A stretch of DNA of 64,000 bases from Deltaproteobacteria bacterium (GTDB lineage: Bacteria > Myxococcota > Myxococcia > Myxococcales > Anaeromyxobacteraceae), in the NCBI GenBank assembly GCA_016214955.1, contig JACRMN010000010.1:186001-250000 (forward strand). Reading direction: 5' to 3'. The position numbers and the translations under genes are program-made. Of this stretch, positions 1-64,000 are shown in pieces; positions within the stretch are counted from its first letter, which is position 1; each line of letters starts with the position of its first letter. The notes beneath the pieces are model-generated. The model was not told the origin of the DNA. It worked only from the letters and a program-made list of their open reading frames with translations, and made no database searches.

Positions 1-46
1 GTCCCCCCGGGCGCTCGGTCCCCACTCTTCACGGAGGGTCACCACC

Positions 47-1669
47 ATGGACGGCCTGATGATGGACTTCCCGCTGACCCTGGCTCACCTCTTCGAGCGG
101 GCGGCGGCCTACTTCCCCGACACCGAGCTCGTCACCCGGCGGCCCGACAAGACCATCCACCGCTCCACCTACCGCGAGTTCCACGCCCGGGTGCAGCGCT
201 TCGCCAACGCCCTGAAGCGGCTCGGGCTGCGGCCCGGCGAGCGGGTGGCCACGCTGGCCTGGAACTCCACCCGCCACCTCGAGGCCTACTTCGCGGTCCC
301 GCTGGCCGGCGGCGTGCTCCACACCCTCAACCCGCGCCTCTCGCCGGCCGACCTCACCTACATCATGAACGACGCCGACGACCGCATCCTGCTCGTCGAC
401 GACGTGCTGGTGCCGGCCTGGGAGCGCTTCCGCAAGGACGTCCGCCCCCAGCACGTGATCGTCTGGGGCCACGGCGCCGCGGCCCCCGAGGGCACCGTCG
501 ACTACGAGGCGCTCATCGCCCCGGAGCTGCCGGTCTTCGCCATCCCCCGCCTCGAGGAGGGGCAGGCGGCGGCCATGTGCTACACCAGCGGCACCACCGG
601 GCGGCCCAAGGGCGTCCTCTACTCGCACCGGGCGCTGGTGCTCCACTCGCTGGCCTCCGCCCTGCCCGACGCGCTCGGCCTCTCGGCCAGCGACGTGATG
701 ATGCCGGTGGTCCCCATGTTCCACGTCAACGCCTGGGGCCTGCCCTACACCGCGGTGATGACCGGGACCAAGCAGGTGTTCCCCGGCCCGCACCTCGATC
801 CCCAGAGCCTGCTGTCGCTGGTGCAGGAGGAGAAGGTCACCTTCACCGCCGGCGTCCCCACCATCTGGCTCGGCATCCTCGAGGCCCTCGACAAGGCGCC
901 CAAGGCCTTCGACACCTCCAGCCTCAAGGTCATGGTGGTGGGCGGCGCCGCCGCGCCCCAGTCGATGATCGAGGGGTTCGAGAGGCGCCACGGCCTCCAC
1001 GTGCTCCACGCCTGGGGCATGACCGAGATGACGCCGCTGGGCACGGTGTGCCGCCTGAAGCCCCACCTGCAGCGGAGGCCCGAGGAGGAGCGCTTCCGCA
1101 TCCGGGCCTCGCAGGGCCTCCCCGCCCCGCTCGTCGAGGTGCGGGCCGTGGGCGAGGACGGGGCGGCGGTGGCCTGGGACGGCAAGGCCATGGGCGAGCT
1201 GCACGTCCGCGGCCCCTGGGTGGCGAGGAGCTACTTCCAGAACCCGGCCGAGGCCGACAAGTTCACCATGGACGGCTGGTTCCGCACCGGCGACATCGTC
1301 ACTATCGACGCCGAGGGCTACATGCGGATCACCGACCGCTCCAAGGACCTCATCAAGTCGGGCGGCGAGTGGATCAGCTCGGTGGACCTGGAGAACGCGC
1401 TCATGGGGCACCCGGCCGTGAAGGAGGCGGCGGTCATCGGCGCCCCGCACCCGAAGTGGAGCGAGCGGCCGGTGGCCTGCGTGGTGCTGCGGGAGGGGGC
1501 ACGGGCCACGGAGAACGAGCTGCGCGAGTACCTGGAGCCCCTCTTCGCCCGCTTCTGGCTGCCCGAGGCCTTCGTCTTCGTGGAGGCCATCCCGCGCACC
1601 GCCGCCGGCAAGTTCAAGAAATCGGCGCTGCGGGAGCAGCTCAAGGACTTCCGCTTCGCCGGCACCTGA
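47..1669 (+). CDS. AMP-forming fatty acyl-CoA ligase (AlkK-like)
   Basis: A 540-residue member of the acyl-adenylate-forming superfamily. It should activate a medium- or long-chain carboxylic acid with ATP and CoA to acyl-CoA and AMP in the cytoplasm. The phosphate-binding motif [11 protein letters not shown] is at about residues 179-189, WGMTEMTP at about 324-331, and the hinge/adenylate region [13 protein letters not shown] around 417, followed by [13 protein letters not shown]. The C-terminal catalytic lysine region is [14 protein letters not shown]. The [11 protein letters not shown] segment resembles the AlkK-type fatty acid ligases. The ATG is preceded by GGAGGG at a good distance. It is convergent with the acetyltransferase to its right and has no obvious operon partner inside the window. 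The chain length of the substrate cannot be read from sequence. Confidence 0.92.
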
Positions 1670-1704
1670 GGGCGCCCGGCACAGGTGGGCCGGCGCGCGC
1701 CGCC

Positions 1705-2148
1705 TCAGCCGCGGGGCAGGACCTTGCGCATCGAGACGTGCGGCACGCCCTGCTCGGCGAAGACCGTGCCCTCGCGCCGGTAGCCGCGGGCGGCGTAGAA
1801 GGGCTCGGCGGGGAGCTGGGAGTGAACCACCAGCTCGCCCACGCCGCGCAGCGTCGCCATCCGCTCCAGCGCCTCCAGGACCTTGGCCCCGATGCCGTGG
1901 CGGCGATGGGTGCTGGCCACGGCCATCCGGCCGATCTGGCAGGTGCGCTGGTCGAGGCGCACCATCCGGCCCGTGCCGACGCAGCGCCCCTCGGGGTCGA
2001 AGGCCACGACGTGATCGGCGTTGTAGTCGAAGGCGTCGCGGTCGAGGGGGCGCGGGACGCCCTGCTCGACCTCGAAGACCGCGCGCCGCAGCTCGTAGGC
2101 GGCGTCGCGGTCCTGGGCGGTGGAGGCGAAGCGGACCAGGATCTCCAT
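1705..2148 (-). CDS. GNAT-family N-acetyltransferase
   Basis: A 147-residue single-domain acetyltransferase using acetyl-CoA; the acceptor is unknown. The protein shows the order expected for GNAT proteins: an N-terminal RRAVFEVEQGVP segment, the acetyl-CoA-binding region IGRMAVASTHRRHGIGAKVLE (R/Q-x-x-G-x-G/A-like), then VVHSQLPAEPFYAARGYRREG and a terminal GVPHVSMRKVL. The ATG at 2148 begins the conserved domain; the frame stays open upstream to 2253 but that stretch (MPRGGGAPASPPSAR...) is low-complexity and unlike the family. A GGAGG lies unusually close to the chosen ATG, so initiation efficiency or the exact start is uncertain. It lies downstream of the multicopper oxidase gene on the same strand but is separated by a GC-rich hairpin. 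Confidence 0.85.
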   Translation of the reverse strand: MEILVRFASTAQDRDAAYELRRAVFEVEQGVPRPLDRDAFDYNADHVVAFDPEGRCVGTGRMVRLDQRTCQIGRMAVASTHRRHGIGAKVLEALERMATLRGVGELVVHSQLPAEPFYAARGYRREGTVFAEQGVPHVSMRKVLPRG

Positions 2149-2217
2149 CCTCCATCTGTACCCGAAGGCGGGAGGGCGAGGCCAGTGCCCGATCGCGGGG
2201 CGCCGCGCCCGCGCGGA

Positions 2218-2245
2218 GGGGGGCGACGCCGGAGCGCCGCCCCCC
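2218..2245 (-). terminator. GC-rich hairpin after multicopper oxidase gene
   Basis: GGGGGGCG at 2218-2225 pairs perfectly with CGCCCCCC at 2238-2245 across a 12-base loop, about 28 bases past the stop of the multicopper oxidase. There is no clear U tract, so intrinsic termination is inferred only from position and stem strength. Confidence 0.4.
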
Positions 2246-2272
2246 CGGGGCACCTCTACCGGTCGCGGAGGT

Positions 2273-5200
2273 CTACGGCACCACCAGGCTGGTGCGCATC
2301 ATCTCCGAGTCCTCGTGCGAGTTGATGTGGCAGTGCCAGACGTAGGGGCCGGAGGTCACCGGCTCGTAGACGAAGGCCGACGCCGGGGTGCCGGCGCAGG
2401 TGAAGGCGCCGGTCAGCGGGTCGGCCGGGCAGCCGGCGCTGCCGGGCACGTTGGGCGTGCCGGCGGTCCAGCGCGCCGTCCAGTCGGCCACGATGGTGGT
2501 GACCATGCGCGGGGGAGCCTGGGTGGCGTCCTTCCAGCCTCCCTCGACGCTGGCGGCGGTCACCGGCGTGATGCCGGCGCCGAGGTAGGGCTGGCCGGCG
2601 GCGTTCAGGCCGTTGACGTCGGGGACCACCTGCATCTCGTTGCCCGGAGCGGTGCCGGGCTGGCAGGTGGCGGAGCCGCAGAGCGCGGTCTTGTAGGCAT
2701 TCACGTTGAGTGTCTGCCGGGCCACGATCTGGTGCTTCACGAGGTGCGGGTGCATGGGGTGGGCGTCGACCGTGAGGTTGATGAACTGCCAGACCTCGCG
2801 GGTCCCCTGCCTGGGCGTCTCGGTGACCTTGTACTCGAAGGGCACGCCGTTGAGCTGCATGCCCAGCGGGGTGAGGGTGACGCCGTCCACGCGCTCGTTC
2901 AGGTAGACCTGGCGCACCACGTAGTTCCCGCCGGCGAGCGGATAGGCCGGGCGGATGTCCACGAAGCTCGGGTCGGTGACCAGCGCCGGGTTGGCCGGGA
3001 TGCACAGGTTGAGGTACTTGCCGGCCTGGATCTGGCCGGCGGCACCGGCCGACAGCGCCGTGTTCTGGGCCATGTTGTTGGGGTCCCAGGTGAGGGCCGC
3101 GGGGGCGATGGGCACGTTGACCCGGCCCACGCGGACGGTGGCGCCGCAGCTCTGCACGCCGGGGCCGGCCGCGGGGCTGACGTCGAACCGCATGATGGTG
3201 TTCATGTCGGGCGTGAAGCCGTTCTGGGGGGCGAGGCCGGGGCCGGGGTACGGAGCCGAGGCGCTGTTCACCATGTAGACGGTGGCGGCGGCGCCGGCGG
3301 CCACGCCCGGCAGGGCGCCGAAGTTCACCAGCAGCTCGTACCGCTCACCGGGGCACATGGTGATGCGGCGCTGGGGCGCCAGCACCGGGTTCTTCAGGTA
3401 GCCCTGGTCGTTGGCGATGACGTAGAAGTTGGTGTTGTAGTTGACGCCGGTGGCGTTGACGGGCGCGCCGGGGGCGGGCGGCAGCATGCCGGCCACTCCG
3501 GACATGAAGCCGATGGTGTAGCAGCGCGAGTCGGAGCCATCCACCAGGCGCAGGCGGTACCAGCCGGGCTCGGTGGTCTTCTTCGGCCAGAGGACGCCGT
3601 TCACCAGCGCGTGGTCGCCGAAGTACTCGGGCACCCAGGTCGGGTGGACCAGCGGGTTGACGCCGCTGGTCACGGGGGTCACGCCGGGGGTGAGCGGCGG
3701 CGGCGCGAAGGTCTGGCCCAGGCCGTTGGAGAAGTTGATGGAGCCGTCGTCGTTGAAGGCCCGGTCCTGGATGGCGAGGAACAGGTCGTACCTGGGGGCG
3801 GTCACCGCGGGCAGCGCCGGGTTCAACGGGGCGCGGATCTCGCTGAGCGGGTCGAGCCAGGTGTAGTCGGTGGTGCAGCCGGCGTAGCCCGCCGGGCAGG
3901 CGCCGGTGGGGGCGCCGTTGAGGACGCCGCCGTGCTTGAGCGGCTCCTTCACCGGGAAGAAGCCGGCCGGGCCGGCGATGACGTTGTGGTGGGTCTTGCC
4001 CAGGGTGTGGTCGTGGAACCAGATGGTCGCCTCTTCCTGGACCATCGGATAGGCGTAGGTGTCGGCGTTGCCGCCGGGCCGCATCAGCGGGTGGGCCAGC
4101 GGCGACTCGAAGGCCGGGTTCACCATCTTGGGCGTGGGCGAGTAGAGCGCGGCGGTGGTGCTGTTGCCGACCCACTTCTCGGCGAAGCCGTCGGTGGAGG
4201 GCGGGATCTCGCCGCCGTGGAGGTGCGTCACCCAGGAGTTGTCGGGCTGCTGCGGGCTGCCGAAGGGGTTCACGCCCTCCGGGGCCACGGTCATGCCCGC
4301 CTGGATGGCGGCCGGGTCGATGCGGCTCTTCACTCCCATGAAGGTGCGGTCGATGGAGCAGGGCCAGTCGGCCGCCTCGGGGTGGCTGCAGAGGACGTGG
4401 TTGTTGGGGAACTCGTTCACCCACTTGACCACCACCGGGCGGCCCTTGGTGGCGCGGACGCTGATGGAGGGCCAGGTGGCGATGTACTGGTTCTGCGACC
4501 AGGGGCTGGGGGTCGGGGCCAGGCCGACGCCGGCGGTGCCGCCCATGTTGATCTGCCCGATGCCCCAGATCGGCGTGAAGAGCGGGGCGCCGAAGGCGAT
4601 GGCCGGGGCGCCGCCGGGGACACCGCCCACGGTGGAGGCGCAGTAGGAGGACTGGAAGAGAGGGTCCAGGCCGGCGGGGCAGGTGCAGCCCGCGGGGATG
4701 TTGCAGGTCAGGCCGGTCCACTGCATGCCGTTGGGCACCGCAATGCCGCCGACCGCGGTCGGGTTGGGGAAGGCGCCGAGGCCGGCGAGGGCCTGGAAGC
4801 CCCAGGACTCGTGCACGCCGAGCTCGTAGTAGTCGGCGCCGGGGAAGGTGGTGGTGTCGGGGGTGTAGTCGGGCGGGTTCAGCACCTCCCAGACGAACTT
4901 CTGGGTGTTGAGGTCGGGCACCACCGGGCTCAGCAGCTTGTAGCCGAAGGGGGCGCCGCAGGCAGACCAGCCACCCGCCGACTGGTTGGAGACGCCGGGG
5001 AATCCGGCCGGGCAGGCGAAGCTGTTGGGGACGTTGGCGCAGGCCCCGAGCGCCGGGAAGACCGACTGGTTGTTGAGCGTGTCGGCCACGCACTGCCCGG
5101 GGTACGGGTAGTTGACCTGGTAGTTGCTGCCAGAGGGCCCGAAGGCGTTCTGGCGGGGGAAGGCGGCGTTGGCCGCGGCCGGATCGGTGTTGGGCAGGAC

Positions 5201-5293
5201 GTAGCCCGGGGGAAGAATCTGAGCGCTGGCAGACGTGAAGACTGCCAGCACGCCGGCGCACATGGCGCCAGCGCGCTTCGAGAGGCTGGTCAC
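2273..5293 (-). CDS. large secreted multicopper oxidase
   Basis: A 1006-residue exported protein with all four copper-ligand motifs of multicopper oxidases: THLHGG near residue 356, WFHDHTLG near 425, HPMHPH near 844 and WHCHINSHEDSEMM near 987. These supply the type 1 copper (with Met as likely axial ligand) and the trinuclear type 2/3 centre, so oxidation of a substrate coupled to O2 reduction is expected. The N-terminus (MTSLSKRAGAMCAGVLAVF, then SASAQ) is a Sec signal peptide. The start is GTG with AGGAGGG seven bases upstream. The protein is about twice the length of laccases, has some 350 residues before the first copper motif and many cysteines, which fits a secreted disulfide-rich enzyme. 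Manganese or iron oxidases and Geobacter OmpB-type proteins are possible functional relatives, but the substrate is unknown. Confidence 0.9.
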   Translation of the reverse strand: MTSLSKRAGAMCAGVLAVFTSASAQILPPGYVLPNTDPAAANAAFPRQNAFGPSGSNYQVNYPYPGQCVADTLNNQSVFPALGACANVPNSFACPAGFPGVSNQSAGGWSACGAPFGYKLLSPVVPDLNTQKFVWEVLNPPDYTPDTTTFPGADYYELGVHESWGFQALAGLGAFPNPTAVGGIAVPNGMQWTGLTCNIPAGCTCPAGLDPLFQSSYCASTVGGVPGGAPAIAFGAPLFTPIWGIGQINMGGTAGVGLAPTPSPWSQNQYIATWPSISVRATKGRPVVVKWVNEFPNNHVLCSHPEAADWPCSIDRTFMGVKSRIDPAAIQAGMTVAPEGVNPFGSPQQPDNSWVTHLHGGEIPPSTDGFAEKWVGNSTTAALYSPTPKMVNPAFESPLAHPLMRPGGNADTYAYPMVQEEATIWFHDHTLGKTHHNVIAGPAGFFPVKEPLKHGGVLNGAPTGACPAGYAGCTTDYTWLDPLSEIRAPLNPALPAVTAPRYDLFLAIQDRAFNDDGSINFSNGLGQTFAPPPLTPGVTPVTSGVNPLVHPTWVPEYFGDHALVNGVLWPKKTTEPGWYRLRLVDGSDSRCYTIGFMSGVAGMLPPAPGAPVNATGVNYNTNFYVIANDQGYLKNPVLAPQRRITMCPGERYELLVNFGALPGVAAGAAATVYMVNSASAPYPGPGLAPQNGFTPDMNTIMRFDVSPAAGPGVQSCGATVRVGRVNVPIAPAALTWDPNNMAQNTALSAGAAGQIQAGKYLNLCIPANPALVTDPSFVDIRPAYPLAGGNYVVRQVYLNERVDGVTLTPLGMQLNGVPFEYKVTETPRQGTREVWQFINLTVDAHPMHPHLVKHQIVARQTLNVNAYKTALCGSATCQPGTAPGNEMQVVPDVNGLNAAGQPYLGAGITPVTAASVEGGWKDATQAPPRMVTTIVADWTARWTAGTPNVPGSAGCPADPLTGAFTCAGTPASAFVYEPVTSGPYVWHCHINSHEDSEMMRTSLVVP

Positions 5294-5832
5294 GAAGTTA
5301 CCCTCCTGCGAGATCTGACTTGATCGCTGCCCTCGTGCTTCTGGCGCCGCGAGCCCCCCCGGCCCTCACCGGGAGTTCCACTGTCCGCCCTCGGTCGCCC
5401 TCGTTCAACGCGCACGATGAGCATGGGGGCCGGTGTAGGGAAGTGGCCACTGTCCTGGCCCCACCGGCACGTGCGCTCGCGTCTGAGACGGAATGGGGGG
5501 CGCCGGCACGCCAGCCCCAGGGGCTCCCTGACGGGGTGCGCCGTGCGCCGCGCGCGACCCCGGGCGCGACCGGGCGCGAATGTTCGCGATTTACGAAGGG
5601 GTCTGCGCCCGCGTCGAACGGCCCGGCCAGGCGGAGTTCGGGGACCCCGCGCCGTCCTGGAGGAGCGCCGGCCGCCGGGTCGAGCCGCCAAGATCCGGCA
5701 GTCAGACAGGAAATTTACGGCCCATCAGGGACTCCCGGTGTTCTGTGGTCCGAGGGGGCCGCTCGGTTCGGACACGTACCGTGAACCAGGTACCTTCCCC
5801 GACCTCCTCGACCGCGACCGCGTCCACGACCC

Positions 5833-5925
5833 CCGACCCCTGCCCTGAGCGAGGGCTCGCCCCTGCAGGCCCGAGCGGAAGGGCCGACCCCGACCCCGAC
5901 CGCGACCTCGACCCTCGACGTGGAA
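5833..5925. repeat. REP-like element copy 1 plus GACC-type tract
   Basis: The 23 bases beginning CCGACCCCTGCCCTGAGCGA at 5833 are identical to 60789-60811. The following bases (GCTCGCCCCTGCAGGCCCGAGCGGAAGGG) align with the second copy with a few changes and form an imperfect inverted repeat (CCCTGAGCGAGGGC against GCCCGAGCGGAAGGG). A degenerate run of GACCCC/GACCGC/GACCTC units follows to about 5925, as it also does at the second copy. This looks like a small extragenic palindromic element family. Confidence 0.55.
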
Positions 5926-5940
5926 CGTTGCGCGCGCGGC

Positions 5941-5956
5941 AGGCAGGCGCCTGCCT
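5941..5956. promoter_or_regulatory. 16-bp perfect palindrome, candidate activator site for amt
   Basis: AGGCAGGCGCCTGCCT is a perfect palindrome containing the half-sites GCAGGC and GCCTGC. Its centre lies 70-71 bp upstream of the -24 GG of the sigma-54 promoter. The same half-sites, with a 4-bp spacer, occur at essentially the same distance before the sigma-54 promoter of the next gene (7541-7556). An enhancer-binding protein site is inferred; it does not match the NtrC consensus closely. Confidence 0.4.
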
Positions 5957-6017
5957 CGGCAGCGTGCAGCCAGGCCCAGGAAGAGGTGAAACATGGCGCT
6001 GCGAGGGGGTTTCCTCC

Positions 6018-6033
6018 GGGCACGCCCGCTGCA
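6018..6033 (+). promoter_or_regulatory. sigma-54 (RpoN) promoter of amt
   Basis: GGGCACGCCCGCTGCA matches the sigma-54 consensus TGGCACG-N4-TTGCA at all but two positions. The invariant GG (6019-6020) and GC (6031-6032) are separated by exactly 10 bases. It lies about 40 bases before the GTG start, leaving room for a short leader with GGAGGT. Nitrogen-responsive sigma-54 control is well established for amt genes in many Proteobacteria. Confidence 0.75.
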
Positions 6034-6073
6034 AAGTCAGCGAGCGCCCGCAGTCCCACCCTCGGAGGTTCAC

Positions 6074-7438
6074 GTGAAGAAGGCTCTCGCCCCGGCAGCC
6101 CTGCTGCTGCCCACCCTCGCCCTGGCCGCGCCGGGGCAGGTCGACAGCGGAGACACCGCGCTGGTGCTCGTCTCCGCAGGCCTGGTGCTGCTGATGACCC
6201 CTGGCCTGGCCTTCTTCTACGGCGGCCTGGTGCGCGCCAAGAACGTCGTCCACACCATGATCCTCTCCGTCGTCTGCATGGCGGTGGTGGGCGTGCTCTG
6301 GGCCCTGGCCGGCTACAGCCTGGCCTTCTCGCCGGGCGGCGCGGCCGACCGCTTCATCGGCGGCCTCTCCTGGCTGGGCCTCCGCGGCGTCGGCGGCGAC
6401 GTGGTGAAGGAGCTGGCGCCGACCATCCCCCACACCGCCTTCATGCTCTTCCAGGCCATGTTCGCCATCATCACCCCGGCGCTCATCTCCGGGGCCATCG
6501 TCGAGCGGGTGCGGATGAAGGCCTACCTGCTCTTCGTGGTGCTCTGGAGCCTGGTGGTCTACACGCCGGTGGCCCACTGGGTCTGGGCGCCTGGCGGCTG
6601 GCTGCGGGGCATGGGTGCCCTCGACTTCGCCGGCGGCACGGTGGTGCACATCAACGCCGCCGCCGCCGCGCTCGTCTTCGCCGTGGTCCTGGGCAAGCGG
6701 CGCGGCCTGCGCCACCCATCGGTGCTGCCGCACAACGTGCCCTTCGCCATCCTGGGTGCCGGCCTGCTCTGGTTCGGCTGGCTGGGGTTCAACGGCGGCA
6801 GCGCGCTGGGCGCCAACGGCCTGGCCGCCTTCGCCTTCGCAAACACCTTCTTCGCCCCGGCGGCGGCCGCCGCGGCCTGGGGGCTCCTGGAGCTCTTCCT
6901 CTTCCACGGCAAGATGTCGGGCGTCGGCCTGGCCTCCGGCGCGGTGGCGGGCATGGTGGCCATCACCCCGGCGGCCGGCTTCGTCACCCCGCTGGCCTCG
7001 CTCCTGATCGGCGCCCTGGCCGGCACCGCCTCGCTGCTGGCGGTTCGCCTGCGCCCGCGGCTCGGCCTCGACGACTCGCTCGACGTCTTCGCCGTCCACG
7101 GCGTGGCGGCGACGCTGGGCGCCCTGCTCACCGGAGTGCTGGCCACCAAGGCGGTCAACCCGGACGGCGCCGACGGCAGCCTGGCGCTCCTGGGCGTGCA
7201 GGCGCTGGGCGTGGCCGCGACCCTCGCCTGGTCGGGCGGCCTCTCCTGGGCGCTCATCCGGCTGGTCTCGCTCTTCACGCCGCTGCGCGCCGAGGAGCAG
7301 GACGAGTGGAGCGGCATGGACACCTCGGAGTCCGGCGAGCGCGCCTACATCCACGCGGACGAGTCCTCCAGCCTCTCGCCTCCCGCCGCCGCCCACGCGC
7401 CCGGCGTGGTGCGCCCGGCCGCCGCCCAGCACGGCTAG
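6074..7438 (+). CDS. amt: ammonium transporter (Amt/AmtB)
   Basis: A 454-residue polytopic inner-membrane ammonium channel. A signal peptide (VKKALAPAALLLPTLALA) is followed by the family-typical start of the first pore helices with TPGLAFFYGGLVRAKN. The twin pore histidines are visible: H192 in GGTVVHIN and H342 in FAVHGVAATLG; FGWLGFNGGSALGANG is the Amt signature. The C-terminal tail contains GMDTSESGERAY, the conserved cytoplasmic segment that interacts with P-II proteins. The GTG at 6074 was chosen because it has GGAGGT eight bases upstream and opens the signal peptide; an ATG at 5993 would add 27 uncharacteristic residues and lie upstream of the sigma-54 promoter. No glnK gene is adjacent, which is less usual. 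Confidence 0.95.
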   Translation: MKKALAPAALLLPTLALAAPGQVDSGDTALVLVSAGLVLLMTPGLAFFYGGLVRAKNVVHTMILSVVCMAVVGVLWALAGYSLAFSPGGAADRFIGGLSWLGLRGVGGDVVKELAPTIPHTAFMLFQAMFAIITPALISGAIVERVRMKAYLLFVVLWSLVVYTPVAHWVWAPGGWLRGMGALDFAGGTVVHINAAAAALVFAVVLGKRRGLRHPSVLPHNVPFAILGAGLLWFGWLGFNGGSALGANGLAAFAFANTFFAPAAAAAAWGLLELFLFHGKMSGVGLASGAVAGMVAITPAAGFVTPLASLLIGALAGTASLLAVRLRPRLGLDDSLDVFAVHGVAATLGALLTGVLATKAVNPDGADGSLALLGVQALGVAATLAWSGGLSWALIRLVSLFTPLRAEEQDEWSGMDTSESGERAYIHADESSSLSPPAAAHAPGVVRPAAAQHG

Positions 7439-7527
7439 CGCACCAGCCCGCCGTCCCCCGGAGCCCGCCCGGCGCCTGCCGCGGCGGGCTCCGCGCATTT
7501 CACCGTCCGTGACGCGGGCCGTCCGCT

Positions 7528-7556
7528 GCCTGCCCGGCCCGCAGGCCGCCGCCTGC
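7528..7556. promoter_or_regulatory. GCCTGC/GCAGGC half-site cluster, candidate activator site
   Basis: GCCTGC (7528-7533), GCAGGC (7541-7546) and GCCTGC (7551-7556) form two overlapping inverted repeats with 7- and 4-base spacers. The centre of the second lies 69-70 bp before the -24 GG of the following sigma-54 promoter, matching the arrangement upstream of amt. Inferred binding site for a shared enhancer-binding protein. Confidence 0.35.
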
Positions 7557-7582
7557 AGGGCGAGCAGCACCGGGGGGCCGCG

Positions 7583-7604
7583 CCGGAATCCGCACGGATT
7601 CCGG
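7583..7604. promoter_or_regulatory. 22-bp palindrome CCGGAATCCG-CA-CGGATTCCGG
   Basis: Perfect 10-bp arms separated by two bases, between amt and the next gene and 13 bases before the -24 element of its promoter. It could be the amt transcription terminator (no U run follows) or an operator; sequence alone does not decide. Confidence 0.4.
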
Positions 7605-7616
7605 GACCGGCGGCGG

Positions 7617-7632
7617 CGGCACGGGCGCTGCA
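7617..7632 (+). promoter_or_regulatory. sigma-54 (RpoN) promoter of the amt-linked exported protein
   Basis: CGGCACGGGCGCTGCA has the invariant GG (7618-7619) and GC (7630-7631) with 10 bases between them. It is identical to the amt promoter at 13 of the 15 positions from GG to the final A. It lies about 50 bases before the ATG at 7684. Confidence 0.7.
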
Positions 7633-7683
7633 GTGGGGAACCGCAAGCATCCACCCCACCCGCTCGACCAAAGGAGAGGATCG

Positions 7684-8445
7684 ATGAAGAAGGTTTCCCG
7701 GGCCCTGGCCGCCGCCGCGCTGCTCGCAGCCGCCTCGCAGGCCGCCGCCACCCCGTCCACCGTCTGGTGGACGCCGGCCACCACCTACGTGCAGCCCTAC
7801 CTGGTGCCGCACCTGACCTACGACACCTACTTCGGTGAGGGCGGGGCCTACCCCATCGACTCCGGCGTGCAGATCGGCATCCTGCCCTTCGAGAAGCTCC
7901 AGGCCGAGATCGGCTTCGACCTCAACTACCCCGGCTACACCAAGAACGGCCTGCTCTTCAACGCCAAGCTGGGCGTGCCCGAGGGCGCCTTCGGCGACTG
8001 GTTCCCGGGCATCAGCGCCGGCATCTACGGGCTGGGGCTCAAGAAGGACGTGAGCGACTACAACATCCTGCACGCCGAGATCGGCAAGACGCTGGGGGCC
8101 TTCGGCACCCTGACGCTGGGCGGCTACTTCGGCAACGACAAGCTGCTGCTCGACGAGACCGGGGCCAAGGCCAACTCCGGCTTCATGGCCGCCTACGTCA
8201 CGCCCGACGTCGCCGTGGGCCTGCCCGGCCTCACCAAGATCAACTTCTTCGGCGACGTGCAGACAGGCAAGAGCGCCTTCGGCGCCTGGGGCCTCGGCAT
8301 CGGCCTCTACTTCACCCCGGCCATCGACCTCCTCGCCGGCCCGGTCTTCTTCCTCAACGAGAAGGTCCAGCCCGGCCAGTCCAAGATGATGTGGTCGCTG
8401 CAGATCGACGTCGACGTCGAGCTGCTGGCCAAGCCCAAGAGCTAG
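7684..8445 (+). CDS. amt-linked exported protein, probable outer-membrane protein
   Basis: A 253-residue protein of unrecognised family. Residues 1-22 (MKKVSRALAAAALLAAASQAAA) are a clear signal peptide. The mature part alternates hydrophobic and polar residues and is rich in Gly, Tyr, Phe and Asp, with segments such as PYLVPHLTYDTYFGEGG, LQAEIGFDLNY, LGGYFGNDKLLLDE and LGIGLYFTPAIDLLAG, as in beta-barrel proteins. The ATG has AAGGAGAGG upstream. It lies 245 bases after amt, has its own sigma-54 promoter almost identical to that of amt, and ends before a strong bidirectional hairpin. A role in nitrogen-limited growth, for example outer-membrane passage of a nitrogen source, is inferred from shared regulation only. 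Confidence 0.8.
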   Translation: MKKVSRALAAAALLAAASQAAATPSTVWWTPATTYVQPYLVPHLTYDTYFGEGGAYPIDSGVQIGILPFEKLQAEIGFDLNYPGYTKNGLLFNAKLGVPEGAFGDWFPGISAGIYGLGLKKDVSDYNILHAEIGKTLGAFGTLTLGGYFGNDKLLLDETGAKANSGFMAAYVTPDVAVGLPGLTKINFFGDVQTGKSAFGAWGLGIGLYFTPAIDLLAGPVFFLNEKVQPGQSKMMWSLQIDVDVELLAKPKS

Positions 8446-8472
8446 CCGCGCCGCACCGCCTCACCCGTAGCG

Positions 8473-8519
8473 CCGGGCGGATTCCCGGGCCTCGCAGGGC
8501 CCCGGGGGTCCGCCCGGTT
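8473..8519. terminator. bidirectional terminator hairpin
   Basis: CCGGGCGGA (8473-8481) pairs with TCCGCCCGG (8509-8517), with a further inner CCCGGGCC/GGCCCCGGG pairing. It lies between convergent genes ending at 8445 (+) and 8524 (-) and is followed by TT. The position and stability fit a shared terminator. Confidence 0.55.
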
Positions 8520-8523
8520 CGCC

Positions 8524-9009
8524 TCAGCTCGCCAGCTGCTGCAGGACGGCGTCGAAGACGAAGGTCTCGAGCCGGTCGGTGTCGGCGGCCGGCAGGTTCA
8601 CCCAGGCGAAGGCGGCGCGGGCGTTGCCGGGCAGCACCTTCACGTCGGCCACGCGGGCCACGCCGGCCACCGGATCCTGCCCCGGCAGGCGCAGCGCGCA
8701 GCGCACCTGATCGCCGGGCTGCGGCGGCGTGGCCAGGAGCAGGCCGAAGCCGCCCGGGCTCACGTCCTGCGTCAGCCCCTTCACCTTCTGCTTGCCGATC
8801 TCCAGCTCCACCTGGAGGGCCCGGGCCACGCGCAGCTGCCGGCGCGGCACCTCGCCGGTGCGCAGCATCACCTGCTGCGCCGCCAGCAGCGCCCGGGCCA
8901 GCTCGTCGCGCCCGTGGCGGTAGGTCTCCTGCTCTCCGGGCGAGAGCTTCCCCGCCTTGGCGCGCTGGTGGAGCTCGCGGAAGGCGCGGAGCCAGTCCCC
9001 GAAGCCCAC
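8524..9009 (-). CDS. PilZ-domain protein
   Basis: A 161-residue soluble protein. The first ~50 residues are helical and charged (LRAFRELHQRAKAGKLSPGE). The C-terminal part resembles a PilZ domain: RRQLRVARALQVELEIG provides the RxxxR-type c-di-GMP contact and QDVSPGGFGLLLATP the D/NxSxxG motif. A role as a c-di-GMP-binding regulator is likely; its effector is unknown. The start codon is GTG, and the TAG stop of the upstream HU-like gene overlaps it by one base (TAGTG), so translation is probably coupled. It ends just before the shared terminator hairpin. Confidence 0.78.
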   Translation of the reverse strand: MGFGDWLRAFRELHQRAKAGKLSPGEQETYRHGRDELARALLAAQQVMLRTGEVPRRQLRVARALQVELEIGKQKVKGLTQDVSPGGFGLLLATPPQPGDQVRCALRLPGQDPVAGVARVADVKVLPGNARAAFAWVNLPAADTDRLETFVFDAVLQQLAS

Positions 9010-9281
9010 TAGAGCACCTTCTTCAGCTCGGGCGCCGGCTTGAAGCCGACGGTGCGCGAGGGCGCGATGCGGACCTCGGCGCCGGTGCGGGGGTTGCGCC
9101 CCACACGGCCGGCCCGGTCCTTGACCACGAAGGTGCCGAAGCCGGGCATGGAGAAGCGCCGGTCCTTGCGGATGGCCCTCGTCATGTTCTCGAAGACCGC
9201 CGCCACCAGGTCGTTCACCTGGCGCCTGGAAAGGTCCGACCGCGTCCCCTGCACCCGCTCCACGAGCTCCGCCTTGGTCAT
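9009..9281 (-). CDS. HU/IHF-family DNA-binding protein
   Basis: A 90-residue histone-like protein that bends DNA as a dimer. The family pattern is complete: MTKAELVERV at the N-terminus, an alpha-helical dimerisation part, FGTFVVKDRAGRVGRNPRTG containing the intercalation/arm region with the conserved RNP-like RNPRTG, and the C-terminal VGFKPAPELKKVL. Length is normal for HU/IHF subunits. The ATG at 9281 was chosen over an upstream in-frame ATG (9341) because it begins the conserved helix. It overlaps the start of the PilZ gene by one base, forming a two-gene unit. Whether it is HU-like or IHF-alpha-like cannot be settled here. Confidence 0.92.
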   Translation of the reverse strand: MTKAELVERVQGTRSDLSRRQVNDLVAAVFENMTRAIRKDRRFSMPGFGTFVVKDRAGRVGRNPRTGAEVRIAPSRTVGFKPAPELKKVL

Positions 9282-9398
9282 CTCGCTGCCCCCGCAGTCT
9301 TCGAAGCGCGCGACGCTAGCGCCGGGGATCCACCTCGTCAAGACACTGCCGCGCGGGGGTCCGGGCCTGCATCGCCCCTTCAGGCCAGGGACCGCGAG

Positions 9399-9926
9399 TC
9401 AAGGCTCGAATCGGGCCCCCTGGCTCAGGGCACGGAAGGCGGCCAGCACCTCGGGGTCGAGGGGCGTGGCGCCGAAGAAGCTGATCCGGTACTGCACCGC
9501 CCCGTCGCAGACGCCCCAGGCCCACCCGTGCCACGGCCCCTGGTCGGCCTCCAGGGCCACGCCCTTGCGGCCGGCGAAGGTGGTGGGGTGGAGGCGGACG
9601 TTGGTGGCGCTGGCGGCGCCCCGCTGCAGCGCGTCCTCGGCCCGCGCCAGGCACTCCTCCTCGCCGCGGTAGGGCGGCTCGGCGCGCTGCACCTCGACGC
9701 GGCCCAGGCCCCGTGCGTCGCCGGCGCTGAGCCGCCGGTCGTCGCCGCGCGCGGTCCAGCCGGGCGGCAGCTCCAGCAGGAGCTTGCCCACCGCGTAGCG
9801 CGACCCGCCGCCGGCAACCGGGCTCCCGGCCACCGGGGGCGGGCCCAGGGCGGCGCAGGCGCCGAGGAGGAGCGCGGCCAGCGGCGGAGCGAGCCGGGAG
9901 GCGAGGAGCGGTCGGGAGCGGGCCAT
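9399..9926 (-). CDS. small lipoprotein of unknown function
   Basis: A 175-residue predicted lipoprotein. The N-terminal signal ends in the lipobox LLLGAC, so cleavage before the cysteine and lipidation are expected. The mature protein has no domain I recognise; it contains LELPPGWTARGDDRRLS, a CLARAEDALQ helix, and GPWHGWAWGVCDGAVQYRISFFG, and ends DPEVLAAFRALSQGARFEP. That pattern resembles small envelope proteins that report a fitted or scored quantity but gives no function. The ATG at 9926 opens the signal peptide; an earlier ATG at 9968 would add residues not typical of a signal. It stands alone, upstream of the HU-like gene on the same strand. Confidence 0.7.
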   Translation of the reverse strand: MARSRPLLASRLAPPLAALLLGACAALGPPPVAGSPVAGGGSRYAVGKLLLELPPGWTARGDDRRLSAGDARGLGRVEVQRAEPPYRGEEECLARAEDALQRGAASATNVRLHPTTFAGRKGVALEADQGPWHGWAWGVCDGAVQYRISFFGATPLDPEVLAAFRALSQGARFEP

Positions 9927-10015
9927 GTGCCGGGAGTTCAACCCGGCGCGCCACCGGGCGCAAGCCACCTGTGGGGCCTCCCGCTCCGGGGCTGGCGCAC
10001 CTGGCCCGCCCCGGA

Positions 10016-11065
10016 TCAGGCGATGCGCCCGCCGCCCACCACCTCGTCGCCGTCGAAGAAGACCGCCGCCTGGCCCGGGGCCACGCCCCGCACCGGCTCG
10101 TCGAGCAAGACCTCGGCCTGGCCCTCGCCGGCGCGCACCGTGCCGGGCGTGCCGGCGTGGCGGTGGCGCACCTTGACGAGGAGCCGGCGCGGCGAGGTGG
10201 GCGGCACGCCGCTCACCCAGCTGGCCCCGCGGACCCGGAAGGCGTCCCGCGAGGCCTCGGCGGCGGAGCCCACCACCACCCGCGCCGCCTCGGCCTCGAT
10301 GCGCACCACGTACCGCGGCTCGGGCCCCGGAGCCCCGAGCCCGCGCCGCTGCCCCACGGTGAAGCCCTGGACACCGCCGTGCGCGGCCAGCCGCTCCCCC
10401 GCGGTGGAGACCACCTCGCCGGGCCGCACCCGCCCCGGCGCCCGCAGGGCCACGAAGCCGGCGGCGTCGCCCCGGGTGACGAAGCAGACGTCCTGCGACT
10501 CCGCCTTGTGGGCGGTGGGCAACCGGTGGCGCTCGGCCAGGGCCCGCACCGCCGGCTTCTCCATGTGGCCCACCGGGAAGAGCACGTCGGCCAGCGCTTC
10601 CTGGCCGAGCCCGTAGAGGAAGTAGCTCTGGTCCTTCTCCGGGTGACGAGCGGCGAGCAGTGCCAGCCGGCCGCCGCGCCGCTCCACCCGGGCGTAGTGG
10701 CCGGTGGCCAGCCGCGCGCCAAGCGCCCGGGCGCGCCGCAGGAGCCAGTCGAACTTCACCTCGGTGTTGCAGGCCACGCAGGGGTTGGGGGTCCGTCCCT
10801 CCAGGTAGTCCTCGACGAAGCGGTCCACCACCGCCCGGCCGAAGGCCTCCTCCACGTTGGCGACGTAGAAGGGGATGCCCAGGGCCCGGGCCGCGGCCCG
10901 CGCATCGTCCAGGTCGTCCGGGCCACAGCAGGAGCGGCCGCGGGCGCCGTCGGAGGCGTCGTAGACGCGCATCGAGACGCCGACCACCTCGTGCCCCTGC
11001 TCGCGGAGCAGGGCCGCGGCGGCCGAGGAGTCCACCCCGCCCGACATGGCCACCAGCACCCGCAT
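10016..11065 (-). CDS. mnmA: tRNA-specific 2-thiouridylase MnmA
   Basis: A 349-residue enzyme that thiolates uridine 34 of tRNAs for Lys, Glu and Gln using ATP and a relayed persulfide. The ATP-pyrophosphatase loop SGGVDSS is at residues 8-14. The two catalytic cysteines sit in the expected places: [10 protein letters not shown] and AESQDVCFV. The C-terminal part (VGQRRGLG, then the beta-barrel [20 protein letters not shown]) is complete. The ATG directly abuts the stop of the upstream histidine kinase gene, so the two are probably cotranscribed. The usual sulfur donors for MnmA include TusA-type relays; the TusA/DsrE-like genes about 5 kb away are not in the same transcript. Confidence 0.95.
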
Positions 11066-11860
11066 TCAGCGTTCCGGGATCTCGAGGGCCACCATGGTCC
11101 CGGAGAAGGTGTGGTCCCCCTCGCCGGGGTGGTTCTCGACGGGCGGGCTCTGCAGCTCCACCCGGCCTCCGTGGGCCTCGGCGATGCGCGACGCCACCGA
11201 GAGCCCCAGGCCCGAGCCCGGGCGCCGGGCCTCGCTGCGCGAGGAGCGGGTGGCGTGGAAGAAGGGCTCGAAGACGTGGGCCTGGTCTTCGCCCGGGATG
11301 CCGGGCCCCTGGTCCCAGATGGCGATCCGCAGCTTGCCACCGGCGCGGGTCACCGTCACCAGCACCTCGCCGCCGTGGGGCGAGAACTTCACCGCGTTGG
11401 AGAAGAGGTTGCCGAGCGCCTGGCGCAGCTTGCGGCGGTCGGCCTTCACCGGGGGGCCGCCGCCGGGCAGCACCTGCACGTGGAGCCTCGCCTCCTTGAT
11501 GGCGGCTCGCTGCTCCTCCACCACCTCGGCCACCAGGGCATCCACCTCCACCGGCGCCACCAGGGGCGTCGCCTGCCCGGACGACAGGTTGGCGAAGTCG
11601 GAGATGTTCTCCACCACCCGGGTGAGCCGGGCGACCGCGGCCGCCATCGACTCCACCACCTTGCGCTGCTGCGGCGGCAGGGGGCCGAGCCGCTCGGCGA
11701 GCAGGATCTTCACGTAGCCGGCCAGGGGCGTGAGCGGCGTGGAGAGCTCGTGGGCCACGTTCTGCATGAAGGCGGAGCGCAGCCGGTCGCCCTCGGCCAC
11801 CTGGGCGCCCAGCGCCTTGACCATCGCCTCCAGCCCGTCGTCTTCCAGCTTCTGCGCCAT
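11066..11860 (-). CDS. soluble sensor histidine kinase
   Basis: A 264-residue kinase with a dimerisation/phosphoacceptor domain and a catalytic ATPase domain but no transmembrane segment or recognisable input domain. The H box is FMQNVAHELSTPLTPLAGYV with the phosphorylated His near residue 37. The N box is NLFSNAVKFSPHGG, G1 is IWDQGPGIPGED and G2 is GSGLGLSVASRI. The ATG at 11860 has GGAG upstream; the frame remains open further, but without a start-like context. No response regulator gene lies nearby. It precedes mnmA with no gap, so its transcript includes a tRNA-thiolation gene, an arrangement without an obvious mechanistic reason. Confidence 0.88.
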   Translation of the reverse strand: MAQKLEDDGLEAMVKALGAQVAEGDRLRSAFMQNVAHELSTPLTPLAGYVKILLAERLGPLPPQQRKVVESMAAAVARLTRVVENISDFANLSSGQATPLVAPVEVDALVAEVVEEQRAAIKEARLHVQVLPGGGPPVKADRRKLRQALGNLFSNAVKFSPHGGEVLVTVTRAGGKLRIAIWDQGPGIPGEDQAHVFEPFFHATRSSRSEARRPGSGLGLSVASRIAEAHGGRVELQSPPVENHPGEGDHTFSGTMVALEIPER

Positions 11861-11907
11861 CGCTTCTCCGGCGGGGAGTATATGCCCGGCGGTGCCCGCC
11901 GCCAGAG

Positions 11908-13257
11908 TCACCGGGACCGGGAACCCCACCAGCCCCGGAGGGCGGCCGCCAGGCCGCCGCGGGTGTTCAGGGACGGGTCCTCCAGCGCCAGGTCGAGGAG
12001 GTGGCGAAGCGCCTCGCCCACCTCCCGCCCGGGGCCGATGCCCAGGAGCGCCATCGCCTCCTGCCCGTCGAGGGCCAGGTCGCCGGTGCCGAGCGGAGGC
12101 CTGGCGGCGAGCACCCGCCGCACCCGCCGGGCCAGCGCCCGGCCCGGGGCCCGCTCCCGCCGGGCAGCCGCAGCCGGCAGGGCGAGCCTGTCGGCCTCGC
12201 GCAGCGCCAGCAGCGCCGGGGCGCGGCCGGCGCCCACCCGGGAGAGCAGGCGGCGCACCTCCGGGTCGCTGGCCGGGACGGGCACCCTGCCGCGGGCCCG
12301 CAGGCAGCCGTGCTCGCGGATGAGCTGCTCCGCCTCGTCGGCCACCGCACCCGGGAAGCGCAGGCGGCCCAGCGCCTCGCGGGCCTCCCGCGCCACCGCG
12401 GCCGGCGGCTCCCCGGCGGCGGCGGCGTGGAGCAGCGCCGCCAGCTGGACCGGCAGCGGCCCGCGCGCCGCCCCGGCCGCGGCCAGGGCGTGGCGGCGCA
12501 GCACCGGCGGCAGGCGGGCCAGCTCCGGGAAGACGGCGTCGAGGAGGCCGGTGGCCGCGCAGAGCGCGAGCCCGTGGGCCGGCCGGGGCGAGCCCAGCAG
12601 CTTCGTCAGCTCGTCGCAGATGCGCTCGGCCGAGACCCGGACCACCACCGGCAGGGCGGCGGGGATGGCGGCGCGGGTGGCCGGGTGCAGGCCGAAGCCG
12701 AGCTGGGCCGCGAGCCGCACCGCCCGCAGCGGGCGCAGGCCGTCCTCGGCGAAGCGGGCCGTTGCCTCGCCCACGGCGCGCAGCCGGCGCCGGCGCAGGT
12801 CCTCGAGGCCGCCGAAGGGGTCGCGGAAGGCGGGGGCCAGCGGGTCCCAGGCGAGGGCGTTGACGGTGAAGTCGCGGCGGGCCAGGTCGGCGTCGATGTC
12901 GGCGAGGAAGGTGACGGCGTCGGGGCGCCGGCCGTCGGCGTAGCCGCTCTCGCCGCGGAAGGTGGTGACCTCCACCTTGCCCGGCTCCGCGCCCACCAGC
13001 ACCGTCACCGTGCCGTGCTTCACGCCGGTGGGGACGTGGCGCGGGAAGAGCGCCATCACCTGCTCCGGCGTGGCCGGCGTGGCCAGGTCGAAGTCGGCCG
13101 GTCCGGCGCGGTGGCGGTGGAGCAGCAGGTCGCGGACCGCGCCGCCCACCACCCAGCTGCGGTGGCCGGCCCCCGCGAGCCGGGCCAGCACCTCGGTCAG
13201 GGCCCGGGGCAGGCTCGCCCGGGCCAGGGCCGCGGGGATGGGACGGCGGAGAGCCAT
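11908..13257 (-). CDS. cca: CCA-adding / poly(A) polymerase family tRNA nucleotidyltransferase
   Basis: A 449-residue class II nucleotidyltransferase. The head domain shows WVVGGAVRDLLL (nucleotide-binding G-G-x-V-R-D), DFDLATPATPEQV with the metal-binding DxD-like DFD, VEVTTFRGESGYADGRRPD and the RRDFTVNALAWDP motif, followed by GLEDLRRRRLRAVG and EDGLRPLRAVRLAAQLGF. The C-terminal half is helical and Ala/Leu/Arg-rich. It either adds or repairs the CCA end of tRNA or polyadenylates RNA; motifs alone do not separate these. It lies 47 bases upstream of the histidine kinase gene and immediately downstream of tRNA-Arg on the same strand. Confidence 0.9.
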   Translation of the reverse strand: MALRRPIPAALARASLPRALTEVLARLAGAGHRSWVVGGAVRDLLLHRHRAGPADFDLATPATPEQVMALFPRHVPTGVKHGTVTVLVGAEPGKVEVTTFRGESGYADGRRPDAVTFLADIDADLARRDFTVNALAWDPLAPAFRDPFGGLEDLRRRRLRAVGEATARFAEDGLRPLRAVRLAAQLGFGLHPATRAAIPAALPVVVRVSAERICDELTKLLGSPRPAHGLALCAATGLLDAVFPELARLPPVLRRHALAAAGAARGPLPVQLAALLHAAAAGEPPAAVAREAREALGRLRFPGAVADEAEQLIREHGCLRARGRVPVPASDPEVRRLLSRVGAGRAPALLALREADRLALPAAAARRERAPGRALARRVRRVLAARPPLGTGDLALDGQEAMALLGIGPGREVGEALRHLLDLALEDPSLNTRGGLAAALRGWWGSRSR

Positions 13258-13286
13258 GCGGCCTGTCGGGCTCCTCGGCGGAATGG

Positions 13287-13363
<77 letters not shown>

Positions 13364-13409
13364 AAAGCGGTCGTGCAGACTACCCAACTTCGGAATTCCG
13401 CGCACCATC

Positions 13410-13802
13410 CTACCGCGCTGCCGCCCTCCCGAACTGCAGGAGGGTGTCGGCCGGCAGCGGCTCCAGCTTCTCGATGGTGAGCGACGGCTGGGCCCAGTCC
13501 ACGGCGAAGGTGACCCGCACCTTGTCGCCCACCGCCAGGCCCGCGAGCGGCAGGCTCTTCCCCACCGCGAAGCCCATCACCATGGCGTCCATGCCCACCA
13601 CCGCCCCGCTCCGGTCCTTGAACGCCGGGATGGCCTCGTGGCGCACCGAGAGCTCGTCGCCGGGGCGCGACGGCAGCCGGGCGATCTCGCCGCGCACCAC
13701 GTACCGGTCCACCTGCGCCGGGGGCGGCGGCGGCGCCGGGTCGCGGCAGGCGGCGAGGAGCAGCAGCGCGGCGGCCAGGGTGGCGGGGCGCAGGGTCGGC
13801 AT
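13410..13802 (-). CDS. CusF-like copper-binding lipoprotein
   Basis: A 130-residue lipoprotein with lipobox LLLLAAC. The mature part fits the small beta-barrel copper-binding family related to CusF: DRYVVRGEIARLP, then LSVRHEAIPAF, GMDAMVMGFAV and GLAVGDKVRVTFAVDW. The HEAIPAF and MDAMVM segments hold the His and Met residues typical of Cu(I) chelation in this family. It is expected at the periplasmic face, binding or delivering copper. The gene starts 8 bases after the stop of the MetE-fusion gene on the same strand and may be cotranscribed, though the functional link is unclear. The nearest copper enzyme in the window is the multicopper oxidase 8 kb away. Confidence 0.8.
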   Translation of the reverse strand: MPTLRPATLAAALLLLAACRDPAPPPPPAQVDRYVVRGEIARLPSRPGDELSVRHEAIPAFKDRSGAVVGMDAMVMGFAVGKSLPLAGLAVGDKVRVTFAVDWAQPSLTIEKLEPLPADTLLQFGRAAAR

Positions 13803-13810
13803 TGCCCTTT

Positions 13811-15370
13811 CTACCCCGGCAGCCGGTGGCGCGCCCGCAGCGATCGAGCCGCCCCGGCGATGGCCCGGAGCTGCGCCGCGGCGAGCTCGGCCGAGGCCAG
13901 CGGATTGTCGGCGAAGGTCGCGAAGCCGCAGTCGGGGTTGAGCAGCACCCGCTCCACCCCGAGGAGCTGCACCGCCCGCTCGGCGCGCGCCAGCACTGCC
14001 TCCTCGCGCTCCGGCTCGGGCCGCTTCTGGTTCACCACCCCCACCCCGACCCGCCTGTCGTCCGGCAGGCCCCGCAGCACCTCCAGCTCGCCGGCCCGCG
14101 GCGTGGCCAGCTCCAGGAACAGCGTGCCGACCGGCGCCCGGGAGAGCAGCCCCAGGAGCGGCCGGTAGTCGCCCGCCAGCGCCACCCGCTCGTCGGGGGT
14201 CCAGTTGCCGCGGCAGACGTGGAGCGCCAGCCGCTCGCGCGGCAGCCCGGCCGTCACCTGGGCCAGCAGCGCCTCCGCGAAGGCCAGCTCCTCCTCCGCC
14301 GCTCCGCGGGCGTCGAGCACGCCGCACATGAAGGTGCGATCGCCCGAGACGCTGCCGCCGAAGACCACCTCGGAGAGCACCGGTTCGTCGAGCTGGACGA
14401 GGGCCGCCCCCTCGGCCAGCAGGAAGTGGATCTCCTCGCGCAGCACGCGCACCACGTCGGCGGCCAGCTCCTCGCGCCTCGCGTAGGCGCGATCGGAGAC
14501 GCACTCCATCCACATGGTGCGCGTGAGCAGGTAGGGGCCGGGGAGCGCGACCTTGACGGGCAGGCGGACGGCCCGGCGCGCGAAGGCGAGCTCGTGCACC
14601 GCCAGCGGCCGGCTCCGCGACAGCGGCCCGAACACCGCCGGGTGGCGGACCTTGCCGGCTGGGACGTCGAGCGCCTGGAGCTCGCGCGCGAACTCGGCCG
14701 GATCGGCCACGTAGGGCAGCAGGTCGGTGATGGGCACCAGCTGGCAGTTGTCGAGGCGGGCGCCGACGAAGCTGGCGTAGTTGTCACGCCGCTGCTCGCC
14801 GTCGGTGACCAGGTCCACGCCCGCCTCGACCTGGGCCTGGAGCGCGAGCCGCACGGCGTCGTCGGCGGTGGCCTGGAACTCCTCCTCCCCCAGGCGCCCC
14901 TCCAGGTGGGCGTGGAGCGCCGCCAGGAGCCAGCGGGGCCGGGGCCAGCTGCCCACCCCGGTCACCGCCAGGGGCGGGAGCGGCGCCACCGGCGCGGGGG
15001 CCGGCAGCGACGCGGGGACGTGCACCGGGCGCAGCTCGCGGGCCGCGGGCATGGAGGCCCGGCCCGGGGCCACCGGCGGCGCGGCAGCGGGGACGAAGCG
15101 CCCCTTGGCCACCAGGAAGCTGTACACGCCCTCCCCGCGCCGCTCCGACACCAGCTCGTTCCCCGTCATGCGGCACCAGGCCGGCAGGTCCTCGCACACC
15201 GAGGACTCGGCCGAGCGGATCTCGAGGAGCTGGCCCGCGGCCAGCGGGTCGATGTGCTGCCGGATGAGCAGCAGGAGGCCGCTGCCGCAGTCGAGTGTCC
15301 CGCCGTCGAAGGAGGCGTGGGGCGCGTGGGGATGTCCGGGAACGGAGTCGGCGGGGGGCACGGGCGTCAC
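13811..15370 (-). CDS. TusA-like domain fused to MetE catalytic core
   Basis: A 519-residue fusion. Residues ~20-95 form a TusA-like sulfur-carrier domain (GGTLDCGSGLLLLI and ESSVCEDLPAWCRMTGNELV) in which the usual CPxP is replaced by CGSG. After a Pro/Ala-rich linker, residues ~140-519 form the C-terminal half of cobalamin-independent methionine synthase, without the N-terminal MetE domain. Zinc ligands are all visible: LALHVCRGNW (His, Cys), TLFLELATPR (Glu) and LLNPDCGFATF (Cys); VTGVGSWPRPRW and VTDGEQRRDN are also family motifs. It could transfer a methyl group to homocysteine, but the donor is unknown since core-MetE proteins are often folate-independent. The start is GTG, five bases from the stop of the DsrE-like gene, without a strong ribosome site, suggesting translational coupling. 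Confidence 0.85.
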   Translation of the reverse strand: MTPVPPADSVPGHPHAPHASFDGGTLDCGSGLLLLIRQHIDPLAAGQLLEIRSAESSVCEDLPAWCRMTGNELVSERRGEGVYSFLVAKGRFVPAAAPPVAPGRASMPAARELRPVHVPASLPAPAPVAPLPPLAVTGVGSWPRPRWLLAALHAHLEGRLGEEEFQATADDAVRLALQAQVEAGVDLVTDGEQRRDNYASFVGARLDNCQLVPITDLLPYVADPAEFARELQALDVPAGKVRHPAVFGPLSRSRPLAVHELAFARRAVRLPVKVALPGPYLLTRTMWMECVSDRAYARREELAADVVRVLREEIHFLLAEGAALVQLDEPVLSEVVFGGSVSGDRTFMCGVLDARGAAEEELAFAEALLAQVTAGLPRERLALHVCRGNWTPDERVALAGDYRPLLGLLSRAPVGTLFLELATPRAGELEVLRGLPDDRRVGVGVVNQKRPEPEREEAVLARAERAVQLLGVERVLLNPDCGFATFADNPLASAELAAAQLRAIAGAARSLRARHRLPG

Positions 15371-15374
15371 CGGA

Positions 15375-15737
15375 TCAGTAGCTCATGCAGGGGGCGCCGG
15401 AGGCCAGGAACTCGACCACCTTGGCGCCGCCGACGATGGTGGCCCCGTCCACCAGCGCCTTCTCGTCGAGCCCGCGCTTCTTGAAGCAGGGGGAGCAGAC
15501 GTAGATCTTGCCGCCGCCCTTCACGAAGTTGCCGAGCAGGTCGCGCAGCGGAGCGAAGCCCTCCTCGTGGATGTCGTCGGCGTACCCCTTCACCGCCAGG
15601 CGCACGGCCTCGGTGGAGAGGAAGACCAGGGTCTCCTGGGCGGAGGCCACCGCGGCGTTGGCGACCACGAAGCCGACGGTGGCCTTGTCGGTGTCGTTCC
15701 TGGCGTGGGTGATGGAGACGCAGAGCTTGCCTGCCAT
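15375..15737 (-). CDS. DsrE-like sulfur-relay protein
   Basis: A 120-residue single-domain protein of the DsrE/DsrF-like type. It begins MAGKLCVSITHARND, continues with VFLSTEAVRLAVKGYADDI and has KIYVCSPCFKKRGL with a CxxC near residues 81-84, then ATIVGGAKVVEFLASGAPC. In this family such cysteines can carry persulfide sulfur. The ATG is preceded by AAGGAG. It sits between a TusA-like gene (2-base gap upstream) and the TusA-MetE fusion (4-base gap downstream), which strongly suggests a dedicated sulfur relay. The exact donor and acceptor are unknown. Confidence 0.85.
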   Translation of the reverse strand: MAGKLCVSITHARNDTDKATVGFVVANAAVASAQETLVFLSTEAVRLAVKGYADDIHEEGFAPLRDLLGNFVKGGGKIYVCSPCFKKRGLDEKALVDGATIVGGAKVVEFLASGAPCMSY

Positions 15738-15739
15738 GT

Positions 15740-15964
15740 TCAGGACTCCTTCCTGCGGATGAGGTAGCGGGGGTGATCCGCCCGGAGCAGCGTGTTGCCG
15801 GTGAGCCGGCACCAGGCGGGGATGTCCTGGGGAGCGCCCAGGTCGGTGGCGGTGAGGAGCAGCGACGCGCCCGGCGGAAGGGCGCGCAGCCGCTGGGCCA
15901 GCAGGAAGACCAGCTCCCCGCAGCCCATGTCGCCCGCGTCCCAGGCCTCGTCGTGCGCCTGCAT
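15740..15964 (-). CDS. TusA-like sulfur carrier protein
   Basis: A 74-residue TusA-family protein, close to the usual length. The active-site cysteine is retained in DMGCGELVFLLAQRL, but the CPxP motif reads CGEL. The second half, DLGAPQDIPAWCRLTGNTLL, is typical of the TusA fold and very similar to the domain fused to MetE two genes downstream. The ATG at 15964 has GGGAG upstream; an in-frame ATG at 15997 is possible but would add a charged tail. It is the first gene of the four-gene leftward unit. Confidence 0.8.
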   Translation of the reverse strand: MQAHDEAWDAGDMGCGELVFLLAQRLRALPPGASLLLTATDLGAPQDIPAWCRLTGNTLLRADHPRYLIRRKES

Positions 15965-16345
15965 GCCGCTCCCGTCTGCGCGCAGCGAGGCGCGCACGCC
16001 TGCGCCGGCGGCGCAGGGCAGTCGATGGAGGCGGGAGAGCGGCCTACGGCCTGGAGGCTACCGGCGACGACACCCGCTGGCGCCCGGCCGCACACCCGGT
16101 GGATACGCTGGAGGAGCCGACGGCTCCCCGGCCTTTCGGCCTCAGCGCTCGAGGGGGCTGCGGGAACGGATTCCGAGCAAGGTCGTCACCTCCCTTCTCC
16201 GTCGACCAGTACCACGCGCGCGCCGGGGCGGTCATGACCCCGAAGGAGCCGCGCCCACCCGCGGCATGAGGTCGCCCCGAGCCTCCGGGCGCGCGGCGCG
16301 CGCGCACAATCCATCGTGGGCGCGGGGAGCAGCACGGGAGGCCAC
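15965..16345. other. divergent intergenic region, tusA-like / fhs
   Basis: No gene is visible in these 381 bases. It holds an 8-bp hairpin 35 bases before the TusA-like start (CCTGCGCC 15999-16006 with GGCGCAGG 16010-16017), two tandem small hairpins at about 16111-16141 (GGAGCCGACGGCTCC and GGCCTTTCGGCC), and a perfect 10-bp palindrome GGTCATGACC at 16230-16239 before fhs. Searches by eye for SAM, SAH, cobalamin, THF and ZTP riboswitch cores did not give a match on either strand. Confidence 0.6.
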
Positions 16346-17986
16346 ATGGGTCCGTCGACGCGGTCCATCGAGCAGGTCGGTGCCGAGCTGGGGCTGCTCC
16401 CCGAGGAGATCGAGCCCCACGGCCGCCACGCCGCCAAGGTGGCGCGCCAGGCCGCGGAGCGCCTGGCCACGCACCCGCAGGGCAAGCTGGTGCTCGTCAC
16501 GGCCATCACTCCCACGCCGGCCGGCGAGGGCAAGACCACCACCGCGGTGGGGCTGGTGGACGGGCTGCGGCGCATAGGGAGGCGCGCGGTGCTCACGCTG
16601 CGCCAGCCCTCGCTGGGGCCGGTCTTCGGGCTCAAGGGCGGCGGCGGCGGCGGCGGCCGCGCCCAGGTGACCCCGGGCGAGGTGCTGAACCTCCACCTGA
16701 CGGGCGACCTGCACGCGGTGGCGGCGGCCCACAACCTGGCTGCCGCCATGCTCGACCACCACCTCTCGCGGGGCAACGCGCTCGGCGTCGACCCGGCCAC
16801 CATCCGCTGGCCCCGCACCGTGGACGTCAACGACCGGGTGCTCCGCCACGTGCGGCTGGGCATGGGGGGCAAGGAGGACGGGCCGGAGCGGGACGGCGAG
16901 TTCATCATCACCGCCGCCTCGGAGGTGATGGCGGTCCTGGCGCTGGCCGCCGACCTGCCCGACCTGCGCCGGCGGCTGGGCCGGATGGTGGTGGCGCGCA
17001 ACCGCGGCGGCGTCCCCGTGACCCTCGACGACCTCCGGGTGGCCGGCGCCATGGCGGCGCTGCTGGTGGAGGCCGCCAAGCCCAACCTGATGCAGACGCT
17101 GGAGGGCTCACCGGTGCTGGTGCACGCCGGCCCCTTCGGCAACGTGGCCCACGGCAACAGCTCGATCATCGCCGACCGGCTGGCGCTCCGGCTCGCCGAG
17201 CTGGTGGTCACCGAGGCCGGCTTCGCCTCCGACCTCGGCGGAGAGAAGTTCTTCGACATCAAGTGCCGCACCGCCGGGCTGCAGCCGGCGGCGGCGGTGC
17301 TGGTGGCCACGGTGCGGGCGCTGCGAGCCCACGGCGGCGGCCCGGTGGACCGGGAGGACGTGGCGGCGGTGAAGCGCGGCTGCGTGAACCTGCAGCGCCA
17401 CCTGGCCATCCTCGGCACCTTCGGCGTACCGGTGGTGGTGGCCCTCAACGCCTTCTCCAGCGACGCCCAGGCGGAGCGGGACGCTGCCCGCGAGGCGGCG
17501 CTGGAGGGCGGCGCCCGGGCCTTCGCCGTCTCCAGCCACTTCTCCGACGGCGGGGTCGGGGCCCTCGACCTGGCGCGGGAGGTGGCGGCCGCCGCCGAGC
17601 AGGGCGCGCCGCGCTTCCGCTTCCTCTACCGGGACGAGGAGCCGCTGCGGGAGAAGGCGGAGACCATCGCCACCCGCATCTACGGCGCCGCGGACGTGGA
17701 CTGGCAGGGAAGCTCCCTCGCCGACCTGCAGGAGCTGGAGGGGCTGGGCTTCGGCCGGCTGCCGGTGTGCATGGCCAAGACCCACCTCTCCATCTCCCAC
17801 GACCCGGCGCTCGGGGCCACGCCCAGCGGCTACCGGCTCCCGGTCCGCGAGGTGCGCCTCGCCGCCGGCGCCGGCTTCGTCACGGTGCTCAACGGGGCCA
17901 TCCGGCTCATGCCAGGCCTGCCGGCCAGGCCGGCCGCCGAGGGCATCGACGTCGACGCCGAGGGGCAGATCACCGGGATGCGGTGA
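16346..17986 (+). CDS. fhs: formate-tetrahydrofolate ligase
   Basis: A 546-residue cytoplasmic enzyme that makes 10-formyl-tetrahydrofolate from formate, THF and ATP. The P-loop TPTPAGEGKTTTAVGL is near residues 55-70, followed by LRQPSLGPVFGLKGGGGGGG, the AHNLAAAMLDHHL stretch, SDLGGEKFFDIKCR and the C-terminal KTHLSISHDPALGATPSGY. Length is near the normal ~555. The ATG has GGAGG seven bases upstream; a start at 16316 would add ten unlike residues. It is divergent from the TusA/DsrE/MetE cluster, both touching one-carbon metabolism, and convergent with the EF-G paralogue. Formate could come from or compete with the periplasmic formate dehydrogenase encoded later. Confidence 0.96.
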   Translation: MGPSTRSIEQVGAELGLLPEEIEPHGRHAAKVARQAAERLATHPQGKLVLVTAITPTPAGEGKTTTAVGLVDGLRRIGRRAVLTLRQPSLGPVFGLKGGGGGGGRAQVTPGEVLNLHLTGDLHAVAAAHNLAAAMLDHHLSRGNALGVDPATIRWPRTVDVNDRVLRHVRLGMGGKEDGPERDGEFIITAASEVMAVLALAADLPDLRRRLGRMVVARNRGGVPVTLDDLRVAGAMAALLVEAAKPNLMQTLEGSPVLVHAGPFGNVAHGNSSIIADRLALRLAELVVTEAGFASDLGGEKFFDIKCRTAGLQPAAAVLVATVRALRAHGGGPVDREDVAAVKRGCVNLQRHLAILGTFGVPVVVALNAFSSDAQAERDAAREAALEGGARAFAVSSHFSDGGVGALDLAREVAAAAEQGAPRFRFLYRDEEPLREKAETIATRIYGAADVDWQGSSLADLQELEGLGFGRLPVCMAKTHLSISHDPALGATPSGYRLPVREVRLAAGAGFVTVLNGAIRLMPGLPARPAAEGIDVDAEGQITGMR

Positions 17987-18003
17987 GGACATCGGCCCCG
18001 AGC

Positions 18004-18020
18004 GCCCGATGACTTCGGGC
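18004..18020. terminator. weak hairpin between fhs and EF-G genes
   Basis: GCCCGA (18004-18009) pairs with TCGGGC (18015-18020) across five bases, between convergent stops at 17986 and 18049. There is no U tract, so this is a weak call based on position. Confidence 0.3.
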
Positions 18021-18048
18021 TCCAGGCTCCGGTTCGCGCCCGGCGGCC

Positions 18049-20121
<2,073 letters not shown>

Positions 20122-20174
20122 GGAGCCGCGAGCATAACCGCGCGGCGGGCGGAGCGGGGGGCCGATGGCGGCCG

Positions 20175-21374
20175 CTACACCCGCTCCAGCACCACCGCCA
20201 GCCCCTGCCCCACTCCGATGCACAGGCTGACCACCGCGTAGCGCCCCTGGCGGCGCTGCAGCTCCCGCGCGGCGGTGAGCGCCAGCCGGGCCCCGGAGGC
20301 TCCAAGCGGGTGGCCGATGGCGATGGCGCCGCCGTTGGGGTTGACGCGGCTGTCGTCCTGGGCGATGCCGAGCAGCTTCAGGCAGGCCAGCACCTGCGAG
20401 GCGAAGGCCTCGTTCACCTCGATGACGTCGGCCTGGGCCAGCGTGATGCCGGCCCGGGCCAGGGCCTTGGGGATGGCGTAGACCGGGCCCACCCCCATGA
20501 CCCGCGGCTCGACGCCGGCCGCCGCGGCCGAGAGCACCCGGGCCATGGGCTTCGCGCCCGCCTTCTCGCCGGCGGCCCGGCTCCCCACCAGCAGCGCCGC
20601 GGCGCCGTCGTTCACGCCCGAGGCGTTGCCGGCGGTGACCACGCCGCCGGGGAAGAGCGGCTTCAGCTTGGCCAGGGCCTCGAGCGTGCTGTCGGGGCGC
20701 GGGTGCTCGTCCTCGGAGACCACCGTGGGCGGCCCCTTGCGCGCCGGGATGGAGATGGGGTGCAGCTCCCCCTGGTAGAAGCCGGCCGCCTTGGCTGCGG
20801 CGTAGCGGGCCTGCGAGCCGGCGGCGTAGCGGTCGGCCTCCTCGCGCTTCACGGCGTGATCCCTGGCCACGTTGTCGCCGGTCTCGGGCATCGACTCCAC
20901 CCCGTAGCGCTCGGCGATCCGCGGGTTGGGGAAGCGGGAGCCGATGGTGGTGTCGAAGATCCTGGCCTCCCGCTGGTACGGAACCTCGGCCTTGGCCATG
21001 GCGAAGGGGGCGCGGCTCATGCTCTCCACGCCGCCCGCCAGGTAGAGCTCCCCCTCCCCCGCGGTGATGGCCCGGGCGGCGTCGGCCACCGCCTGCAGGC
21101 CGCTGGCGCAGAGCCGGTTGACGGTGACGCCCGGCGTGGTCACCGGGAAGCCGGCCAGCAGGAGCGCGTGGCGGGCCACGTTGCGGGCGTCCTCGCCAGC
21201 CTGGTTGGTGCAGCCCAGGATGACGTCGTCGAGCTGCTCCGGCTTCCAGGGCGAGCGGGCCAGCACCGCCCGCATCACCTCGGCCGCGAGGTCGTCGGAG
21301 CGGACCCCGGCCAGGGCGCCGGCGTGGCGGCCGATGGGCGAGCGGAGGCCGTCGTAGATGTAGGCGTCGAGCAT
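20175..21374 (-). CDS. thiolase, 3-oxoadipyl-CoA/acetyl-CoA acyltransferase type
   Basis: A 399-residue thiolase. The acylated Cys is in [10 protein letters not shown], the active-site His in [16 protein letters not shown] and the second Cys in SLCIGVGQG. The N-terminus [32 protein letters not shown] resembles PcaF/PaaJ 3-oxoadipyl-CoA thiolases, so it may finish an aromatic or dicarboxylate pathway rather than plain fatty acids. It follows another thiolase gene (31-base gap) and the FadB-type gene on the same strand. The specificity remains an inference from the N-terminal resemblance. Confidence 0.9.
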
Positions 21375-21404
21375 GGTGCGGTCCGTCCTTCCGCTGGCTG
21401 GCCC

Positions 21405-22583
21405 TCAGGCCACCTCGAAGAGCCCGGCGGCCCCCATGCCGCCGCCGATGCACATGGTCACCACCACGTACTTCACCTTGCGCCGCTTCCCCTCGATGAG
21501 GGCGTGGCCCACCAGGCGCGCGCCGCTCATGCCGTAGGGGTGGCCCACGGCGATGGCGCCGCCGTCGACGTTGAGCCGCTCGTCGGGGATGCCGAGCCGG
21601 TCGCGGCAGTGGATCACCTGCACCGCGAAGGCCTCGTTGAGCTCCCAGAGGCCGATCTCGTCCATCTTCACGCCGGTGCGCTCCAGGAGCCGCGGCACCG
21701 CGAACACCGGGCCGACGCCCATCTCGTCGGGCTCGCAGCCGGCCACGGCGAAGCCGCGGAAGATGCCGAGCGGCTGGAGGCCGCGCTTCTCGGCCAGCTT
21801 GCCGTCCATCACCACGCAGGCCGAGGCGCCGTCGGAGAACTGGCTGGCGTTGCCGGCGGCGATGACGCCCCCGGGGACGGCCGGCTTGATCCGGGCCACC
21901 GCCTCGTAGGTGGTGTCGGCGCGGATGCCCTCGTCGGCGGAGAGGGTGACCTCCTTGGTGAAGATGCGGCCCGACTCCTTGTCGGCGGTGGCCATCACCG
22001 TGGGGAAGGGGACGATCTCGTCGTCGAACTTGCCGGCCGCCTGGGCGGCCGCCGCACGCTGCTGGCTGCGCACCCCGTACTCGTCCTGCTGCTGGCGGGG
22101 AATGCCGTAGCGCCTGGCCACGTTCTCGGCGGTCTCCAGCATGCTCATGTAGACGGCCGGCTTGGTCTCCAGCAGCGCCGGGTCCTTGAACATGTGCTGG
22201 TTGAGCTCGCCCTGGACGCAGGAGATCTGCTCCAGGCCGCCGGCCACCAGCACCGGTACCTTGTCCACCAGCACCCGCTGCGCCGCCATGGCGATGGTCT
22301 GCAGGCCGGAGGAGCAGAAGCGGTTCACGGTGGTGCCGCCGGTGCTCACCGGCAGGCCGGCGCGGAGCGCGATCTGCCGGGCCACGTTGCCGCCGGTGGT
22401 GCCCTCGGGGAGGGCGCAGCCCATGAGGACGTCCTCCACCTCGGCGGGATCCACCTTGGCGCGCGCCACCGCGGCCTGGACGACGTGGCCGCCCAGGGTG
22501 GCGCCGTGGGTCATGTTGAGGGCCCCGCGCCAGGACTTGGCGAGGCCGGTGCGTGCGGTCGAGACGATGACGGCGTCGGCCAT
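21405..22583 (-). CDS. acetyl-CoA acyltransferase (FadA/FadI-type thiolase)
   Basis: A 392-residue thiolase that cleaves 3-ketoacyl-CoA with CoA to acetyl-CoA and a shortened acyl-CoA. Motifs: nucleophile Cys in [11 protein letters not shown], His in [16 protein letters not shown], Cys in [13 protein letters not shown]. The ATG is two bases from the stop of the upstream FadB-type gene (TGATCATG), so the two are translated as a pair, as in classical beta-oxidation operons. The neighbouring second thiolase suggests division of labour between chain lengths or pathways. Confidence 0.93.
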
Positions 22584-22585
22584 GA

Positions 22586-24685
<2,100 letters not shown>

Positions 24686-24817
24686 GCGCGCTCCCTGTCG
24701 GCGCCCGGCCTGCGGCGCCCGAAGGTGGATGTGAATCCCTCGCGTGATCCGCAGCCGCGGGTCCCGGCATGATGACCGAGCCGCGCCGCGGGCGCCACGC
24801 CTTCCCGCTGCCTGCGC

Positions 24818-25564
24818 CTACCTGTTCCGCTTGGCGAAAAAGGCGGCGAAGGCCGCCTGGGCCTCGTCGGAGCCGAGGCGGGCGGCGAACTCGGCGATCT
24901 CCACCATCAGCGTCTCCTGGAGCCGCTCCTGGATGGGCCGCCGCAGCAGCGCCTTGGTGACCCGCACCGCCTCGGGAGGCAGGGCCGCCACCTGGCGCGC
25001 CACCTCCTGGGCCCGGGCCAGCGCCCCGCCGGCGGCGGTGGTGCCGGTGAGGAGCCCGGCCTCCAGCGCCTCGGCGGCCCCGAACTCGCGGCCGGTGAGC
25101 AGCAGGTCGCTGGCCCTCTTCTGGCCGGCGAGCCGCGGCAGCAGCAGCGAGGAGCCGCCCTCGGCGCAGAGCCCCAGCGGCACGAAGGGCATGCGCAGCC
25201 GGGCCCCCTCCCCCGCCCAGGCGAAGTCGCAGTGGAGCAGCATGGTGGTGCCGATGCCCACCGCCACGCCCTCGACGGCCGCCAGCAGCGGCTTCTCGAA
25301 GGTGGAGATGGCTTTCAGGTAGGTGAGGCCGGCCGGCTCGCCGTCCAGCGCCAGGTTCTGGAAGTCGTGGAGGTCGTTGCCGGCGGTGAAGTGGCCGCCG
25401 GCGCCGGTGACCACCACCGCCCGCACCGCGGCGTCCTTCCCGGCAGCGGCCAGCGCCGCCGAGAGGCCGCGGTAGGTGGCGGCGTCGAGGGCGTTGCGGA
25501 CCTCGGGACGGTTCATGGTGAGGGTGACGACGCCGCCCTCGGCGGCCTGTAGCACCGTGCTCAC
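24818..25564 (-). CDS. enoyl-CoA hydratase/isomerase (crotonase)
   Basis: A 248-residue crotonase-fold protein. The N-terminus carries [16 protein letters not shown], the oxyanion-hole segment [13 protein letters not shown], and [19 protein letters not shown]. The catalytic region reads [19 protein letters not shown], with a single acidic residue rather than the Glu pair of classical hydratases, so an isomerase or related activity is possible. The start is GTG, overlapping the stop of the nitronate monooxygenase gene by four bases (GTGA). It is the last gene of the Liv/acyl-CoA ligase operon, 132 bases before the FadB-type gene. Confidence 0.9.
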
Positions 25565-26550
25565 GCTTCCATCTCCTGGCAGAGGGCGGCCCGGGCCGCC
25601 CGGTACTCGGCGCGCATCCGCGCCACCAGCTCCCGCACCGGGAGGATCTCGTCGACGGTGCCCACGCCCTGCCCGGCACCCCAGATGTCCTTCCAGGTCT
25701 TGGGCCCCTTCTGCGACCCGAAGCTCATCGAGGCCTTGTCGGCGTGGGGCAGCGCGTCGGGATCCAGGCCCGAGGCGACGATGCTGCCCCGCAGGTAGTT
25801 GCCGTGCACGCCGGTGAAGTAGGGCGTGTAGACCACGTCGGCGGCCTTCGACCGCACCACCATCTCCTTGTAGGCCTCGGGCGCCTGGGCCTCGGCGGTG
25901 GCGATGAAGCGGGTGCCCACGTAGGCCAGGTCGGCCCCCATGGCCCGCGCCGCCAGCACCGCCCGGCCTGTGGTGATGGAGCCGGCCAGCGCGATGGGCC
26001 CGTCGAAGAACCTGCGTACCTCGCCCAGCAGGGCGAAGGGCGAGAGGGTTCCGGCGTGGCCCCCGGCCCCGGCGGCCACCAGCACCAGGCCGTCCACGCC
26101 GGCCTCCAGGGCCTTCTGGGCGTGGCGGACGTTGACCACGTCGTGGAAGACCTTGCCGCCCCAGGCGTGCACCGCGCCGGTGATGCCGGTGGGGGCCCGC
26201 AGGCTGGTGATGACCAGCGGGACCCTGTGCTTCTCGCAGGTCCGGAGGTCCCGCTCCAGCCTGTCGTTCGACTCGTGGATGATCTGGTTGACGGCGTAGG
26301 GCGCCACCTTCTCGCCGGGGTGCCGGCGCCGGTGGGCCGCCAGCTCCTCGCCGATGCGGTGCAGCCACTCGTCGAGGAGCTCCGGCGGGCGCGCGTTGAG
26401 CGCCGGGAAGGAGCCCACCACGCCGCTCTGGCACTGCCCGATGACCAGGTCGGGCTGCGAGAGGATGAACATGGGCGCGCCGATGACCGGCAGCGAGAGC
26501 TGCCCGAGGAGCTCGCGCGCCACCGCCCTTCCCTTCCCCTCCTCCGCCAT
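25561..26550 (-). CDS. nitronate monooxygenase family protein
   Basis: A 329-residue FMN-dependent TIM-barrel protein of the 2-nitropropane dioxygenase/nitronate monooxygenase group. Visible features are [17 protein letters not shown] at the N-terminus, [20 protein letters not shown] with the flavin-binding glycines, and [26 protein letters not shown]. Many family members encoded in catabolic operons oxidise nitronates or act on acyl-CoA-related substrates; the substrate here is unknown. The ATG has GGAGGAAGGG just upstream. It lies between livH (31-base gap) and the crotonase gene (4-base overlap). Confidence 0.88.
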
Positions 26551-26581
26551 CCCTTCCTCCCTGCGGCCCCGCCCTCGCGGG

Positions 26582-27463
26582 CTAGACCCGCTCCTGGAAC
26601 TCCTTGCCGAGCAGCCCCTCGGGCCGCACCAGCAGCACGGCGACGATGAGCACGAAGGCCAGGCTGCTCTTGAACTCCAGCGCCACGTAGCCGCCGAAGA
26701 GGCTCTCGGCCACCCCGAGGACGAGGCTCCCCAGCACCGCGCCCGGCAGGCTGTTGAGCCCGCCCAGCACCGCCGCCGCCAGCCCCTTGAACATCGGGTC
26801 GAGCATGAAGAACGGATCGAGCAGCAGGGCGGGCGCCAGGAAGACGCCGGCCACCACCGCCAGCGCCGCCGCCGTGCCCCAGGAGAAGGCGAGCACCGCG
26901 CGGGTGGGGATGCCCAGGGTCTGGGCGGCCGGCAGGTTCTCGGAGGTGGCACGCATCGCCAGGCCGAGCCGGGTGCGCTGGGTGAGGAGGTAGAGGAGCA
27001 GGCCGGCGACGCCGGCGGCCACGAAGGTGCCGACCGCCAGCTCGGAGACGAACACCGGCCCCACCTGCCACACCTTGCTGTCGGAGAGCGGGAACGGGAA
27101 GCGATCCGGCTCGGCACCCCAGCCCCAGACCGTGAAGCCCTGGATGATGAGGGCCAGGCCGATGGTCAGGATCACCAGGCCCAGCGGGTTGGCCCCCTTG
27201 CGCACCGCCGGGACCACCGCCCCGAAGTAGAAGAGCGTGGCCACCGTCGCGCCGGTGGCCAGCGCCAGCGGCAGCGCCACCCACAGGGACTGGCCGCGGC
27301 TCACCACCGCGAAGGCGGCGAAGGTGCCCAGCGTGGCCACGTCGGCGTGGGCGAAGTTGAGCACCCGGGCCGAGCGGTGGATGAGCACCAGCCCGAGCGC
27401 CACCAGCGCGTAGAGGCTCCCCGCGGAGAGACCGGTGAGGGCGTACTGGAGGAAGTTTCCCAT
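26582..27463 (-). CDS. livH: HAAT ABC permease LivH (system A)
   Basis: A 293-residue inner-membrane permease of the branched-chain amino acid (HAAT) type with about eight hydrophobic segments. Family landmarks include LYALVALGLVLIHRSARVLNFAHADVATLG near the N-terminus and AAAVLGGLNSLPGAVLGSLVLG towards the end. It pairs with LivM encoded just upstream (6-base gap). Given the acyl-CoA ligase and beta-oxidation genes in the operon, the transported solute is more likely an organic or fatty/aromatic acid than an amino acid; this is inference from context. Confidence 0.9.
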   Translation of the reverse strand: MGNFLQYALTGLSAGSLYALVALGLVLIHRSARVLNFAHADVATLGTFAAFAVVSRGQSLWVALPLALATGATVATLFYFGAVVPAVRKGANPLGLVILTIGLALIIQGFTVWGWGAEPDRFPFPLSDSKVWQVGPVFVSELAVGTFVAAGVAGLLLYLLTQRTRLGLAMRATSENLPAAQTLGIPTRAVLAFSWGTAAALAVVAGVFLAPALLLDPFFMLDPMFKGLAAAVLGGLNSLPGAVLGSLVLGVAESLFGGYVALEFKSSLAFVLIVAVLLVRPEGLLGKEFQERV

Positions 27464-27469
27464 GGTCGC

Positions 27470-28450
27470 CTACCGGAAGGGCCACATGCGGAAGTAGAGG
27501 CGGGCCTTGAGCCATATCCCGGAGAGCCCCAGCGGCTCGAAGATCAGCACCCCGAGGATGGCGGCGCCGAAGAGCACCGGCACCGCCCAGCGGAAGTCGC
27601 CGAAGAGGGCCGGCACCAGCACGGTGAAGGCCGCCCCCATCACCGAGCCCTCCACCGAGGCCAGGCCGCCCACGATCACCGCCACGAAGAAGTTCAGCGA
27701 CTCGGCGATGTTGAAGGACTGCGGCTCCAGGTGGCCGAGGTACTGGGCCATGAGCGCGCCGTGGACCCCGGTGTAGAAGCTGGAGATGCCGAAGGCCAGC
27801 AGCTTGGTGCGGGTGAGGTTCACGCCCATGGCCTCGGCGGCGATGTCGCTGTCGCGCACCGCCACCAGCGAGCGGCCCACGTAGGAGGAGACCAGGTTGT
27901 AGGCCGCGCCGGTGAAGAGCAGGAAGATGAGGTAGTAGACCAGGTAGACGTAGACGTCGCGGGAGAGGCCGAAGAGCGGCTCCAGCGCCGGGATGCCCAG
28001 GCCCTGGCGGCCGCCGGAGAGCTTCTCCACGTTGGCGAAGATCTGGTAGGTGGCAGTGCCGAAGCCCAGCGTGGCGATGGCCAGGTAGGGCCCCTTGAGC
28101 CGCAGCGAGGGGAAGCCCACCAGCCAGCCCACCAGGCCCGCCGCGCCGCCGGCCGCCGCCAGCGCCAGCGGGAAGGGCACGCCGGCGATGCGCAGGTGGC
28201 CGAAGGTGTAGGCCCCCACGGCCAGGAAGCCGGCCTGCCCGAACGAGACCAGGCCTGCGTAGCCGATGAGCAGGTTCTGCCCGATGACCCCGATGGCGAA
28301 GAGCCACACCAGGCTGCCCCGGGAGAGCCAGGCTCGCGGCCCCCACCACGGCAGGAGCAGGAGGGCCAGCAGCAGCAGGAGGAGCAGCGCCCGGGGGATG
28401 GGCTTGCGGACGAAGCGGAGCTCCTCGCGGTAGGTCTCGACCAGATCCAT
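27470..28450 (-). CDS. livM: HAAT ABC permease LivM (system A)
   Basis: A 326-residue permease subunit. After a charged N-terminus (MDLVETYREELRFVRKPIPR) come about nine hydrophobic segments, with the LivM-typical GYAGLVSFGQAGFLAVGAY, KGPYLAIATLGFGTATYQIFAN and AVIVGGLASVEGSVMGAA. It forms the membrane channel with LivH. It starts three bases after the stop of the acyl-CoA ligase gene and is separated from livH by six bases. Confidence 0.9.
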   Translation of the reverse strand: MDLVETYREELRFVRKPIPRALLLLLLLALLLLPWWGPRAWLSRGSLVWLFAIGVIGQNLLIGYAGLVSFGQAGFLAVGAYTFGHLRIAGVPFPLALAAAGGAAGLVGWLVGFPSLRLKGPYLAIATLGFGTATYQIFANVEKLSGGRQGLGIPALEPLFGLSRDVYVYLVYYLIFLLFTGAAYNLVSSYVGRSLVAVRDSDIAAEAMGVNLTRTKLLAFGISSFYTGVHGALMAQYLGHLEPQSFNIAESLNFFVAVIVGGLASVEGSVMGAAFTVLVPALFGDFRWAVPVLFGAAILGVLIFEPLGLSGIWLKARLYFRMWPFR

Positions 28451-28453
28451 TCG

Positions 28454-30253
28454 CTAGCCCCGGTAGAGCGACTCGACCAGGTCGGAGTAGCGCTTCTCGA
28501 TGTTGCGGCGCTTCACCTTCTTGGTCGGCGTCACGTCCCCCTCCTCCTCGTAGAAGCGGCGCGGCAGGAGCGCGAAGCGCTTCACCGACTCCACCTGGGA
28601 GAGCGTCTTGTTGACCCGATCGACCTCGTGGCCGATGAGCTTCCTCACCTCGGGGAGCTGGGTCAGCTCCATGAAGGTGCCGAAGGGCAGCCGGTTGTCC
28701 TGGGCGTACTTGGTGACGTTGTCCTCGTCGATGAGGACCAGGGCCACCACGTACTTGCGCCGGTCGCCGATGACGACGGCGTCCTGGATGTAGGGGCTGA
28801 ACTTGAGCTTGTTCTCGATGTAGGCGGGGGCGATGTTCTTGCCGCCGGCGGTGATGATGAGGTCCTTCTTGCGGTCGACGATCTTGAGCCGCCCCTCCAC
28901 CCACTCGCCCACGTCGCCGGTGTGGAGCCAGCCCTCGGCGTCCACCGCGCGCGCGGTCTGCTCCGGGTCCTTGTAGTAGCCCTGGAAGACGTGGGGGCCG
29001 CGGGTCAGGATCTCGCCGTCCTCCTCGCTGAGCTTCACCTCGATGCCCGGCACCGGCTCGCCCACGGTGCCCACCAGCGGCCTGTCGGGCCGGTTCACCG
29101 AGATGACCCCGGAGGACTCGGTCATGCCGTAGCCCTCCACCAGGTTGACGCCCAGCGCCTGGAAGTAGTCGAAGAGGTCGGGCGAGGCCGGGGCGGCGCC
29201 GCTGAAGGCCAGGCGGGTGCGGTCGAAGCCGATGCGCCGCTTGAGTGGCTCGAAGACCGTCCAGTAGGTGAGGAAGCGGGCCAGGCGCAGCGAGAGCGGC
29301 ACGTGGCCCTGCCGCCGGGCCCGCACCCAGCGCCGCCCCACCCCCACCGCGGTCCGGTAGAGGAGCCGCTTCACCAGGGTGGAGTCGGCCATGCGCAGCT
29401 CGATGGTCGAGGCCAGCTTCTCCCAGATGCGCGGCACGCTGGCGAAGTAGGTGGGCGAGACCTCGCGCAGGTTGGGGAAGAGGGTGTCGAGGCTCTCGAT
29501 GAAGTTGACCACGTAGCCGATGTCCACGTGCTGCAGCACCGAGCCCAGGTTCTCGTAGATGTGGGCCAGGGGCAGGTAGCTGACGAGCTCGTCGTCGACG
29601 CTGGCCTGGTTGGCGGCCCGGAGCGCCTGGGACATGAAGAGGCAGTTGCCGTGGCTGAGCATCGCCCCCTTGGGCGGCCCGGTGGTGCCCGAGGTGTAGA
29701 TGAACATGGCGGTGTCGTCGGGGGTGAGCTGCGCCTCCCGCTCCTCCACCGCCCGCGGCGAGGCCGCCAGCGCCTGGGCCCCGGCCGCCAGGAAGGCGTC
29801 GAAGAACATCACCCGCGGATCCTCGAAGCCCCACAGCCCCTTCTCGTCCCAGACGATCACCTTCTCCACCTGGGTGGCCGGGAGGATGGGCAGCACCTTC
29901 TCCAGCTGCTCCTCGTTCTCGGCGAAGAGGATCCGCGCGCCGGAGTGCTCCAGCACGTACTGGACCTGGTCGGCGGAGTTGGTGGGGTAGATGCCGCAGG
30001 TGGCCCCGCCGGCGGCCATGATGCCCAGCGAGCAGTAGAGCCACTCGGGGCAGTTCTCGCCCAGCACCGCCACCTTCTCGCCGCGCTTCAGTCCCTGCGC
30101 CAGGAGGCCCGCGGCCACCGCCGAGACCCTGTCGGCGTACTGGCCCCAGCTGACGCGGTGCCAGATGCCCAGCTTCTTGTAGCGGATGGCGAGCGACGGG
30201 CCGCGGCGGGCGGCCTGGCCGAAGAGCAGCCCGGGCAGGGTGCGGGCGGTCAC
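28454..30253 (-). CDS. long-chain acyl-CoA synthetase embedded in liv operon
   Basis: A 599-residue AMP-forming ligase of the long-chain type. Motifs: MFIYTSGTTGPPKGAMLSHG, VEGYGMTESSGVISVN, WLHTGDVGEWVEGRLKIVDR and KKDLIITAGGKNIAPAYIEN; the C-terminus contains DVTPTKKVKRRNIEKRY. The start is GTG, overlapping the livF stop by four bases (GTGA). It therefore lies inside a transporter operon, between livF and livM, which suggests that the imported solute is activated to a CoA thioester on entry. Unlike the ligase at the left end of the window, it has the longer FAA/FadD15-like layout. Confidence 0.94.
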   Translation of the reverse strand: MTARTLPGLLFGQAARRGPSLAIRYKKLGIWHRVSWGQYADRVSAVAAGLLAQGLKRGEKVAVLGENCPEWLYCSLGIMAAGGATCGIYPTNSADQVQYVLEHSGARILFAENEEQLEKVLPILPATQVEKVIVWDEKGLWGFEDPRVMFFDAFLAAGAQALAASPRAVEEREAQLTPDDTAMFIYTSGTTGPPKGAMLSHGNCLFMSQALRAANQASVDDELVSYLPLAHIYENLGSVLQHVDIGYVVNFIESLDTLFPNLREVSPTYFASVPRIWEKLASTIELRMADSTLVKRLLYRTAVGVGRRWVRARRQGHVPLSLRLARFLTYWTVFEPLKRRIGFDRTRLAFSGAAPASPDLFDYFQALGVNLVEGYGMTESSGVISVNRPDRPLVGTVGEPVPGIEVKLSEEDGEILTRGPHVFQGYYKDPEQTARAVDAEGWLHTGDVGEWVEGRLKIVDRKKDLIITAGGKNIAPAYIENKLKFSPYIQDAVVIGDRRKYVVALVLIDEDNVTKYAQDNRLPFGTFMELTQLPEVRKLIGHEVDRVNKTLSQVESVKRFALLPRRFYEEEGDVTPTKKVKRRNIEKRYSDLVESLYRG

Positions 30254-31044
30254 CAGCGCCTCCGCTTGCGGTAGAGGCGCCACTCCTTCACCGTGGAGGC
30301 GTCGCCCGAGCCCACGCCCAGGTAGACGTCGCGCACGTCCTCGTTCTCGGCCAGCTCCTGGGGCGTGCCCTGGAGCACGATGCGCCCGGTCTCGAGGATG
30401 GCGGCGCGCCGGGCCACCTTGAGGGCCAGCCGGGCGTTCTGCTCCACCAGCAGGATGGTGGTGCCCGCCCGGCAGATCTCCTCGAGCGCCCCGAACACCA
30501 GCTTCGCCAGCTCCGGGGTGAGGCCCAGCGAGGGCTCGTCGAGCATCAGGAGCCGCGGCCGCCGCAGGAGCGCCCGTCCGATGGCCAGCATCTGCTGCTG
30601 GCCGCCGGACAGCTTCTCGGCCTGCTGCTCCAGCCGCTCCTTCAGCACCGGGAACATGGCAAGCACCCGCTCCACGTCCTCGCGGGACTCCCTGTCGCGC
30701 CGGCCCCACAGGCCCAGCTCCAGGTTCTCGGCCACCGTCAGCTCGCGGAACAGGCCGCGATCCTCGGGGACGAAGACCACCCCGGCGCGGGCCACCTCCT
30801 CGGGCCGGCGCCGCTCCAGCCGCTTGCCGCCCAGGGCGATGGTGCCCTTCTTGGGCTGGTCCTTGAGCAGGCCGGCGATGCTCTTCAGGAGCGTCGTCTT
30901 GCCGGCGCCGTTGGGGCCCAGCACCGCGAAGATCTCGCGCTCCCGCACCTCCAGCGACACGCCCGAGAGGGCGTAGATGCGGTCGTGGTACAGCGTCTCG
31001 ATGCTGGCCACCTGCAGGAGCACCGGGGTCTCTGCCTCGCTCAC
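30250..31044 (-). CDS. livF: HAAT ABC ATPase LivF (system A)
   Basis: A 264-residue ABC ATPase. Walker A is GPNGAGKTT, the signature LSGGQQQMLAIGRAL, Walker B LLMLDEPSLGL, and the H/Q-loop region TTILLVEQNARLAL is LivF-like. It has an unusually basic C-terminal tail (VKEWRLYRKRRRW) beyond the normal end. GTG start, overlapping the livG stop by four bases. It supplies ATP hydrolysis for LivHM of system A. Confidence 0.92.
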   Translation of the reverse strand: MSEAETPVLLQVASIETLYHDRIYALSGVSLEVREREIFAVLGPNGAGKTTLLKSIAGLLKDQPKKGTIALGGKRLERRRPEEVARAGVVFVPEDRGLFRELTVAENLELGLWGRRDRESREDVERVLAMFPVLKERLEQQAEKLSGGQQQMLAIGRALLRRPRLLMLDEPSLGLTPELAKLVFGALEEICRAGTTILLVEQNARLALKVARRAAILETGRIVLQGTPQELAENEDVRDVYLGVGSGDASTVKEWRLYRKRRRW

Positions 31045-31799
31045 TGATCCCCCAGGTAGGCGCGGACCACGCCGGGGTGCTTCTGCACCTCGGCCGGCGG
31101 CCCCTCGGTGAGCTTCTCGCCGCGGTCCATCACCACCATGCGGCTGGCGAGCCGCGCAGCCACCCGCAGGTCGTGCTCCACCAGCAGCACCGTGACCCCG
31201 AAGCGGCCCCGGGCCTCGTGGATCCAGTAGCTGACCTCCTCCTTCTCCTCGGCGGTGAGGCCGGAGACCGGCTCGTCGAGGAGCAGGAGCTTGGGCTCGG
31301 TGCACAGCGCCCGCCCCAGCTCCACCCGCTTCTGCACGCCGTAGGCGCAGCCCACCACCCGCTGGTCGCGCCAGGGCTCGAGGTCCAGGAACTCGATGAT
31401 CTCCTCGCAGCGCTCCCGGTGGCGGATCTCCTCGCCGCGCCGGCGCACGAAGGCGTCGACCAGGCGGCGGCGGAAGTGGAGGTGGCGGCCCAGCAGCAGG
31501 TTGTCGAGCACCGTCATGTGCTGGAAGAGGCGGAGGTTCTGGAAGGTGCGGGCCACCCCGCGGGCGGTGACCGCGTCGGGGGAGAGCCCGAGCAGGCTCT
31601 CCCCCCGCAGCCGGATGCTGCCCGCGGTGGGCCTGTAGAGCCCGGTGATGCAGTTCATCAGCGAGGTCTTGCCGGAGCCGTTGGGGCCGATGACCGCCAG
31701 CGTCTCCCCCTCGGCGATCGAGAGGTCGACGCCGGCGAGCGCGGTGATCCCGCCGAAGCGCAGTGCCAGGTGTTGGACCTCGAGCAGCCCAGCGCCCAT
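31041..31799 (-). CDS. livG: HAAT ABC ATPase LivG (system A)
   Basis: A 252-residue ABC ATPase partner of LivF. Walker A is GPNGSGKTSL, the LivG-typical Q-loop/variable part includes VARTFQNLRLFQHMTVLDNLL, the degenerate signature is AYGVQKRVELGRAL, and Walker B is LLLLDEPVSGL, with LLVEHDLRVAARLA near the end. Its stop overlaps the livF start. It lies six bases after the livK stop. Confidence 0.92.
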   Translation of the reverse strand: MGAGLLEVQHLALRFGGITALAGVDLSIAEGETLAVIGPNGSGKTSLMNCITGLYRPTAGSIRLRGESLLGLSPDAVTARGVARTFQNLRLFQHMTVLDNLLLGRHLHFRRRLVDAFVRRRGEEIRHRERCEEIIEFLDLEPWRDQRVVGCAYGVQKRVELGRALCTEPKLLLLDEPVSGLTAEEKEEVSYWIHEARGRFGVTVLLVEHDLRVAARLASRMVVMDRGEKLTEGPPAEVQKHPGVVRAYLGDQ

Positions 31800-31805
31800 C
31801 GCCGC

Positions 31806-32993
31806 CTAGTAGTGCGCCGGGAAGAGCTGGTAGTCGGTCACCTGCCGGATGCTGCCGTCCTTGGCCTTGAGGGCCTGCATGAGCCGGACGGTGTTCAGGC
31901 CGTGGTGCTTGTCGGGCCCGAAGGTGATGGGCGCGGTCAGGCCGTCCTGGTTCCAGTCCTTGATGGTCTCCATCGCCTTGATGAAGCCCTCGCGGGTGAG
32001 GTCGCGGCCGGCGCGCTTCAGGCCCTCGACGAGGACGATGATGTCGGCCGCACCCTGGATGGCGAAGCCCTCGCGCCCCTTGAACTTGGGGTCGATCTTG
32101 AGGACGTCGGCGATGATCTTGTCCGCGGCCGGCTCGCCCCGCATGGCGATGACCGTGTCGAAGTAGGCGCCATCCCAGAGGTCGCCGAGCAGGCGGAACA
32201 TGGTGTCCCGGTCGTAGAGGATGAAGGAGGCGAAGATCTTGGGGCGGTAGCCCAGCTTGGCCATCTCCTTCACGATGCCGGTCCCGTGGACCGGCGTGGC
32301 GCAGAGCAGGATGGCCTCCGCGCCGGACTCCTTCAGCTTGAGCGCCTGGGTCCCGAGCTCGCGGTCGGTGACCTGGTAGAGCACGGAGTCCACCAGCTGC
32401 ATGCCCGGCACCTTGGCGACTCCGCGCTTCGCCCCCGCGATGGCGTCCTGGCCCCAGTCGTCGTTCTGGCCGAAGAGGGCGATCTTCTTCACCCCCTCGA
32501 GCTTGGCGGCCTGCTGCACGAGGAACTCGGTCTCGTCGGCGTACTGCGGGTAGACCTGGAAGACGGTGCGCACCTTCGCCTTGGGCTGCTTGGCGAAGAC
32601 CTCGACGCTGCCCAGGGGGTAGACCAGCGGCAGGCCCGCCTCGGCGACCAGGTCCTTGTTGGCGTTCAGCACCGCCGTGCCGACCGTCCCCAGGACCGCG
32701 AAGGCCTGGTCCTTCATCTCGTTGAAGTTCGCCACCGCGCGGCCCGGGTTGTAGCCGTCGTCCTTGAGGATGATCTTGAGCTTGCGGCCGTGCACGCCCC
32801 CCTGGGCGTTGACGTGCTTGGCGTAGGCCTCGGACGCCAGGGCGATGGTGCCCCAGGCCGCGGCCGGGCCCGAGAGCGGGCCGGTGATCCCGATGGTGAC
32901 CTCGGTGTCGGTGACGCCGGGTACAGCCGCCCGGGCCGTCCCGAGGCCGACCAGGGCATACACCAGCAGTGCGGCAAGGGTGCGAAGAGACAT
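31806..32993 (-). CDS. livK: HAAT periplasmic solute-binding protein (system A)
   Basis: A 395-residue type I periplasmic binding protein. The N-terminus MSLRTLAALLVYALVGLGTARA is a signal peptide. The mature start VTDTEVTIGITGPLSGPAAAWG and later FNEMKDQAFAVLGTVGTAVL, KKIALFGQNDDWGQDAIAG and AMRGEPAADKIIADV are family features. The ATG at 32993 has GGAGG upstream. It is the first gene of the long leftward operon and presumably determines its substrate, probably an organic acid given the downstream genes. The solute cannot be identified from sequence. Confidence 0.9.
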   Translation of the reverse strand: MSLRTLAALLVYALVGLGTARAAVPGVTDTEVTIGITGPLSGPAAAWGTIALASEAYAKHVNAQGGVHGRKLKIILKDDGYNPGRAVANFNEMKDQAFAVLGTVGTAVLNANKDLVAEAGLPLVYPLGSVEVFAKQPKAKVRTVFQVYPQYADETEFLVQQAAKLEGVKKIALFGQNDDWGQDAIAGAKRGVAKVPGMQLVDSVLYQVTDRELGTQALKLKESGAEAILLCATPVHGTGIVKEMAKLGYRPKIFASFILYDRDTMFRLLGDLWDGAYFDTVIAMRGEPAADKIIADVLKIDPKFKGREGFAIQGAADIIVLVEGLKRAGRDLTREGFIKAMETIKDWNQDGLTAPITFGPDKHHGLNTVRLMQALKAKDGSIRQVTDYQLFPAHY

Positions 32994-33133
32994 GTGTGCG
33001 CCTCCGTGGGGAAAAGGCAGGGACGGCAACGCTACCGCGAAATCCCGCCGCCCGTACCCGGGGCTCCCCGAATGGGAACGCGGAAGTGGGGGGGGAACCG
33101 GTGAATTCCGCCACAGGGGCCGGCGCCGTTCCG

Positions 33134-33150
33134 CGCAGCGAACCGCTGCG
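33134..33150 (-). terminator. hairpin downstream of the kinase-like gene
   Basis: CGCAGCG (33134-33140) pairs perfectly with CGCTGCG (33144-33150). It lies in the 225-base interval 32994-33218, which also contains the promoter region of the livK operon and no gene. Termination of the gene ending at 33219 is inferred from position. Confidence 0.35.
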
Positions 33151-33218
33151 GACCGACGTCTCGCCCTGCGGTACGGCCGCCGGATCCGCCCAGGCGGGCG
33201 CGGGGCGCGGGTGCAACC

Positions 33219-34316
33219 CTAGCCCAGCCCGCCGATGCGGCGGCGCTCGATGGCCCGTGCCGCCTGCCGGCCCAGCACCCGCACGCCGTCGATCATGGCG
33301 GCGAAGCGCGGGTCGCGCGTGTGGCCGTCCCGGAAGCGCCTGTAGATCTGCTGGGCGATGACCGCCAGCTTCGCGAGGCCGTACACGTAGAGGAACACCG
33401 GGTCGCCGGGGTCGCGCCCGGTGGCCGCGGCGTAGCGGGCCAGCAGGGCCTCGCGGTCGAGGTTGCCGGGCAGCGGCGTGGGCCCGAAGGCCATGGCGCG
33501 CAGCTCCGGCGGATCGGCGGCGTCGACCCAGTAGCCGAGGCTGCTGCCCAGGTCCATGGCCGGGTCGCCCACCGTGGCCATCTCCCAGTCGAGGAGGGCG
33601 ACGATGCAGGAGAGGTCGGCCGGATCGAGCACCAGGTTGTCGTACTTGTAGTCGTTGTGGATGAGGGCGGCGCCGGTCTCCGTTGTCGGCTGGCTCGCGG
33701 CCAGCCAGTGGAGCGCCCGCTCCAGCTCCGGGACCTCGTCGGTGCGCGCCCTGGCGTACCGCTCGGTCCAGCCTGCCACCTGGCGGGCCACGTACCCCTC
33801 GGGCCTCCCCATCGCCGCCAGCGGCCCGCCGCGCACGTCCACCGCGTGGAGCGCCGCCAGGTCGTCGACGAAGGCGCGGGAGAGGGCCTCCATCCGCTCC
33901 GGCGGCAGCTCCAGCCCGGCCGGCCGCTCCCGGCCGCGCAGGATCACGCCGCGGACCCGCTCCATCAGGTAGAAGCGAGCGCCGACGACCGCCTCGTCGT
34001 CGCAGAAGGCGATGGGGCGCGGGGCCTTGGGGTAGGCGCCCCGCAGCGCCGAGAGCAGGGTGAACTCCCGGTGCATGTCGTGGGCGTGCTTGATGTTGGC
34101 GCCGCGCGGCGCGCGCCGCAGCACCGCCTCCCGCCCGCCGAAGCGCAGCAGGTAGGTGAGGTTGGAGTGGCCCTTGCCGAACTGGAGGAGCTCCACCGGG
34201 CCGGCGGCGCCGGGGACGGCCCGCGCCAGCCAGGCGGCCAGGGGCGCGAGGTCGAGCCGCTCGTCCTCGCGGACGGCGCCGGGCTGGTCGGTGAGGTCCT
34301 GGGGCTCTCTGCTCAT
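33219..34316 (-). CDS. APH-like phosphotransferase (ACAD10/11-type kinase domain)
   Basis: A 365-residue protein with the aminoglycoside/choline kinase fold. Seen are the nucleotide-binding FGKGHSNLTYLLRFGGREAVLRR, the catalytic loop LIHNDYKYDNLVLDP (HxD...N) and the metal-binding DWEMATVGDPAMDLG. This variant is the one found with acyl-CoA dehydrogenases and acyl-CoA degradation in other bacteria and in the ACAD10/11 proteins, where 4-hydroxy acids or acyl-CoAs are phosphorylated. That role fits the fatty-acid genes on its left, though it is in a separate unit. The ATG at 34316 was chosen over 34355 because the extra residues are not conserved in type. Confidence 0.85.
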   Translation of the reverse strand: MSREPQDLTDQPGAVREDERLDLAPLAAWLARAVPGAAGPVELLQFGKGHSNLTYLLRFGGREAVLRRAPRGANIKHAHDMHREFTLLSALRGAYPKAPRPIAFCDDEAVVGARFYLMERVRGVILRGRERPAGLELPPERMEALSRAFVDDLAALHAVDVRGGPLAAMGRPEGYVARQVAGWTERYARARTDEVPELERALHWLAASQPTTETGAALIHNDYKYDNLVLDPADLSCIVALLDWEMATVGDPAMDLGSSLGYWVDAADPPELRAMAFGPTPLPGNLDREALLARYAAATGRDPGDPVFLYVYGLAKLAVIAQQIYRRFRDGHTRDPRFAAMIDGVRVLGRQAARAIERRRIGGLG

Positions 34317-34367
34317 GGGCGCCCTACTCTCCCCGCGGGCCGGCCGCCGAGGCAAGGCCCCGGCCGG

Positions 34368-35096
34368 CTACTCGGCGGAGCGTGCGAAGGGGCTGAAGTT
34401 GGTCCCCTCGTCGTAGACATCCACCCCCTCCGCCCGCTTCAGGCCGTTCACGATCGCGTAGGTGGCCGGCGTGGCCAGCGCCTCGTAGGCCACCTTGAAG
34501 AGGTAGCCGGAGCCGGCGGCCCGCAGGATGTCGGCGAAGGGCACGGTGCCCCAGAAGAAGACCGCGGTGACGATGAACGAGTCGATGGCCTGGCCGGCGA
34601 TGGTGCTGGCCACCGTGCGGGTCCAGAGGCGGCGGCCGCCGGTCCAGACCTTCATGCGGGCCAGCACGTAGGAGTTGGTGAACTCGCCTGCCCAGAAGGC
34701 GACCAGGCTCGCCAGGATCATCCGCGGCACCGCTCCGAAGACCACCTCGAAGGCCTGCTGGCTCGCCGCGGGCCAGCTCGGCGCCGCCGGGATCCACACC
34801 ATGAAGAGGCCCATGGCGCCCATGAGCGCGTTGGCCAGGAAGGCCAGCCAGATGGCGCGCCGCGATCCGGCATAGCCGTACACCTCGGTGAAGATGTCGC
34901 TGAAGATGTAGGTGATGGGGAAGAGGAGCTGCGCACCCGACACCAGGAACGGCCCCACCGCGGTGAGCTTCTGGCCCACCAGGTTGGAGACGAGCAGGAC
35001 CACCACGTAGACGTGAACCAGGAGCTCGTAGTGGCGGAAGGCCGAGAGGCGCCGGTCCCTGGCGATGATGCGCGCGGCGATGCGATTCAAGCTCAC
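34368..35096 (-). CDS. yhhQ: queuosine precursor transporter (YhhQ/VUT family)
   Basis: A 242-residue inner-membrane protein with about six hydrophobic segments. The family signature is clear: LLVSNLVGQKLTAVGPFLVSG, LLFPITYIFSDIFTEVYGY and AFWAGEFTNSYVLARMKVWT, then STIAGQAIDSFIVTAVFFWG. YhhQ takes up 7-cyano-7-deazaguanine-type queuosine precursors. The GTG at 35096 begins the charged N-terminal segment; a longer frame reaches 35255 but adds a non-membrane, low-quality extension. It diverges from the second Liv operon. No queuosine biosynthesis gene is in the window. Confidence 0.88.
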   Translation of the reverse strand: MSLNRIAARIIARDRRLSAFRHYELLVHVYVVVLLVSNLVGQKLTAVGPFLVSGAQLLFPITYIFSDIFTEVYGYAGSRRAIWLAFLANALMGAMGLFMVWIPAAPSWPAASQQAFEVVFGAVPRMILASLVAFWAGEFTNSYVLARMKVWTGGRRLWTRTVASTIAGQAIDSFIVTAVFFWGTVPFADILRAAGSGYLFKVAYEALATPATYAIVNGLKRAEGVDVYDEGTNFSPFARSAE

Positions 35097-35243
35097 CCCC
35101 CGGCCGGTGCCGGCCCACGGCCCAAAGAACCCCGCGATTAACGCCTCGCGGCAGGGGCCACAAGGAAATCCCCGGCGCGCCCCGGCAGGGTCCCCCCTCC
35201 ACGGCACCGGCAGTATCGTGCAGACGTCCGCACGCACCGTGCG

Positions 35244-35272
35244 TTGACAGGCCATGCCCCCCTTCCGTAGCC
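35244..35272 (+). promoter_or_regulatory. candidate sigma-70-type promoter for Liv system B
   Basis: TTGACA at 35244-35249 is a perfect -35 hexamer; 17 bases downstream is GTAGCC, a weak -10. It lies 40 bases before the solute-binding protein start in a 216-base divergent interval that shows no gene. Confidence 0.35.
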
Positions 35273-35312
35273 TCCACGGGATCCTTCACCCCGCTGACTT
35301 CGAGGAGTGTCC

Positions 35313-36608
35313 ATGAGGCCCTGGTCCCGGTCGCTCGCCGCCACCGCCGTGCTCTCCACCCTCCTGCTCGCCGGGGCCGCCGTTGCCCAGGCGCCGGCTC
35401 CCGCCGCCGAGGTGAAGCCGTTCAAGATCGGCGTCGTCACCTTCCTCTCCGGCGGCGCCGCCGGTCCCTTCGGCGTCCCGGCCCGCAACGCCGCCGAGGT
35501 GGTGGTCGAGGCCCTGAACGGCGGCAAGCTCCCGGCGCCCCACGCCGCCAAGGGGCTCGGCGGCCGCGCCATCGAGGTGGTCTTCATCGACGAGGCCGGC
35601 GGCCCCACCACCCAGGTGGCCGAGTACCGCAACCTGGTCCAGCGCCAGAACGTCGACGCCGTCATCGGCTACATCTCCAGCGGCGACTGCCTGGCGGTGG
35701 CGCCGGTGGCCGAGGAGCTGAAGAAGCTCACCCTGCTCTTCGACTGCGGCACGCCTCGCATCTTCGAGGAGGGCACGTACAGGTACGTCTTCCGCACCGC
35801 ACCGCACGCCACCCTCGACAACGTGGCCGCCGCCCTCTACGTCACCGAGACGATGCCCAAGACCAGGAAGGTGGCCGGCATCAACCAGAACTACGCCTGG
35901 GGCCAGGACTCCTGGACCGACTTCGAGGCCTCGATGAAGGTCCTCCGGCCCGACGTCCAGATCACCACCTCGCAGATGCCCAAGCTCGGTGCCGGCCAGT
36001 ACGGCGCCGAGATCTCGGCGCTGATGTCGGGCAGCCCGGACATCGTCCACTCCAGCTTCTGGGGTGGCGACCTCGACGCCTTCGTGCTCCAGGCCGCGCC
36101 CCGCGGCCTCTTCAAGAAGAGCGTGGCGGTGTTCACTGCTGGTGAGACCGCCATGTACAAGCTGGCCGGCCAGATCCCCGACGGCACCATCATCGGCGCC
36201 CGCGGCGCCAACGGCGTCTACGCGCCGGACAACGCCCTCAACGGCTGGTTCCGCACCGCCTACACCGATCGCTACAGCCTGCCGCCGGTCTACCCCTCCT
36301 ACCGCATGGCCCAGGCCATCCTCGGGCTCAAGGCCGCCTACGAGAAGGCGCAGGCCGGCGGGGCCGCCCCCGACCAGGACAAGATCATCGCCGCCCTCGA
36401 GGGGCTCACCTTCGAGTCGCCGAGCGGCACCGTGAAGATGGCGCTGGGCAAGGGCCACCAGGCGGTCTCCGAGGCGGTCTACGGCACGGTGAAGAACGTG
36501 AAGGGCAAGATCACCTTCGTGAACGTGAAGCGCTACCCGGCCGAGAAGGTGCTCCCGCCCGAGGGCGTCAAGAGCGCCGACTGGATCAAGTCCTCGCTCA
36601 AGAAGTAG
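35313..36608 (+). CDS. livK: HAAT periplasmic solute-binding protein (system B)
   Basis: A 431-residue binding protein with signal peptide MRPWSRSLAATAVLSTLLLAG, then AAVAQ. The mature domain starts FKIGVVTFLSGGAAGPFGVPARN and continues with VIGYISSGDCLAVAPVAEEL and AGINQNYAWGQDSW. It is clearly different from the system A and C proteins, so a different solute is expected. The ATG at 35313 has GAGGAG five bases upstream; a GTG at 35307 lies inside that ribosome site and is less likely. First gene of a rightward livKHMGF operon. Confidence 0.9.
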   Translation: MRPWSRSLAATAVLSTLLLAGAAVAQAPAPAAEVKPFKIGVVTFLSGGAAGPFGVPARNAAEVVVEALNGGKLPAPHAAKGLGGRAIEVVFIDEAGGPTTQVAEYRNLVQRQNVDAVIGYISSGDCLAVAPVAEELKKLTLLFDCGTPRIFEEGTYRYVFRTAPHATLDNVAAALYVTETMPKTRKVAGINQNYAWGQDSWTDFEASMKVLRPDVQITTSQMPKLGAGQYGAEISALMSGSPDIVHSSFWGGDLDAFVLQAAPRGLFKKSVAVFTAGETAMYKLAGQIPDGTIIGARGANGVYAPDNALNGWFRTAYTDRYSLPPVYPSYRMAQAILGLKAAYEKAQAGGAAPDQDKIIAALEGLTFESPSGTVKMALGKGHQAVSEAVYGTVKNVKGKITFVNVKRYPAEKVLPPEGVKSADWIKSSLKK

Positions 36609-36641
36609 CGCTGCCTCCCGGCGCGCTGGAGCCTGGACTCG

Positions 36642-37538
36642 ATGGGCGATCTGCTGGCGGTGACGGTGGACGGCGTCCTGTACGCCTCCTGGCTGTTCAT
36701 CATCGCCGCCGGCCTGACGCTCATCTACGGCGTCATGCGCATCCTCAACATGGCGCACGGCAGCCTCTACGCGCTGGGCGCCTACGCCGCCGCCTCGCTG
36801 GCGGGGGCCTGGCTCCGCGGGGGCCACGCCCCCATGGGCAGCTACGCCATGCTGGCGGCGGCGGCCATCCTGGTGGGGCTGGTGATGGGGCCGCTCATCG
36901 AACGCGGCCTGCTGCGCTTCTGCTACGGCAAGGACGAGGTGGTGCTGGTCCTCGTCACCTACGCCCTGTTCCTCATGCTCGAGGACGCGGTCAAGCTCGT
37001 CTGGGGTGTGGAGGCCTACTTCGTGGCCGAGCCCTACGGCCTCCTCGGCTCGGTGGAGTTGGGACCCCTCTCCTACCCGGTCTACAGTGGAATCCTGGTG
37101 CTGGCCGCGGTGGGGGTGGGCGTGGCCCTGCTCTACGCCGTCACCAGGACCAAGCACGGCAAGCTCCTGCTGGCCGTCATCCACGACCGCGAGATGAGCG
37201 CGGCCATGGGCATCGACGTCAACCGCATCTACCTCGTCACCTTCACCGCCGGCACCATGCTGGCCGCCATCGGCGGTGCGCTGACCGCGCCCACCGTCTC
37301 GGTGCTGCCCGGCATGGGCGTGGAGGTCATCGTCCTGGCCTTCGCGGTGGTCGTCATCGGCGGGCTGGGGAGCATGCCGGGCGCGGCGCTGGGGGCGCTC
37401 ATCGTCGGGCTGGTGCGCTCGGCCGCCGTGCACTGGCTCCCGCAGGTGGAGCTCTTCAGCATCTACCTGGTGATGGCGCTGGTGCTGGTGTTCCGGCCCC
37501 GGGGCCTCTTCGTGGCCGCGGAGGCCAGGAAGATATGA
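36642..37538 (+). CDS. livH: HAAT ABC permease LivH (system B)
   Basis: A 298-residue permease with about eight membrane segments. Landmarks: LTLIYGVMRILNMAHGSLYALGAY near the N-terminus, AMGIDVNRIYLVTFTAGTMLAAIGGAL in the middle and VVIGGLGSMPGAALGALIVGL before the C-terminus. The livM start overlaps its stop by four bases (ATGA). It follows livK by 33 bases. Confidence 0.9.
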   Translation: MGDLLAVTVDGVLYASWLFIIAAGLTLIYGVMRILNMAHGSLYALGAYAAASLAGAWLRGGHAPMGSYAMLAAAAILVGLVMGPLIERGLLRFCYGKDEVVLVLVTYALFLMLEDAVKLVWGVEAYFVAEPYGLLGSVELGPLSYPVYSGILVLAAVGVGVALLYAVTRTKHGKLLLAVIHDREMSAAMGIDVNRIYLVTFTAGTMLAAIGGALTAPTVSVLPGMGVEVIVLAFAVVVIGGLGSMPGAALGALIVGLVRSAAVHWLPQVELFSIYLVMALVLVFRPRGLFVAAEARKI

Positions 37539-38482
37539 GCGCAGGCGCGCCGCCTCGCCTCTGGCCCCGGCTGGGCCTGGCCCTGCTCGTCACGCTGGCG
37601 GTGGTCCCCTTCCTCCCGAAGTGGGCCGCGTTCCTCGTCACCCTGGCGCTTGCCAAGGGGCTGGTGGCCCTGGGCCTGCTGCTCCTGATGCGCACCGGCC
37701 TGGTTTCCTTCGGCCAGGGGCTCTACTACGGCATCGGCGCCTACGCCGCCGGCATGGGGGCCAGCGCGCTCGAGCTCGGCGACGCCGTGCCCCTGGTGCT
37801 CCTGGGCGCGACAGCGGCCGGGCTGGTGGCCCTGCTGCTCGGGCTCCTGCTGGCGCGCTACCGCACCATCTTCTTCGCCATGCTGAGCCTGGCCTTCTCC
37901 ATGATCTTCTACGGGCTCCTGGTGAAGACCTCGGCCCTGGGCTCCACCGACGGCTTCAACGTGGCGGCCAGGAGCACCTTCGGCCTCCCGACCACCAGCC
38001 CGGTGGGACGCTTCGGGGTCTACGGGCTCGGGGCCCTGGTGGTCTTCGTGGGCGCCGCCTCCCTCGACCGCTACCTGCGCTCGCACCTGGGCCGCCTGGC
38101 CCCGGCCATCCGCGACAACGAGCTGCGCGTCGAGTACATGGGCGCCTCGGTCCGCAACGTCGTCCACCTGCACCTGGTGCTGGCCGCGGTGCTGGCCGGC
38201 GCCGGCGGCGCCCTGACGGCGCTGGCGGTGGGCCACGTCGATCCCGAGACCACCTACTGGACCACCTCGGGCGAGTTCGTCTTCGTGGCCATCCTCTCCG
38301 GCACCGGCAGCGTGGCCGCGCCCTTCGTCGGCGCGCTGCTGCTCGAGCTCCTGCGTAGCTTCGCCTACGAGCACGCCCCCAACACCTGGCAGCTGGTGGT
38401 GGGAGCCTCGATGCTGGCGGTGATCCTCTTCCTGCCCGAGGGGCTCTGGTCGGTGTTCCGCCGGCGCCGGAGGGCGGCGTGA
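37535..38482 (+). CDS. livM: HAAT ABC permease LivM (system B)
   Basis: A 315-residue permease. Hydrophobic segments follow one another from residue 8; MRTGLVSFGQGLYYGIGAYAAG and FFAMLSLAFSMIFYGLLV are LivM-like, and FVAILSGTGSVAAPFVGALLLE is the conserved late segment. It overlaps livH and livG by four bases at either end, so translation of the three is probably coupled. Confidence 0.9.
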   Translation: MSAGAPPRLWPRLGLALLVTLAVVPFLPKWAAFLVTLALAKGLVALGLLLLMRTGLVSFGQGLYYGIGAYAAGMGASALELGDAVPLVLLGATAAGLVALLLGLLLARYRTIFFAMLSLAFSMIFYGLLVKTSALGSTDGFNVAARSTFGLPTTSPVGRFGVYGLGALVVFVGAASLDRYLRSHLGRLAPAIRDNELRVEYMGASVRNVVHLHLVLAAVLAGAGGALTALAVGHVDPETTYWTTSGEFVFVAILSGTGSVAAPFVGALLLELLRSFAYEHAPNTWQLVVGASMLAVILFLPEGLWSVFRRRRRAA

Positions 38483-39243
38483 GCGCCATCCTGGAGACCC
38501 GCGGCCTGACCAAGGCCTTCGGCGCGGTGGTGGCCGCCAACGACCTCTCGGTCTCCGTCGCCCCGGACACGGTGGTCGGGCTCATCGGCGGCAACGGCGC
38601 CGGCAAGACCACCTTCCTCAACCTGGTGACCGGCTACCAGAAGCCCACCGCCGGCACCGTCACCTTCGAGGGACGCGACATCACCGGCCTCGCGCCCCGG
38701 CGCATCACCCGGCTCGGCATCTGCCGCTCCTTCCAGATCCCCCAGGTGTTCGACACCCTCACCGCCTACGAGAACCTGCTGGTGGGCCTGGGCATCGTCT
38801 CCCTGGGGCGCCGCGCCTTCGTGGGCAGCGCCCTCGGCGACCAGGCGCCGGAGGCGGTGGCCGAGGAGATGCTGCAGCGCTTCCGGCTGGGGGAGTGGCG
38901 CGACGCCCCCGCCAGCGCACTGCCCGAGGGGGTGCGCAAGCTCCTCGACATCGCCATGGCCCTGGCGGTGAAGCCGCGCATCCTGCTGCTCGACGAGCCC
39001 ACCAGCGGCGTCTCGGCCGACGAGAAGTTCGCCCTGATGGACCTGGTGCTGGGGGCCATCCGCGCCGACAAGGTGACGGTGCTCTTCGTCGAGCACGACA
39101 TGGACATCGTGCGCCGCTACACCGAGCGCATCCTGGCCTTCTACGACGGTCGCATCATCGCCGACGGAATGCCGGACCGGGTGCTGGCCGACGCCGAGGT
39201 GCGCCGCTACGTCACCGGCGAGCCCGTCCCCGGAGGAGCCTGA
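38479..39243 (+). CDS. livG: HAAT ABC ATPase LivG (system B)
   Basis: A 254-residue ABC ATPase with GTG start overlapping the livM stop. Walker A is GGNGAGKTTF, the Q-loop region is CRSFQIPQVFDTLTAYENLL, the signature is the degenerate LPEGVRKLLDIAMAL typical of LivG proteins, and Walker B is ILLLDEPTSGV, then LFVEHDMDIVRRY. It works with LivF encoded one base downstream. Confidence 0.9.
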   Translation: MSAILETRGLTKAFGAVVAANDLSVSVAPDTVVGLIGGNGAGKTTFLNLVTGYQKPTAGTVTFEGRDITGLAPRRITRLGICRSFQIPQVFDTLTAYENLLVGLGIVSLGRRAFVGSALGDQAPEAVAEEMLQRFRLGEWRDAPASALPEGVRKLLDIAMALAVKPRILLLDEPTSGVSADEKFALMDLVLGAIRADKVTVLFVEHDMDIVRRYTERILAFYDGRIIADGMPDRVLADAEVRRYVTGEPVPGGA

Positions 39244-39244
39244 G

Positions 39245-39910
39245 ATGCTGCTCCGGGTCGAGTCGCTCGACGTCTCCATCAAGTCCCTGCGCATCCTGCG
39301 CGGCGTGGATCTCTCGGTCGAGGACGGCCAGCTGGTGGGGCTCATCGGGCGCAACGGGGCGGGGAAGACGACCCTGCTTCGCACCCTGGCCGGCGTCCTC
39401 GAGCCGGCGGTGGGCTCCATCAAGCTCGACGGGAAGGAGCTGGGCGGGGTGCCGCCCCACAGGCGCGCCCGGCTGGGCATCGGCTGGATGCCGGAGGACC
39501 GGCGCATCGTCCCGCAGCTCACCGTGGAGGAGAACGTGCTGCTGCCGGCCTGGGCCACCGGCGCGCCCGACGCCGCCCGGCGGCTGCGCCGGGTCTACGA
39601 GATGATCCCGGAGGTGGCCGGCTTCCGCGAGCGCAAGGGGCTCCAGCTCTCCGGCGGGCAGCAGAAGCTGACGGCGCTGGCCCGCGCCCTGGTGGTGGGG
39701 ACCCGGCTGCTGCTCCTCGACGAGCCCTTCGAGGGAGTGGCCCCGGTGCTGGCAGCGCGCCTGGCGGAGCTGGTGGCGCTCCTCAAGAAGGAAGGGCTCT
39801 CGGTCATCCTGGCGGAATCGGATGTCTCCCACGCGGCCCGGCTGCTCGACGTGATCTTCCACATCGACCGCGGCACGGTGCGGCGCAGCCAGGCCGGCGA
39901 GCCCGCCTGA
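39245..39910 (+). CDS. livF: HAAT ABC ATPase LivF (system B)
   Basis: A 221-residue ABC ATPase, shorter than the usual ~235. Walker A is GRNGAGKTT, signature LSGGQQKLTALARAL, Walker B LLLLDEPFEGV, and VILAESDVSHAARLLD replaces the usual LVEQN segment. It ends the livKHMGF operon; a 99-base GC-rich gap with weak inverted repeats separates it from the methyltransferase gene. Confidence 0.9.
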   Translation: MLLRVESLDVSIKSLRILRGVDLSVEDGQLVGLIGRNGAGKTTLLRTLAGVLEPAVGSIKLDGKELGGVPPHRRARLGIGWMPEDRRIVPQLTVEENVLLPAWATGAPDAARRLRRVYEMIPEVAGFRERKGLQLSGGQQKLTALARALVVGTRLLLLDEPFEGVAPVLAARLAELVALLKKEGLSVILAESDVSHAARLLDVIFHIDRGTVRRSQAGEPA

Positions 39911-40009
39911 GGGGCCTGGCTCCGGGACGCGGCACCGCCACCGGAGAGGCCGCCCTCGAGCGGACGCCCGGCGCTGGCGGGTCCCCGGGGCCCGGGGGAG
40001 AATGGCGGT

Positions 40010-40945
40010 GTGCAGATCCACGGCGATCGAGAAGCCGAGCTGGCCGGCGCCACGCTCGACGAGCTGCGGGCGCGCCACCCGGCCGAGTGGGAGAAGGTGA
40101 GCGAGGCGGTGCTGGCGGCCCTGGCCAGCGGCAGCGCCGAGAAGGTGGCGGCGCTGGCCCGTGCCGCACGGGCCGAGGCCGACCTGTGGCGCGAGCGGCT
40201 GCGGAGGAGCGGGGGCAACCCGGCGGTCCTGGCCACCGCCCTGCCGGTGCTGGTGCGCGAGCGGATGGGGCGGCTGGCCATCGAGAAGACGGCGCTGGCG
40301 GTGGCGGCGCGGGAGGCCGGCGGCACCGTGCGCCTCGGCCTCTGGAGCGGGCTGGTGGTGCAGCGGCTGCTCTTCGCGGGCCGCGGCCTCGAGCGGAAGC
40401 CGGTCTCGCTGGCGGCCTTCCGGCTCGCCTGGCCGCTGGTCCCCGACAGGAGGCTGGTGATGCCGCTGGTGCAGACGCGCGGCATCTACTGCTTCTACTC
40501 GCGGGAGCTGGTGCGGAGGCTGGCGGCGCTGTGCCAGGGGCCCTGCCTGGAGATCGCCGCCGGCGACGGGACCCTCTCCCGCTTCCTGGCCGCCGAGGGG
40601 GTGGCGGTGACCGCCACCGACGACGGCAGCTGGGGCCACGCGGTGACGCCGCCGCCCTCGGTGGAGCGGCTCGAGGCGCGGGAGGCGCTGCGGCGCCACC
40701 GGCCGCGCACGGTGATCTGCTCCTGGCCGCCGCCCGGCAACCCCTTCGAGCGGGCGGTCTTCGAGGCCCCGGGCGTGGAGCGGTACCTGCTGATCACCAG
40801 CCGCCACCGCTTCGCGGCCGGCGACTGGAAGGCCTACGAGCGGCAGCAGGCCTTCGCCTGGGCGGAGGAGCCGGCGCTCACGGCGCTGGTCTTGCCCCCG
40901 GAGCTGGATCCGGCGGTGCTCGTCTTCCGGCGGAAGGCCGCCTAG
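40010..40945 (+). CDS. SAM-dependent methyltransferase-like protein
   Basis: A 311-residue protein. The N-terminal half is helical and Ala/Arg/Leu-rich. The C-terminal half has a Rossmann methyltransferase core: GPCLEIAAGDGTLSRFLAAEG (motif I), TATDDGSW (acidic end of beta 2) and VICSWPPPGNPFE (motif IV region with a PPPGN). The substrate is unknown. The start is GTG with GGGGGAG upstream. Its TAG stop shares the bases CTAG with the stop of the convergent ACT-domain gene. It could be read from the Liv system B transcript, but no functional tie is evident. Confidence 0.75.
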   Translation: MQIHGDREAELAGATLDELRARHPAEWEKVSEAVLAALASGSAEKVAALARAARAEADLWRERLRRSGGNPAVLATALPVLVRERMGRLAIEKTALAVAAREAGGTVRLGLWSGLVVQRLLFAGRGLERKPVSLAAFRLAWPLVPDRRLVMPLVQTRGIYCFYSRELVRRLAALCQGPCLEIAAGDGTLSRFLAAEGVAVTATDDGSWGHAVTPPPSVERLEAREALRRHRPRTVICSWPPPGNPFERAVFEAPGVERYLLITSRHRFAAGDWKAYERQQAFAWAEEPALTALVLPPELDPAVLVFRRKAA

Positions 40946-41331
40946 CGGAGCGCCCGGAGCGCCGCCTTCGCGTCGCGCACGGCCAGGTAGATGTTCACCT
41001 TGCCGGTGCGGCGAGCGGTGCCCAGGTAGGCGTAGTCGATGTTGACGCCGGCGGCGCCGAGCCGCTCGGCCACGCGAGCCAGGGCGCCGGGCGCGTCGGC
41101 CACGGTGACCTCGACCACCTCGTCGGCAGCGGTCTTCCAGCCGTGCTGGGCGAAGACCCTCTTGGCCACCGCCGGCCTGTCGACCACCAGCCGCAGGAAC
41201 CCGCGCCCGTCCATGGCCGTGGCCATGAAGGCGCGGATGTTGACCTTCTTGGCGCCCAGGGCGTCGGCCACCTGCGCCAGCATCCCCGGGCGGTTCTCCA
41301 TCCAGGCGGACAGCTGCGAGACTCTCGGCAT
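40942..41331 (-). CDS. tandem ACT-domain protein
   Basis: A 129-residue protein made of two ACT-like repeats. The first begins PRVSQLSAWMENRPGMLAQVADALGAKKVNI, the second VVEVTVADAPGALARVAERLGAAGVNIDYAY; each carries the GML/GAL and the VNI of the fold. ACT domains bind amino acids and regulate metabolic enzymes. Stand-alone proteins of this size act as small sensors, and branched-chain amino acid or aromatic amino acid binding is possible given the setting, but is not shown. The ATG at 41331 is the natural start. Confidence 0.85.
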   Translation of the reverse strand: MPRVSQLSAWMENRPGMLAQVADALGAKKVNIRAFMATAMDGRGFLRLVVDRPAVAKRVFAQHGWKTAADEVVEVTVADAPGALARVAERLGAAGVNIDYAYLGTARRTGKVNIYLAVRDAKAALRALR

Positions 41332-41405
41332 GGAGGTAGCGTAACCCGGCATCCGGCGCGGCGCCAACGGCGGCTCCGGACGACACGTTTCGTGAACACC
41401 ACCCG

Positions 41406-42560
41406 CTAGGCGGCCCCGGCCCGGGCCCGCTCCTCGCCCAGGAAGGCCTCCACCTCGCCACGGCGTGCCATGGTGTCGGCGTACCCCAGTTCCTGGCAGC
41501 GACCCACGTAGACCGGCTCGAAGCCCAGGTAGGACAGCAGGTCCGAGCCGCCCTCGGCGGCGGCGCCGATGCCCTTCAGCAGGTAGCGCAGGAAGCCGGG
41601 GAAGCGCCGGTACTGGTCGAGCGCCAGCTCCCCCAGGTCGCGCGAGGGGCGCAGCACCAGGATGGGAATCTGCCGCAGCGGCTCCGGGAGCTGCTCCAGC
41701 CGGGCCGGCGGGATGAGCGAGAGGGTGCGGTTCATGCGCTCCAGCCGCTCCACGTCCCCCTCCAGCGAGTCCAGGAAGACAGCGTTGAGGAGCAGGCCGG
41801 CGATCTGGGAGATGGCCAGGTCCTGGGGCGGGCCGCGGCCGGGCTCGCGCGGCCCCTCCAGGTGGCGCACGCCCACCGCCAGCAGGCGGGTGGCCCCCAT
41901 GTGGATGGCCGGCGACAGCGGCGAGAGCAGCCGGACGCAGCCGTCGCCGTAGTAGACCCCGCGCATGCGCACCGGCGGGAAGATGACCGGGATGGCGGCC
42001 GAGGCCATGACGTGGTCGATCTTGATGTGCTCGCGCACGCCGATGCGGATGGCGCGCCGCCAGGGGCGGATCTCGGGGGCGCCGTCGAAGAAGGTGACGG
42101 CGGTGCCGTCGCCGTAGTTGGTGGCCGAGACCGCCACGCCGCGCAGCACCCCGGTGCGGATGTGGCGGCGCATGCGGGGCACCGGCAGGTGCGCCCGCAT
42201 GAACTCGCGCATCGGCGTGGTGTCGAGGAGGTAGTTGATGTCGCTGGCGCCCAGGAGGCCGCCGGCGGTGAGCTCGCGCAGCCAGCGGCCGCCCACGCCC
42301 AGCATCTTGCGCGCGTCGGTGCGGTACACCTTGTCGGGCGTGAGCGAGAGCCAGAGCGCCGAGAGGCGCGTGGCGGCGTTGCGGAAGTCCTCGGCGCCGG
42401 CGGCCACCGAGACGCCGTTGACGGCACCGGCGGAGACGCCGCTGATGACCCGGAAGCGGCTCGGGCCGGGGCCGTGAATCTCGGCCAGCGCCGAGATCAC
42501 GCCCACCTGGTACGCGGCGCGGGCCCCTCCGCCCGTCAGCACGAGGCCGAGCTCTCCCAC
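41406..42560 (-). CDS. patatin-like phospholipase
   Basis: A 384-residue patatin-type lipid acyl hydrolase with a Ser-Asp dyad. The oxyanion segment LVLTGGGARAAYQVGV is at the N-terminus and the nucleophile elbow is SGVSAGAVNGV. The catalytic Asp lies in YYGDGCVRLLSPLSPAI, where the usual DGG or DGA reads DGC. The C-terminal half (LDQYRRFPGFLRYLLKGIG...) is not a recognised domain. The start is GTG; the upstream in-frame extension lacks family similarity. It should act on membrane or storage lipids in the cytoplasm. It is followed 75 bases on by the ACT gene on the same strand. Confidence 0.87.
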   Translation of the reverse strand: MGELGLVLTGGGARAAYQVGVISALAEIHGPGPSRFRVISGVSAGAVNGVSVAAGAEDFRNAATRLSALWLSLTPDKVYRTDARKMLGVGGRWLRELTAGGLLGASDINYLLDTTPMREFMRAHLPVPRMRRHIRTGVLRGVAVSATNYGDGTAVTFFDGAPEIRPWRRAIRIGVREHIKIDHVMASAAIPVIFPPVRMRGVYYGDGCVRLLSPLSPAIHMGATRLLAVGVRHLEGPREPGRGPPQDLAISQIAGLLLNAVFLDSLEGDVERLERMNRTLSLIPPARLEQLPEPLRQIPILVLRPSRDLGELALDQYRRFPGFLRYLLKGIGAAAEGGSDLLSYLGFEPVYVGRCQELGYADTMARRGEVEAFLGEERARAGAA

Positions 42561-42622
42561 GGACGGAGCGTAGCAACGACGCGCCGCAGGGGCAAAGGCG
42601 CCGCCGCCCCGCGCGCCCGAGC

Positions 42623-42997
42623 TCAGGCTGTCCCCGGCCGGGCCTGCTTGCGGATCTTCTTGAGGAAGGTCTTGGTGCAGCGGCCGTGCGTGCCCTCGTG
42701 GACCACGATCTCGGCGACGATCCGCGCCTTGGCGTCGGCCGCCAGCGCGGTGCTGGCGTTCACCTCGGCCGCGAGCTGGATGCCCTCGGGCGTCAGCGGG
42801 ACCTTGGGGCCGGTGGGCGGCTGCACCGCGGCGGCCTTGTGGTGCGAGGGCTTGGTCTTGGTGACGTCGTGGAAGCCGTAGGCCGCCTCGGCGCGCCGCC
42901 CGGTGCCGCGACAGCTGGGGCAGGTGGCCGAGCTGCCGCCCAGCGCGTTGCCGATCCGCCCGTCTCCCCCGCACATGCGGCAGAGGTCACCTTCCAT
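42623..42997 (-). CDS. short zinc-finger protein (CxxCxGxG type), myxobacterial-like
   Basis: A 124-residue protein. Its N-terminus carries CRMCGGDGRIGN and CPSCRGTGRR, two CxxCxGxG-type motifs like half a DnaJ zinc-binding domain, but there is no J domain. The rest (YGFHDVTKTKPSHHK, VPLTPEGIQLAAEVN, VVHEGTHGRCTKTFLKKIRKQ) matches no family I know. I recall similar short proteins from myxobacteria, sometimes labelled DnaJ-like. The ATG at 42997 has CGGAG upstream. The function is unknown; nucleic-acid or protein binding through zinc is plausible. Confidence 0.78.
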   Translation of the reverse strand: MEGDLCRMCGGDGRIGNALGGSSATCPSCRGTGRRAEAAYGFHDVTKTKPSHHKAAAVQPPTGPKVPLTPEGIQLAAEVNASTALAADAKARIVAEIVVHEGTHGRCTKTFLKKIRKQARPGTA

Positions 42998-43075
42998 CGT
43001 CGCTCCGGGGAGCCGCCTCGGGAGGGGAACGCATCCCGGCACCTGTAGCACGTTTGCGGTGGGCGAATCCGCTCC

Positions 43076-43091
43076 CCGGGCCCTCGCCCGG
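43076..43091 (-). terminator. hairpin after pntB
   Basis: CCGGGC (43076-43081) pairs with GCCCGG (43086-43091), 36 bases beyond the pntB stop, in a 129-base gap before the zinc-finger gene. No U tract; a weak call. Confidence 0.3.
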
Positions 43092-43126
43092 CCACGAGAA
43101 CCCGGCCCGGACCTGGCCGTCGCGGC

Positions 43127-44512
43127 TCATACCTGCTTCACCTGCTCGGCCAGCCGCTGCAGGGACACCTTGGCGTCGCCGAAGAGCATCGAGGTGTTGG
43201 GGGCGTGGAAGAGCAGGTTCTCGATGCCGGCGAAGCCCGGGGCCATGCTGCGCTTCAGCACGATGACCTGCTTGGCCCGGTCCACGTCGAGGATGGGCAT
43301 CCCGAAGATGGGGCTGCCCCGGTCGGTGCGGGCCGCCGGGTTGACCACGTCGTTGGCCCCGATGACCAGCGCCACGTCGCAGGAGGGGAACTCGGGGTTC
43401 ACCTCCTCCATCTCCCGGAGCTTGTCGTAGGGGATGTCGGCCTCGGCCAGCAGCACGTTCATGTGGCCGGGCATGCGGCCGGCCACCGGGTGGATGGCGT
43501 ACTTCACCTCGCCGCCGTTCTTCTCGATGAGCGCCGCCAGCTCCTTCACCGCGTGCTGGGCCTGGGCCACCGCCAGGCCGTAGCCCGGGACCACGATCAC
43601 CTTCTGGGCGTACGCGAGCTGCACCGCCGCGTCCTCGACGGAGATGGCCCGCACCGGCAGCGGGCCGGCGCCGGCGGCCGCGGCCGGCGGAGGGGCACCG
43701 AAGGCCCCGAAGAGCACGTTGCCGAAGGAGCGGTTCATGGCCCGCGACATGGCGATGGAGAGGATGAAGCCCGAGGCGCCGTCGAGGGCGCCGGCGATGA
43801 TGAGGACGTTGTTGCCGATGGCGAAGCCGGTGGCCGACGATGCCAGCCCGGCGTAGCTGTTGAGCAGCGAGATCACCACCGGCATGTCGGCGCCGCCGAT
43901 GGGCAGCACCAACGAGACGCCGATGACGAGCCCCAGCACCACCATGAGGTAGAAGGCCCAGGCGGTGTCCGGCTGCCACACCAGGTAGAGGAAGAGCGCC
44001 ACCGTGAGCGCGAAAAGGCCGCCGTTGACGGCGTTCTGCCCGCGGAAGGTGATGGGCACCCCCGGCACCAGCTCCTGCAGCTTGAGGAAGGCCATCAGGC
44101 TGCCGGTGATGGTGAGCGAGCCGAACATGACCTCGAAGCCCAGCGCCGCCATCAGCGGCCGGGAGACGAAGGCGCCGTTTCCCATCCGGTCGAACTCGGC
44201 GATGCCCACCAGCGTGGCGGCGATGGCGCCGAACATGTGGCTGGCGGCGATGCGCTGGGGCATGGCCGTCATCGGCACCCACATGCCCATGGGCCAGCCG
44301 ATGGCGCCGCCGATGGCCAGGCCGGCCAGGATCCAGTGGTACTCGACGATCTCCCGGTGGAGCAGCGTCCCGCAGATGGCCAGCAGCATGCCCACGGCGG
44401 CCTGCTGCATGCCGCGGCGGGCGCTGTCGGGCCGGGTGAGGCTGCGCAGGCCCAGGATGAAGAACACCGAGGCCGCCAGGTAGCTGGCCTCGATGACCAG
44501 GACGCGGCTCAC
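43127..44512 (-). CDS. pntB: NAD(P) transhydrogenase subunit beta
   Basis: A 461-residue membrane subunit. The N-terminal two thirds hold about nine hydrophobic helices of the proton channel (from MSRVLVIEASYLAASVFFILG). The C-terminal domain III binds NADP(H): VIVVPGYGLAVAQAQHAV, GRMPGHMNVLLAEADIPYD and DVALVIGANDVVNPAA. With the alpha subunits it couples proton entry to hydride transfer from NADH to NADP+. Its start overlaps the stop of the preceding small subunit gene by four bases. It is the last gene of the livGFKHM-pnt run. Confidence 0.95.
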   Translation of the reverse strand: MSRVLVIEASYLAASVFFILGLRSLTRPDSARRGMQQAAVGMLLAICGTLLHREIVEYHWILAGLAIGGAIGWPMGMWVPMTAMPQRIAASHMFGAIAATLVGIAEFDRMGNGAFVSRPLMAALGFEVMFGSLTITGSLMAFLKLQELVPGVPITFRGQNAVNGGLFALTVALFLYLVWQPDTAWAFYLMVVLGLVIGVSLVLPIGGADMPVVISLLNSYAGLASSATGFAIGNNVLIIAGALDGASGFILSIAMSRAMNRSFGNVLFGAFGAPPPAAAAGAGPLPVRAISVEDAAVQLAYAQKVIVVPGYGLAVAQAQHAVKELAALIEKNGGEVKYAIHPVAGRMPGHMNVLLAEADIPYDKLREMEEVNPEFPSCDVALVIGANDVVNPAARTDRGSPIFGMPILDVDRAKQVIVLKRSMAPGFAGIENLLFHAPNTSMLFGDAKVSLQRLAEQVKQV

Positions 44513-44829
44513 CGCTCCTTCCCGCCCTTCCCCGCCTCGGGCCGGGCCCGGTGGAACATCTTCAGCATCCGGTCGGTGATGAGGAAGCCGCCGACCACGT
44601 TGATGGTGGCCGCCACCACCGCCAGGAAGCCGAGGAAGGTGGTGAGGCGGGCGTGGCCCGAGCCGGCCGCCACCAGCGAGCCCACCAGCGAGATGCCGCT
44701 GATGGCGTTGGTGGCGCTCATGAGCGGGGTGTGGAGCAGCGGCGGCACCCGGGTGATGACCAGGAAGCCGACGAAGCCGGCCAGGAGGAAGACGTAGAGC
44801 TCGACGATCTGCAGCGCGGTCTCGTGCAT
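44509..44829 (-). CDS. pntAB: NAD(P) transhydrogenase subunit alpha, membrane part
   Basis: A 106-residue protein with three to four hydrophobic helices, matching the membrane part of the alpha subunit when that subunit is split. Characteristic is VTRVPPLLHTPLMSATNAISGI, followed by VGSLVAAG and FLGFLAVVAATINVVGGFLITDRML. It overlaps pntB by four bases and follows the soluble alpha gene by seven. The three-gene split arrangement occurs in many alpha- and deltaproteobacteria. Confidence 0.94.
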   Translation of the reverse strand: MHETALQIVELYVFLLAGFVGFLVITRVPPLLHTPLMSATNAISGISLVGSLVAAGSGHARLTTFLGFLAVVAATINVVGGFLITDRMLKMFHRARPEAGKGGKER

Positions 44830-44836
44830 GGGGCTC

Positions 44837-45940
44837 CTAGCGGCGCAGGATCTCGCCGGCGTGGCACAGGGCCATGGGGCCGGCCACCTCGTCGGCGGGG
44901 TCGAAGGCCAGCTTGCCTTCGCGCACCAGCACCTGCACCAGGGCCTGGAGGTTGCGGGCCAGCATCTGGCTGGCGTGCCAGGGGAGCCGCGACGGGAGGT
45001 CGAGCGGGCCCAGCACGGCCACCCCGCCCTCCTCCACCGTCTCGCCCGGCCGCGTCAGCTCGCAGTTGCCGCCGCCCTCGGCGGCCAGGTCCACCAGCGC
45101 CGAGCCCGGGCGCATCGAGCGCACCATGGCGGCACTCACCAGGCGCGGCGCCGGGCGGCCCGGCACCTGGGCGGTGGTGATCACCAGGTCCTGCTGGGGC
45201 AGGTGCCGGGCGAGCGCCTCTGCCACCCGCCGCTGCTGCTCCTCCTGCAGCTCGCGGGCGTACCCGCCGGCCCCCTCGGCCTGCACCGGAACGTCGAGGA
45301 AGGTGGCGCCCAGTGACTGCACCTGCTCCTTCACCGCCGGCCGCACGTCGAAGGCCGAGACCATGGCGCCGAGGCGGCGGGCGGTGGCGATGGCCTGGAG
45401 GCCGGCGACGCCGGCGCCGACGACGAAGGCCCGGGCCGGCGCCAGGGTGCCGGCGGCGGTGGTGAGCATGGGCAGGATGCGCCCCATGTGCGTGGCCCCG
45501 AGGAGCACCGCCAGGTACCCGGCCAGGGTGGCCTGCGACGAGAGGGCGTCGAGGGACTGGGCCCGGGAGATGCGCGGCACCCGCTCCAGCGCCAGGGCCG
45601 TCACCCGGCGGCGCACCAGCACCGGCAGCAGCGCCTCGGCGGCCGGGCTCCCCGGCCCCAGGAAGCAGGCCAGCAGCGCCCCTTCGGCCAGCCCCTCGGC
45701 CTCGGCCGGCGCGGGCGCCCGCACCTGCAGGACCAGCTCCGCCTGGCGGGCCGCGGCCGCCCCCTCGCCCACGTCGGCGCCGGAGGCGCGGTAGGCGTCG
45801 TCGCCGAAGCCGGCCACCCGTCCCGCCCCGGCCTGGACGGCAACCTGGTGGCCGTCGCGCACCAGGCGTCCGACCGCCTCGGGGGTGAGCGCCACGCGCC
45901 GCTCCCCAGGGACCGTCTCCGCCGGCACGCCGATGCGCAT
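44837..45940 (-). CDS. pntAA: NAD(P) transhydrogenase subunit alpha, soluble NAD-binding part
   Basis: A 367-residue cytoplasmic subunit that binds NAD(H). It starts MRIGVPAETVPGERRVALTPEAV, shared with alanine dehydrogenases, and its Rossmann motif is VVGAGVAGLQAIATARRLGA followed by SAFDVRPAVKEQV. DLVITTAQVPGRPAPRLVS and SALVDLAAEGGGNCE are further family segments. Its ATG lies six bases after the livM stop, so expression is probably tied to the third Liv system. Confidence 0.95.
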   Translation of the reverse strand: MRIGVPAETVPGERRVALTPEAVGRLVRDGHQVAVQAGAGRVAGFGDDAYRASGADVGEGAAAARQAELVLQVRAPAPAEAEGLAEGALLACFLGPGSPAAEALLPVLVRRRVTALALERVPRISRAQSLDALSSQATLAGYLAVLLGATHMGRILPMLTTAAGTLAPARAFVVGAGVAGLQAIATARRLGAMVSAFDVRPAVKEQVQSLGATFLDVPVQAEGAGGYARELQEEQQRRVAEALARHLPQQDLVITTAQVPGRPAPRLVSAAMVRSMRPGSALVDLAAEGGGNCELTRPGETVEEGGVAVLGPLDLPSRLPWHASQMLARNLQALVQVLVREGKLAFDPADEVAGPMALCHAGEILRR

Positions 45941-45946
45941 GGGCTC

Positions 45947-46927
45947 CTAGATGGGGAAGCTCTTCAGGAGGCGGGCCGCCTCCCCCACGAAGCCGCGCCG
46001 GAAGGCGAGCACGCCCACCACGAAGACGCAGCCGATGATGACCGTGACCCAGTCGCCGAAGCCGGAGAGGTAGTTCTCCATGGCCACGACGATGAGCGCG
46101 CCCGCCGAGGGGCCCATGACCGTGCCCATGCCGCCGAGCAGCGTCATCAGCACCACCTCGCCCGACTTGTGCCAGTGCACGTCGGTGAGGGTCTCGAACT
46201 GGAGCACCACCGCCTTGGTGGCGCCGGCCAGCCCGGCCAGGCCCGCCGAGATGACGAAGGCCACCAGCTTGTAGCGGTCGACGTCGTAGCCCAGCGACAG
46301 CGCCCGCGGCTCGTTCTCGCGGATGGAGCGGAGCACGTGGCCGAAGGGGGAGTGGATGGTGCGGTAGATGACGTAGAAGCCGAGCAGGAACACCACGTAC
46401 ACGAAGTAGTACATGGCGTAGCGCCCCTCGAGGGGGAAGAGGCCCAGCGCCTTGCCGCGAGGGATGCCCTGCAGGCCGTCCTCGCCGCCGGTGAACGGCA
46501 GCTGCACCGCCACGAAGTAGATCATCTGGGCGAAGCCCAGGGTGATCATGGCGAAGTAGATGCCGGAGCGCCGGATGGCCAGGCCGCCGATGACGAGACC
46601 CAGGACGGTGGCCACCAGGGTGCCGAGGAGGATGCCGGCCTCGGTGGGCCAGCCCCAGACCTTGAGGGCGTGGCCGGTGACGTAGCCGGCCGAGCCCAGG
46701 AAGGCGGCGTGGCCGAAGGAGAGCAGCCCGGTGTAGCCGAGCAGCAGGTTGAAGGCGCTGGCGAAGAGCGCCATGCAGAGCACGTTCATGAGGAAGACCG
46801 GGTAGACGGCGAAGGGCGCCAGCGCCCCCAGCCCGGCCATGACGGCGAAGAAGATGGCCTTGCGCCGGGGGGTGATGACCCCCATGCGGATCAGCGTCCG
46901 CGGCTCGTGGATCCCGGTGCCGCTCAC
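45947..46927 (-). CDS. livM: HAAT ABC permease LivM (system C)
   Basis: A 326-residue permease beginning with GTG that overlaps the livH stop by four bases. About nine hydrophobic segments; GYTGLLSFGHAAFLGSAGYV, RRSGIYFAMITLGFAQMIYF and LMTLLGGMGTVMGPSAGALIV are LivM hallmarks, as is SIRENEPRALSLGYDV. The first ~25 residues are polar. It is followed directly by pntAA. Confidence 0.91.
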   Translation of the reverse strand: MSGTGIHEPRTLIRMGVITPRRKAIFFAVMAGLGALAPFAVYPVFLMNVLCMALFASAFNLLLGYTGLLSFGHAAFLGSAGYVTGHALKVWGWPTEAGILLGTLVATVLGLVIGGLAIRRSGIYFAMITLGFAQMIYFVAVQLPFTGGEDGLQGIPRGKALGLFPLEGRYAMYYFVYVVFLLGFYVIYRTIHSPFGHVLRSIRENEPRALSLGYDVDRYKLVAFVISAGLAGLAGATKAVVLQFETLTDVHWHKSGEVVLMTLLGGMGTVMGPSAGALIVVAMENYLSGFGDWVTVIIGCVFVVGVLAFRRGFVGEAARLLKSFPI

Positions 46928-47787
46928 TTCTCCCTCCCGAACAGCCCCGCGGGGCGCAGCAGCAGCACCACCGCCATGATGGCGAAGACCACGGTCGCGG
47001 CCGCCGGCGGGTAGAGGTACTTGGTCAGCCCCTCCACCAGCCCCAGCCCCACGCCGGTGACGATGGAGCCGAAGATCGAGCCCATCCCGCCGATGACCAC
47101 CACCGCGAAGACCACGATGATGAGCGAGGAGCCCATCGACGGGCTCACCTGGTAGATGGGCGCGGCCATCACCCCGGCGAACCCGGCCAGCGCCACGCCG
47201 AAGCCGAAGGTGAGCGTCATCATCAGCGGGACGTTGACGCCGAAGGCCTGCAGCAGCCTGGGGTTCTCGGTTCCGGCCCGCAGGTAGGCGCCGAGCTTGG
47301 TGCGCTCGATCACGAACCAGGAGGCGAAGCACACCAGCAGCGACACCAGCACCACCCAGGCCCGGTACTTGGGCAGGTACATGAAGCCCAGGTTGGAGCC
47401 GCCCTGGAGCGCCTCGGGGACCGGGAACGAGTTGCCGGAGTTGCCGTACTGGTGGTGGAAGAGCCCCTCGATGATGAGGGTGAGGCCGAAGGTGAGGAGC
47501 AGGCCGTAGAGGTTGTCGAGCTGGTAGAGCCGCCTCAGCATGGTGCGCTCCACCACCACGCCCAGGACGCCCACCGCCAGCGGCGACAGGAGCAGCGCGG
47601 GCCAGTAGCCGATGCCCAGCGACGAGAGCCCGATCCAGGCGAAGAAGGCCCCCGTCATGTACAGCGCCCCGTGGGCGAAGTTCACGACGTTGACCAGGCC
47701 GAAGATGATCGACAGCCCCAGCGAGAGCAGCGCGTAGAAGGAGCCGTTGATGAGCCCGACCAGCAGCTGCCCGAAGAGCGCCTGCAC
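46924..47787 (-). CDS. livH: HAAT ABC permease LivH (system C)
   Basis: A 287-residue permease. LINGSFYALLSLGLSIIFGLVNVVNFAHGALYM opens the protein, and VVVIGGMGSIFGSIVTGVGLGLVEGL is the conserved late element. It lies 137 bases after livK, the gap being filled by hairpins, and overlaps livM. These permeases form the channel for the substrate bound by the system C LivK. Confidence 0.91.
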   Translation of the reverse strand: MQALFGQLLVGLINGSFYALLSLGLSIIFGLVNVVNFAHGALYMTGAFFAWIGLSSLGIGYWPALLLSPLAVGVLGVVVERTMLRRLYQLDNLYGLLLTFGLTLIIEGLFHHQYGNSGNSFPVPEALQGGSNLGFMYLPKYRAWVVLVSLLVCFASWFVIERTKLGAYLRAGTENPRLLQAFGVNVPLMMTLTFGFGVALAGFAGVMAAPIYQVSPSMGSSLIIVVFAVVVIGGMGSIFGSIVTGVGLGLVEGLTKYLYPPAAATVVFAIMAVVLLLRPAGLFGREK

Positions 47788-47798
47788 GCCGCCTCCTT

Positions 47799-47911
47799 GC
47801 CATTCGCCGTTCGCCCCTCGACCTCGCTCGGGGCGAACGGCTCCTCGTTGGCCTTCCCGTTCTCCCCGGGCAGAGGGGCGCCTTGCGCCCCGGAGCCGGG
47901 GGGCGAACGGG
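47799..47911. repeat. intercistronic hairpin cluster between livK and livH (system C)
   Basis: CGTTCGCCCC (47808-47817) pairs with GGGGCGAACG (47830-47839) and GGGGCGC (47875-47881) with GCGCCCC (47885-47891). GGGCGAACGG occurs directly repeated at 47831 and 47901. The 12 bases CATTCGCCGTTC at the left edge reappear inverted at about 50660-50671, in the interval before livG. The cluster could limit read-through or stabilise the livK mRNA end, or be a small repeat family. Confidence 0.5.
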
Positions 47912-47924
47912 CCGGTCGTTCAGG

Positions 47925-49145
47925 CTACTTCTTCACCAGCGGGCACTTCTGGGCCTCGACCGAAGGGAAGGCCTCGGCGGCCGGGATGCGCTTCAGGATC
48001 TTGTAGTAGTCCCACGGCCCCTTGGACTCGGCCGGGCTCTTCACCTGCACCAGGAAGGACTCGTGGCGGTGCAGGCCGTCGGGGCCGATGACGCCGCCGC
48101 GCGAGAAGAAGTCGTTCACCGGCGTGGCCTTCATCTTGGCGATGACCGCGTCGGCGTCGTCGGCGCCCACCGCCTGGATGGCCTTGAGGTAGTGCATGGT
48201 CGCCGAGTACAGGCCGGCCTGGGTCATGGTGGGCATGGCCTTCTTCTTGTTGTCCGGGTGGGCCTGGAACTTCTTCGACCAGGCGCGGGTCTGGTCGTCG
48301 GTGTCCCAGTAGAAGGAGGTGGTCAGGTACATCCCCTTGGCGATGTCGAGGCCGAGGCTGTGGACGTCGGAGATGAAGACCAGCAGGCCGGCCAGGGTCT
48401 GCTTGGGGGTGATGCCGAACTCCTTGGCCTGCTTGATGGTGTTGATGGTGTCGCCGCCGGCGTTGGCCATGCCGATGACCTTGGCGCCCGACGCCTGGGC
48501 CTGGAGCAGGTAGCTGGAGAAGTCGGAGCTGTTCTGCGGGTGGCGGGCGAAGCCCAGCACCTTGCCGCCCGAGGCCTTGACCACGTCGCTGGTGTCCGAC
48601 TCCAGCGACTTGCCGAACACGTAGTCGGCGGTGATGAAGAACCAGGTGTCGCCGCCCTGCTTCACCACCTCGCGGCCGGTGCCGTTGGCCAGCATCCAGT
48701 TGTTGTAGGTGTAGTGGATGTTGTAGGGCGTGCACTTCTCCCCGGTGAAGGCGGTGGTGGCGGTGGTGGAGAGGATGGTGACCCGCTTCTTCTCCGTGGC
48801 CACCGGCACCACCGCGAAGCCGGTGCCGCTGTTGGGCAGGTCGACGATGGCGTCCACCTTCTCCTCGTCGAACCACTTGCGGGCGGTGGCGCTGGCGATG
48901 TCGGCCTTGTTCTGGTGGTCGGCGCCGATCACCTGGACGGGCTTGCCCAGGACCTTGCCGCCGAAGTCGTCGACCGCCATCCTCACGGCCAGCACAGAGC
49001 CGGGGCCGGAGAGGTCGGAGTAGAAGCCGGTCATGTCGGTGAGGACGCCGATCTTGACCACGCCGTCCGATACCTTGTCGGCGGCGCGGCCTGCGGCGGG
49101 AAGGAGCAGCAGTGCGGAGAGGGCCAGCGTGGCGAGTCGCTTCAT
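47925..49145 (-). CDS. livK: HAAT periplasmic solute-binding protein (system C)
   Basis: A 406-residue binding protein with signal peptide MKRLATLALSALLLLPAAGRA. The mature part starts DKVSDGVVKIGVLTDMTGFYSD and includes AIVDLPNSGTGFAVVPVATEKK and WFFITADYVFGKSLESD. The ATG is preceded by GGAGGAG. It lies 26 bases after livF. Its sequence resembles the binding proteins often found with aromatic or short-chain acid uptake, but the ligand is unassigned. Confidence 0.9.
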   Translation of the reverse strand: MKRLATLALSALLLLPAAGRAADKVSDGVVKIGVLTDMTGFYSDLSGPGSVLAVRMAVDDFGGKVLGKPVQVIGADHQNKADIASATARKWFDEEKVDAIVDLPNSGTGFAVVPVATEKKRVTILSTTATTAFTGEKCTPYNIHYTYNNWMLANGTGREVVKQGGDTWFFITADYVFGKSLESDTSDVVKASGGKVLGFARHPQNSSDFSSYLLQAQASGAKVIGMANAGGDTINTIKQAKEFGITPKQTLAGLLVFISDVHSLGLDIAKGMYLTTSFYWDTDDQTRAWSKKFQAHPDNKKKAMPTMTQAGLYSATMHYLKAIQAVGADDADAVIAKMKATPVNDFFSRGGVIGPDGLHRHESFLVQVKSPAESKGPWDYYKILKRIPAAEAFPSVEAQKCPLVKK

Positions 49146-49171
49146 GAGTGTGTCTCCTCCTCGGGTTTCCG

Positions 49172-49875
49172 TCAGACGCCCAGGTAGCTCTGCAGCTTGT
49201 CCATGCTCTTCTCGAGGTCCTCGCGGGCGAAGGTGTCGACGATGCGCCCGTGCTCGACCACGTAGTGCCGGTCGGCCAGCTTGGAGGCGAAGCGGAAGTT
49301 CTGCTCCACCAGCACCACGGTGAATCCCTTCTCCTTGAGGCTGCGCACCGCCCGGCCCAGCGCCTGGACGATGACCGGCGCCAGCCCCTCGGTGATCTCG
49401 TCGAGCAGGAGCAGCTTGGCCCCCACCCGCAGGATGCGGGCCATGGCCAGCATCTGCTGCTCGCCGCCCGACAGGCGGCTCCCCGGGCTCTTCCGCCGCT
49501 CCCGGAGGTTGGGGAACATCTCGTACAGCTCCTCCACCGAGAGGCCGCCCGAGCCCACCGGCGGCAGCAGGGTCAGGTTCTCCTCGGCCGAGAGGCTGGC
49601 GAAGATTCCGCGCTCCTCGGGGCAGTAGCCCACGCCGAGCTGCACGATGCGGTGCGGTGCCATGCCCACCGTCTCGCGCCCGTTGACCATCACCGAGCCG
49701 GTGCGCTTGCCCACCATGCCGAGGATGGACTTGAGCGTGGTGGTGCGGCCGGAGCCGTTGCGGCCCAGGAGCGTCACCAGCTCCCCCCGGTTCACGGTGA
49801 AGTCCATGCCGTGGAGGATGTGCGACTCGCCGTAGAAGGCGTGCAGGTCGGTGACCCGGAGGAGCTCGGTGGCGC

Positions 49876-49879
<4 letters not shown>
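49172..49879 (-). CDS. livF: HAAT ABC ATPase LivF (system C), Walker A Lys to Arg
   Basis: A 235-residue ABC ATPase of normal LivF length. The Walker A motif reads GRNGSGRTTT: the ATP-contacting Lys is replaced by Arg45 (codon CGC at 49745-49747). The other elements are intact: LSGGEQQMLAMARIL signature, LLLLDEITEGLAP Walker B, VVLVEQNFRF. An Arg at this place may weaken hydrolysis or be a natural variant of some LivF groups; the partner LivG has a normal Lys. The ATG overlaps the livG stop by four bases. Confidence 0.88.
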
Positions 49880-50628
<749 letters not shown>

Positions 50629-50752
50629 GAACCCTTTTCCCAGCGAGTGAAGGCTGTTGGGGAACGGCGAATGAAAGCACGCGGGGGCCGGTGCCGTCGA
50701 TACGCGAGGGCCCCGGTGCACCCATACGGGCCTCCACGGCGGGTGCCGGTCC

Positions 50753-52294
50753 TCAGGAGAAGAGGGCCGGGTCCATGGTCGCCGGGCCGGCGACGGCCGG
50801 GCGGAACTCCATGTGGGCGAGGACATCCCGCTCCAGGTCCACCCCCGGCGCCACCTCGGTGAGCAGAAGCCCCTCCGGCCCGAGCCGGAAGACGCAGCGC
50901 TCGGTGACGTAGAGCACCTCCTTCCCCCCGGCGCGGGCACGGCGCCCGCCGAAGGTCACCTGCTCCACGCGCGACACCAGCTTGCGCCTCCGCCCCTCGC
51001 GCAGGATCCGCAGCCTCCCTGCGCCGGCCTGCACCTCGAGGCCGTCGGCGGTGAAGGTCCCGGCGAAGACCACCTTGCGCGCGCTCTGGCTGATGTTGAT
51101 GAAGCCGCCCGCCCCTGCCAGCCGGGTCCCGAAGCGGCTGACGTTGACGTTGCCCTCGGCGTCCACCTGGGCGAGGCCCAGGCAGGCGGCGTCGAGCCCG
51201 CCGCCGTCGTAGAGGTCGAACATCTGGTTCTGCTGCAGGAGCGCGTCGACGTTGGCGGCGGCGCCGAAGTCGAGGCCGGTGGCCGAGACCCCGCCCACCA
51301 CCCCGGGCTCGGTGGTGAGCGTGAGCGAGGAGAGCACCCCCTCCTCGTTGGCCACCGCGGCCACGCCCTCGGGCATGCCGATGCCCAGGTTGACGACGCC
51401 GCCGGGCGGCAGCTCGCGAAGCGCCCGCCGGGCGATGACCTTGCGCTCGTCGAGCGGCAGCGCCGGCAGGCTGCCGGGCTCGACCCGGATCTCCTGCGAG
51501 AAGGCCGGGCTGTAGGCGGTGGCGTAGGTCTGGCCGTGCAGCGCCGGCGGAGCCACCACCACCCGGTCCACCAGGATGCCCGGCACCTGCACCGCCCGCG
51601 GGTCGAGCGAGCCGGCGCGCGCCACCCGCTCCACCTGGGCGATGACCAGGCCGCCGGAGTTGCGCACCGCCATCGCCATGGAGAGGTTGTCGAGGACGAG
51701 CGCCTCCCGCTCCATGGTGAGGTTGCCGTCGGCGTCGGCGGTGGTGGCCCGCAGGAAGGCGACGTGGATGGGGAAGGCGCGGTAGAGGAGCCACTCCTCG
51801 CCGTCGAGCTCGAGGAGGCGAACCAGCGGCTCGGTGGTGGCGGCGTTGACGCGCCCTCCCTCGAGGCGCGGGTCGACGAAGGTGCCGAGCCCCACCTTGG
51901 TGAGGACGCCGGGCTTCCCGGCTGCGATGTCCCGGTACAGGTGGGAGATGCATCCCTGCGGCAGGTTGTAGGCCTCGACCTGCCCCTCGATGGCCATCCG
52001 CGCGAGCCGGGGCACGAGGCCGAAGTGACCTCCTACCACGCGCCGCAGGAGGCCGGCGTGGGCAAGCCGGTTGAGGCCGCGGTCCCGGCCGTCGCCCTGG
52101 CCGGCGGCGAACACCAGGGTGAGATCCCGCGGCTCGCCCGTGGCGAGGAAGCGCCGCTCCAGCGCCTCGAGCAGCGCCTCGGGCGTGCCGGTGCCCACGA
52201 AGCCGGAGTTGCACAGCGTCGCGCCGCCGCGGATCTCGGCCACCGCCTCGTCGGCCGCGACCACCTTGCCGTGCCGGAGGCGCAACGGGGCCAT
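50753..52294 (-). CDS. class I acyl-CoA:carboxylate CoA-transferase
   Basis: A 513-residue single-chain CoA-transferase in which the alpha and beta halves are fused. The N-terminal half has [24 protein letters not shown] and [14 protein letters not shown]; the second half has [22 protein letters not shown] and the catalytic glutamate in [15 protein letters not shown]. It matches the propionate/acetate CoA-transferase (YdiF-type) layout. It would move CoA between acyl-CoA and free acid. The ATG at 52294 starts just before the conserved domain; an ATG at 52345 would add 17 residues. It is divergent from the formate dehydrogenase operon. Confidence 0.9.
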
Positions 52295-52449
52295 CCGGCC
52301 CGCATCGCATTCCCGGACCCCGGCCGTCATCGCGCGTCGCGTCACGGCGGGCCGTCGCCTAAGCCGATCGGGGCCAACCCATCGGGAGAGGCAGCAAATG
52401 CATCGGGCCGAGTGCTAGCCTTCGCTCAACCCCTGGGAGCCCCTCACTT

Positions 52450-55400
52450 ATGGACGTGACACGAAGGCAGTTCGTGCAGATCGCGGCCGGCGGCATCGGC
52501 GCGACCGGCCTGGCGGCGCTCGGCTTCTCCCCCACCCGCGCCCTGGCGGAGGTGCGGACCTTCAAGCTGGCGCACACCTCCGAGACGCGGAACACCTGCC
52601 CGTACTGCTCGGTGGGTTGCGGCGTCATCCTCTACTCGCTGGGCGACCGCTCCAAGAACGCCCACTCCGCCATCATCCACATCGAGGGCGATCCGGATCA
52701 CCCGGTGAACCGGGGCACGCTCTGCCCCAAGGGCGCCGGCCTCCTCGACTTCGTGCACGCGCCCACGCGCCTCAAGTTCCCCGAGTACCGCGCCCCCGGC
52801 TCCAGCGAGTGGAAGCGCGTCTCCTGGGACTGGGCCGTCGAGCGAATCGCCAAGCTGGTGAAGGAGGACCGGGACAAGAACATCGTCCAGAAGAGCCCGG
52901 CCGGCGTCACCGTCAACCGCTGGCTCTCCACTGGCTTCCTGGCGGCTTCGGCCTCCTCCAACGAGTCGGGTTACCTCACGGTGAAGATCCTCCGCGCCCT
53001 GGGGATGACGGCCATCGACAACCAAGCGCGTGTCTGACACGGCCCCACGGTGGCCGGTCTGGCCCCGACGTTTGGCCGTGGCGCGATGACCAACAACTGG
53101 GTCGACATCAAGAACGCCGATGTCGTCTTCGTGATGGGAGGCAACCCCGCCGAGGCTCACCCCTGCGGCTTCAAGTGGGTGATCGAGGCCAAGCTCAAGA
53201 ACAAGGCGAAGCTGATCGTCGTCGATCCGCGCTTCACGCGGACCGCGGCGGTGGCCGACATCTACGCCCAGATCCGGCCGGGCGCTGACATCGCCGTGCT
53301 GGGCGGGATCATCCACTTCCTCCTCACCAACGACAAGATCCAGCACGAGTACGTGCGCCACTACACCAACGCGCCGTTCCTGGTGAACCCGGACTTCAAG
53401 TTCGATGAGGGGCTCTTCTCCGGCTACAACCAGGAGAAGCGCAACTACGACAAGAGCACCTGGGGGTACCAGCTCGACAAGGACGGGTACGCCAAGATCG
53501 ACCCGAGCATGCAGGACCCGCAGTGCGTCCTGCAGCAGCTCAAGAAGCACTACGCCCGCTACACGCCGGAGATGGTCGAGTCGGTGAGCGGCATCCCCCG
53601 GGCCCAGTTCCTCAAGATCTGCGAGACCGTGGCCACCACCTCGGCGCCCAACCGGGTGATGACCAACCTCTACGCGCTCGGCTGGACGCAGCACACCACC
53701 GGCTCGCAGATGATCCGCACCATGGCCCTCATCCAGCTTCTGCTGGGCAACATGGGCCTGCCCGGCGGCGGCATGAACGCGCTGCGCGGCCACTCCAACA
53801 TCCAGGGGCTCACCGACCTGGGCGTGATGAGCCACCTCCTGCCCGGCTACATCGGCCTGCCCACCGAGGGCGAGCCCGACCTCAAGACCTTCCTGGAGAA
53901 GCGCACCCCCAAGCCCCTGCGGCCGGGGCAGATGAACTTCGTCCAGAACACGCCCAAGTGGATGGTGTCGCTGCTCAAGGCCTGGTACGGCAAGGCGGCC
54001 ACCAAGGAGAACGACTTCGGCTACGACTGGCTGCCCAAGAACGACAAGCCGTACGACATCATGGCGGCCTTCGAGCTCATGCATCAGGGCAAGATGAACG
54101 GGTACTTCTGCCAGGGCTTCAACCCGCTGGCGTCGGTGCCCGACAAGGCCAAGCTCAACCAGGCGCTCGCCAAGCTGAAGTTCCTCGTCACCATCGACCC
54201 GCTCTCCACCGAGACCGCCTCGTTCTGGAAGAACGCCGGCGAGCTCAACGACGTCGACCCCTCCAAGATCCAGACCGAGGTCTTCCGCCTGCCCTCGGGC
54301 TGCTTCGCCGAGGAGGACGGCTCGCTCACCAACTCCGGCCGCTGGCTGCAGTGGCACTGGAAGGGGGCCGAGCCGCCCGGCGAGGCCAGGAGCGACATCG
54401 AGGTGATGGCCGCCATCTTCCTCAAGGTGCGGGAGCTCTACCAGAAGGAGGGCGGTGTCCTCCCCGAACCCGTCCTCAACCTGAACTGGCCCTACCGCAT
54501 CCCCGCCGCCCCCAGCGCCGAGGAGATCGCTCGCGAGACCAACGGCGTGGCGCTGGCCGACATCCCCGACCCCAAGGACCCGACCAAGTTCCTGGCGCGC
54601 GAGGGCGAGCAGCTCGCCACCTTCGCCCACCTCCAGGCCGACGGCACCACCGCCTGCGGCAACTGGATCTACTGCGGCTCCTGGACCCAGGCCGGGAACA
54701 TGATGGCCCGGCGCGATCCGGCCGATCCCACCGGGCTCGGCGTCACGCCGAGCTGGGCCTGGAACTGGCCGGTCAACCGCCGCATCCTCTACAACCGCGC
54801 CTCCGCCGATCCCGCCGGCAAGCCCTGGGACGGCAAGCGCAAGTACCTGGCCTGGACCGGCAAGAAGTGGGGCGGGGCCGACGTCCCCGACATGCGGCCC
54901 GACGCGGCGCCCGAGGAGGCCGTGGGCCCATTCATCATGAACGCCGAGGGCGTGGCCCGGCTCTTCGCGCCGGCCATGGCCGAGGGGCCGTTCCCTGAGC
55001 ACTACGAGCCCTTCGAGACCCCGCTCGACAAGAACCCGCTCTCCCCCAAGGAGCCGCGGGCCATCTCCAACCCGGCGGCCCGCCTGTACAAGGGCGACCG
55101 GGAGCGGCTCGGCACCTCGAAGGACTTCCCGTACGTGGCCACCACCTACCGGCTCACCGAGCACTTCCACTTCTGGACCAAGCACACGCGCATCTCGGCG
55201 GTGCTGCAGCCGGAGATGTTCGTGGAGATCGGCGAGGGGCTGGCGCAGGAGAAGGGCATCCGGCAGGGCGACACCGTGCTGGTGAAGTCGAAGCGCGGCC
55301 AGATCAAGGTGAAGGCCATGGTGACCAAGCGGATCCAGACGCTCACCATCGCCGGGAAGAAGGTGCACACCGTCGGCATCCCCATCCACTGGGGCTTCGA

Positions 55401-55527
55401 GGGGCAGGCGAAGTCCGGACCCATCGCCAACACCCTCACCCCGTTCGTGGGCGACGCCAACATCCAGACGCCGGAGTTCAAGGCGTTCCTCGTCGACGTG
55501 GTCAAGGCCGGCAGCGACCGGGCCTAG
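52450..55527 (+). CDS. fdnG: formate dehydrogenase-N alpha subunit, selenocysteine (UGA at 53035)
   Basis: Read through an in-frame TGA, the gene encodes about 1025 residues, similar to E. coli FdnG. RRQF near the N-terminus is a twin-arginine export signal (MDVTRRQFVQIAAGGIGATG), so the catalytic site is periplasmic. CPYCSVGCGVI and CPKGAG bind a [4Fe-4S] cluster. The TGA is codon 196, the known Sec position of FdnG, and the flanks NQARV-Sec-HGPTV match FdnG; Sec coordinates the Mo/W of the bis-MGD cofactor. A SECIS hairpin follows. Downstream, NWVDIKNADVVFVMGGNPAEAHP, GNMGLPGGGMNALRGHSNIQG and the C-terminal MGD-binding domain are complete. It oxidises formate and passes electrons to FdnH and FdnI. 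Confidence 0.96.
53035..53080 (+). promoter_or_regulatory. UGA(Sec) codon and bacterial SECIS hairpin in fdnG
   Basis: TGA at 53035-53037 is followed at once by a hairpin. Its base is CACGGCC (53038-53044) with GGCCGTG (53074-53080), and an apical GGCC stem presents the loop GGTCT (53056-53060), 18 bases after the UGA. The loop sequence and distance match the E. coli fdhF SECIS, and the bases just after TGA resemble fdnG. It would bind SelB carrying Sec-tRNA; those genes are outside the window. Confidence 0.9.
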
Positions 55528-55539
55528 AGAGAGGACGCC

Positions 55540-56406
55540 ATGGCACTCCAGTCTCTCGACGTGAAGAACCGCTCGGCGACCAACTTCGAGGGGCCCTCGG
55601 CCCGCAGCACGCTCGAGGTGGCCAAGCTCATCGACGTCTCGCGCTGCATCGGCTGCAAGGCCTGCCAGGCCGCCTGCATGGAGTGGAACGACCTGCGGGC
55701 GCCGGTCGGGTCGAACCAGGGCTTCTACACCAACCCGCCCGACCTCGACGACCAGACCTGGACGTTGATGCGCTTCTACGAGGAGAACATCGAGGGCAGC
55801 CTGCAGTGGCTGATCCTCAAGGACGGCTGCCTGCACTGCACCGACCCCGGCTGCCTCAAGGCCTGCCCCTCGCCGGGCGCCATCGTCCAGTACTCCAACG
55901 GCATCGTCGACTTCCACCAGGAGCAGTGCATCGGCTGCGGCTACTGCGTCAGCGGCTGCCCCTTCAACGTGCCGCGGATCCGCAAGGAGGACTCCAAGGC
56001 CTACAAGTGCACGCTCTGCTCCGACCGCGTCTCGGTCGGCCTGGAGCCGGCCTGCGTGAAGACCTGTCCCACCGGCGCCATCCACTTCGGCTCCAAGGAG
56101 GAGATGGTGTTCCAGGCCCAGGGGAGGCTCGCCGACCTGGCCGACCGCGGCTTCAAGAACGCCGCCGTCTACGACCCCAAGGGCGTGGGCGGGACGCACG
56201 TGGTCTTCGTGCTCCCGCACGGCGACAAGCCGGAGCTGTACGGCCTGCCACGCGCCCCCAGCGTCAGCCCGCTGGTCTCGCTCTGGCGCAGCGGCTTCGC
56301 CCGCACCGTGGGCGTCATCACCATGGTGGGCGTGGCCATCGCCGGAGTCCTCCACTACATGCGCCACGGACCGCTCGAGGTCCCCGACGAGAAGAAGGAG
56401 GCGTAG
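55540..56406 (+). CDS. fdnH: formate dehydrogenase-N iron-sulfur subunit
   Basis: A 288-residue electron-transfer subunit with four ferredoxin-type cysteine clusters: CIGCKACQAAC, CLHCTDPGCLKACP, CIGCGYCVSGCPF and CTLCSDRV...CVKTCP, for four [4Fe-4S] centres. A single transmembrane helix near the C-terminus (VGVITMVGVAIAGVLHYM) anchors it to the cytoplasmic membrane on the periplasmic side. It carries electrons from FdnG to the cytochrome b subunit. The ATG follows the fdnG stop by 12 bases with GAGAGG upstream. Confidence 0.95.
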   Translation: MALQSLDVKNRSATNFEGPSARSTLEVAKLIDVSRCIGCKACQAACMEWNDLRAPVGSNQGFYTNPPDLDDQTWTLMRFYEENIEGSLQWLILKDGCLHCTDPGCLKACPSPGAIVQYSNGIVDFHQEQCIGCGYCVSGCPFNVPRIRKEDSKAYKCTLCSDRVSVGLEPACVKTCPTGAIHFGSKEEMVFQAQGRLADLADRGFKNAAVYDPKGVGGTHVVFVLPHGDKPELYGLPRAPSVSPLVSLWRSGFARTVGVITMVGVAIAGVLHYMRHGPLEVPDEKKEA

Positions 56407-56411
56407 CCGAC

Positions 56412-57044
56412 ATGTCCTCGAACGGCGAACCCCAGATCCTGCGCCACTCGGTGGCCGAGCGGATGGCCCACTGGGTGGTGGCCATCGTCTTCATCTTCCT
56501 CTTCCTGTCGGGCCTGGCCCTCTTCCACCCCATCTTCTTCTGGATCTCGGCCCTCTTCGGCGGCGGCCCCTTCATGCGCTGGCTCCACCCGCTGGTGGGG
56601 GTGCTGCTGGGGGTCGTCTTCTACTGGTACGCCGCCGGCCTGGCCCGCGACAACCGCTGGCTCCCGGCCGACGCCGCCTGGAAGAGGAACATGTGGGCCT
56701 ACATGCGGCAGGAGTACCACCCGAGCGACACCCACAAGTACAACGCCGGCCAGAAGCTCATGTACTGGTCGATGGTGCCCATCATCGGCGTGCTGCTGCT
56801 CTCCGGCCTGGCGCTGTGGCAGCCCTGGTTCGCGCCCCACCTGTCGCCCACGGTGCGGCGCATCGCCGGCCTGCTCCACGCCATCTCGGCCTTCGTGATG
56901 TTCGTGGGCATCGGCGTGCACGTCTACGCCGCCTACTGGACCCGCGGCTCCATCACCGCCATGGTGCGCGGCACCGTCTCGCAGCGCTGGGCCCGCTTCC
57001 ACCACCCTGCCTGGTACCAGGAGATCACGGGCAAGCGCCCATGA
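56412..57044 (+). CDS. fdnI: formate dehydrogenase-N cytochrome b556 subunit
   Basis: A 210-residue di-haem membrane cytochrome with four hydrophobic helices. Candidate haem ligands are the histidines in VAERMAHWVVAIV, MRWLHPLVGVLLG and GLLHAISAFVMFVGIGVHVYAAYW. It should take electrons from FdnH to quinone on the cytoplasmic side. Length is close to E. coli FdnI (~217). The ATG lies five bases after the fdnH stop and its own stop overlaps the fdhE start (ATGA). Confidence 0.94.
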   Translation: MSSNGEPQILRHSVAERMAHWVVAIVFIFLFLSGLALFHPIFFWISALFGGGPFMRWLHPLVGVLLGVVFYWYAAGLARDNRWLPADAAWKRNMWAYMRQEYHPSDTHKYNAGQKLMYWSMVPIIGVLLLSGLALWQPWFAPHLSPTVRRIAGLLHAISAFVMFVGIGVHVYAAYWTRGSITAMVRGTVSQRWARFHHPAWYQEITGKRP

Positions 57045-57904
57045 CCGAGCTGCCGACCGGGATCGCCGATCCCGGAGAGGTGCGCCCCCTGCGGCTTCCG
57101 CCGGGGGCGCCGCTGTTCCAGCGCCGGGCCGAGCGGCTGGCCGACCTGGCGCCAGGCAACGCCGCCGGCGACTTCCTCCAGCTCCTCGCCCGGGTCTGCG
57201 AGGTGCAGGCCCGGGTGACGGGCGAGCTGCGCCTCTCGCCCAACGGCCGCGACCTGCCGGCCACCCGGCCGCTGGGGCTGGCCTCGCCCCTGCCCGACTG
57301 GCGCGAGGCGCTGGCCCGGCTGCTGGCGGGGCTGGCGGCCATCCCCATGCCACCGGCCGCCCGCGAGGCGGTTCACGCGCTGCAGCGGGCCGGGGCCGAC
57401 GAGCGCGAGGCGCTGGCCGGCCGGGTGCTGCGCGGCGAGCTCACCACCGAGGACCTGGCGGCGGCCACCTTCGCCGGCGCCGCCCTCCAGGTGGTCTACA
57501 CCGGGCTGGCCGCGGCGCTGCCGCCCGGGCTGCCGCGCGCCGAGGACGGCGGCTGCCCGGTGTGCGGCGCGCCGCCGGTGGCCGGGGTGGTGCTGGGCGA
57601 CGACAAGCTGCGCTACCTGTGCTGCTCCCTCTGCGCCGCCGAGTGGAACCTGCCGCGGCTCCACTGTGCCGTGTGCCGGAAGCAGGACCACGTCGGCTAC
57701 CTGACGCTGGAGGGCGACACCGGCCCGGCCAAGGCCGAGGCCTGCCGCGAGTGCCGCGTCTACACCAAGCTGCTCTACGTGGAGAAGGCGCCGCGCCTCG
57801 AGGTGGGGGCCGACGACCTCGCCACCCTGGCGCTCGACCTGCTGGTGGCCGAGGAGGGGTACCGGCGCAACGGGCGCAACCTGCTCCTGGCAACCGCCGC
57901 CTAG
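57041..57904 (+). CDS. fdhE: formate dehydrogenase accessory protein FdhE
   Basis: A 287-residue cytoplasmic assembly factor for exported formate dehydrogenases. The C-terminal half has the conserved cysteine pairs of a rubredoxin-like fold: CPVCGAPP, CCSLCAAEW, CAVC and CRECRVYTKLLYVEKAP. The ATG overlaps the fdnI stop by four bases, confirming it belongs to the fdn operon. FdhE proteins interact with the catalytic subunit before Tat export. FdhD, the sulfur transferase needed for cofactor sulfuration, is not encoded in the window. Confidence 0.93.
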   Translation: MTELPTGIADPGEVRPLRLPPGAPLFQRRAERLADLAPGNAAGDFLQLLARVCEVQARVTGELRLSPNGRDLPATRPLGLASPLPDWREALARLLAGLAAIPMPPAAREAVHALQRAGADEREALAGRVLRGELTTEDLAAATFAGAALQVVYTGLAAALPPGLPRAEDGGCPVCGAPPVAGVVLGDDKLRYLCCSLCAAEWNLPRLHCAVCRKQDHVGYLTLEGDTGPAKAEACRECRVYTKLLYVEKAPRLEVGADDLATLALDLLVAEEGYRRNGRNLLLATAA

Positions 57905-58759
57905 ATGGAGCCGGTCGGGCGCGACCTGGCCGCCAACGGCCTGCGCCACCGCGTGCTGGAGTGGGACGGCGGCGGGCGCGAGACGGTGCTCTGCCTCCAC
58001 GGCTTCCTCGACTCGTCCTGGGCCTGGATGGAGGTGGGGCCGGCGCTGGCCCGGGCCGGCTACCACGCGGTGGCCCCGGACCTGCGCGGCTTCGGCGAGA
58101 GCGAGCGGGTGGGCGCCGGCGGCTACTACTACTTCACCGACTACCTGCTCGACGTGGCCGACCTGGCCGCGGCGCTGCGGCGCGATCGGCTCTCGCTGGT
58201 GGGCCACTCCATGGGCGGCTCCATCGCCGCCCAGTACGCCGCCAGCTTCCCCGAGGGCGTGCGGCGGGTGGCGATGCTGGAGAGCATCGAGTTCGACCAG
58301 CCGCCCGAGCCGCCGCCGCAGCGGGTGGCCACCTGGGCGGCGGCGGTGCGCCGGGCCCGGGGCCGGCCGGCCCGGGTGTTCCCCACGCTGGAGGCGGCGG
58401 CCGCGCGCATCCGGGAGCTCGACCCGCGCTGCCCGCCGGCCACCGCCCGGGCCCTGGCCGAGCGGGCCACGCGCGCCGAGGACGGCGGCTGGTCCTTCAA
58501 GCACGACCCGCTCCACGTCACCCCCTCCCCCTTCCCCTTCGACCTCGCCCGGGTGAAGAGCTTCTGGTCGGCCATCCGCTGCCCGGTGCTGCTGGTGCAG
58601 GGGGCCGAGACCGAGCAGCCGCTGCCGGCCGACCTGCCCGAGCGCATCGCCTGCTTCGCCGATGCGCGCCGCGCCATCGTCCCGGGCGCGGGCCACATGC
58701 TGATGCGCCACGCCCCGGGCGAGGTGAGCCGACTGCTCCTGGAGTTCCTGGGCGGCTGA
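57905..58759 (+). CDS. alpha/beta hydrolase
   Basis: A 284-residue alpha/beta-hydrolase fold protein. TVLCLHGFLDSSWAW gives the oxyanion region, DLRGFGESERVG the conserved strand, LVGHSMGGSIAAQYA the nucleophile elbow (Ser of GHSMGG), LLVQGAETEQPLP the likely acid region and GAGHMLMRHAP the catalytic His. The substrate is unknown. The ATG follows the fdhE stop without a gap (TAGATG), so it is cotranscribed with the fdn operon, though the role there is not evident. Confidence 0.88.
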   Translation: MEPVGRDLAANGLRHRVLEWDGGGRETVLCLHGFLDSSWAWMEVGPALARAGYHAVAPDLRGFGESERVGAGGYYYFTDYLLDVADLAAALRRDRLSLVGHSMGGSIAAQYAASFPEGVRRVAMLESIEFDQPPEPPPQRVATWAAAVRRARGRPARVFPTLEAAAARIRELDPRCPPATARALAERATRAEDGGWSFKHDPLHVTPSPFPFDLARVKSFWSAIRCPVLLVQGAETEQPLPADLPERIACFADARRAIVPGAGHMLMRHAPGEVSRLLLEFLGG

Positions 58760-58857
58760 CGCGCGACCCGCGCGGACATTTGCATCCGGGTCCCGGCCCG
58801 GGCCAGGATTCACCGCCGGAGGGGTTCTGGCTGCGCCTGGCGCCGCCCCGGAGTCCC

Positions 58858-60780
58858 ATGCTCTCCCTCCGCTCGTGCACCCTGCTCCTGCTCGCGCTCG
58901 CCGCCTGCAACCAGCCCCGCGCCGTCCAGGCCACTCCCCAGGCCAGCCAGTCGGGCTGCAGCCTCTGCCACGGCTCCGCAGACAACGCGGCGCCCCCGCG
59001 GGCCCTCGCGGGCGCCACCTCCACCGGCGACCGGGCGGTGGGCGCCCACCAGGCGCACCTGCGGGGCGGGCGATTCCGGGGCCCGGTGGCCTGCACCGAG
59101 TGCCACCCGGCGCGCCCGACGGTGGGCACCACCGGCCACGGCGACGGCACCGTCGACATCCGCTTCGGGTCCCTGGCCACCACCGGTGGCCTCTCGCCGC
59201 GCTGGGATCCGGGCCAGCCCGGCTGCTCCGCCACCTACTGCCACGGCGGGACGCTGGCCGGGGGCTCGGTGGCCTCGCCCCAGTGGACCCGCGTGGACGG
59301 CACGCAGGCCGCCTGCGGCACCTGCCATGGCCTGCCGCCCTCCACCCTGAGCCGCGGCGGCGCCCATCCGCAGGTGGGGGGCGGCGTCACGGCCTGCGCC
59401 GCCTGCCACCCGCAGACCGTGAAGGCCGACGGCACCATCGACCTCGCCGCCGGGAAGCACATCGACGGCGTCGTCCAGGGGCCGCCCGCCGGCGGGACCT
59501 GCACCAGCTGTCACGGCGACCCGGGGCGGCAGCCGCCGGCCCTGGCGCCGGCGCCGCCCATCGACACCGCGGGTGGAGCGGCCAGCAACCAGCGAGGCGT
59601 GGGCGCCCACCTCGCCCACCTGCTGGCCGGCCCGATGGCGGGCCCCATCGCCTGCACCGAGTGCCACGCCTACCCGCCGGTGGGCGCGCACCCGAACGGC
59701 GCCGTCGACATGGCCTTCGGCCCGCTCGCCTCGCAGGGCGGCGCCTCGTCGTGGAACGGCGCCACTTGCGCCGTCTACTGCCACGGGGCGCGGCTCGACG
59801 GCGGCACCAACCGGTCGCCGGCCTGGACCACGGTCGACGGCTCCCAGGCCGCCTGCGGGACCTGCCACGGCCTGCCGCCGGCGGCGCTCTCCCGCGGCGG
59901 GAGCCACCCGGCGGCTCCCGGCGGCGTCACCGCCTGCGCCGGCTGCCACGCGCAGACCGTCCTGGCCGACGGCACCATCGACGTGGCGGGCGGCAGGCAC
60001 GTCGACGGCCTGGTCCAGGTTTCCCGCGTCCACCCCGACGGCTGGCGCGACCCCACCCAGCACGGCTACGCCGCCAGCCAGGGCGGCCTCCAGGCCTGCA
60101 CCTCCTGCCACGGCGCCACGCTCACCGGCGGCAGCGCCGGCGTCTCCTGCGACTCCTGCCATACCGGCGGGGCGGCATGGCGGACCACCTGCACCTTCTG
60201 CCACGGCGACGCCAACCGGGCGGCGGCGGTGGCGGTGAACCGCTTCGCGCCGCCGCGCGGCACCCGGGGCGAGATCCTGACGGCACAGCCGGCGGTGGGT
60301 GCGCACCAGCGCCACCTCACCGGCTCGGCGGCCTCCAGACCGGTGGCGTGCGGCGAGTGCCACGCCGTGGAGGCGGTGACCGGCATCGCCCACGCCGACG
60401 GGCAGGTCCAGCTCCGCTGGGGACCCCTGGCCACGGGCGCGGGCGCCCGGCCCACCTACGCGGGCACCAGCTGCTCGGCCAGCTACTGCCACGGCGCCTT
60501 CCCGGGCGGCGCAGCGGCGAGCCCCTCCTGGACCGGCGCGCCGATGACCTGCACCTCCTGCCACGGGGACCCGCCCCCCACCGGCGAACACGAGGTGAGC
60601 GAGCACCAGGCGGCCGGCTGTGCCGCCTGCCACGGCACCGGCTACTCCACCACCACCGCCAACCCTGCCTCGCACCTCGACGGCCTCAAGAACGTGGGCG
60701 GAGCGGGCTCGCGCATCAACTCCTGGAGCGCGGGCTCGCGCACGTGCGCGCCGGCGTGCCACGGCAGCGAGCAGTGGTGA
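58858..60780 (+). CDS. multihaem c-type cytochrome lipoprotein, CxxxxCH/CxxCH repeat family
   Basis: A 640-residue lipoprotein (lipobox LALAAC, with ATG 5 bases after CGGAG). I count 14 CxxCH motifs, two CxxxxCH (CSATYCH, CSASYCH) and two CxxxCH (CAVYCH, CAPACH), for up to 18 haems. The sequence is repetitive: blocks at about residues 55-210, 230-390 and 475-575 each run VGAHxxHL, CxECH, FGxLA, xYCHG, and the first two continue ACGTCHGLPP, GGVTACAxCHxQTVxADGTID. This fits the CxxxxCH/CxxCH family known from Geobacter and relatives. It is probably an outer-membrane or periplasmic electron carrier for extracellular electron transfer. No porin or other cytochrome gene is adjacent. Confidence 0.92.
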   Translation: MLSLRSCTLLLLALAACNQPRAVQATPQASQSGCSLCHGSADNAAPPRALAGATSTGDRAVGAHQAHLRGGRFRGPVACTECHPARPTVGTTGHGDGTVDIRFGSLATTGGLSPRWDPGQPGCSATYCHGGTLAGGSVASPQWTRVDGTQAACGTCHGLPPSTLSRGGAHPQVGGGVTACAACHPQTVKADGTIDLAAGKHIDGVVQGPPAGGTCTSCHGDPGRQPPALAPAPPIDTAGGAASNQRGVGAHLAHLLAGPMAGPIACTECHAYPPVGAHPNGAVDMAFGPLASQGGASSWNGATCAVYCHGARLDGGTNRSPAWTTVDGSQAACGTCHGLPPAALSRGGSHPAAPGGVTACAGCHAQTVLADGTIDVAGGRHVDGLVQVSRVHPDGWRDPTQHGYAASQGGLQACTSCHGATLTGGSAGVSCDSCHTGGAAWRTTCTFCHGDANRAAAVAVNRFAPPRGTRGEILTAQPAVGAHQRHLTGSAASRPVACGECHAVEAVTGIAHADGQVQLRWGPLATGAGARPTYAGTSCSASYCHGAFPGGAAASPSWTGAPMTCTSCHGDPPPTGEHEVSEHQAAGCAACHGTGYSTTTANPASHLDGLKNVGGAGSRINSWSAGSRTCAPACHGSEQW

Positions 60781-60788
60781 GCTAGACA

Positions 60789-60890
60789 CCGACCCCTGCC
60801 CTGAGCGAGGGCCCGCCCCGGCGGGCCCGAGTCGAAGGGTCGACCACGGCCCCGACCTCGACTTCGACTCGACCTCGACCCGGACCGGGG
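60789..60890. repeat. REP-like element copy 2 plus GACC-type tract
   Basis: The first 23 bases from 60789 are identical to the copy at 5833. The centre forms a perfect hairpin: GGGCCCGC (60809-60816) with GCGGGCCC (60821-60828), within the larger CCCTGAGCGAGGG ... CCCGAGTCGAAGGG inverted repeat. A degenerate CGACC/TCGACTTCGA tract follows to about 60890. It separates the multihaem gene from the DTW-domain gene and may also serve as terminator. Confidence 0.55.
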
Positions 60891-60912
60891 CCGCGCGGTA
60901 GAAGGGCTGCCC

Positions 60913-61503
60913 GTGCGCCGCACCCGCGTCCCCGATCTGGCGCTCCGCTGCCCCGGCTGCCTCTTCCGCCCCGAGGACTGCCTCTGCGCGGAGATCCCCC
61001 GCCTCACCCCGCCGGTGCCCTTCCTGATCCTGCGCCACGCCAGCGAGATCCGCCGGACCACCAACTCGGGCCGCTGGGCGGCCACCGCCCTGGCGGCGCC
61101 GGTGCTCGACTACGGCCGGGCCGGCACCGAGGCGCTCGACGAGGCGCCGCTCTCGGTCCCCGGCACCTGGGTGCTCTTCCCCTCCCCGGAGCCCACGCCT
61201 CCCTCTGCCGGGCTGCCGCGGCGGCTGGTGGTGCTCGACGCCTCCTGGTCGCAGGCGCGCCGGATGATCCAGCGGGTGCCGGCGCTGCAGGCCATGCCGC
61301 GGCTCTCGCTGCCGGCGCCGGCGGCCGAGCGGCTGCGCGCCCCCACGGTGGCGGGGGGAATGTCCACGCTGGAGGCGGTGGCCCGGGCGCTGGCCTGGCT
61401 GGGCCGCCCGGAGGACGCCGCCCGGCTCGACGCGCTGATGGCGGCCGCCGTGGCGCGCCAGCGGCGGCTGCGCGGCCAGCCCCTGTCGGGAGGCACGCGG
61501 TGA
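60913..61503 (+). CDS. DTW-domain tRNA-uridine aminocarboxypropyltransferase
   Basis: A 196-residue DTW-domain protein, the family that transfers the aminocarboxypropyl group of SAM to a tRNA uridine. The N-terminal CPGCLFRPEDCLCAEIP is the conserved cysteine-rich start, FLILRHASEIRRTTNSGR follows, and LVVLDASWSQARRMIQRVP holds the DxxW motif. The start is GTG after AAGGGC. Its stop overlaps the next gene by four bases (GTGA). It is within the usual length. Confidence 0.87.
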   Translation: MRRTRVPDLALRCPGCLFRPEDCLCAEIPRLTPPVPFLILRHASEIRRTTNSGRWAATALAAPVLDYGRAGTEALDEAPLSVPGTWVLFPSPEPTPPSAGLPRRLVVLDASWSQARRMIQRVPALQAMPRLSLPAPAAERLRAPTVAGGMSTLEAVARALAWLGRPEDAARLDALMAAAVARQRRLRGQPLSGGTR

Positions 61504-62465
61504 CCGCCCCCTTCGCGCCGGCCCGCTGGCTGCCGGGCCCCAACGCCCAGACCGTCTTCGCCAACCTGTGGCGGCCGCCCTCCGGCCTTCGCCCCCGCCG
61601 CGAGCGCTGGGAGCTGCCCGACGGCGACTTCCTCGACGTGGACCGGCACGGAGACCCGGACGGCCCCACCGCGGTGGTGCTCCACGGCCTCGAGGGCTCG
61701 TCGCGCGCCCCCTACGTGGTGCGGATGGTGTCGGCGCTCCAGGCACGCGGTCTCTCGGCGGTGGCGCTCAACTTCCGGGGCTGCTCCGGCACCATGAACC
61801 GGCTGCCGCGCCTGTACCACTCCGGCGAGACCGGCGATCTCGACCTGGCGGTGCGCCGGCTGGCTGCCGAGCGGCCCGGGCGCCCGCTGGCGGTGACCGG
61901 CTTCTCGCTGGGCGGCAACGTGACCGCCAAGTGGCTCGGCGAGCGCGGCGCGGGCCTTCCCGGGGAGGTGCGCGCCGGGGCGGTGATCTCCGTCCCCTTC
62001 GACCTCTCCGCCTGCGCCCGGACCATCGACGGCCCGGGCTTCTGGCCCTTCGTCTACCGCGAGCGCTTCCTGCGCATGCTGCGGGCCAAGGCGCTCGCCA
62101 AGGCCCGGGCCTTCCCGGCGCTCCTCGACGCTGCCGCCATCCCGGGCATCCACACCTTCGCCGACTTCGACGAGCAGGTGACCGCGCGCCTCCACGGGTT
62201 CACCGGGGCGCGCGACTACTGGGCCCGCTCCTCCTCCGGCCCATTCCTGTCCGGCGTCCGCGTGCCGCTGCTCCTGCTCTCCGCCGACGACGACCCCATG
62301 GTTCCGGCCGCCAGCCTGCCGCGCCCCGGACGGAGCCCGCACCTGACGGTGGAGGTGACGCGCGGCGGCGGGCACGTGGGCTTCGTGTCCGGGGCGCCGT
62401 GGGGCTTCCACTTCCACGCCGAGCGGCGGGCAGCCGACTTCGTGGCGGCGGCGCTGGCTAGTTGA
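61500..62465 (+). CDS. YheT-family alpha/beta hydrolase
   Basis: A 321-residue hydrolase of the YheT/UPF0017 type. It begins with the family-typical PARWLPGPNAQTVFANLWRPP, has LHGLEGSSRAPYVV for the oxyanion region, LNFRGCSGTMNRLPRLYHSGET, the nucleophile in VTGFSLGGNVTAKWLG and a C-terminal RGGGHVGFVSG with the catalytic His. Substrate unknown, possibly an ester or lipid. It starts with GTG overlapping the DTW gene. The last eight bases overlap the convergent Cache-HAMP gene. Confidence 0.9.
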   Translation: MTAPFAPARWLPGPNAQTVFANLWRPPSGLRPRRERWELPDGDFLDVDRHGDPDGPTAVVLHGLEGSSRAPYVVRMVSALQARGLSAVALNFRGCSGTMNRLPRLYHSGETGDLDLAVRRLAAERPGRPLAVTGFSLGGNVTAKWLGERGAGLPGEVRAGAVISVPFDLSACARTIDGPGFWPFVYRERFLRMLRAKALAKARAFPALLDAAAIPGIHTFADFDEQVTARLHGFTGARDYWARSSSGPFLSGVRVPLLLLSADDDPMVPAASLPRPGRSPHLTVEVTRGGGHVGFVSGAPWGFHFHAERRAADFVAAALAS

Positions 62466-63693
62466 GCCGGGGCGGCAGCGGCGGGGGCACCTGCGCCTGG
62501 TGGGGGGCTGCGGGCTGCACCGGACGCTGCCGGGCCGCCAGGCCCCGCAGCGTGGCGCCCACGTGGCGCAGGAACCTGGCGAAGAAGGTCTCGAAGGCCC
62601 CGATCTCGTCCTGGCGCCCCGCCTGGATCGAGGCGCCGACGTTGTAGTCCCCTCCTGCCAGGCACTCCGAGGCCTCCTCCATGTTGGTCATCATGGTCAC
62701 GAGGCGGCGGAAGATGAGCCGGTCGACGAGCAGGTAGATCAGCGCGGAGGCGACCAGGGCGAGGAGGGCGACGAAGCCCATGGCGCGGAGCAGCCCCGCG
62801 CGCATGGCGTGGTGGAGCGCGGTCAGGTCGCGCCGCACCACCATCCCGCCCACGATCCTCCCGCCCGAGTCGCGCAGCGGGAACGTGCCGCGCCCGTAGA
62901 CGGAGCCCTCCCGGCTGGTCTCGTCGAGGAGCCTGGCGGGGCCGGCCAGGCCGGCGACCACCTCGGCGTCGACCAGCCCGTCCGCGGTGGTGCTGTCCAC
63001 CAGCACGACGTCCGACCAGTCGCTCCAGTTGTTCCGGGCGCCGAGGCGGGCACGGGCCTTGGCCCACCGCTCCGGATCGAGGTGCTTCTTGGCGATGAGC
63101 AGGGCCACGTCGTCCCCGGACTGCGCCTTGATCCTCCCCAGGAAGTGGTCGATCTCCTCGGCCAGCTCCACGTACCCCGCCAGCCGGCCGTCGATGGTCC
63201 AGGGCCGGACCACCCGCAGCGCGAAGCTGGCCTTGCCCAGCTCCTTGCCGGCTGCCGTCTCGCGCCGGGCCATGGCCCTGTCGAGGGCCAGGTGCTCCAC
63301 CACGTCGCCGAACTTACCCGGCTCGTAGGCGCGGGCGAAGCATCGCTTCCCCTCGGCCTCCAGGAAGTACCAGTGGGTGATGTTGTGGTCGGCCTTGAGC
63401 CCCTGGGCGATGGGAGCCGCCAGGGCCAGCAGGCGCTCCCGGTCGCGGGCCAGGAAGGCCTCCCGCATGCCCGGGTGCGCGAGCAGGCCGTCCATCGCCG
63501 CCGAGAGCCTGGCGATCTCGGCCCGCTCCATGTCCTCGTAGGCGGCCTCGGCCCGGCGCAGGGCCTCCTCGGAGGCGGCGCGGGCCCCGCGCGTCGAGAG
63601 CTCCCAGACGAGGAAGGCCGCGGCCAGGCCCGCGACGGCCATGGTCGCCACCACGGCGAGGATGAGCTTCAGCCGGATCGATAGGTTCCGCAT
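62458..63693 (-). CDS. Cache-HAMP membrane protein without output domain
   Basis: A 411-residue inner-membrane protein. A first transmembrane helix (LILAVVATMAVAGLAAAFLVW, about residues 9-31) is followed by a large periplasmic Cache-like sensor domain (ITHWYFLEAEGKRCFARAYEPGK and GYVELAEEIDHFL are suggestive of the dCache type). The second helix is at about 305-324, then a HAMP-like region to about 385. After that only a Pro-rich tail (VPPPLPPRLN) is present: no kinase, diguanylate cyclase, methyl-acceptor or phosphatase domain. It could be a truncated or stand-alone sensor that acts through a partner. It is 13 bases downstream of another open frame on the same strand. Confidence 0.8.
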   Translation of the reverse strand: MRNLSIRLKLILAVVATMAVAGLAAAFLVWELSTRGARAASEEALRRAEAAYEDMERAEIARLSAAMDGLLAHPGMREAFLARDRERLLALAAPIAQGLKADHNITHWYFLEAEGKRCFARAYEPGKFGDVVEHLALDRAMARRETAAGKELGKASFALRVVRPWTIDGRLAGYVELAEEIDHFLGRIKAQSGDDVALLIAKKHLDPERWAKARARLGARNNWSDWSDVVLVDSTTADGLVDAEVVAGLAGPARLLDETSREGSVYGRGTFPLRDSGGRIVGGMVVRRDLTALHHAMRAGLLRAMGFVALLALVASALIYLLVDRLIFRRLVTMMTNMEEASECLAGGDYNVGASIQAGRQDEIGAFETFFARFLRHVGATLRGLAARQRPVQPAAPHQAQVPPPLPPRLN

Positions 63694-63706
63694 GCTCGGT
63701 CTCCTG

Positions 63707-64000
63707 TCAGAAGGGGTGCCCCAGCACCTCGGTGGCGGCGGCGCGCAGCTGCGCCAGCTGCTCGGGGTCGTCGGGGCTGTCGGGCGCGACCAGCTCCAGC
63801 GCCAGGCCGGCCTGCACGGCGATCCGCCCCCGCAGCTTGAAGCGGCTGGCGCCGGCGCCAGCCAGGTGCTCGTCGATCCTCTGGAGCAGGCCGTACAGCG
63901 CCCCGGTGGGCGGTGGTGGCGGCGATGACGGGCTCGGCCGGCCGCCGGCCCGGGCCGGCCGGCGCAGCAGGTCCGCGGCGGACAGGGCCAGCAGCGAGGG
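63707..64000 (-). CDS. C-terminal part of unidentified protein (cut by window edge)
   Basis: An open minus-strand frame runs from the window edge to a TGA at 63707-63709, giving the last 97 residues of a protein. The visible part is SLLALSAADLLRRPARAGG, a Pro/Ser linker, then LYGLLQRIDEHLAGAGASRFKLRGRIAVQAG, LALELVAPDSPDDPEQLAQLRAAATEVLG. Codon use is like that of neighbouring genes and the Cache-HAMP gene begins 13 bases later, so it is probably real and cotranscribed. The function and start lie beyond the window. Confidence 0.5.
   Translation of the reverse strand, partial: PSLLALSAADLLRRPARAGGRPSPSSPPPPPTGALYGLLQRIDEHLAGAGASRFKLRGRIAVQAGLALELVAPDSPDDPEQLAQLRAAATEVLGHPF

Follow-up and report, generated by a model that had tools for sequence, protein, structure and literature searches.

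An ammonium transporter gene and the gene downstream of it each lie behind a sigma-54 promoter of almost the same sequence, raising the question of which activator reads the DNA upstream of both and what the second gene contributes. The two genes lie in a 64-kb stretch, the window, that comes from an Anaeromyxobacteraceae genome of 5.3 Mb (95.6% complete, 73% GC). The first gene, amt (6074..7438, plus strand), encodes a 454-aa ammonium transporter (PF00909, E 2.5e-114; TIGR00836, 420 bits, above the cut-off). Its proposed start, from reading the sequence, is the GTG at 6074 with GGAGG just upstream; a longer ATG frame would run into the promoter. Behind the amt stop, a hairpin-like inverted repeat, GGAGCCCGCC...GGCGGGCTCC (7460..7492, plus strand; read from the sequence), is a possible terminator between the transcription units of amt and its neighbour. 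The neighbour gene (7684..8445, plus strand) encodes a 253-aa protein with a signal-like helix and a predicted beta-barrel of about 12 strands. Upstream of amt, the minus strand carries a gene for a very long multicopper oxidase (1006 aa, window 2273-5293).

An earlier note on this DNA had described the two promoters as near-identical, and our comparison agrees: GGCACGCCCGCTGCA at 6019 and GGCACGGGCGCTGCA at 7618 share 13 of 15 bases, and both have the GG-N10-GC spacing. The -24/-12 elements of amt (6019..6032, plus strand) and of the neighbour gene (7618..7631, plus strand) both read GGCACG-N4-CTGC, and GGCACG-N4-[CT]TGC occurs in the window at these two places only. Across both strands of the whole genome, this pattern gave 58 matches against 37 with a reversed control pattern, so that it is mildly enriched and by itself weak evidence; it was therefore rejected as a genome-wide regulon marker. 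GG-N10-GC by itself is very common.

The decision therefore had to come from conservation across the family. We compared 24 Anaeromyxobacteraceae genomes from six genera and inspected the upstream regions of 31 of their 53 amt matches, namely 23 amt1-type and 8 amt2/amt3-type genes. A sigma-54-like element was found upstream of all 23 amt1-type genes. One copy (G005_L092), in which the element lies 175 bp upstream of amt with a single box 114 bp before it, was excluded, leaving 22 of the 23 amt1-type promoters for counting. The 8 amt2/amt3-type upstreams were treated separately, and the strict sigma-54 pattern was seen in one of them; this pattern also gave no match upstream of E. coli glnA, showing that it can overlook genuine promoters. 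The neighbour gene had 24 matches in the family, of which 22 upstreams were inspected after omission of two partial ones (L006 and L070). In 18 of these 22, GGCACG-N4 (once GGCATG-N4) is followed by CTGC or GTGC, and the element sits 55-98 bp ahead of the start. Two others (G007 and G011) have no element of their own because the gene comes about 60 bp behind amt, and the last two belong to paralogues of about 40% identity; without these four, the neighbour promoter set comprises 18 members. The earlier note saw in the two promoters a small regulon that depends on RpoN and on an unusual activator. Its RpoN part is supported, as the elements are kept across six genera and rpoN was found in the window genome, and a sigma-54 regulon including amt and its neighbour is well supported by the conservation of these promoters throughout the Anaeromyxobacteraceae. 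Its activator part is not, since the palindrome on which it was built is not conserved and an NtrC-box geometry is found instead.

The half-sites assigned to that activator do exist. GCAGGC-GCCTGC (5943-5954) is centred 70.5 bp before 6019, and GCAGGC-N4-GCCTGC (7541-7556) is centred 69.5 bp before 7618. With half-site spacings of N0 and N4, however, the two palindromes are not one operator in register, and GCAGGC-N0-6-GCCTGC occurs at 34 places genome-wide (9 with the reversed control), so that palindromes of this kind are no rarity in DNA of 73% GC. More directly, GCAGGC-N0-6-GCCTGC was found in just 2 of the 22 amt promoters and 1 of the 18 neighbour promoters, an outcome that the earlier note itself had named as counting against its proposal. 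GCAGGC/GCCTGC was thus rejected as the operator.

A different signal is conserved. Two 17-bp boxes precede amt on the plus strand: box 1, TGCGCGCGCGGCAGGCA, fits TGC-N11-GCA (5929..5945; 90 bp before the -24 GG), and box 2, TGCCTCGGCAGCGTGCA, follows 23 bp from it (5952..5968; 67 bp before the GG). The neighbour promoter carries box 1, TGCCTGCCCGGCCCGCA (7527..7543, plus strand), 91 bp before its -24 GG, and again 23 bp from it a degenerate box 2 with one mismatch, CGCCTGCAGGGCGAGCA (7550..7566, plus strand). When the region 20-130 bp before the -24 GG was searched, at least one strict TGC-N11-GCA was present in all 22 amt and all 18 neighbour promoters. In 400 rounds of dinucleotide shuffling, the mean number of promoters with a site was 1.05 for amt and 0.68 for the neighbour, with maxima of 5 and 3, respectively, and every other TGC-Nn-GCA spacing tested was found in at most 3 of 22 amt and 3 of 18 neighbour promoters. 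The boxes come as pairs with a spacing of 22-23 bp; measured from the GG, box 1 mostly starts 89-93 bp and box 2 67-70 bp upstream. Strict pairs are present in 21 of 22 amt promoters and in 8 of 18 neighbour promoters; the remaining 10 neighbour promoters have a single strict box, and in each of them a partner with one mismatch lies at a distance of exactly 22 or 23 bp. This arrangement also accounts for the amt palindrome (5943..5954, unstranded), which consists of the GCA that ends box 1, a GGCGCC linker and the TGC that starts box 2. All 22 amt promoters contain GCA-N5/6-TGC, with a linker whose sequence varies freely, which fits a seam. On this reading, the palindrome is the seam of two putative NtrC-type boxes and no operator of its own.

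The boxes nevertheless differ from the textbook motif in their inner bases. In the upstream region of E. coli K-12 glnA, used as a positive control, the same 17-bp geometry was recovered in TGCACCAACATGGTGCT and AGCACTATATTGGTGCA, which are 32 bp apart, are each one mismatch from TGC-N11-GCA and are, we take it, the known NtrC sites of this promoter. Over 76 boxes from the family, the majority consensus is TGCCCG-N5-CGGGCA, in which the TGC and GCA ends are fixed by construction. Published descriptions, in the excerpts available, give the NtrC box as TGCACC(A/T)4TGGTGCA (PMC4987338) or as the 17-bp TGCACCAnnnTGGTGCA (PMC8743547). The enteric consensus TGCACC-N5-GGTGCA is not matched, with A at position 4 in only 7 of the 76 boxes, and the inner bases are mostly CCG/CGG where the enteric consensus has ACC/GGT. 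The conserved putative operator has the standard NtrC-box geometry in a GC-rich variant, arranged in phased pairs.

To which genes this arrangement belongs was seen from a scan of the 24 genomes for two TGC-N11-GCA boxes 23 or 22 bp apart. The scan returned 77 tandem pairs (54 at 23 bp and 23 at 22 bp), compared with 15 (7 and 8) for the reversed control. With gene labels set by hand from coordinates and tblastn, 59 of the 77 pairs lie at nitrogen-linked genes: 23 at amt1, 18 at glnA, 8 at the neighbour gene, 4 at amt3-type and 2 at amt2-type genes, 2 at P-II, 1 after ntrC and 1 at a porin after amt. These 59 include the pair behind ntrC, which had no glnA in the stretch examined, and the pair before the porin, which is unrelated to the neighbour protein. 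The other 18 are about as many as the control predicts. The genes that share the tandem boxes agree with the Proteobacteria-wide core of the NtrC regulon (glnA, amtB, glnBK, ntrB and ntrC) as listed in an excerpt of PMC5343134.

The window genome itself has five tandem pairs, four of which precede amt1, glnA, P-II-ntrB-ntrC and amt2; the fifth, within a long open frame, is taken as chance. At its glnA and amt2, the boxes stand at the same distance from the sigma-54 element as in the promoters above, with the elements GGCATGCAGCATGC and GGCGCATGGCTTGC, respectively. Its amt3 has the element TGGCACGACCGCTGCAA with a box 92 bp before the GG, and the strict tandem pattern does not pick up this promoter, whose box has one mismatch. 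No clear -24/-12 element was seen at the tandem box 164 bp upstream of P-II-ntrB-ntrC (L148:1457-1495), so this box may act otherwise, and it may be a site of repression or autoregulation. In three relatives (G003, G004 and G009; loci L152, L198 and L204), tandem boxes lie just behind ntrC; from there it is about 800 bp downstream to the sigma-54 element of glnA, where 90 bp is usual. In G012 (L154:5179-8882), a tandem box has a divergent DcaP-type porin gene on one side and genes for the binding protein and permease of a branched-chain-type ABC transporter on the other; nitrogen may control this pair as well.

Judged by gene context and domain content, the likely activator is an NtrC-type protein, encoded in the glnB-ntrB-ntrC-glnA cluster. 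In relatives, the genes for P-II, an NtrB-like kinase, the NtrC-type regulator and glnA are clustered; in the window genome, glnA lies about 6.7 kb further on. The regulator has a receiver domain (PF00072), a sigma-54 AAA+ domain (PF00158) and a Fis-type HTH (PF02954), together with a GSFTGA loop, and in alignment its recognition helix shares the core RNTL with E. coli NtrC, with different flanks. It scores 465 bits on the NtrC model TIGR01818, below the cut-off of 558.6, which was reached by only 1 of 14 control genomes. When 60 genomes were sampled from the order, orthologues at a strict E <= 1e-150 were found in 18, all within the family; at this threshold, absence elsewhere is uninformative. 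A PDB sequence search with this NtrC returned the expected relatives only.

The protein encoded by the neighbour gene has no Pfam or NCBIfam family match, and a 27-member alignment gave three weak, scattered Pfam matches, in one member each, with a best E of 0.032. An AlphaFold2 model built from 27 sequences has a mean pLDDT of 82.3 and a pTM of 0.78, and shows a signal-like helix followed by a barrel of about 12 strands. In VIA-align, this model matched the COG4313 outer membrane channel 4rl8_A with a Z of 16.3 (rmsd 3.3 over 199 residues, 13% identity), and FapF, KdgM and NanC with a Z of about 15-16 (15.0-15.8 for NanC and KdgM, at no more than 13% identity); Foldseek TM-scores were modest (0.46 for 4rl8_C). 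That many barrels match the model indicates the fold and not the substrate. The neighbour is accordingly predicted to be an outer-membrane beta-barrel.

This family travels with nitrogen genes. The neighbour protein's closest named relatives come mostly from Anaeromyxobacter species and Myxococcales bins, in keeping with the Anaeromyxobacteraceae as the family of the window genome. Within up to 4 kb on either side, amt and/or P-II accompany the neighbour-family gene at 28 of 35 loci (L160-L194). By group, the linkage is found at 13 of 14 loci within the Anaeromyxobacteraceae and 15 of 20 elsewhere, and is absent at one A. oryzae paralogue. The linked loci outside the family come from Acidobacteria, Nitrospirae, Nitrospinota, Poribacteria and Deltaproteobacteria bins, among others. 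NtrC boxes were searched for at 22 distant barrel-gene loci, where a strict tandem pair was found only in L181 and a single box in L185. The L181 pair, from a Nitrospirae bin, has a 22-bp spacing and lies 254-276 bp before the start of the barrel-gene match. In one genome (G013), the search of the 24 family genomes did not find the neighbour protein; there, an unrelated BBP2 porin (PF07642, E 2.2e-51; L224:2196-3399) lies behind amt with a tandem box and a sigma-54 element of its own. The repeated pairing suggests that a route through the outer membrane, for ammonium or some other source of nitrogen, is co-induced with Amt. It is possible, though rather doubtful, that the family consists of dedicated outer-membrane channels for ammonium or small nitrogen compounds, in series with Amt and switched on together with it. 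Our search of the open-access literature found nothing on an NtrC operator of Anaeromyxobacter or Myxococcota, or on this barrel family.

Altogether, amt and its neighbour are very probably separately promoted members of the general Ntr regulon under NtrC and sigma-54, with the palindrome as a by-product. From the genes and sites described above, we infer the following course of events. Under nitrogen limitation, NtrB would phosphorylate the NtrC-type regulator encoded in the glnB-ntrB-ntrC-glnA cluster, whose dimers would then occupy the paired 17-bp boxes of the TGCCCG-N5-CGGGCA type, which are separated by two helical turns and in most cases start about 90 and 68 bp upstream of the -24 GG. 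NtrC would oligomerise and open sigma-54 polymerase at GGCACG-N4-CTGCA, and the inner-membrane ammonium transporter and the predicted outer-membrane barrel would be turned on simultaneously. The GCAGGC/GCCTGC palindrome would arise from two facing inner half-boxes.

Of the other explanations, the one that deserves most attention, unlikely as it is, keeps the boxes and changes the protein: they would be bound by another of the 46 loci of the window genome that match the sigma-54-activator region, such as C21, or jointly by several. C21 does score higher on the NtrC model, with 492 bits where the ntrBC-glnA protein reaches 465, but its best family is AtoC and its recognition helix reads SRKSL instead of NRNTL. 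It does not adjoin glnA, and was set aside as the activator, whereas the ntrB-ntrC pair adjoins P-II, glnA and the boxes themselves.

The two remaining explanations dispense with the boxes or with the second promoter. A separate enhancer-binding protein reading GCAGGC/GCCTGC and running a two-gene RpoN regulon would explain why both palindromes stand at almost equal distance from the two sigma-54 elements; given their unequal spacing, their rarity in both promoter sets and the fact that the amt copy is accounted for by the junction of two conserved boxes, we consider it very improbable. Still harder to credit is that amt alone is regulated, the neighbour promoter being a chance resemblance or the gene being served by read-through from amt. 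The abundance of GG-N10-GC and the arrangement in G007 and G011, where the neighbour follows amt closely without its own sigma-54 element, would agree with it, but 18 of the 20 other neighbour upstreams have both a sigma-54 element and a box, and the exceptions are the two paralogues. We therefore retain the Ntr regulon, with separate promoters for amt and the barrel gene.

Members of the Anaeromyxobacteraceae include nitrogen-fixing soil bacteria. With these boxes, an operator can be defined for the family's nitrogen regulon, and they show how the NtrC box reads in 73% GC DNA. With a barrel family tied to ammonium uptake, the crossing of the outer membrane by ammonium at low concentration becomes a testable question.

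The closest parallel is the enteric NtrB-NtrC/sigma-54 regulon of E. coli and Salmonella, which has the same core targets, glnA, amt, P-II (glnB/K) and ntrBC, by the core list in the excerpt of PMC5343134, and the same paired 17-bp TGC-N11-GCA boxes upstream of -24/-12 promoters. The two systems differ in that the boxes are 32 bp apart at E. coli glnA and 22-23 bp apart in the Anaeromyxobacteraceae, and that enteric boxes have ACC/GGT inside while those described here are CCG/CGG-rich. The Desulfovibrio response regulator DVU3220 has a GSFTGA loop like the NtrC-type protein here and targets an amt-P-II operon, according to excerpts of PMC3333781 and PMC4641369, the latter of which, in that part, reports no predicted motif for it. 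The COG4313 channel (PDB 4rl8) and the NanC/KdgM porins share a barrel fold with the neighbour model at no more than 13% identity, the neighbour itself having no Pfam or NCBIfam match. Here, unlike in the enteric NtrC regulon, genes for predicted outer-membrane barrels turn up repeatedly among the putative members. Apart from the GC-rich variant of its operator, nothing about this Ntr regulon is out of the ordinary; the barrel neighbour, linked to amt and/or P-II in several phyla, is less usual and is the part worth following.

Follow-up and report, generated by a model that had tools for sequence, protein, structure and literature searches.

In the HcyS/MetY system, homocysteine is synthesized from protein-bound sulfur, with a thiocarboxylate carrier working alongside MetY. 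A different carrier, YedF, is a fusion of TusA and DsrE that has been linked to selD (Lin et al., Zhang et al.; PMC2432076, PMC5322559). Type 1 mlp clusters of anaerobes encode methyltransferases of the UroD superfamily that are proposed to demethylate methyl-selenides; these clusters are corrinoid-dependent and the methyl group is proposed to be recycled to methionine (Kountz and Balskus, PMC10418091). Core methionine synthases, MesA to MesD, were described by Price et al., and 3rpd is a MesD structure (PMC7857596).

We analysed a stretch of 64,000 nucleotides (hereafter the window) from a Deltaproteobacteria bacterium of the Anaeromyxobacteraceae (assembly GCA_016214955.1, contig JACRMN010000010.1). 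A preliminary description of this DNA had pointed out three genes, separated by 2 and 4 bases, for a TusA-like carrier with CGEL, a DsrE-like protein with CxxC and a TusA-like domain fused to the core of MetE. Open reading frames, translations and Pfam searches confirmed this operon (Table 1), and GC at third codon positions of its genes is 0.91–0.97, matching the expectation for real genes here. Both parts of the fusion ORF were recognized by Pfam: TusA with 32.9 bits (cut-off 28.6) and Meth_synt_2 (PF01717) with 86.4 bits (cut-off 21). The two TusA domains had also been called closely similar, which they are not: they are 28% identical in the window and 33–38% identical in orthologous loci. 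A gene for a CusF-like copper-binding lipoprotein (13410-13802, minus strand) starts 8 bases past the fusion stop, and the operon may continue into it; we doubt that it has a part in the operon, because no CusF-like gene was seen adjoining the fusion in other loci.

Table 1. Genes, domains and key residues of the operon (window coordinates; residue numbers refer to the fusion protein)
Feature	Coordinates	Strand	Remarks
Small TusA-like carrier	15740..15964	-	74 aa; CGEL replaces CPxP; Pfam TusA 33.2 bits (cut-off 28.6)
DsrE-like protein	15375..15737	-	120 aa; CSPC motif; Pfam DsrE 54.8 bits (cut-off 22.7)
TusA::core-MetE fusion	13811..15370	-	519 aa, one ORF
TusA domain of fusion	15095..15319	-	residues about 18-92; C28 in DCGSGL, C66 in PAWCR
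Core-MetE (UroD superfamily) domain of fusion	13814..14980	-	residues 131-519
Predicted zinc ligands			H384, C386, E420, C481; core-MetE domain
Predicted homocysteine contacts			S141, E192, D328; core-MetE domain
Extra cysteines			C209, C290, C349; core-MetE domain

Like TusA/SirA proteins, the TusA domains of the module score above the Pfam gathering score, possess an acceptor and a second cysteine and are predicted to fold as beta-alpha-beta-alpha-beta-beta; unlike them, they carry CGxG or CGEL in place of CPxP, and one of the two copies is fused to an enzyme. The AlphaFold2 model of the fusion (pLDDT 85.9, pTM 0.78) has this TusA-like order of elements at its N-terminus, and a profile of the fusions matched the solved TusA chains 1dcj/3lvj (E 2e-5). 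No TusA chain was listed by a fold search, which covered mainly residues 111-516 and barely 1-110. The Pfam match, the profile match and the predicted fold support a TusA assignment of the N-terminal domain.

The C-terminal part of the fusion aligned with MesD 3rpd (Z 36.5, rmsd 2.5 Å, 323 aligned residues) and also with MetE, which supports the core-MetE fold claimed for it. In agreement with the earlier observation, all four MetE zinc ligands are present in the translation (as HxC..E..C) and the N-terminal MetE domain is missing. The fusion thus resembles MesA to MesD, which likewise have PF01717 without an N-terminal MetE domain (Meth_synt_1) and share the zinc ligands and homocysteine contacts; PF08267 reached 20.2 over the catalytic half (cut-off 27). 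As in MetE and MesD, an E stands where MesA and MesC have Q. In contrast to MesA to MesD, to which it is 21–27% identical, the fusion has an N-terminal TusA domain, operon partners DsrE and TusA and three extra invariant cysteines. It also remains below every NCBIfam cut-off for a named methionine synthase (best, NF003317, 143.7 versus 406; NF006589, 93.1 versus 392). We class it as a core-MetE-like enzyme to which a chalcogen carrier has been joined, outside every named Mes family. Of 50 fusion genomes, 43 encode MetH, and so does the window genome; the fusion is therefore accessory, and we reject a replacement methionine synthase. From the suggestion of a sulfur-relay-linked methionine synthase we retain the idea of coupled chalcogen and methyl transfer, but not that of an ordinary methionine synthase.

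The module shares with YedF (TIGR03527; SirA-like plus DsrE-like) the pairing of a TusA-like protein with a DsrE-like CxxC protein and, subject to the clade effect described below, an occurrence in selenium-linked genomes. However, its TusA and DsrE are separate genes, the motif is CG rather than CPxP, a MetE-core fusion is present and selD does not adjoin. With HcyS/MetY it has in common that carrier-bound sulfur is tied to homocysteine metabolism, but its carrier is of the TusA type rather than a thiocarboxylate protein, and its enzyme is a methylase domain rather than MetY. With the type 1 mlp clusters it shares a zinc methyltransferase of the UroD superfamily alongside selenium genes; it differs in having persulfide-type carriers as conserved neighbours, and no corrinoid protein or reductive activase was recognized in the neighbour families that recur across about 80 loci. 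In the reading proposed below, the module would be a corrinoid-free counterpart of these anaerobic methyl-selenide clusters. We found no description of a TusA-MetE fusion operon in the open-licence literature, and we saw no TusA fusion in the account of Mes enzymes by Price et al. (PMC7857596). The operon is annotated piecemeal; on a Paracoccus plasmid, for instance, its genes are labelled 5-methyltetrahydropteroyltriglutamate--homocysteine methyltransferase, TusA and DsrE.

We scanned 84,980 species genomes for the fusion with the patterns RTMWMEC and FDGG[TAS]LDC and kept the best 80 of 166 relatives, all with at least 60% identity to the window protein over its whole length. The architecture is not peculiar to the window strain: at least 80 fusion loci were found in six phyla or more, among them Myxococcota, Planctomycetota, Proteobacteria, Binatota, Actinobacteria and Obscuribacterales. 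Hosts among these best 80 of 166 include Anaeromyxobacter, Burkholderia, Massilia, Duganella, Bordetella, Xanthobacter and Nitrospirillum as well as Planctomycetota, Binatota, Micrococcaceae, Propionibacteriaceae, Obscuribacterales and others. Since the fusion recurs at 60–77% identity in distant phyla, it is more than a chance product, and mean identity to the window protein is 70% in the TusA domain and 69% in the MetE domain but only 29% in the linker. The preliminary description had raised the question whether the small genes always accompany the fusion. Among 82 loci, DsrE adjoins it in 80, and about 72 have a separate TusA. Eight of the ten loci without a separate TusA belong to Binatota; of the two without DsrE, one is ended by a contig edge and the other is from a metagenome-assembled genome (MAG).

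In the family of the window genome, five genomes carry the fusion (74–77% identity) with the same small genes in differing surroundings, and two of the five, both MAGs, carry two operon copies each. The recurrence of the same genes in unrelated surroundings, twice per MAG, suggests that the operon is mobile. The two MAGs are uncultured Anaeromyxobacter (L041, L042, L044, L045), and one of their settings has recombinase-like and molbindin-like genes nearby, as judged by eye. Within sampled families the fusion is rare (7/195 Burkholderiaceae, 6/197 Micrococcaceae). We regard the three genes as one mobile, widely conserved chalcogen-relay module, the conservation of which is well shown, and consider it highly probable that its proteins act together. 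The operon is a conserved and apparently horizontally moving trait of many soil and water bacteria. On a Nocardioides plasmid (L135), a TusA-DsrE pair with a TusA of about 220 aa adjoins DUF4242 and is without a MetE fusion.

Residues C28, C66, H384, C386, E420, C481, S141, E192 and D328 are invariant in 79/79 aligned fusions; zinc-ligand and homocysteine-contact assignments follow the MetE and MesD residues given in PMC7857596. Further cysteines in the MetE domain are equally conserved (C290 and C349 in 79/79, C209 in 78/79), although the figures for C290, and for C28 in loci found with the second pattern, are biased upward because the scan patterns contain these two residues; the other invariant residues are unaffected. 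Six unfused relatives have none of the three extra cysteines but retain each zinc cysteine in every sequence long enough to include it. Among the partners, both CxxC cysteines of the DsrE-like protein are present in 72/72 sequences, and C15 and C52 of the small TusA in 55/55 and 54/55 homologues. CG replaces the CPxP motif in all aligned TusA homologues, the cysteine itself being invariant. No in-frame stop was found in any TusA or DsrE match, and we therefore rejected selenocysteine as a substitute for the operon cysteines. Several bacteria, many of them Planctomycetota (L080:8411-8986, L053, L057, L062, L070, L076), encode a small TusA with an N-terminal cysteine-rich extension of no assigned family.

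The MetE-like domain is confidently predicted to bind zinc and a homocysteine-like substrate, and C28 is probably a carrier of sulfur or selenium. We propose that C28 would capture a methylated chalcogen, most likely as methylselenyl (CH3-Se-S-Cys28) and possibly as methylthio (CH3-S-S-Cys28). The zinc site would activate homocysteine, which would take the methyl group to yield methionine. A selenopersulfide (or persulfide) would be left on C28 (Cys28-S-Se(-)) and would then move to C66, on to DsrE and the small TusA, and finally reach selenophosphate synthetase or a sulfur sink. In many Proteobacteria, the substrate might be imported by a PhnCDE-type importer and/or two envelope proteins encoded in the operon. 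On chemical grounds, a perselenide or persulfide should leave more readily than a plain selenolate or thiolate, and this would account for the fusion of a carrier to a methylase. The proposal accommodates several observations at once: the zinc and homocysteine residues argue for homocysteine or a methionine-like substrate, TusA, DsrE and the extra cysteines for sulfur or selenium bound to a carrier, the Paracoccus island described below for selenium, and the importer genes for uptake of some compound. Precedents are YedF, which joins TusA to DsrE and is linked to selD, and the type 1 mlp clusters, for which selenium release by corrinoid-dependent demethylation is proposed within the same superfamily. 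Movement of the methyl group from the carried chalcogen onto homocysteine, and with it the full mechanism, is put forward tentatively. More tentatively still, and as a rather unlikely outcome, the fusion would be the first corrinoid-free enzyme to demethylate protein-bound methyl-selenium or methyl-sulfur, yielding methionine and carrier-bound selenium for selenophosphate synthesis and so opening an aerobic way to recycle methylated selenium. If methylated selenium or sulfur is recycled in this cobalamin-free manner, the recovery of methylated selenium by aerobic bacteria would be accounted for; TusA and DsrE, as chalcogen carriers, would also gain a new enzyme to work with, and the MetE/UroD superfamily a new chemistry.

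The extra cysteines, invariant or nearly so and specific to this family, would also suit a protein that is no longer a methyltransferase and uses its zinc and homocysteine pocket to load selenide or persulfide onto the carriers, for supply or detoxification. Three carrier proteins in one operon, and SufS and TrxB genes adjoining it in Paracoccus, point the same way. We nevertheless consider this unlikely, as it is difficult to see why S141, E192 and D328 should be invariant unless the substrate is an amino acid; the corresponding S, E and D contact homocysteine or methionine in MetE and MesD (PMC7857596).

The neighbourhoods of the operon show three recurrent settings. In Burkholderiales, Nitrospirillum and Xanthobacter, TusA and DsrE are followed by a phosphonate-type ABC importer and the fusion, often with a second DsrE-like gene. 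The importer comprises a PhnD-like protein and PhnE and PhnC, the latter two above the NCBIfam cut-off; assignment of the PhnD-type protein to the 'selenate' family TIGR04553 was rejected (77 bits versus 250). In Bordetella, Achromobacter, Xanthobacter and Paracoccus, TusA and DsrE are followed by genes for a small membrane protein and for an envelope protein of 510 aa, and then by the fusion; the Xanthobacter loci of this setting also hold a PhnE-type gene. About 11 loci have these two genes (L121:7893-9987 and equivalents), the small protein with a CVSC motif and the larger one anchored. Neither had a Pfam or NCBIfam match, the larger one had no PDB match, and its predicted model was too poor for use (pLDDT 49.6). 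A 2022 review stated that no high-affinity selenium transport system had been identified (PMC9312934), and the importer genes of these operons are candidates for selenium transport. In Binatota, DsrE and the fusion are divergent from metY, metX and metW, named by reading of the translations, and from a gene placed in the nucleoside phosphorylase family by a family search. The adjoining met genes are consistent with homocysteine as substrate. The divergent fhs gene of the window, mentioned in the preliminary description as another one-carbon gene, is not conserved beside the fusion in other loci, and we rejected a link to it. Riboswitch control was likewise rejected, as Rfam recognized no riboswitch (SAM or other) in 13 loci.

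The import genes also bear on the reverse reaction, in which a carrier-bound persulfide or selenide would be methylated, with methionine or another donor, and exported or detoxified as a volatile methyl compound. Zn-thiolate enzymes are reversible in principle, and a mobile, patchily distributed operon resembles a resistance trait. Yet the transporter in the operon is of the importer and not the exporter type, with PhnC and PhnE above their cut-offs, and methionine is by established chemistry a poor methyl donor. We regard the reverse reaction as very improbable.

Selenium context, import genes and the very wide distribution of the fusion go beyond the preliminary description. Paracoccus plasmids place the operon inside a selenocysteine island with the gene order selB, UGSC selenoprotein, transglutaminase, SufS-type desulfurase, TusA, DsrE, two unknown genes, fusion, selA and trxB. 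In P. ferrooxidans, selA lies 77 bases downstream of the fusion and tRNA-Sec within 25 kb. The UGSC selenoprotein gene of its plasmid pFER4 (L127:5532-6098) has been split in the annotation into a pair of hypothetical proteins; PF24696 matches on either side of an in-frame TGA, and the halves join up once this codon is read as U. P. versutus has the same selenocysteine island, with its tRNA-Sec outside the conserved block. Among the loci compared, sel genes adjoin the operon only in Paracoccus. We rejected a location of selD next to the fusion: in the genomes compared it is either 52 kb distant or on a different contig.

Of 51 fusion genomes, 48, the window genome included, have a selD score above the cut-off, and the three exceptions are MAGs. 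A single in-frame TGA lies within the selD frame of the window genome (G000:C22:121009-121932), which suggests that this organism decodes Sec and that its SelD contains selenocysteine. This YedF-like association with selD is strong but confounded by clade: selD is already common in most clades (167/195 of the Burkholderiaceae sample, 141/154 of the planctomycete class, 48/60 Myxococcota relatives), so that 48/51 is weak alone and most of the signal is shared ancestry. In view of this background control we rejected the selD profile as clear proof of a selenium role. The Micrococcaceae sample is the informative one: in this family, where selD is found in 54/197 and the fusion in 6/197 genomes, all six fusion genomes are selD-positive (hypergeometric 3.4e-4); these share one selD subtype (E about 1e-110), which one further genome has without the fusion, and thus represent one selD lineage and not six independent events.

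That selenium rather than only sulfur is the relayed atom is, in our judgement, a serious possibility just short of being the probable one. The high selD background in most clades would also fit an accessory methionine synthase that needs no folate and works solely in sulfur metabolism. Carrier-bound methylthio groups or another methyl donor would then methylate homocysteine, the TusA/DsrE relay would handle sulfur, and selenium would be incidental. The invariance of all zinc and homocysteine-contact residues, MesD 3rpd as the closest solved relative, the metX-metW-metY genes adjoining the fusion in Binatota and the classic role of TusA and DsrE as sulfur carriers would all agree with such a synthase. 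It is harder to reconcile with MetH in 43/50 fusion genomes, with the Paracoccus Sec island and with selD in all six fusion genomes of the selD-poor Micrococcaceae, and we consider it possible but not probable. Taken together, this sulfur-only version and the version without methyl transfer are somewhat more likely than our specific methyl-chalcogen proposal.

A fusion of another kind was seen at L026:668-2739, where a PhnD/Rv1680-like gene is followed by a TusA-like domain fused to a ferritin-like domain (R2/DUF455-type, weak match). This TusA-like domain is without the motif cysteine and shows that fusions of such domains extend to other enzymes.
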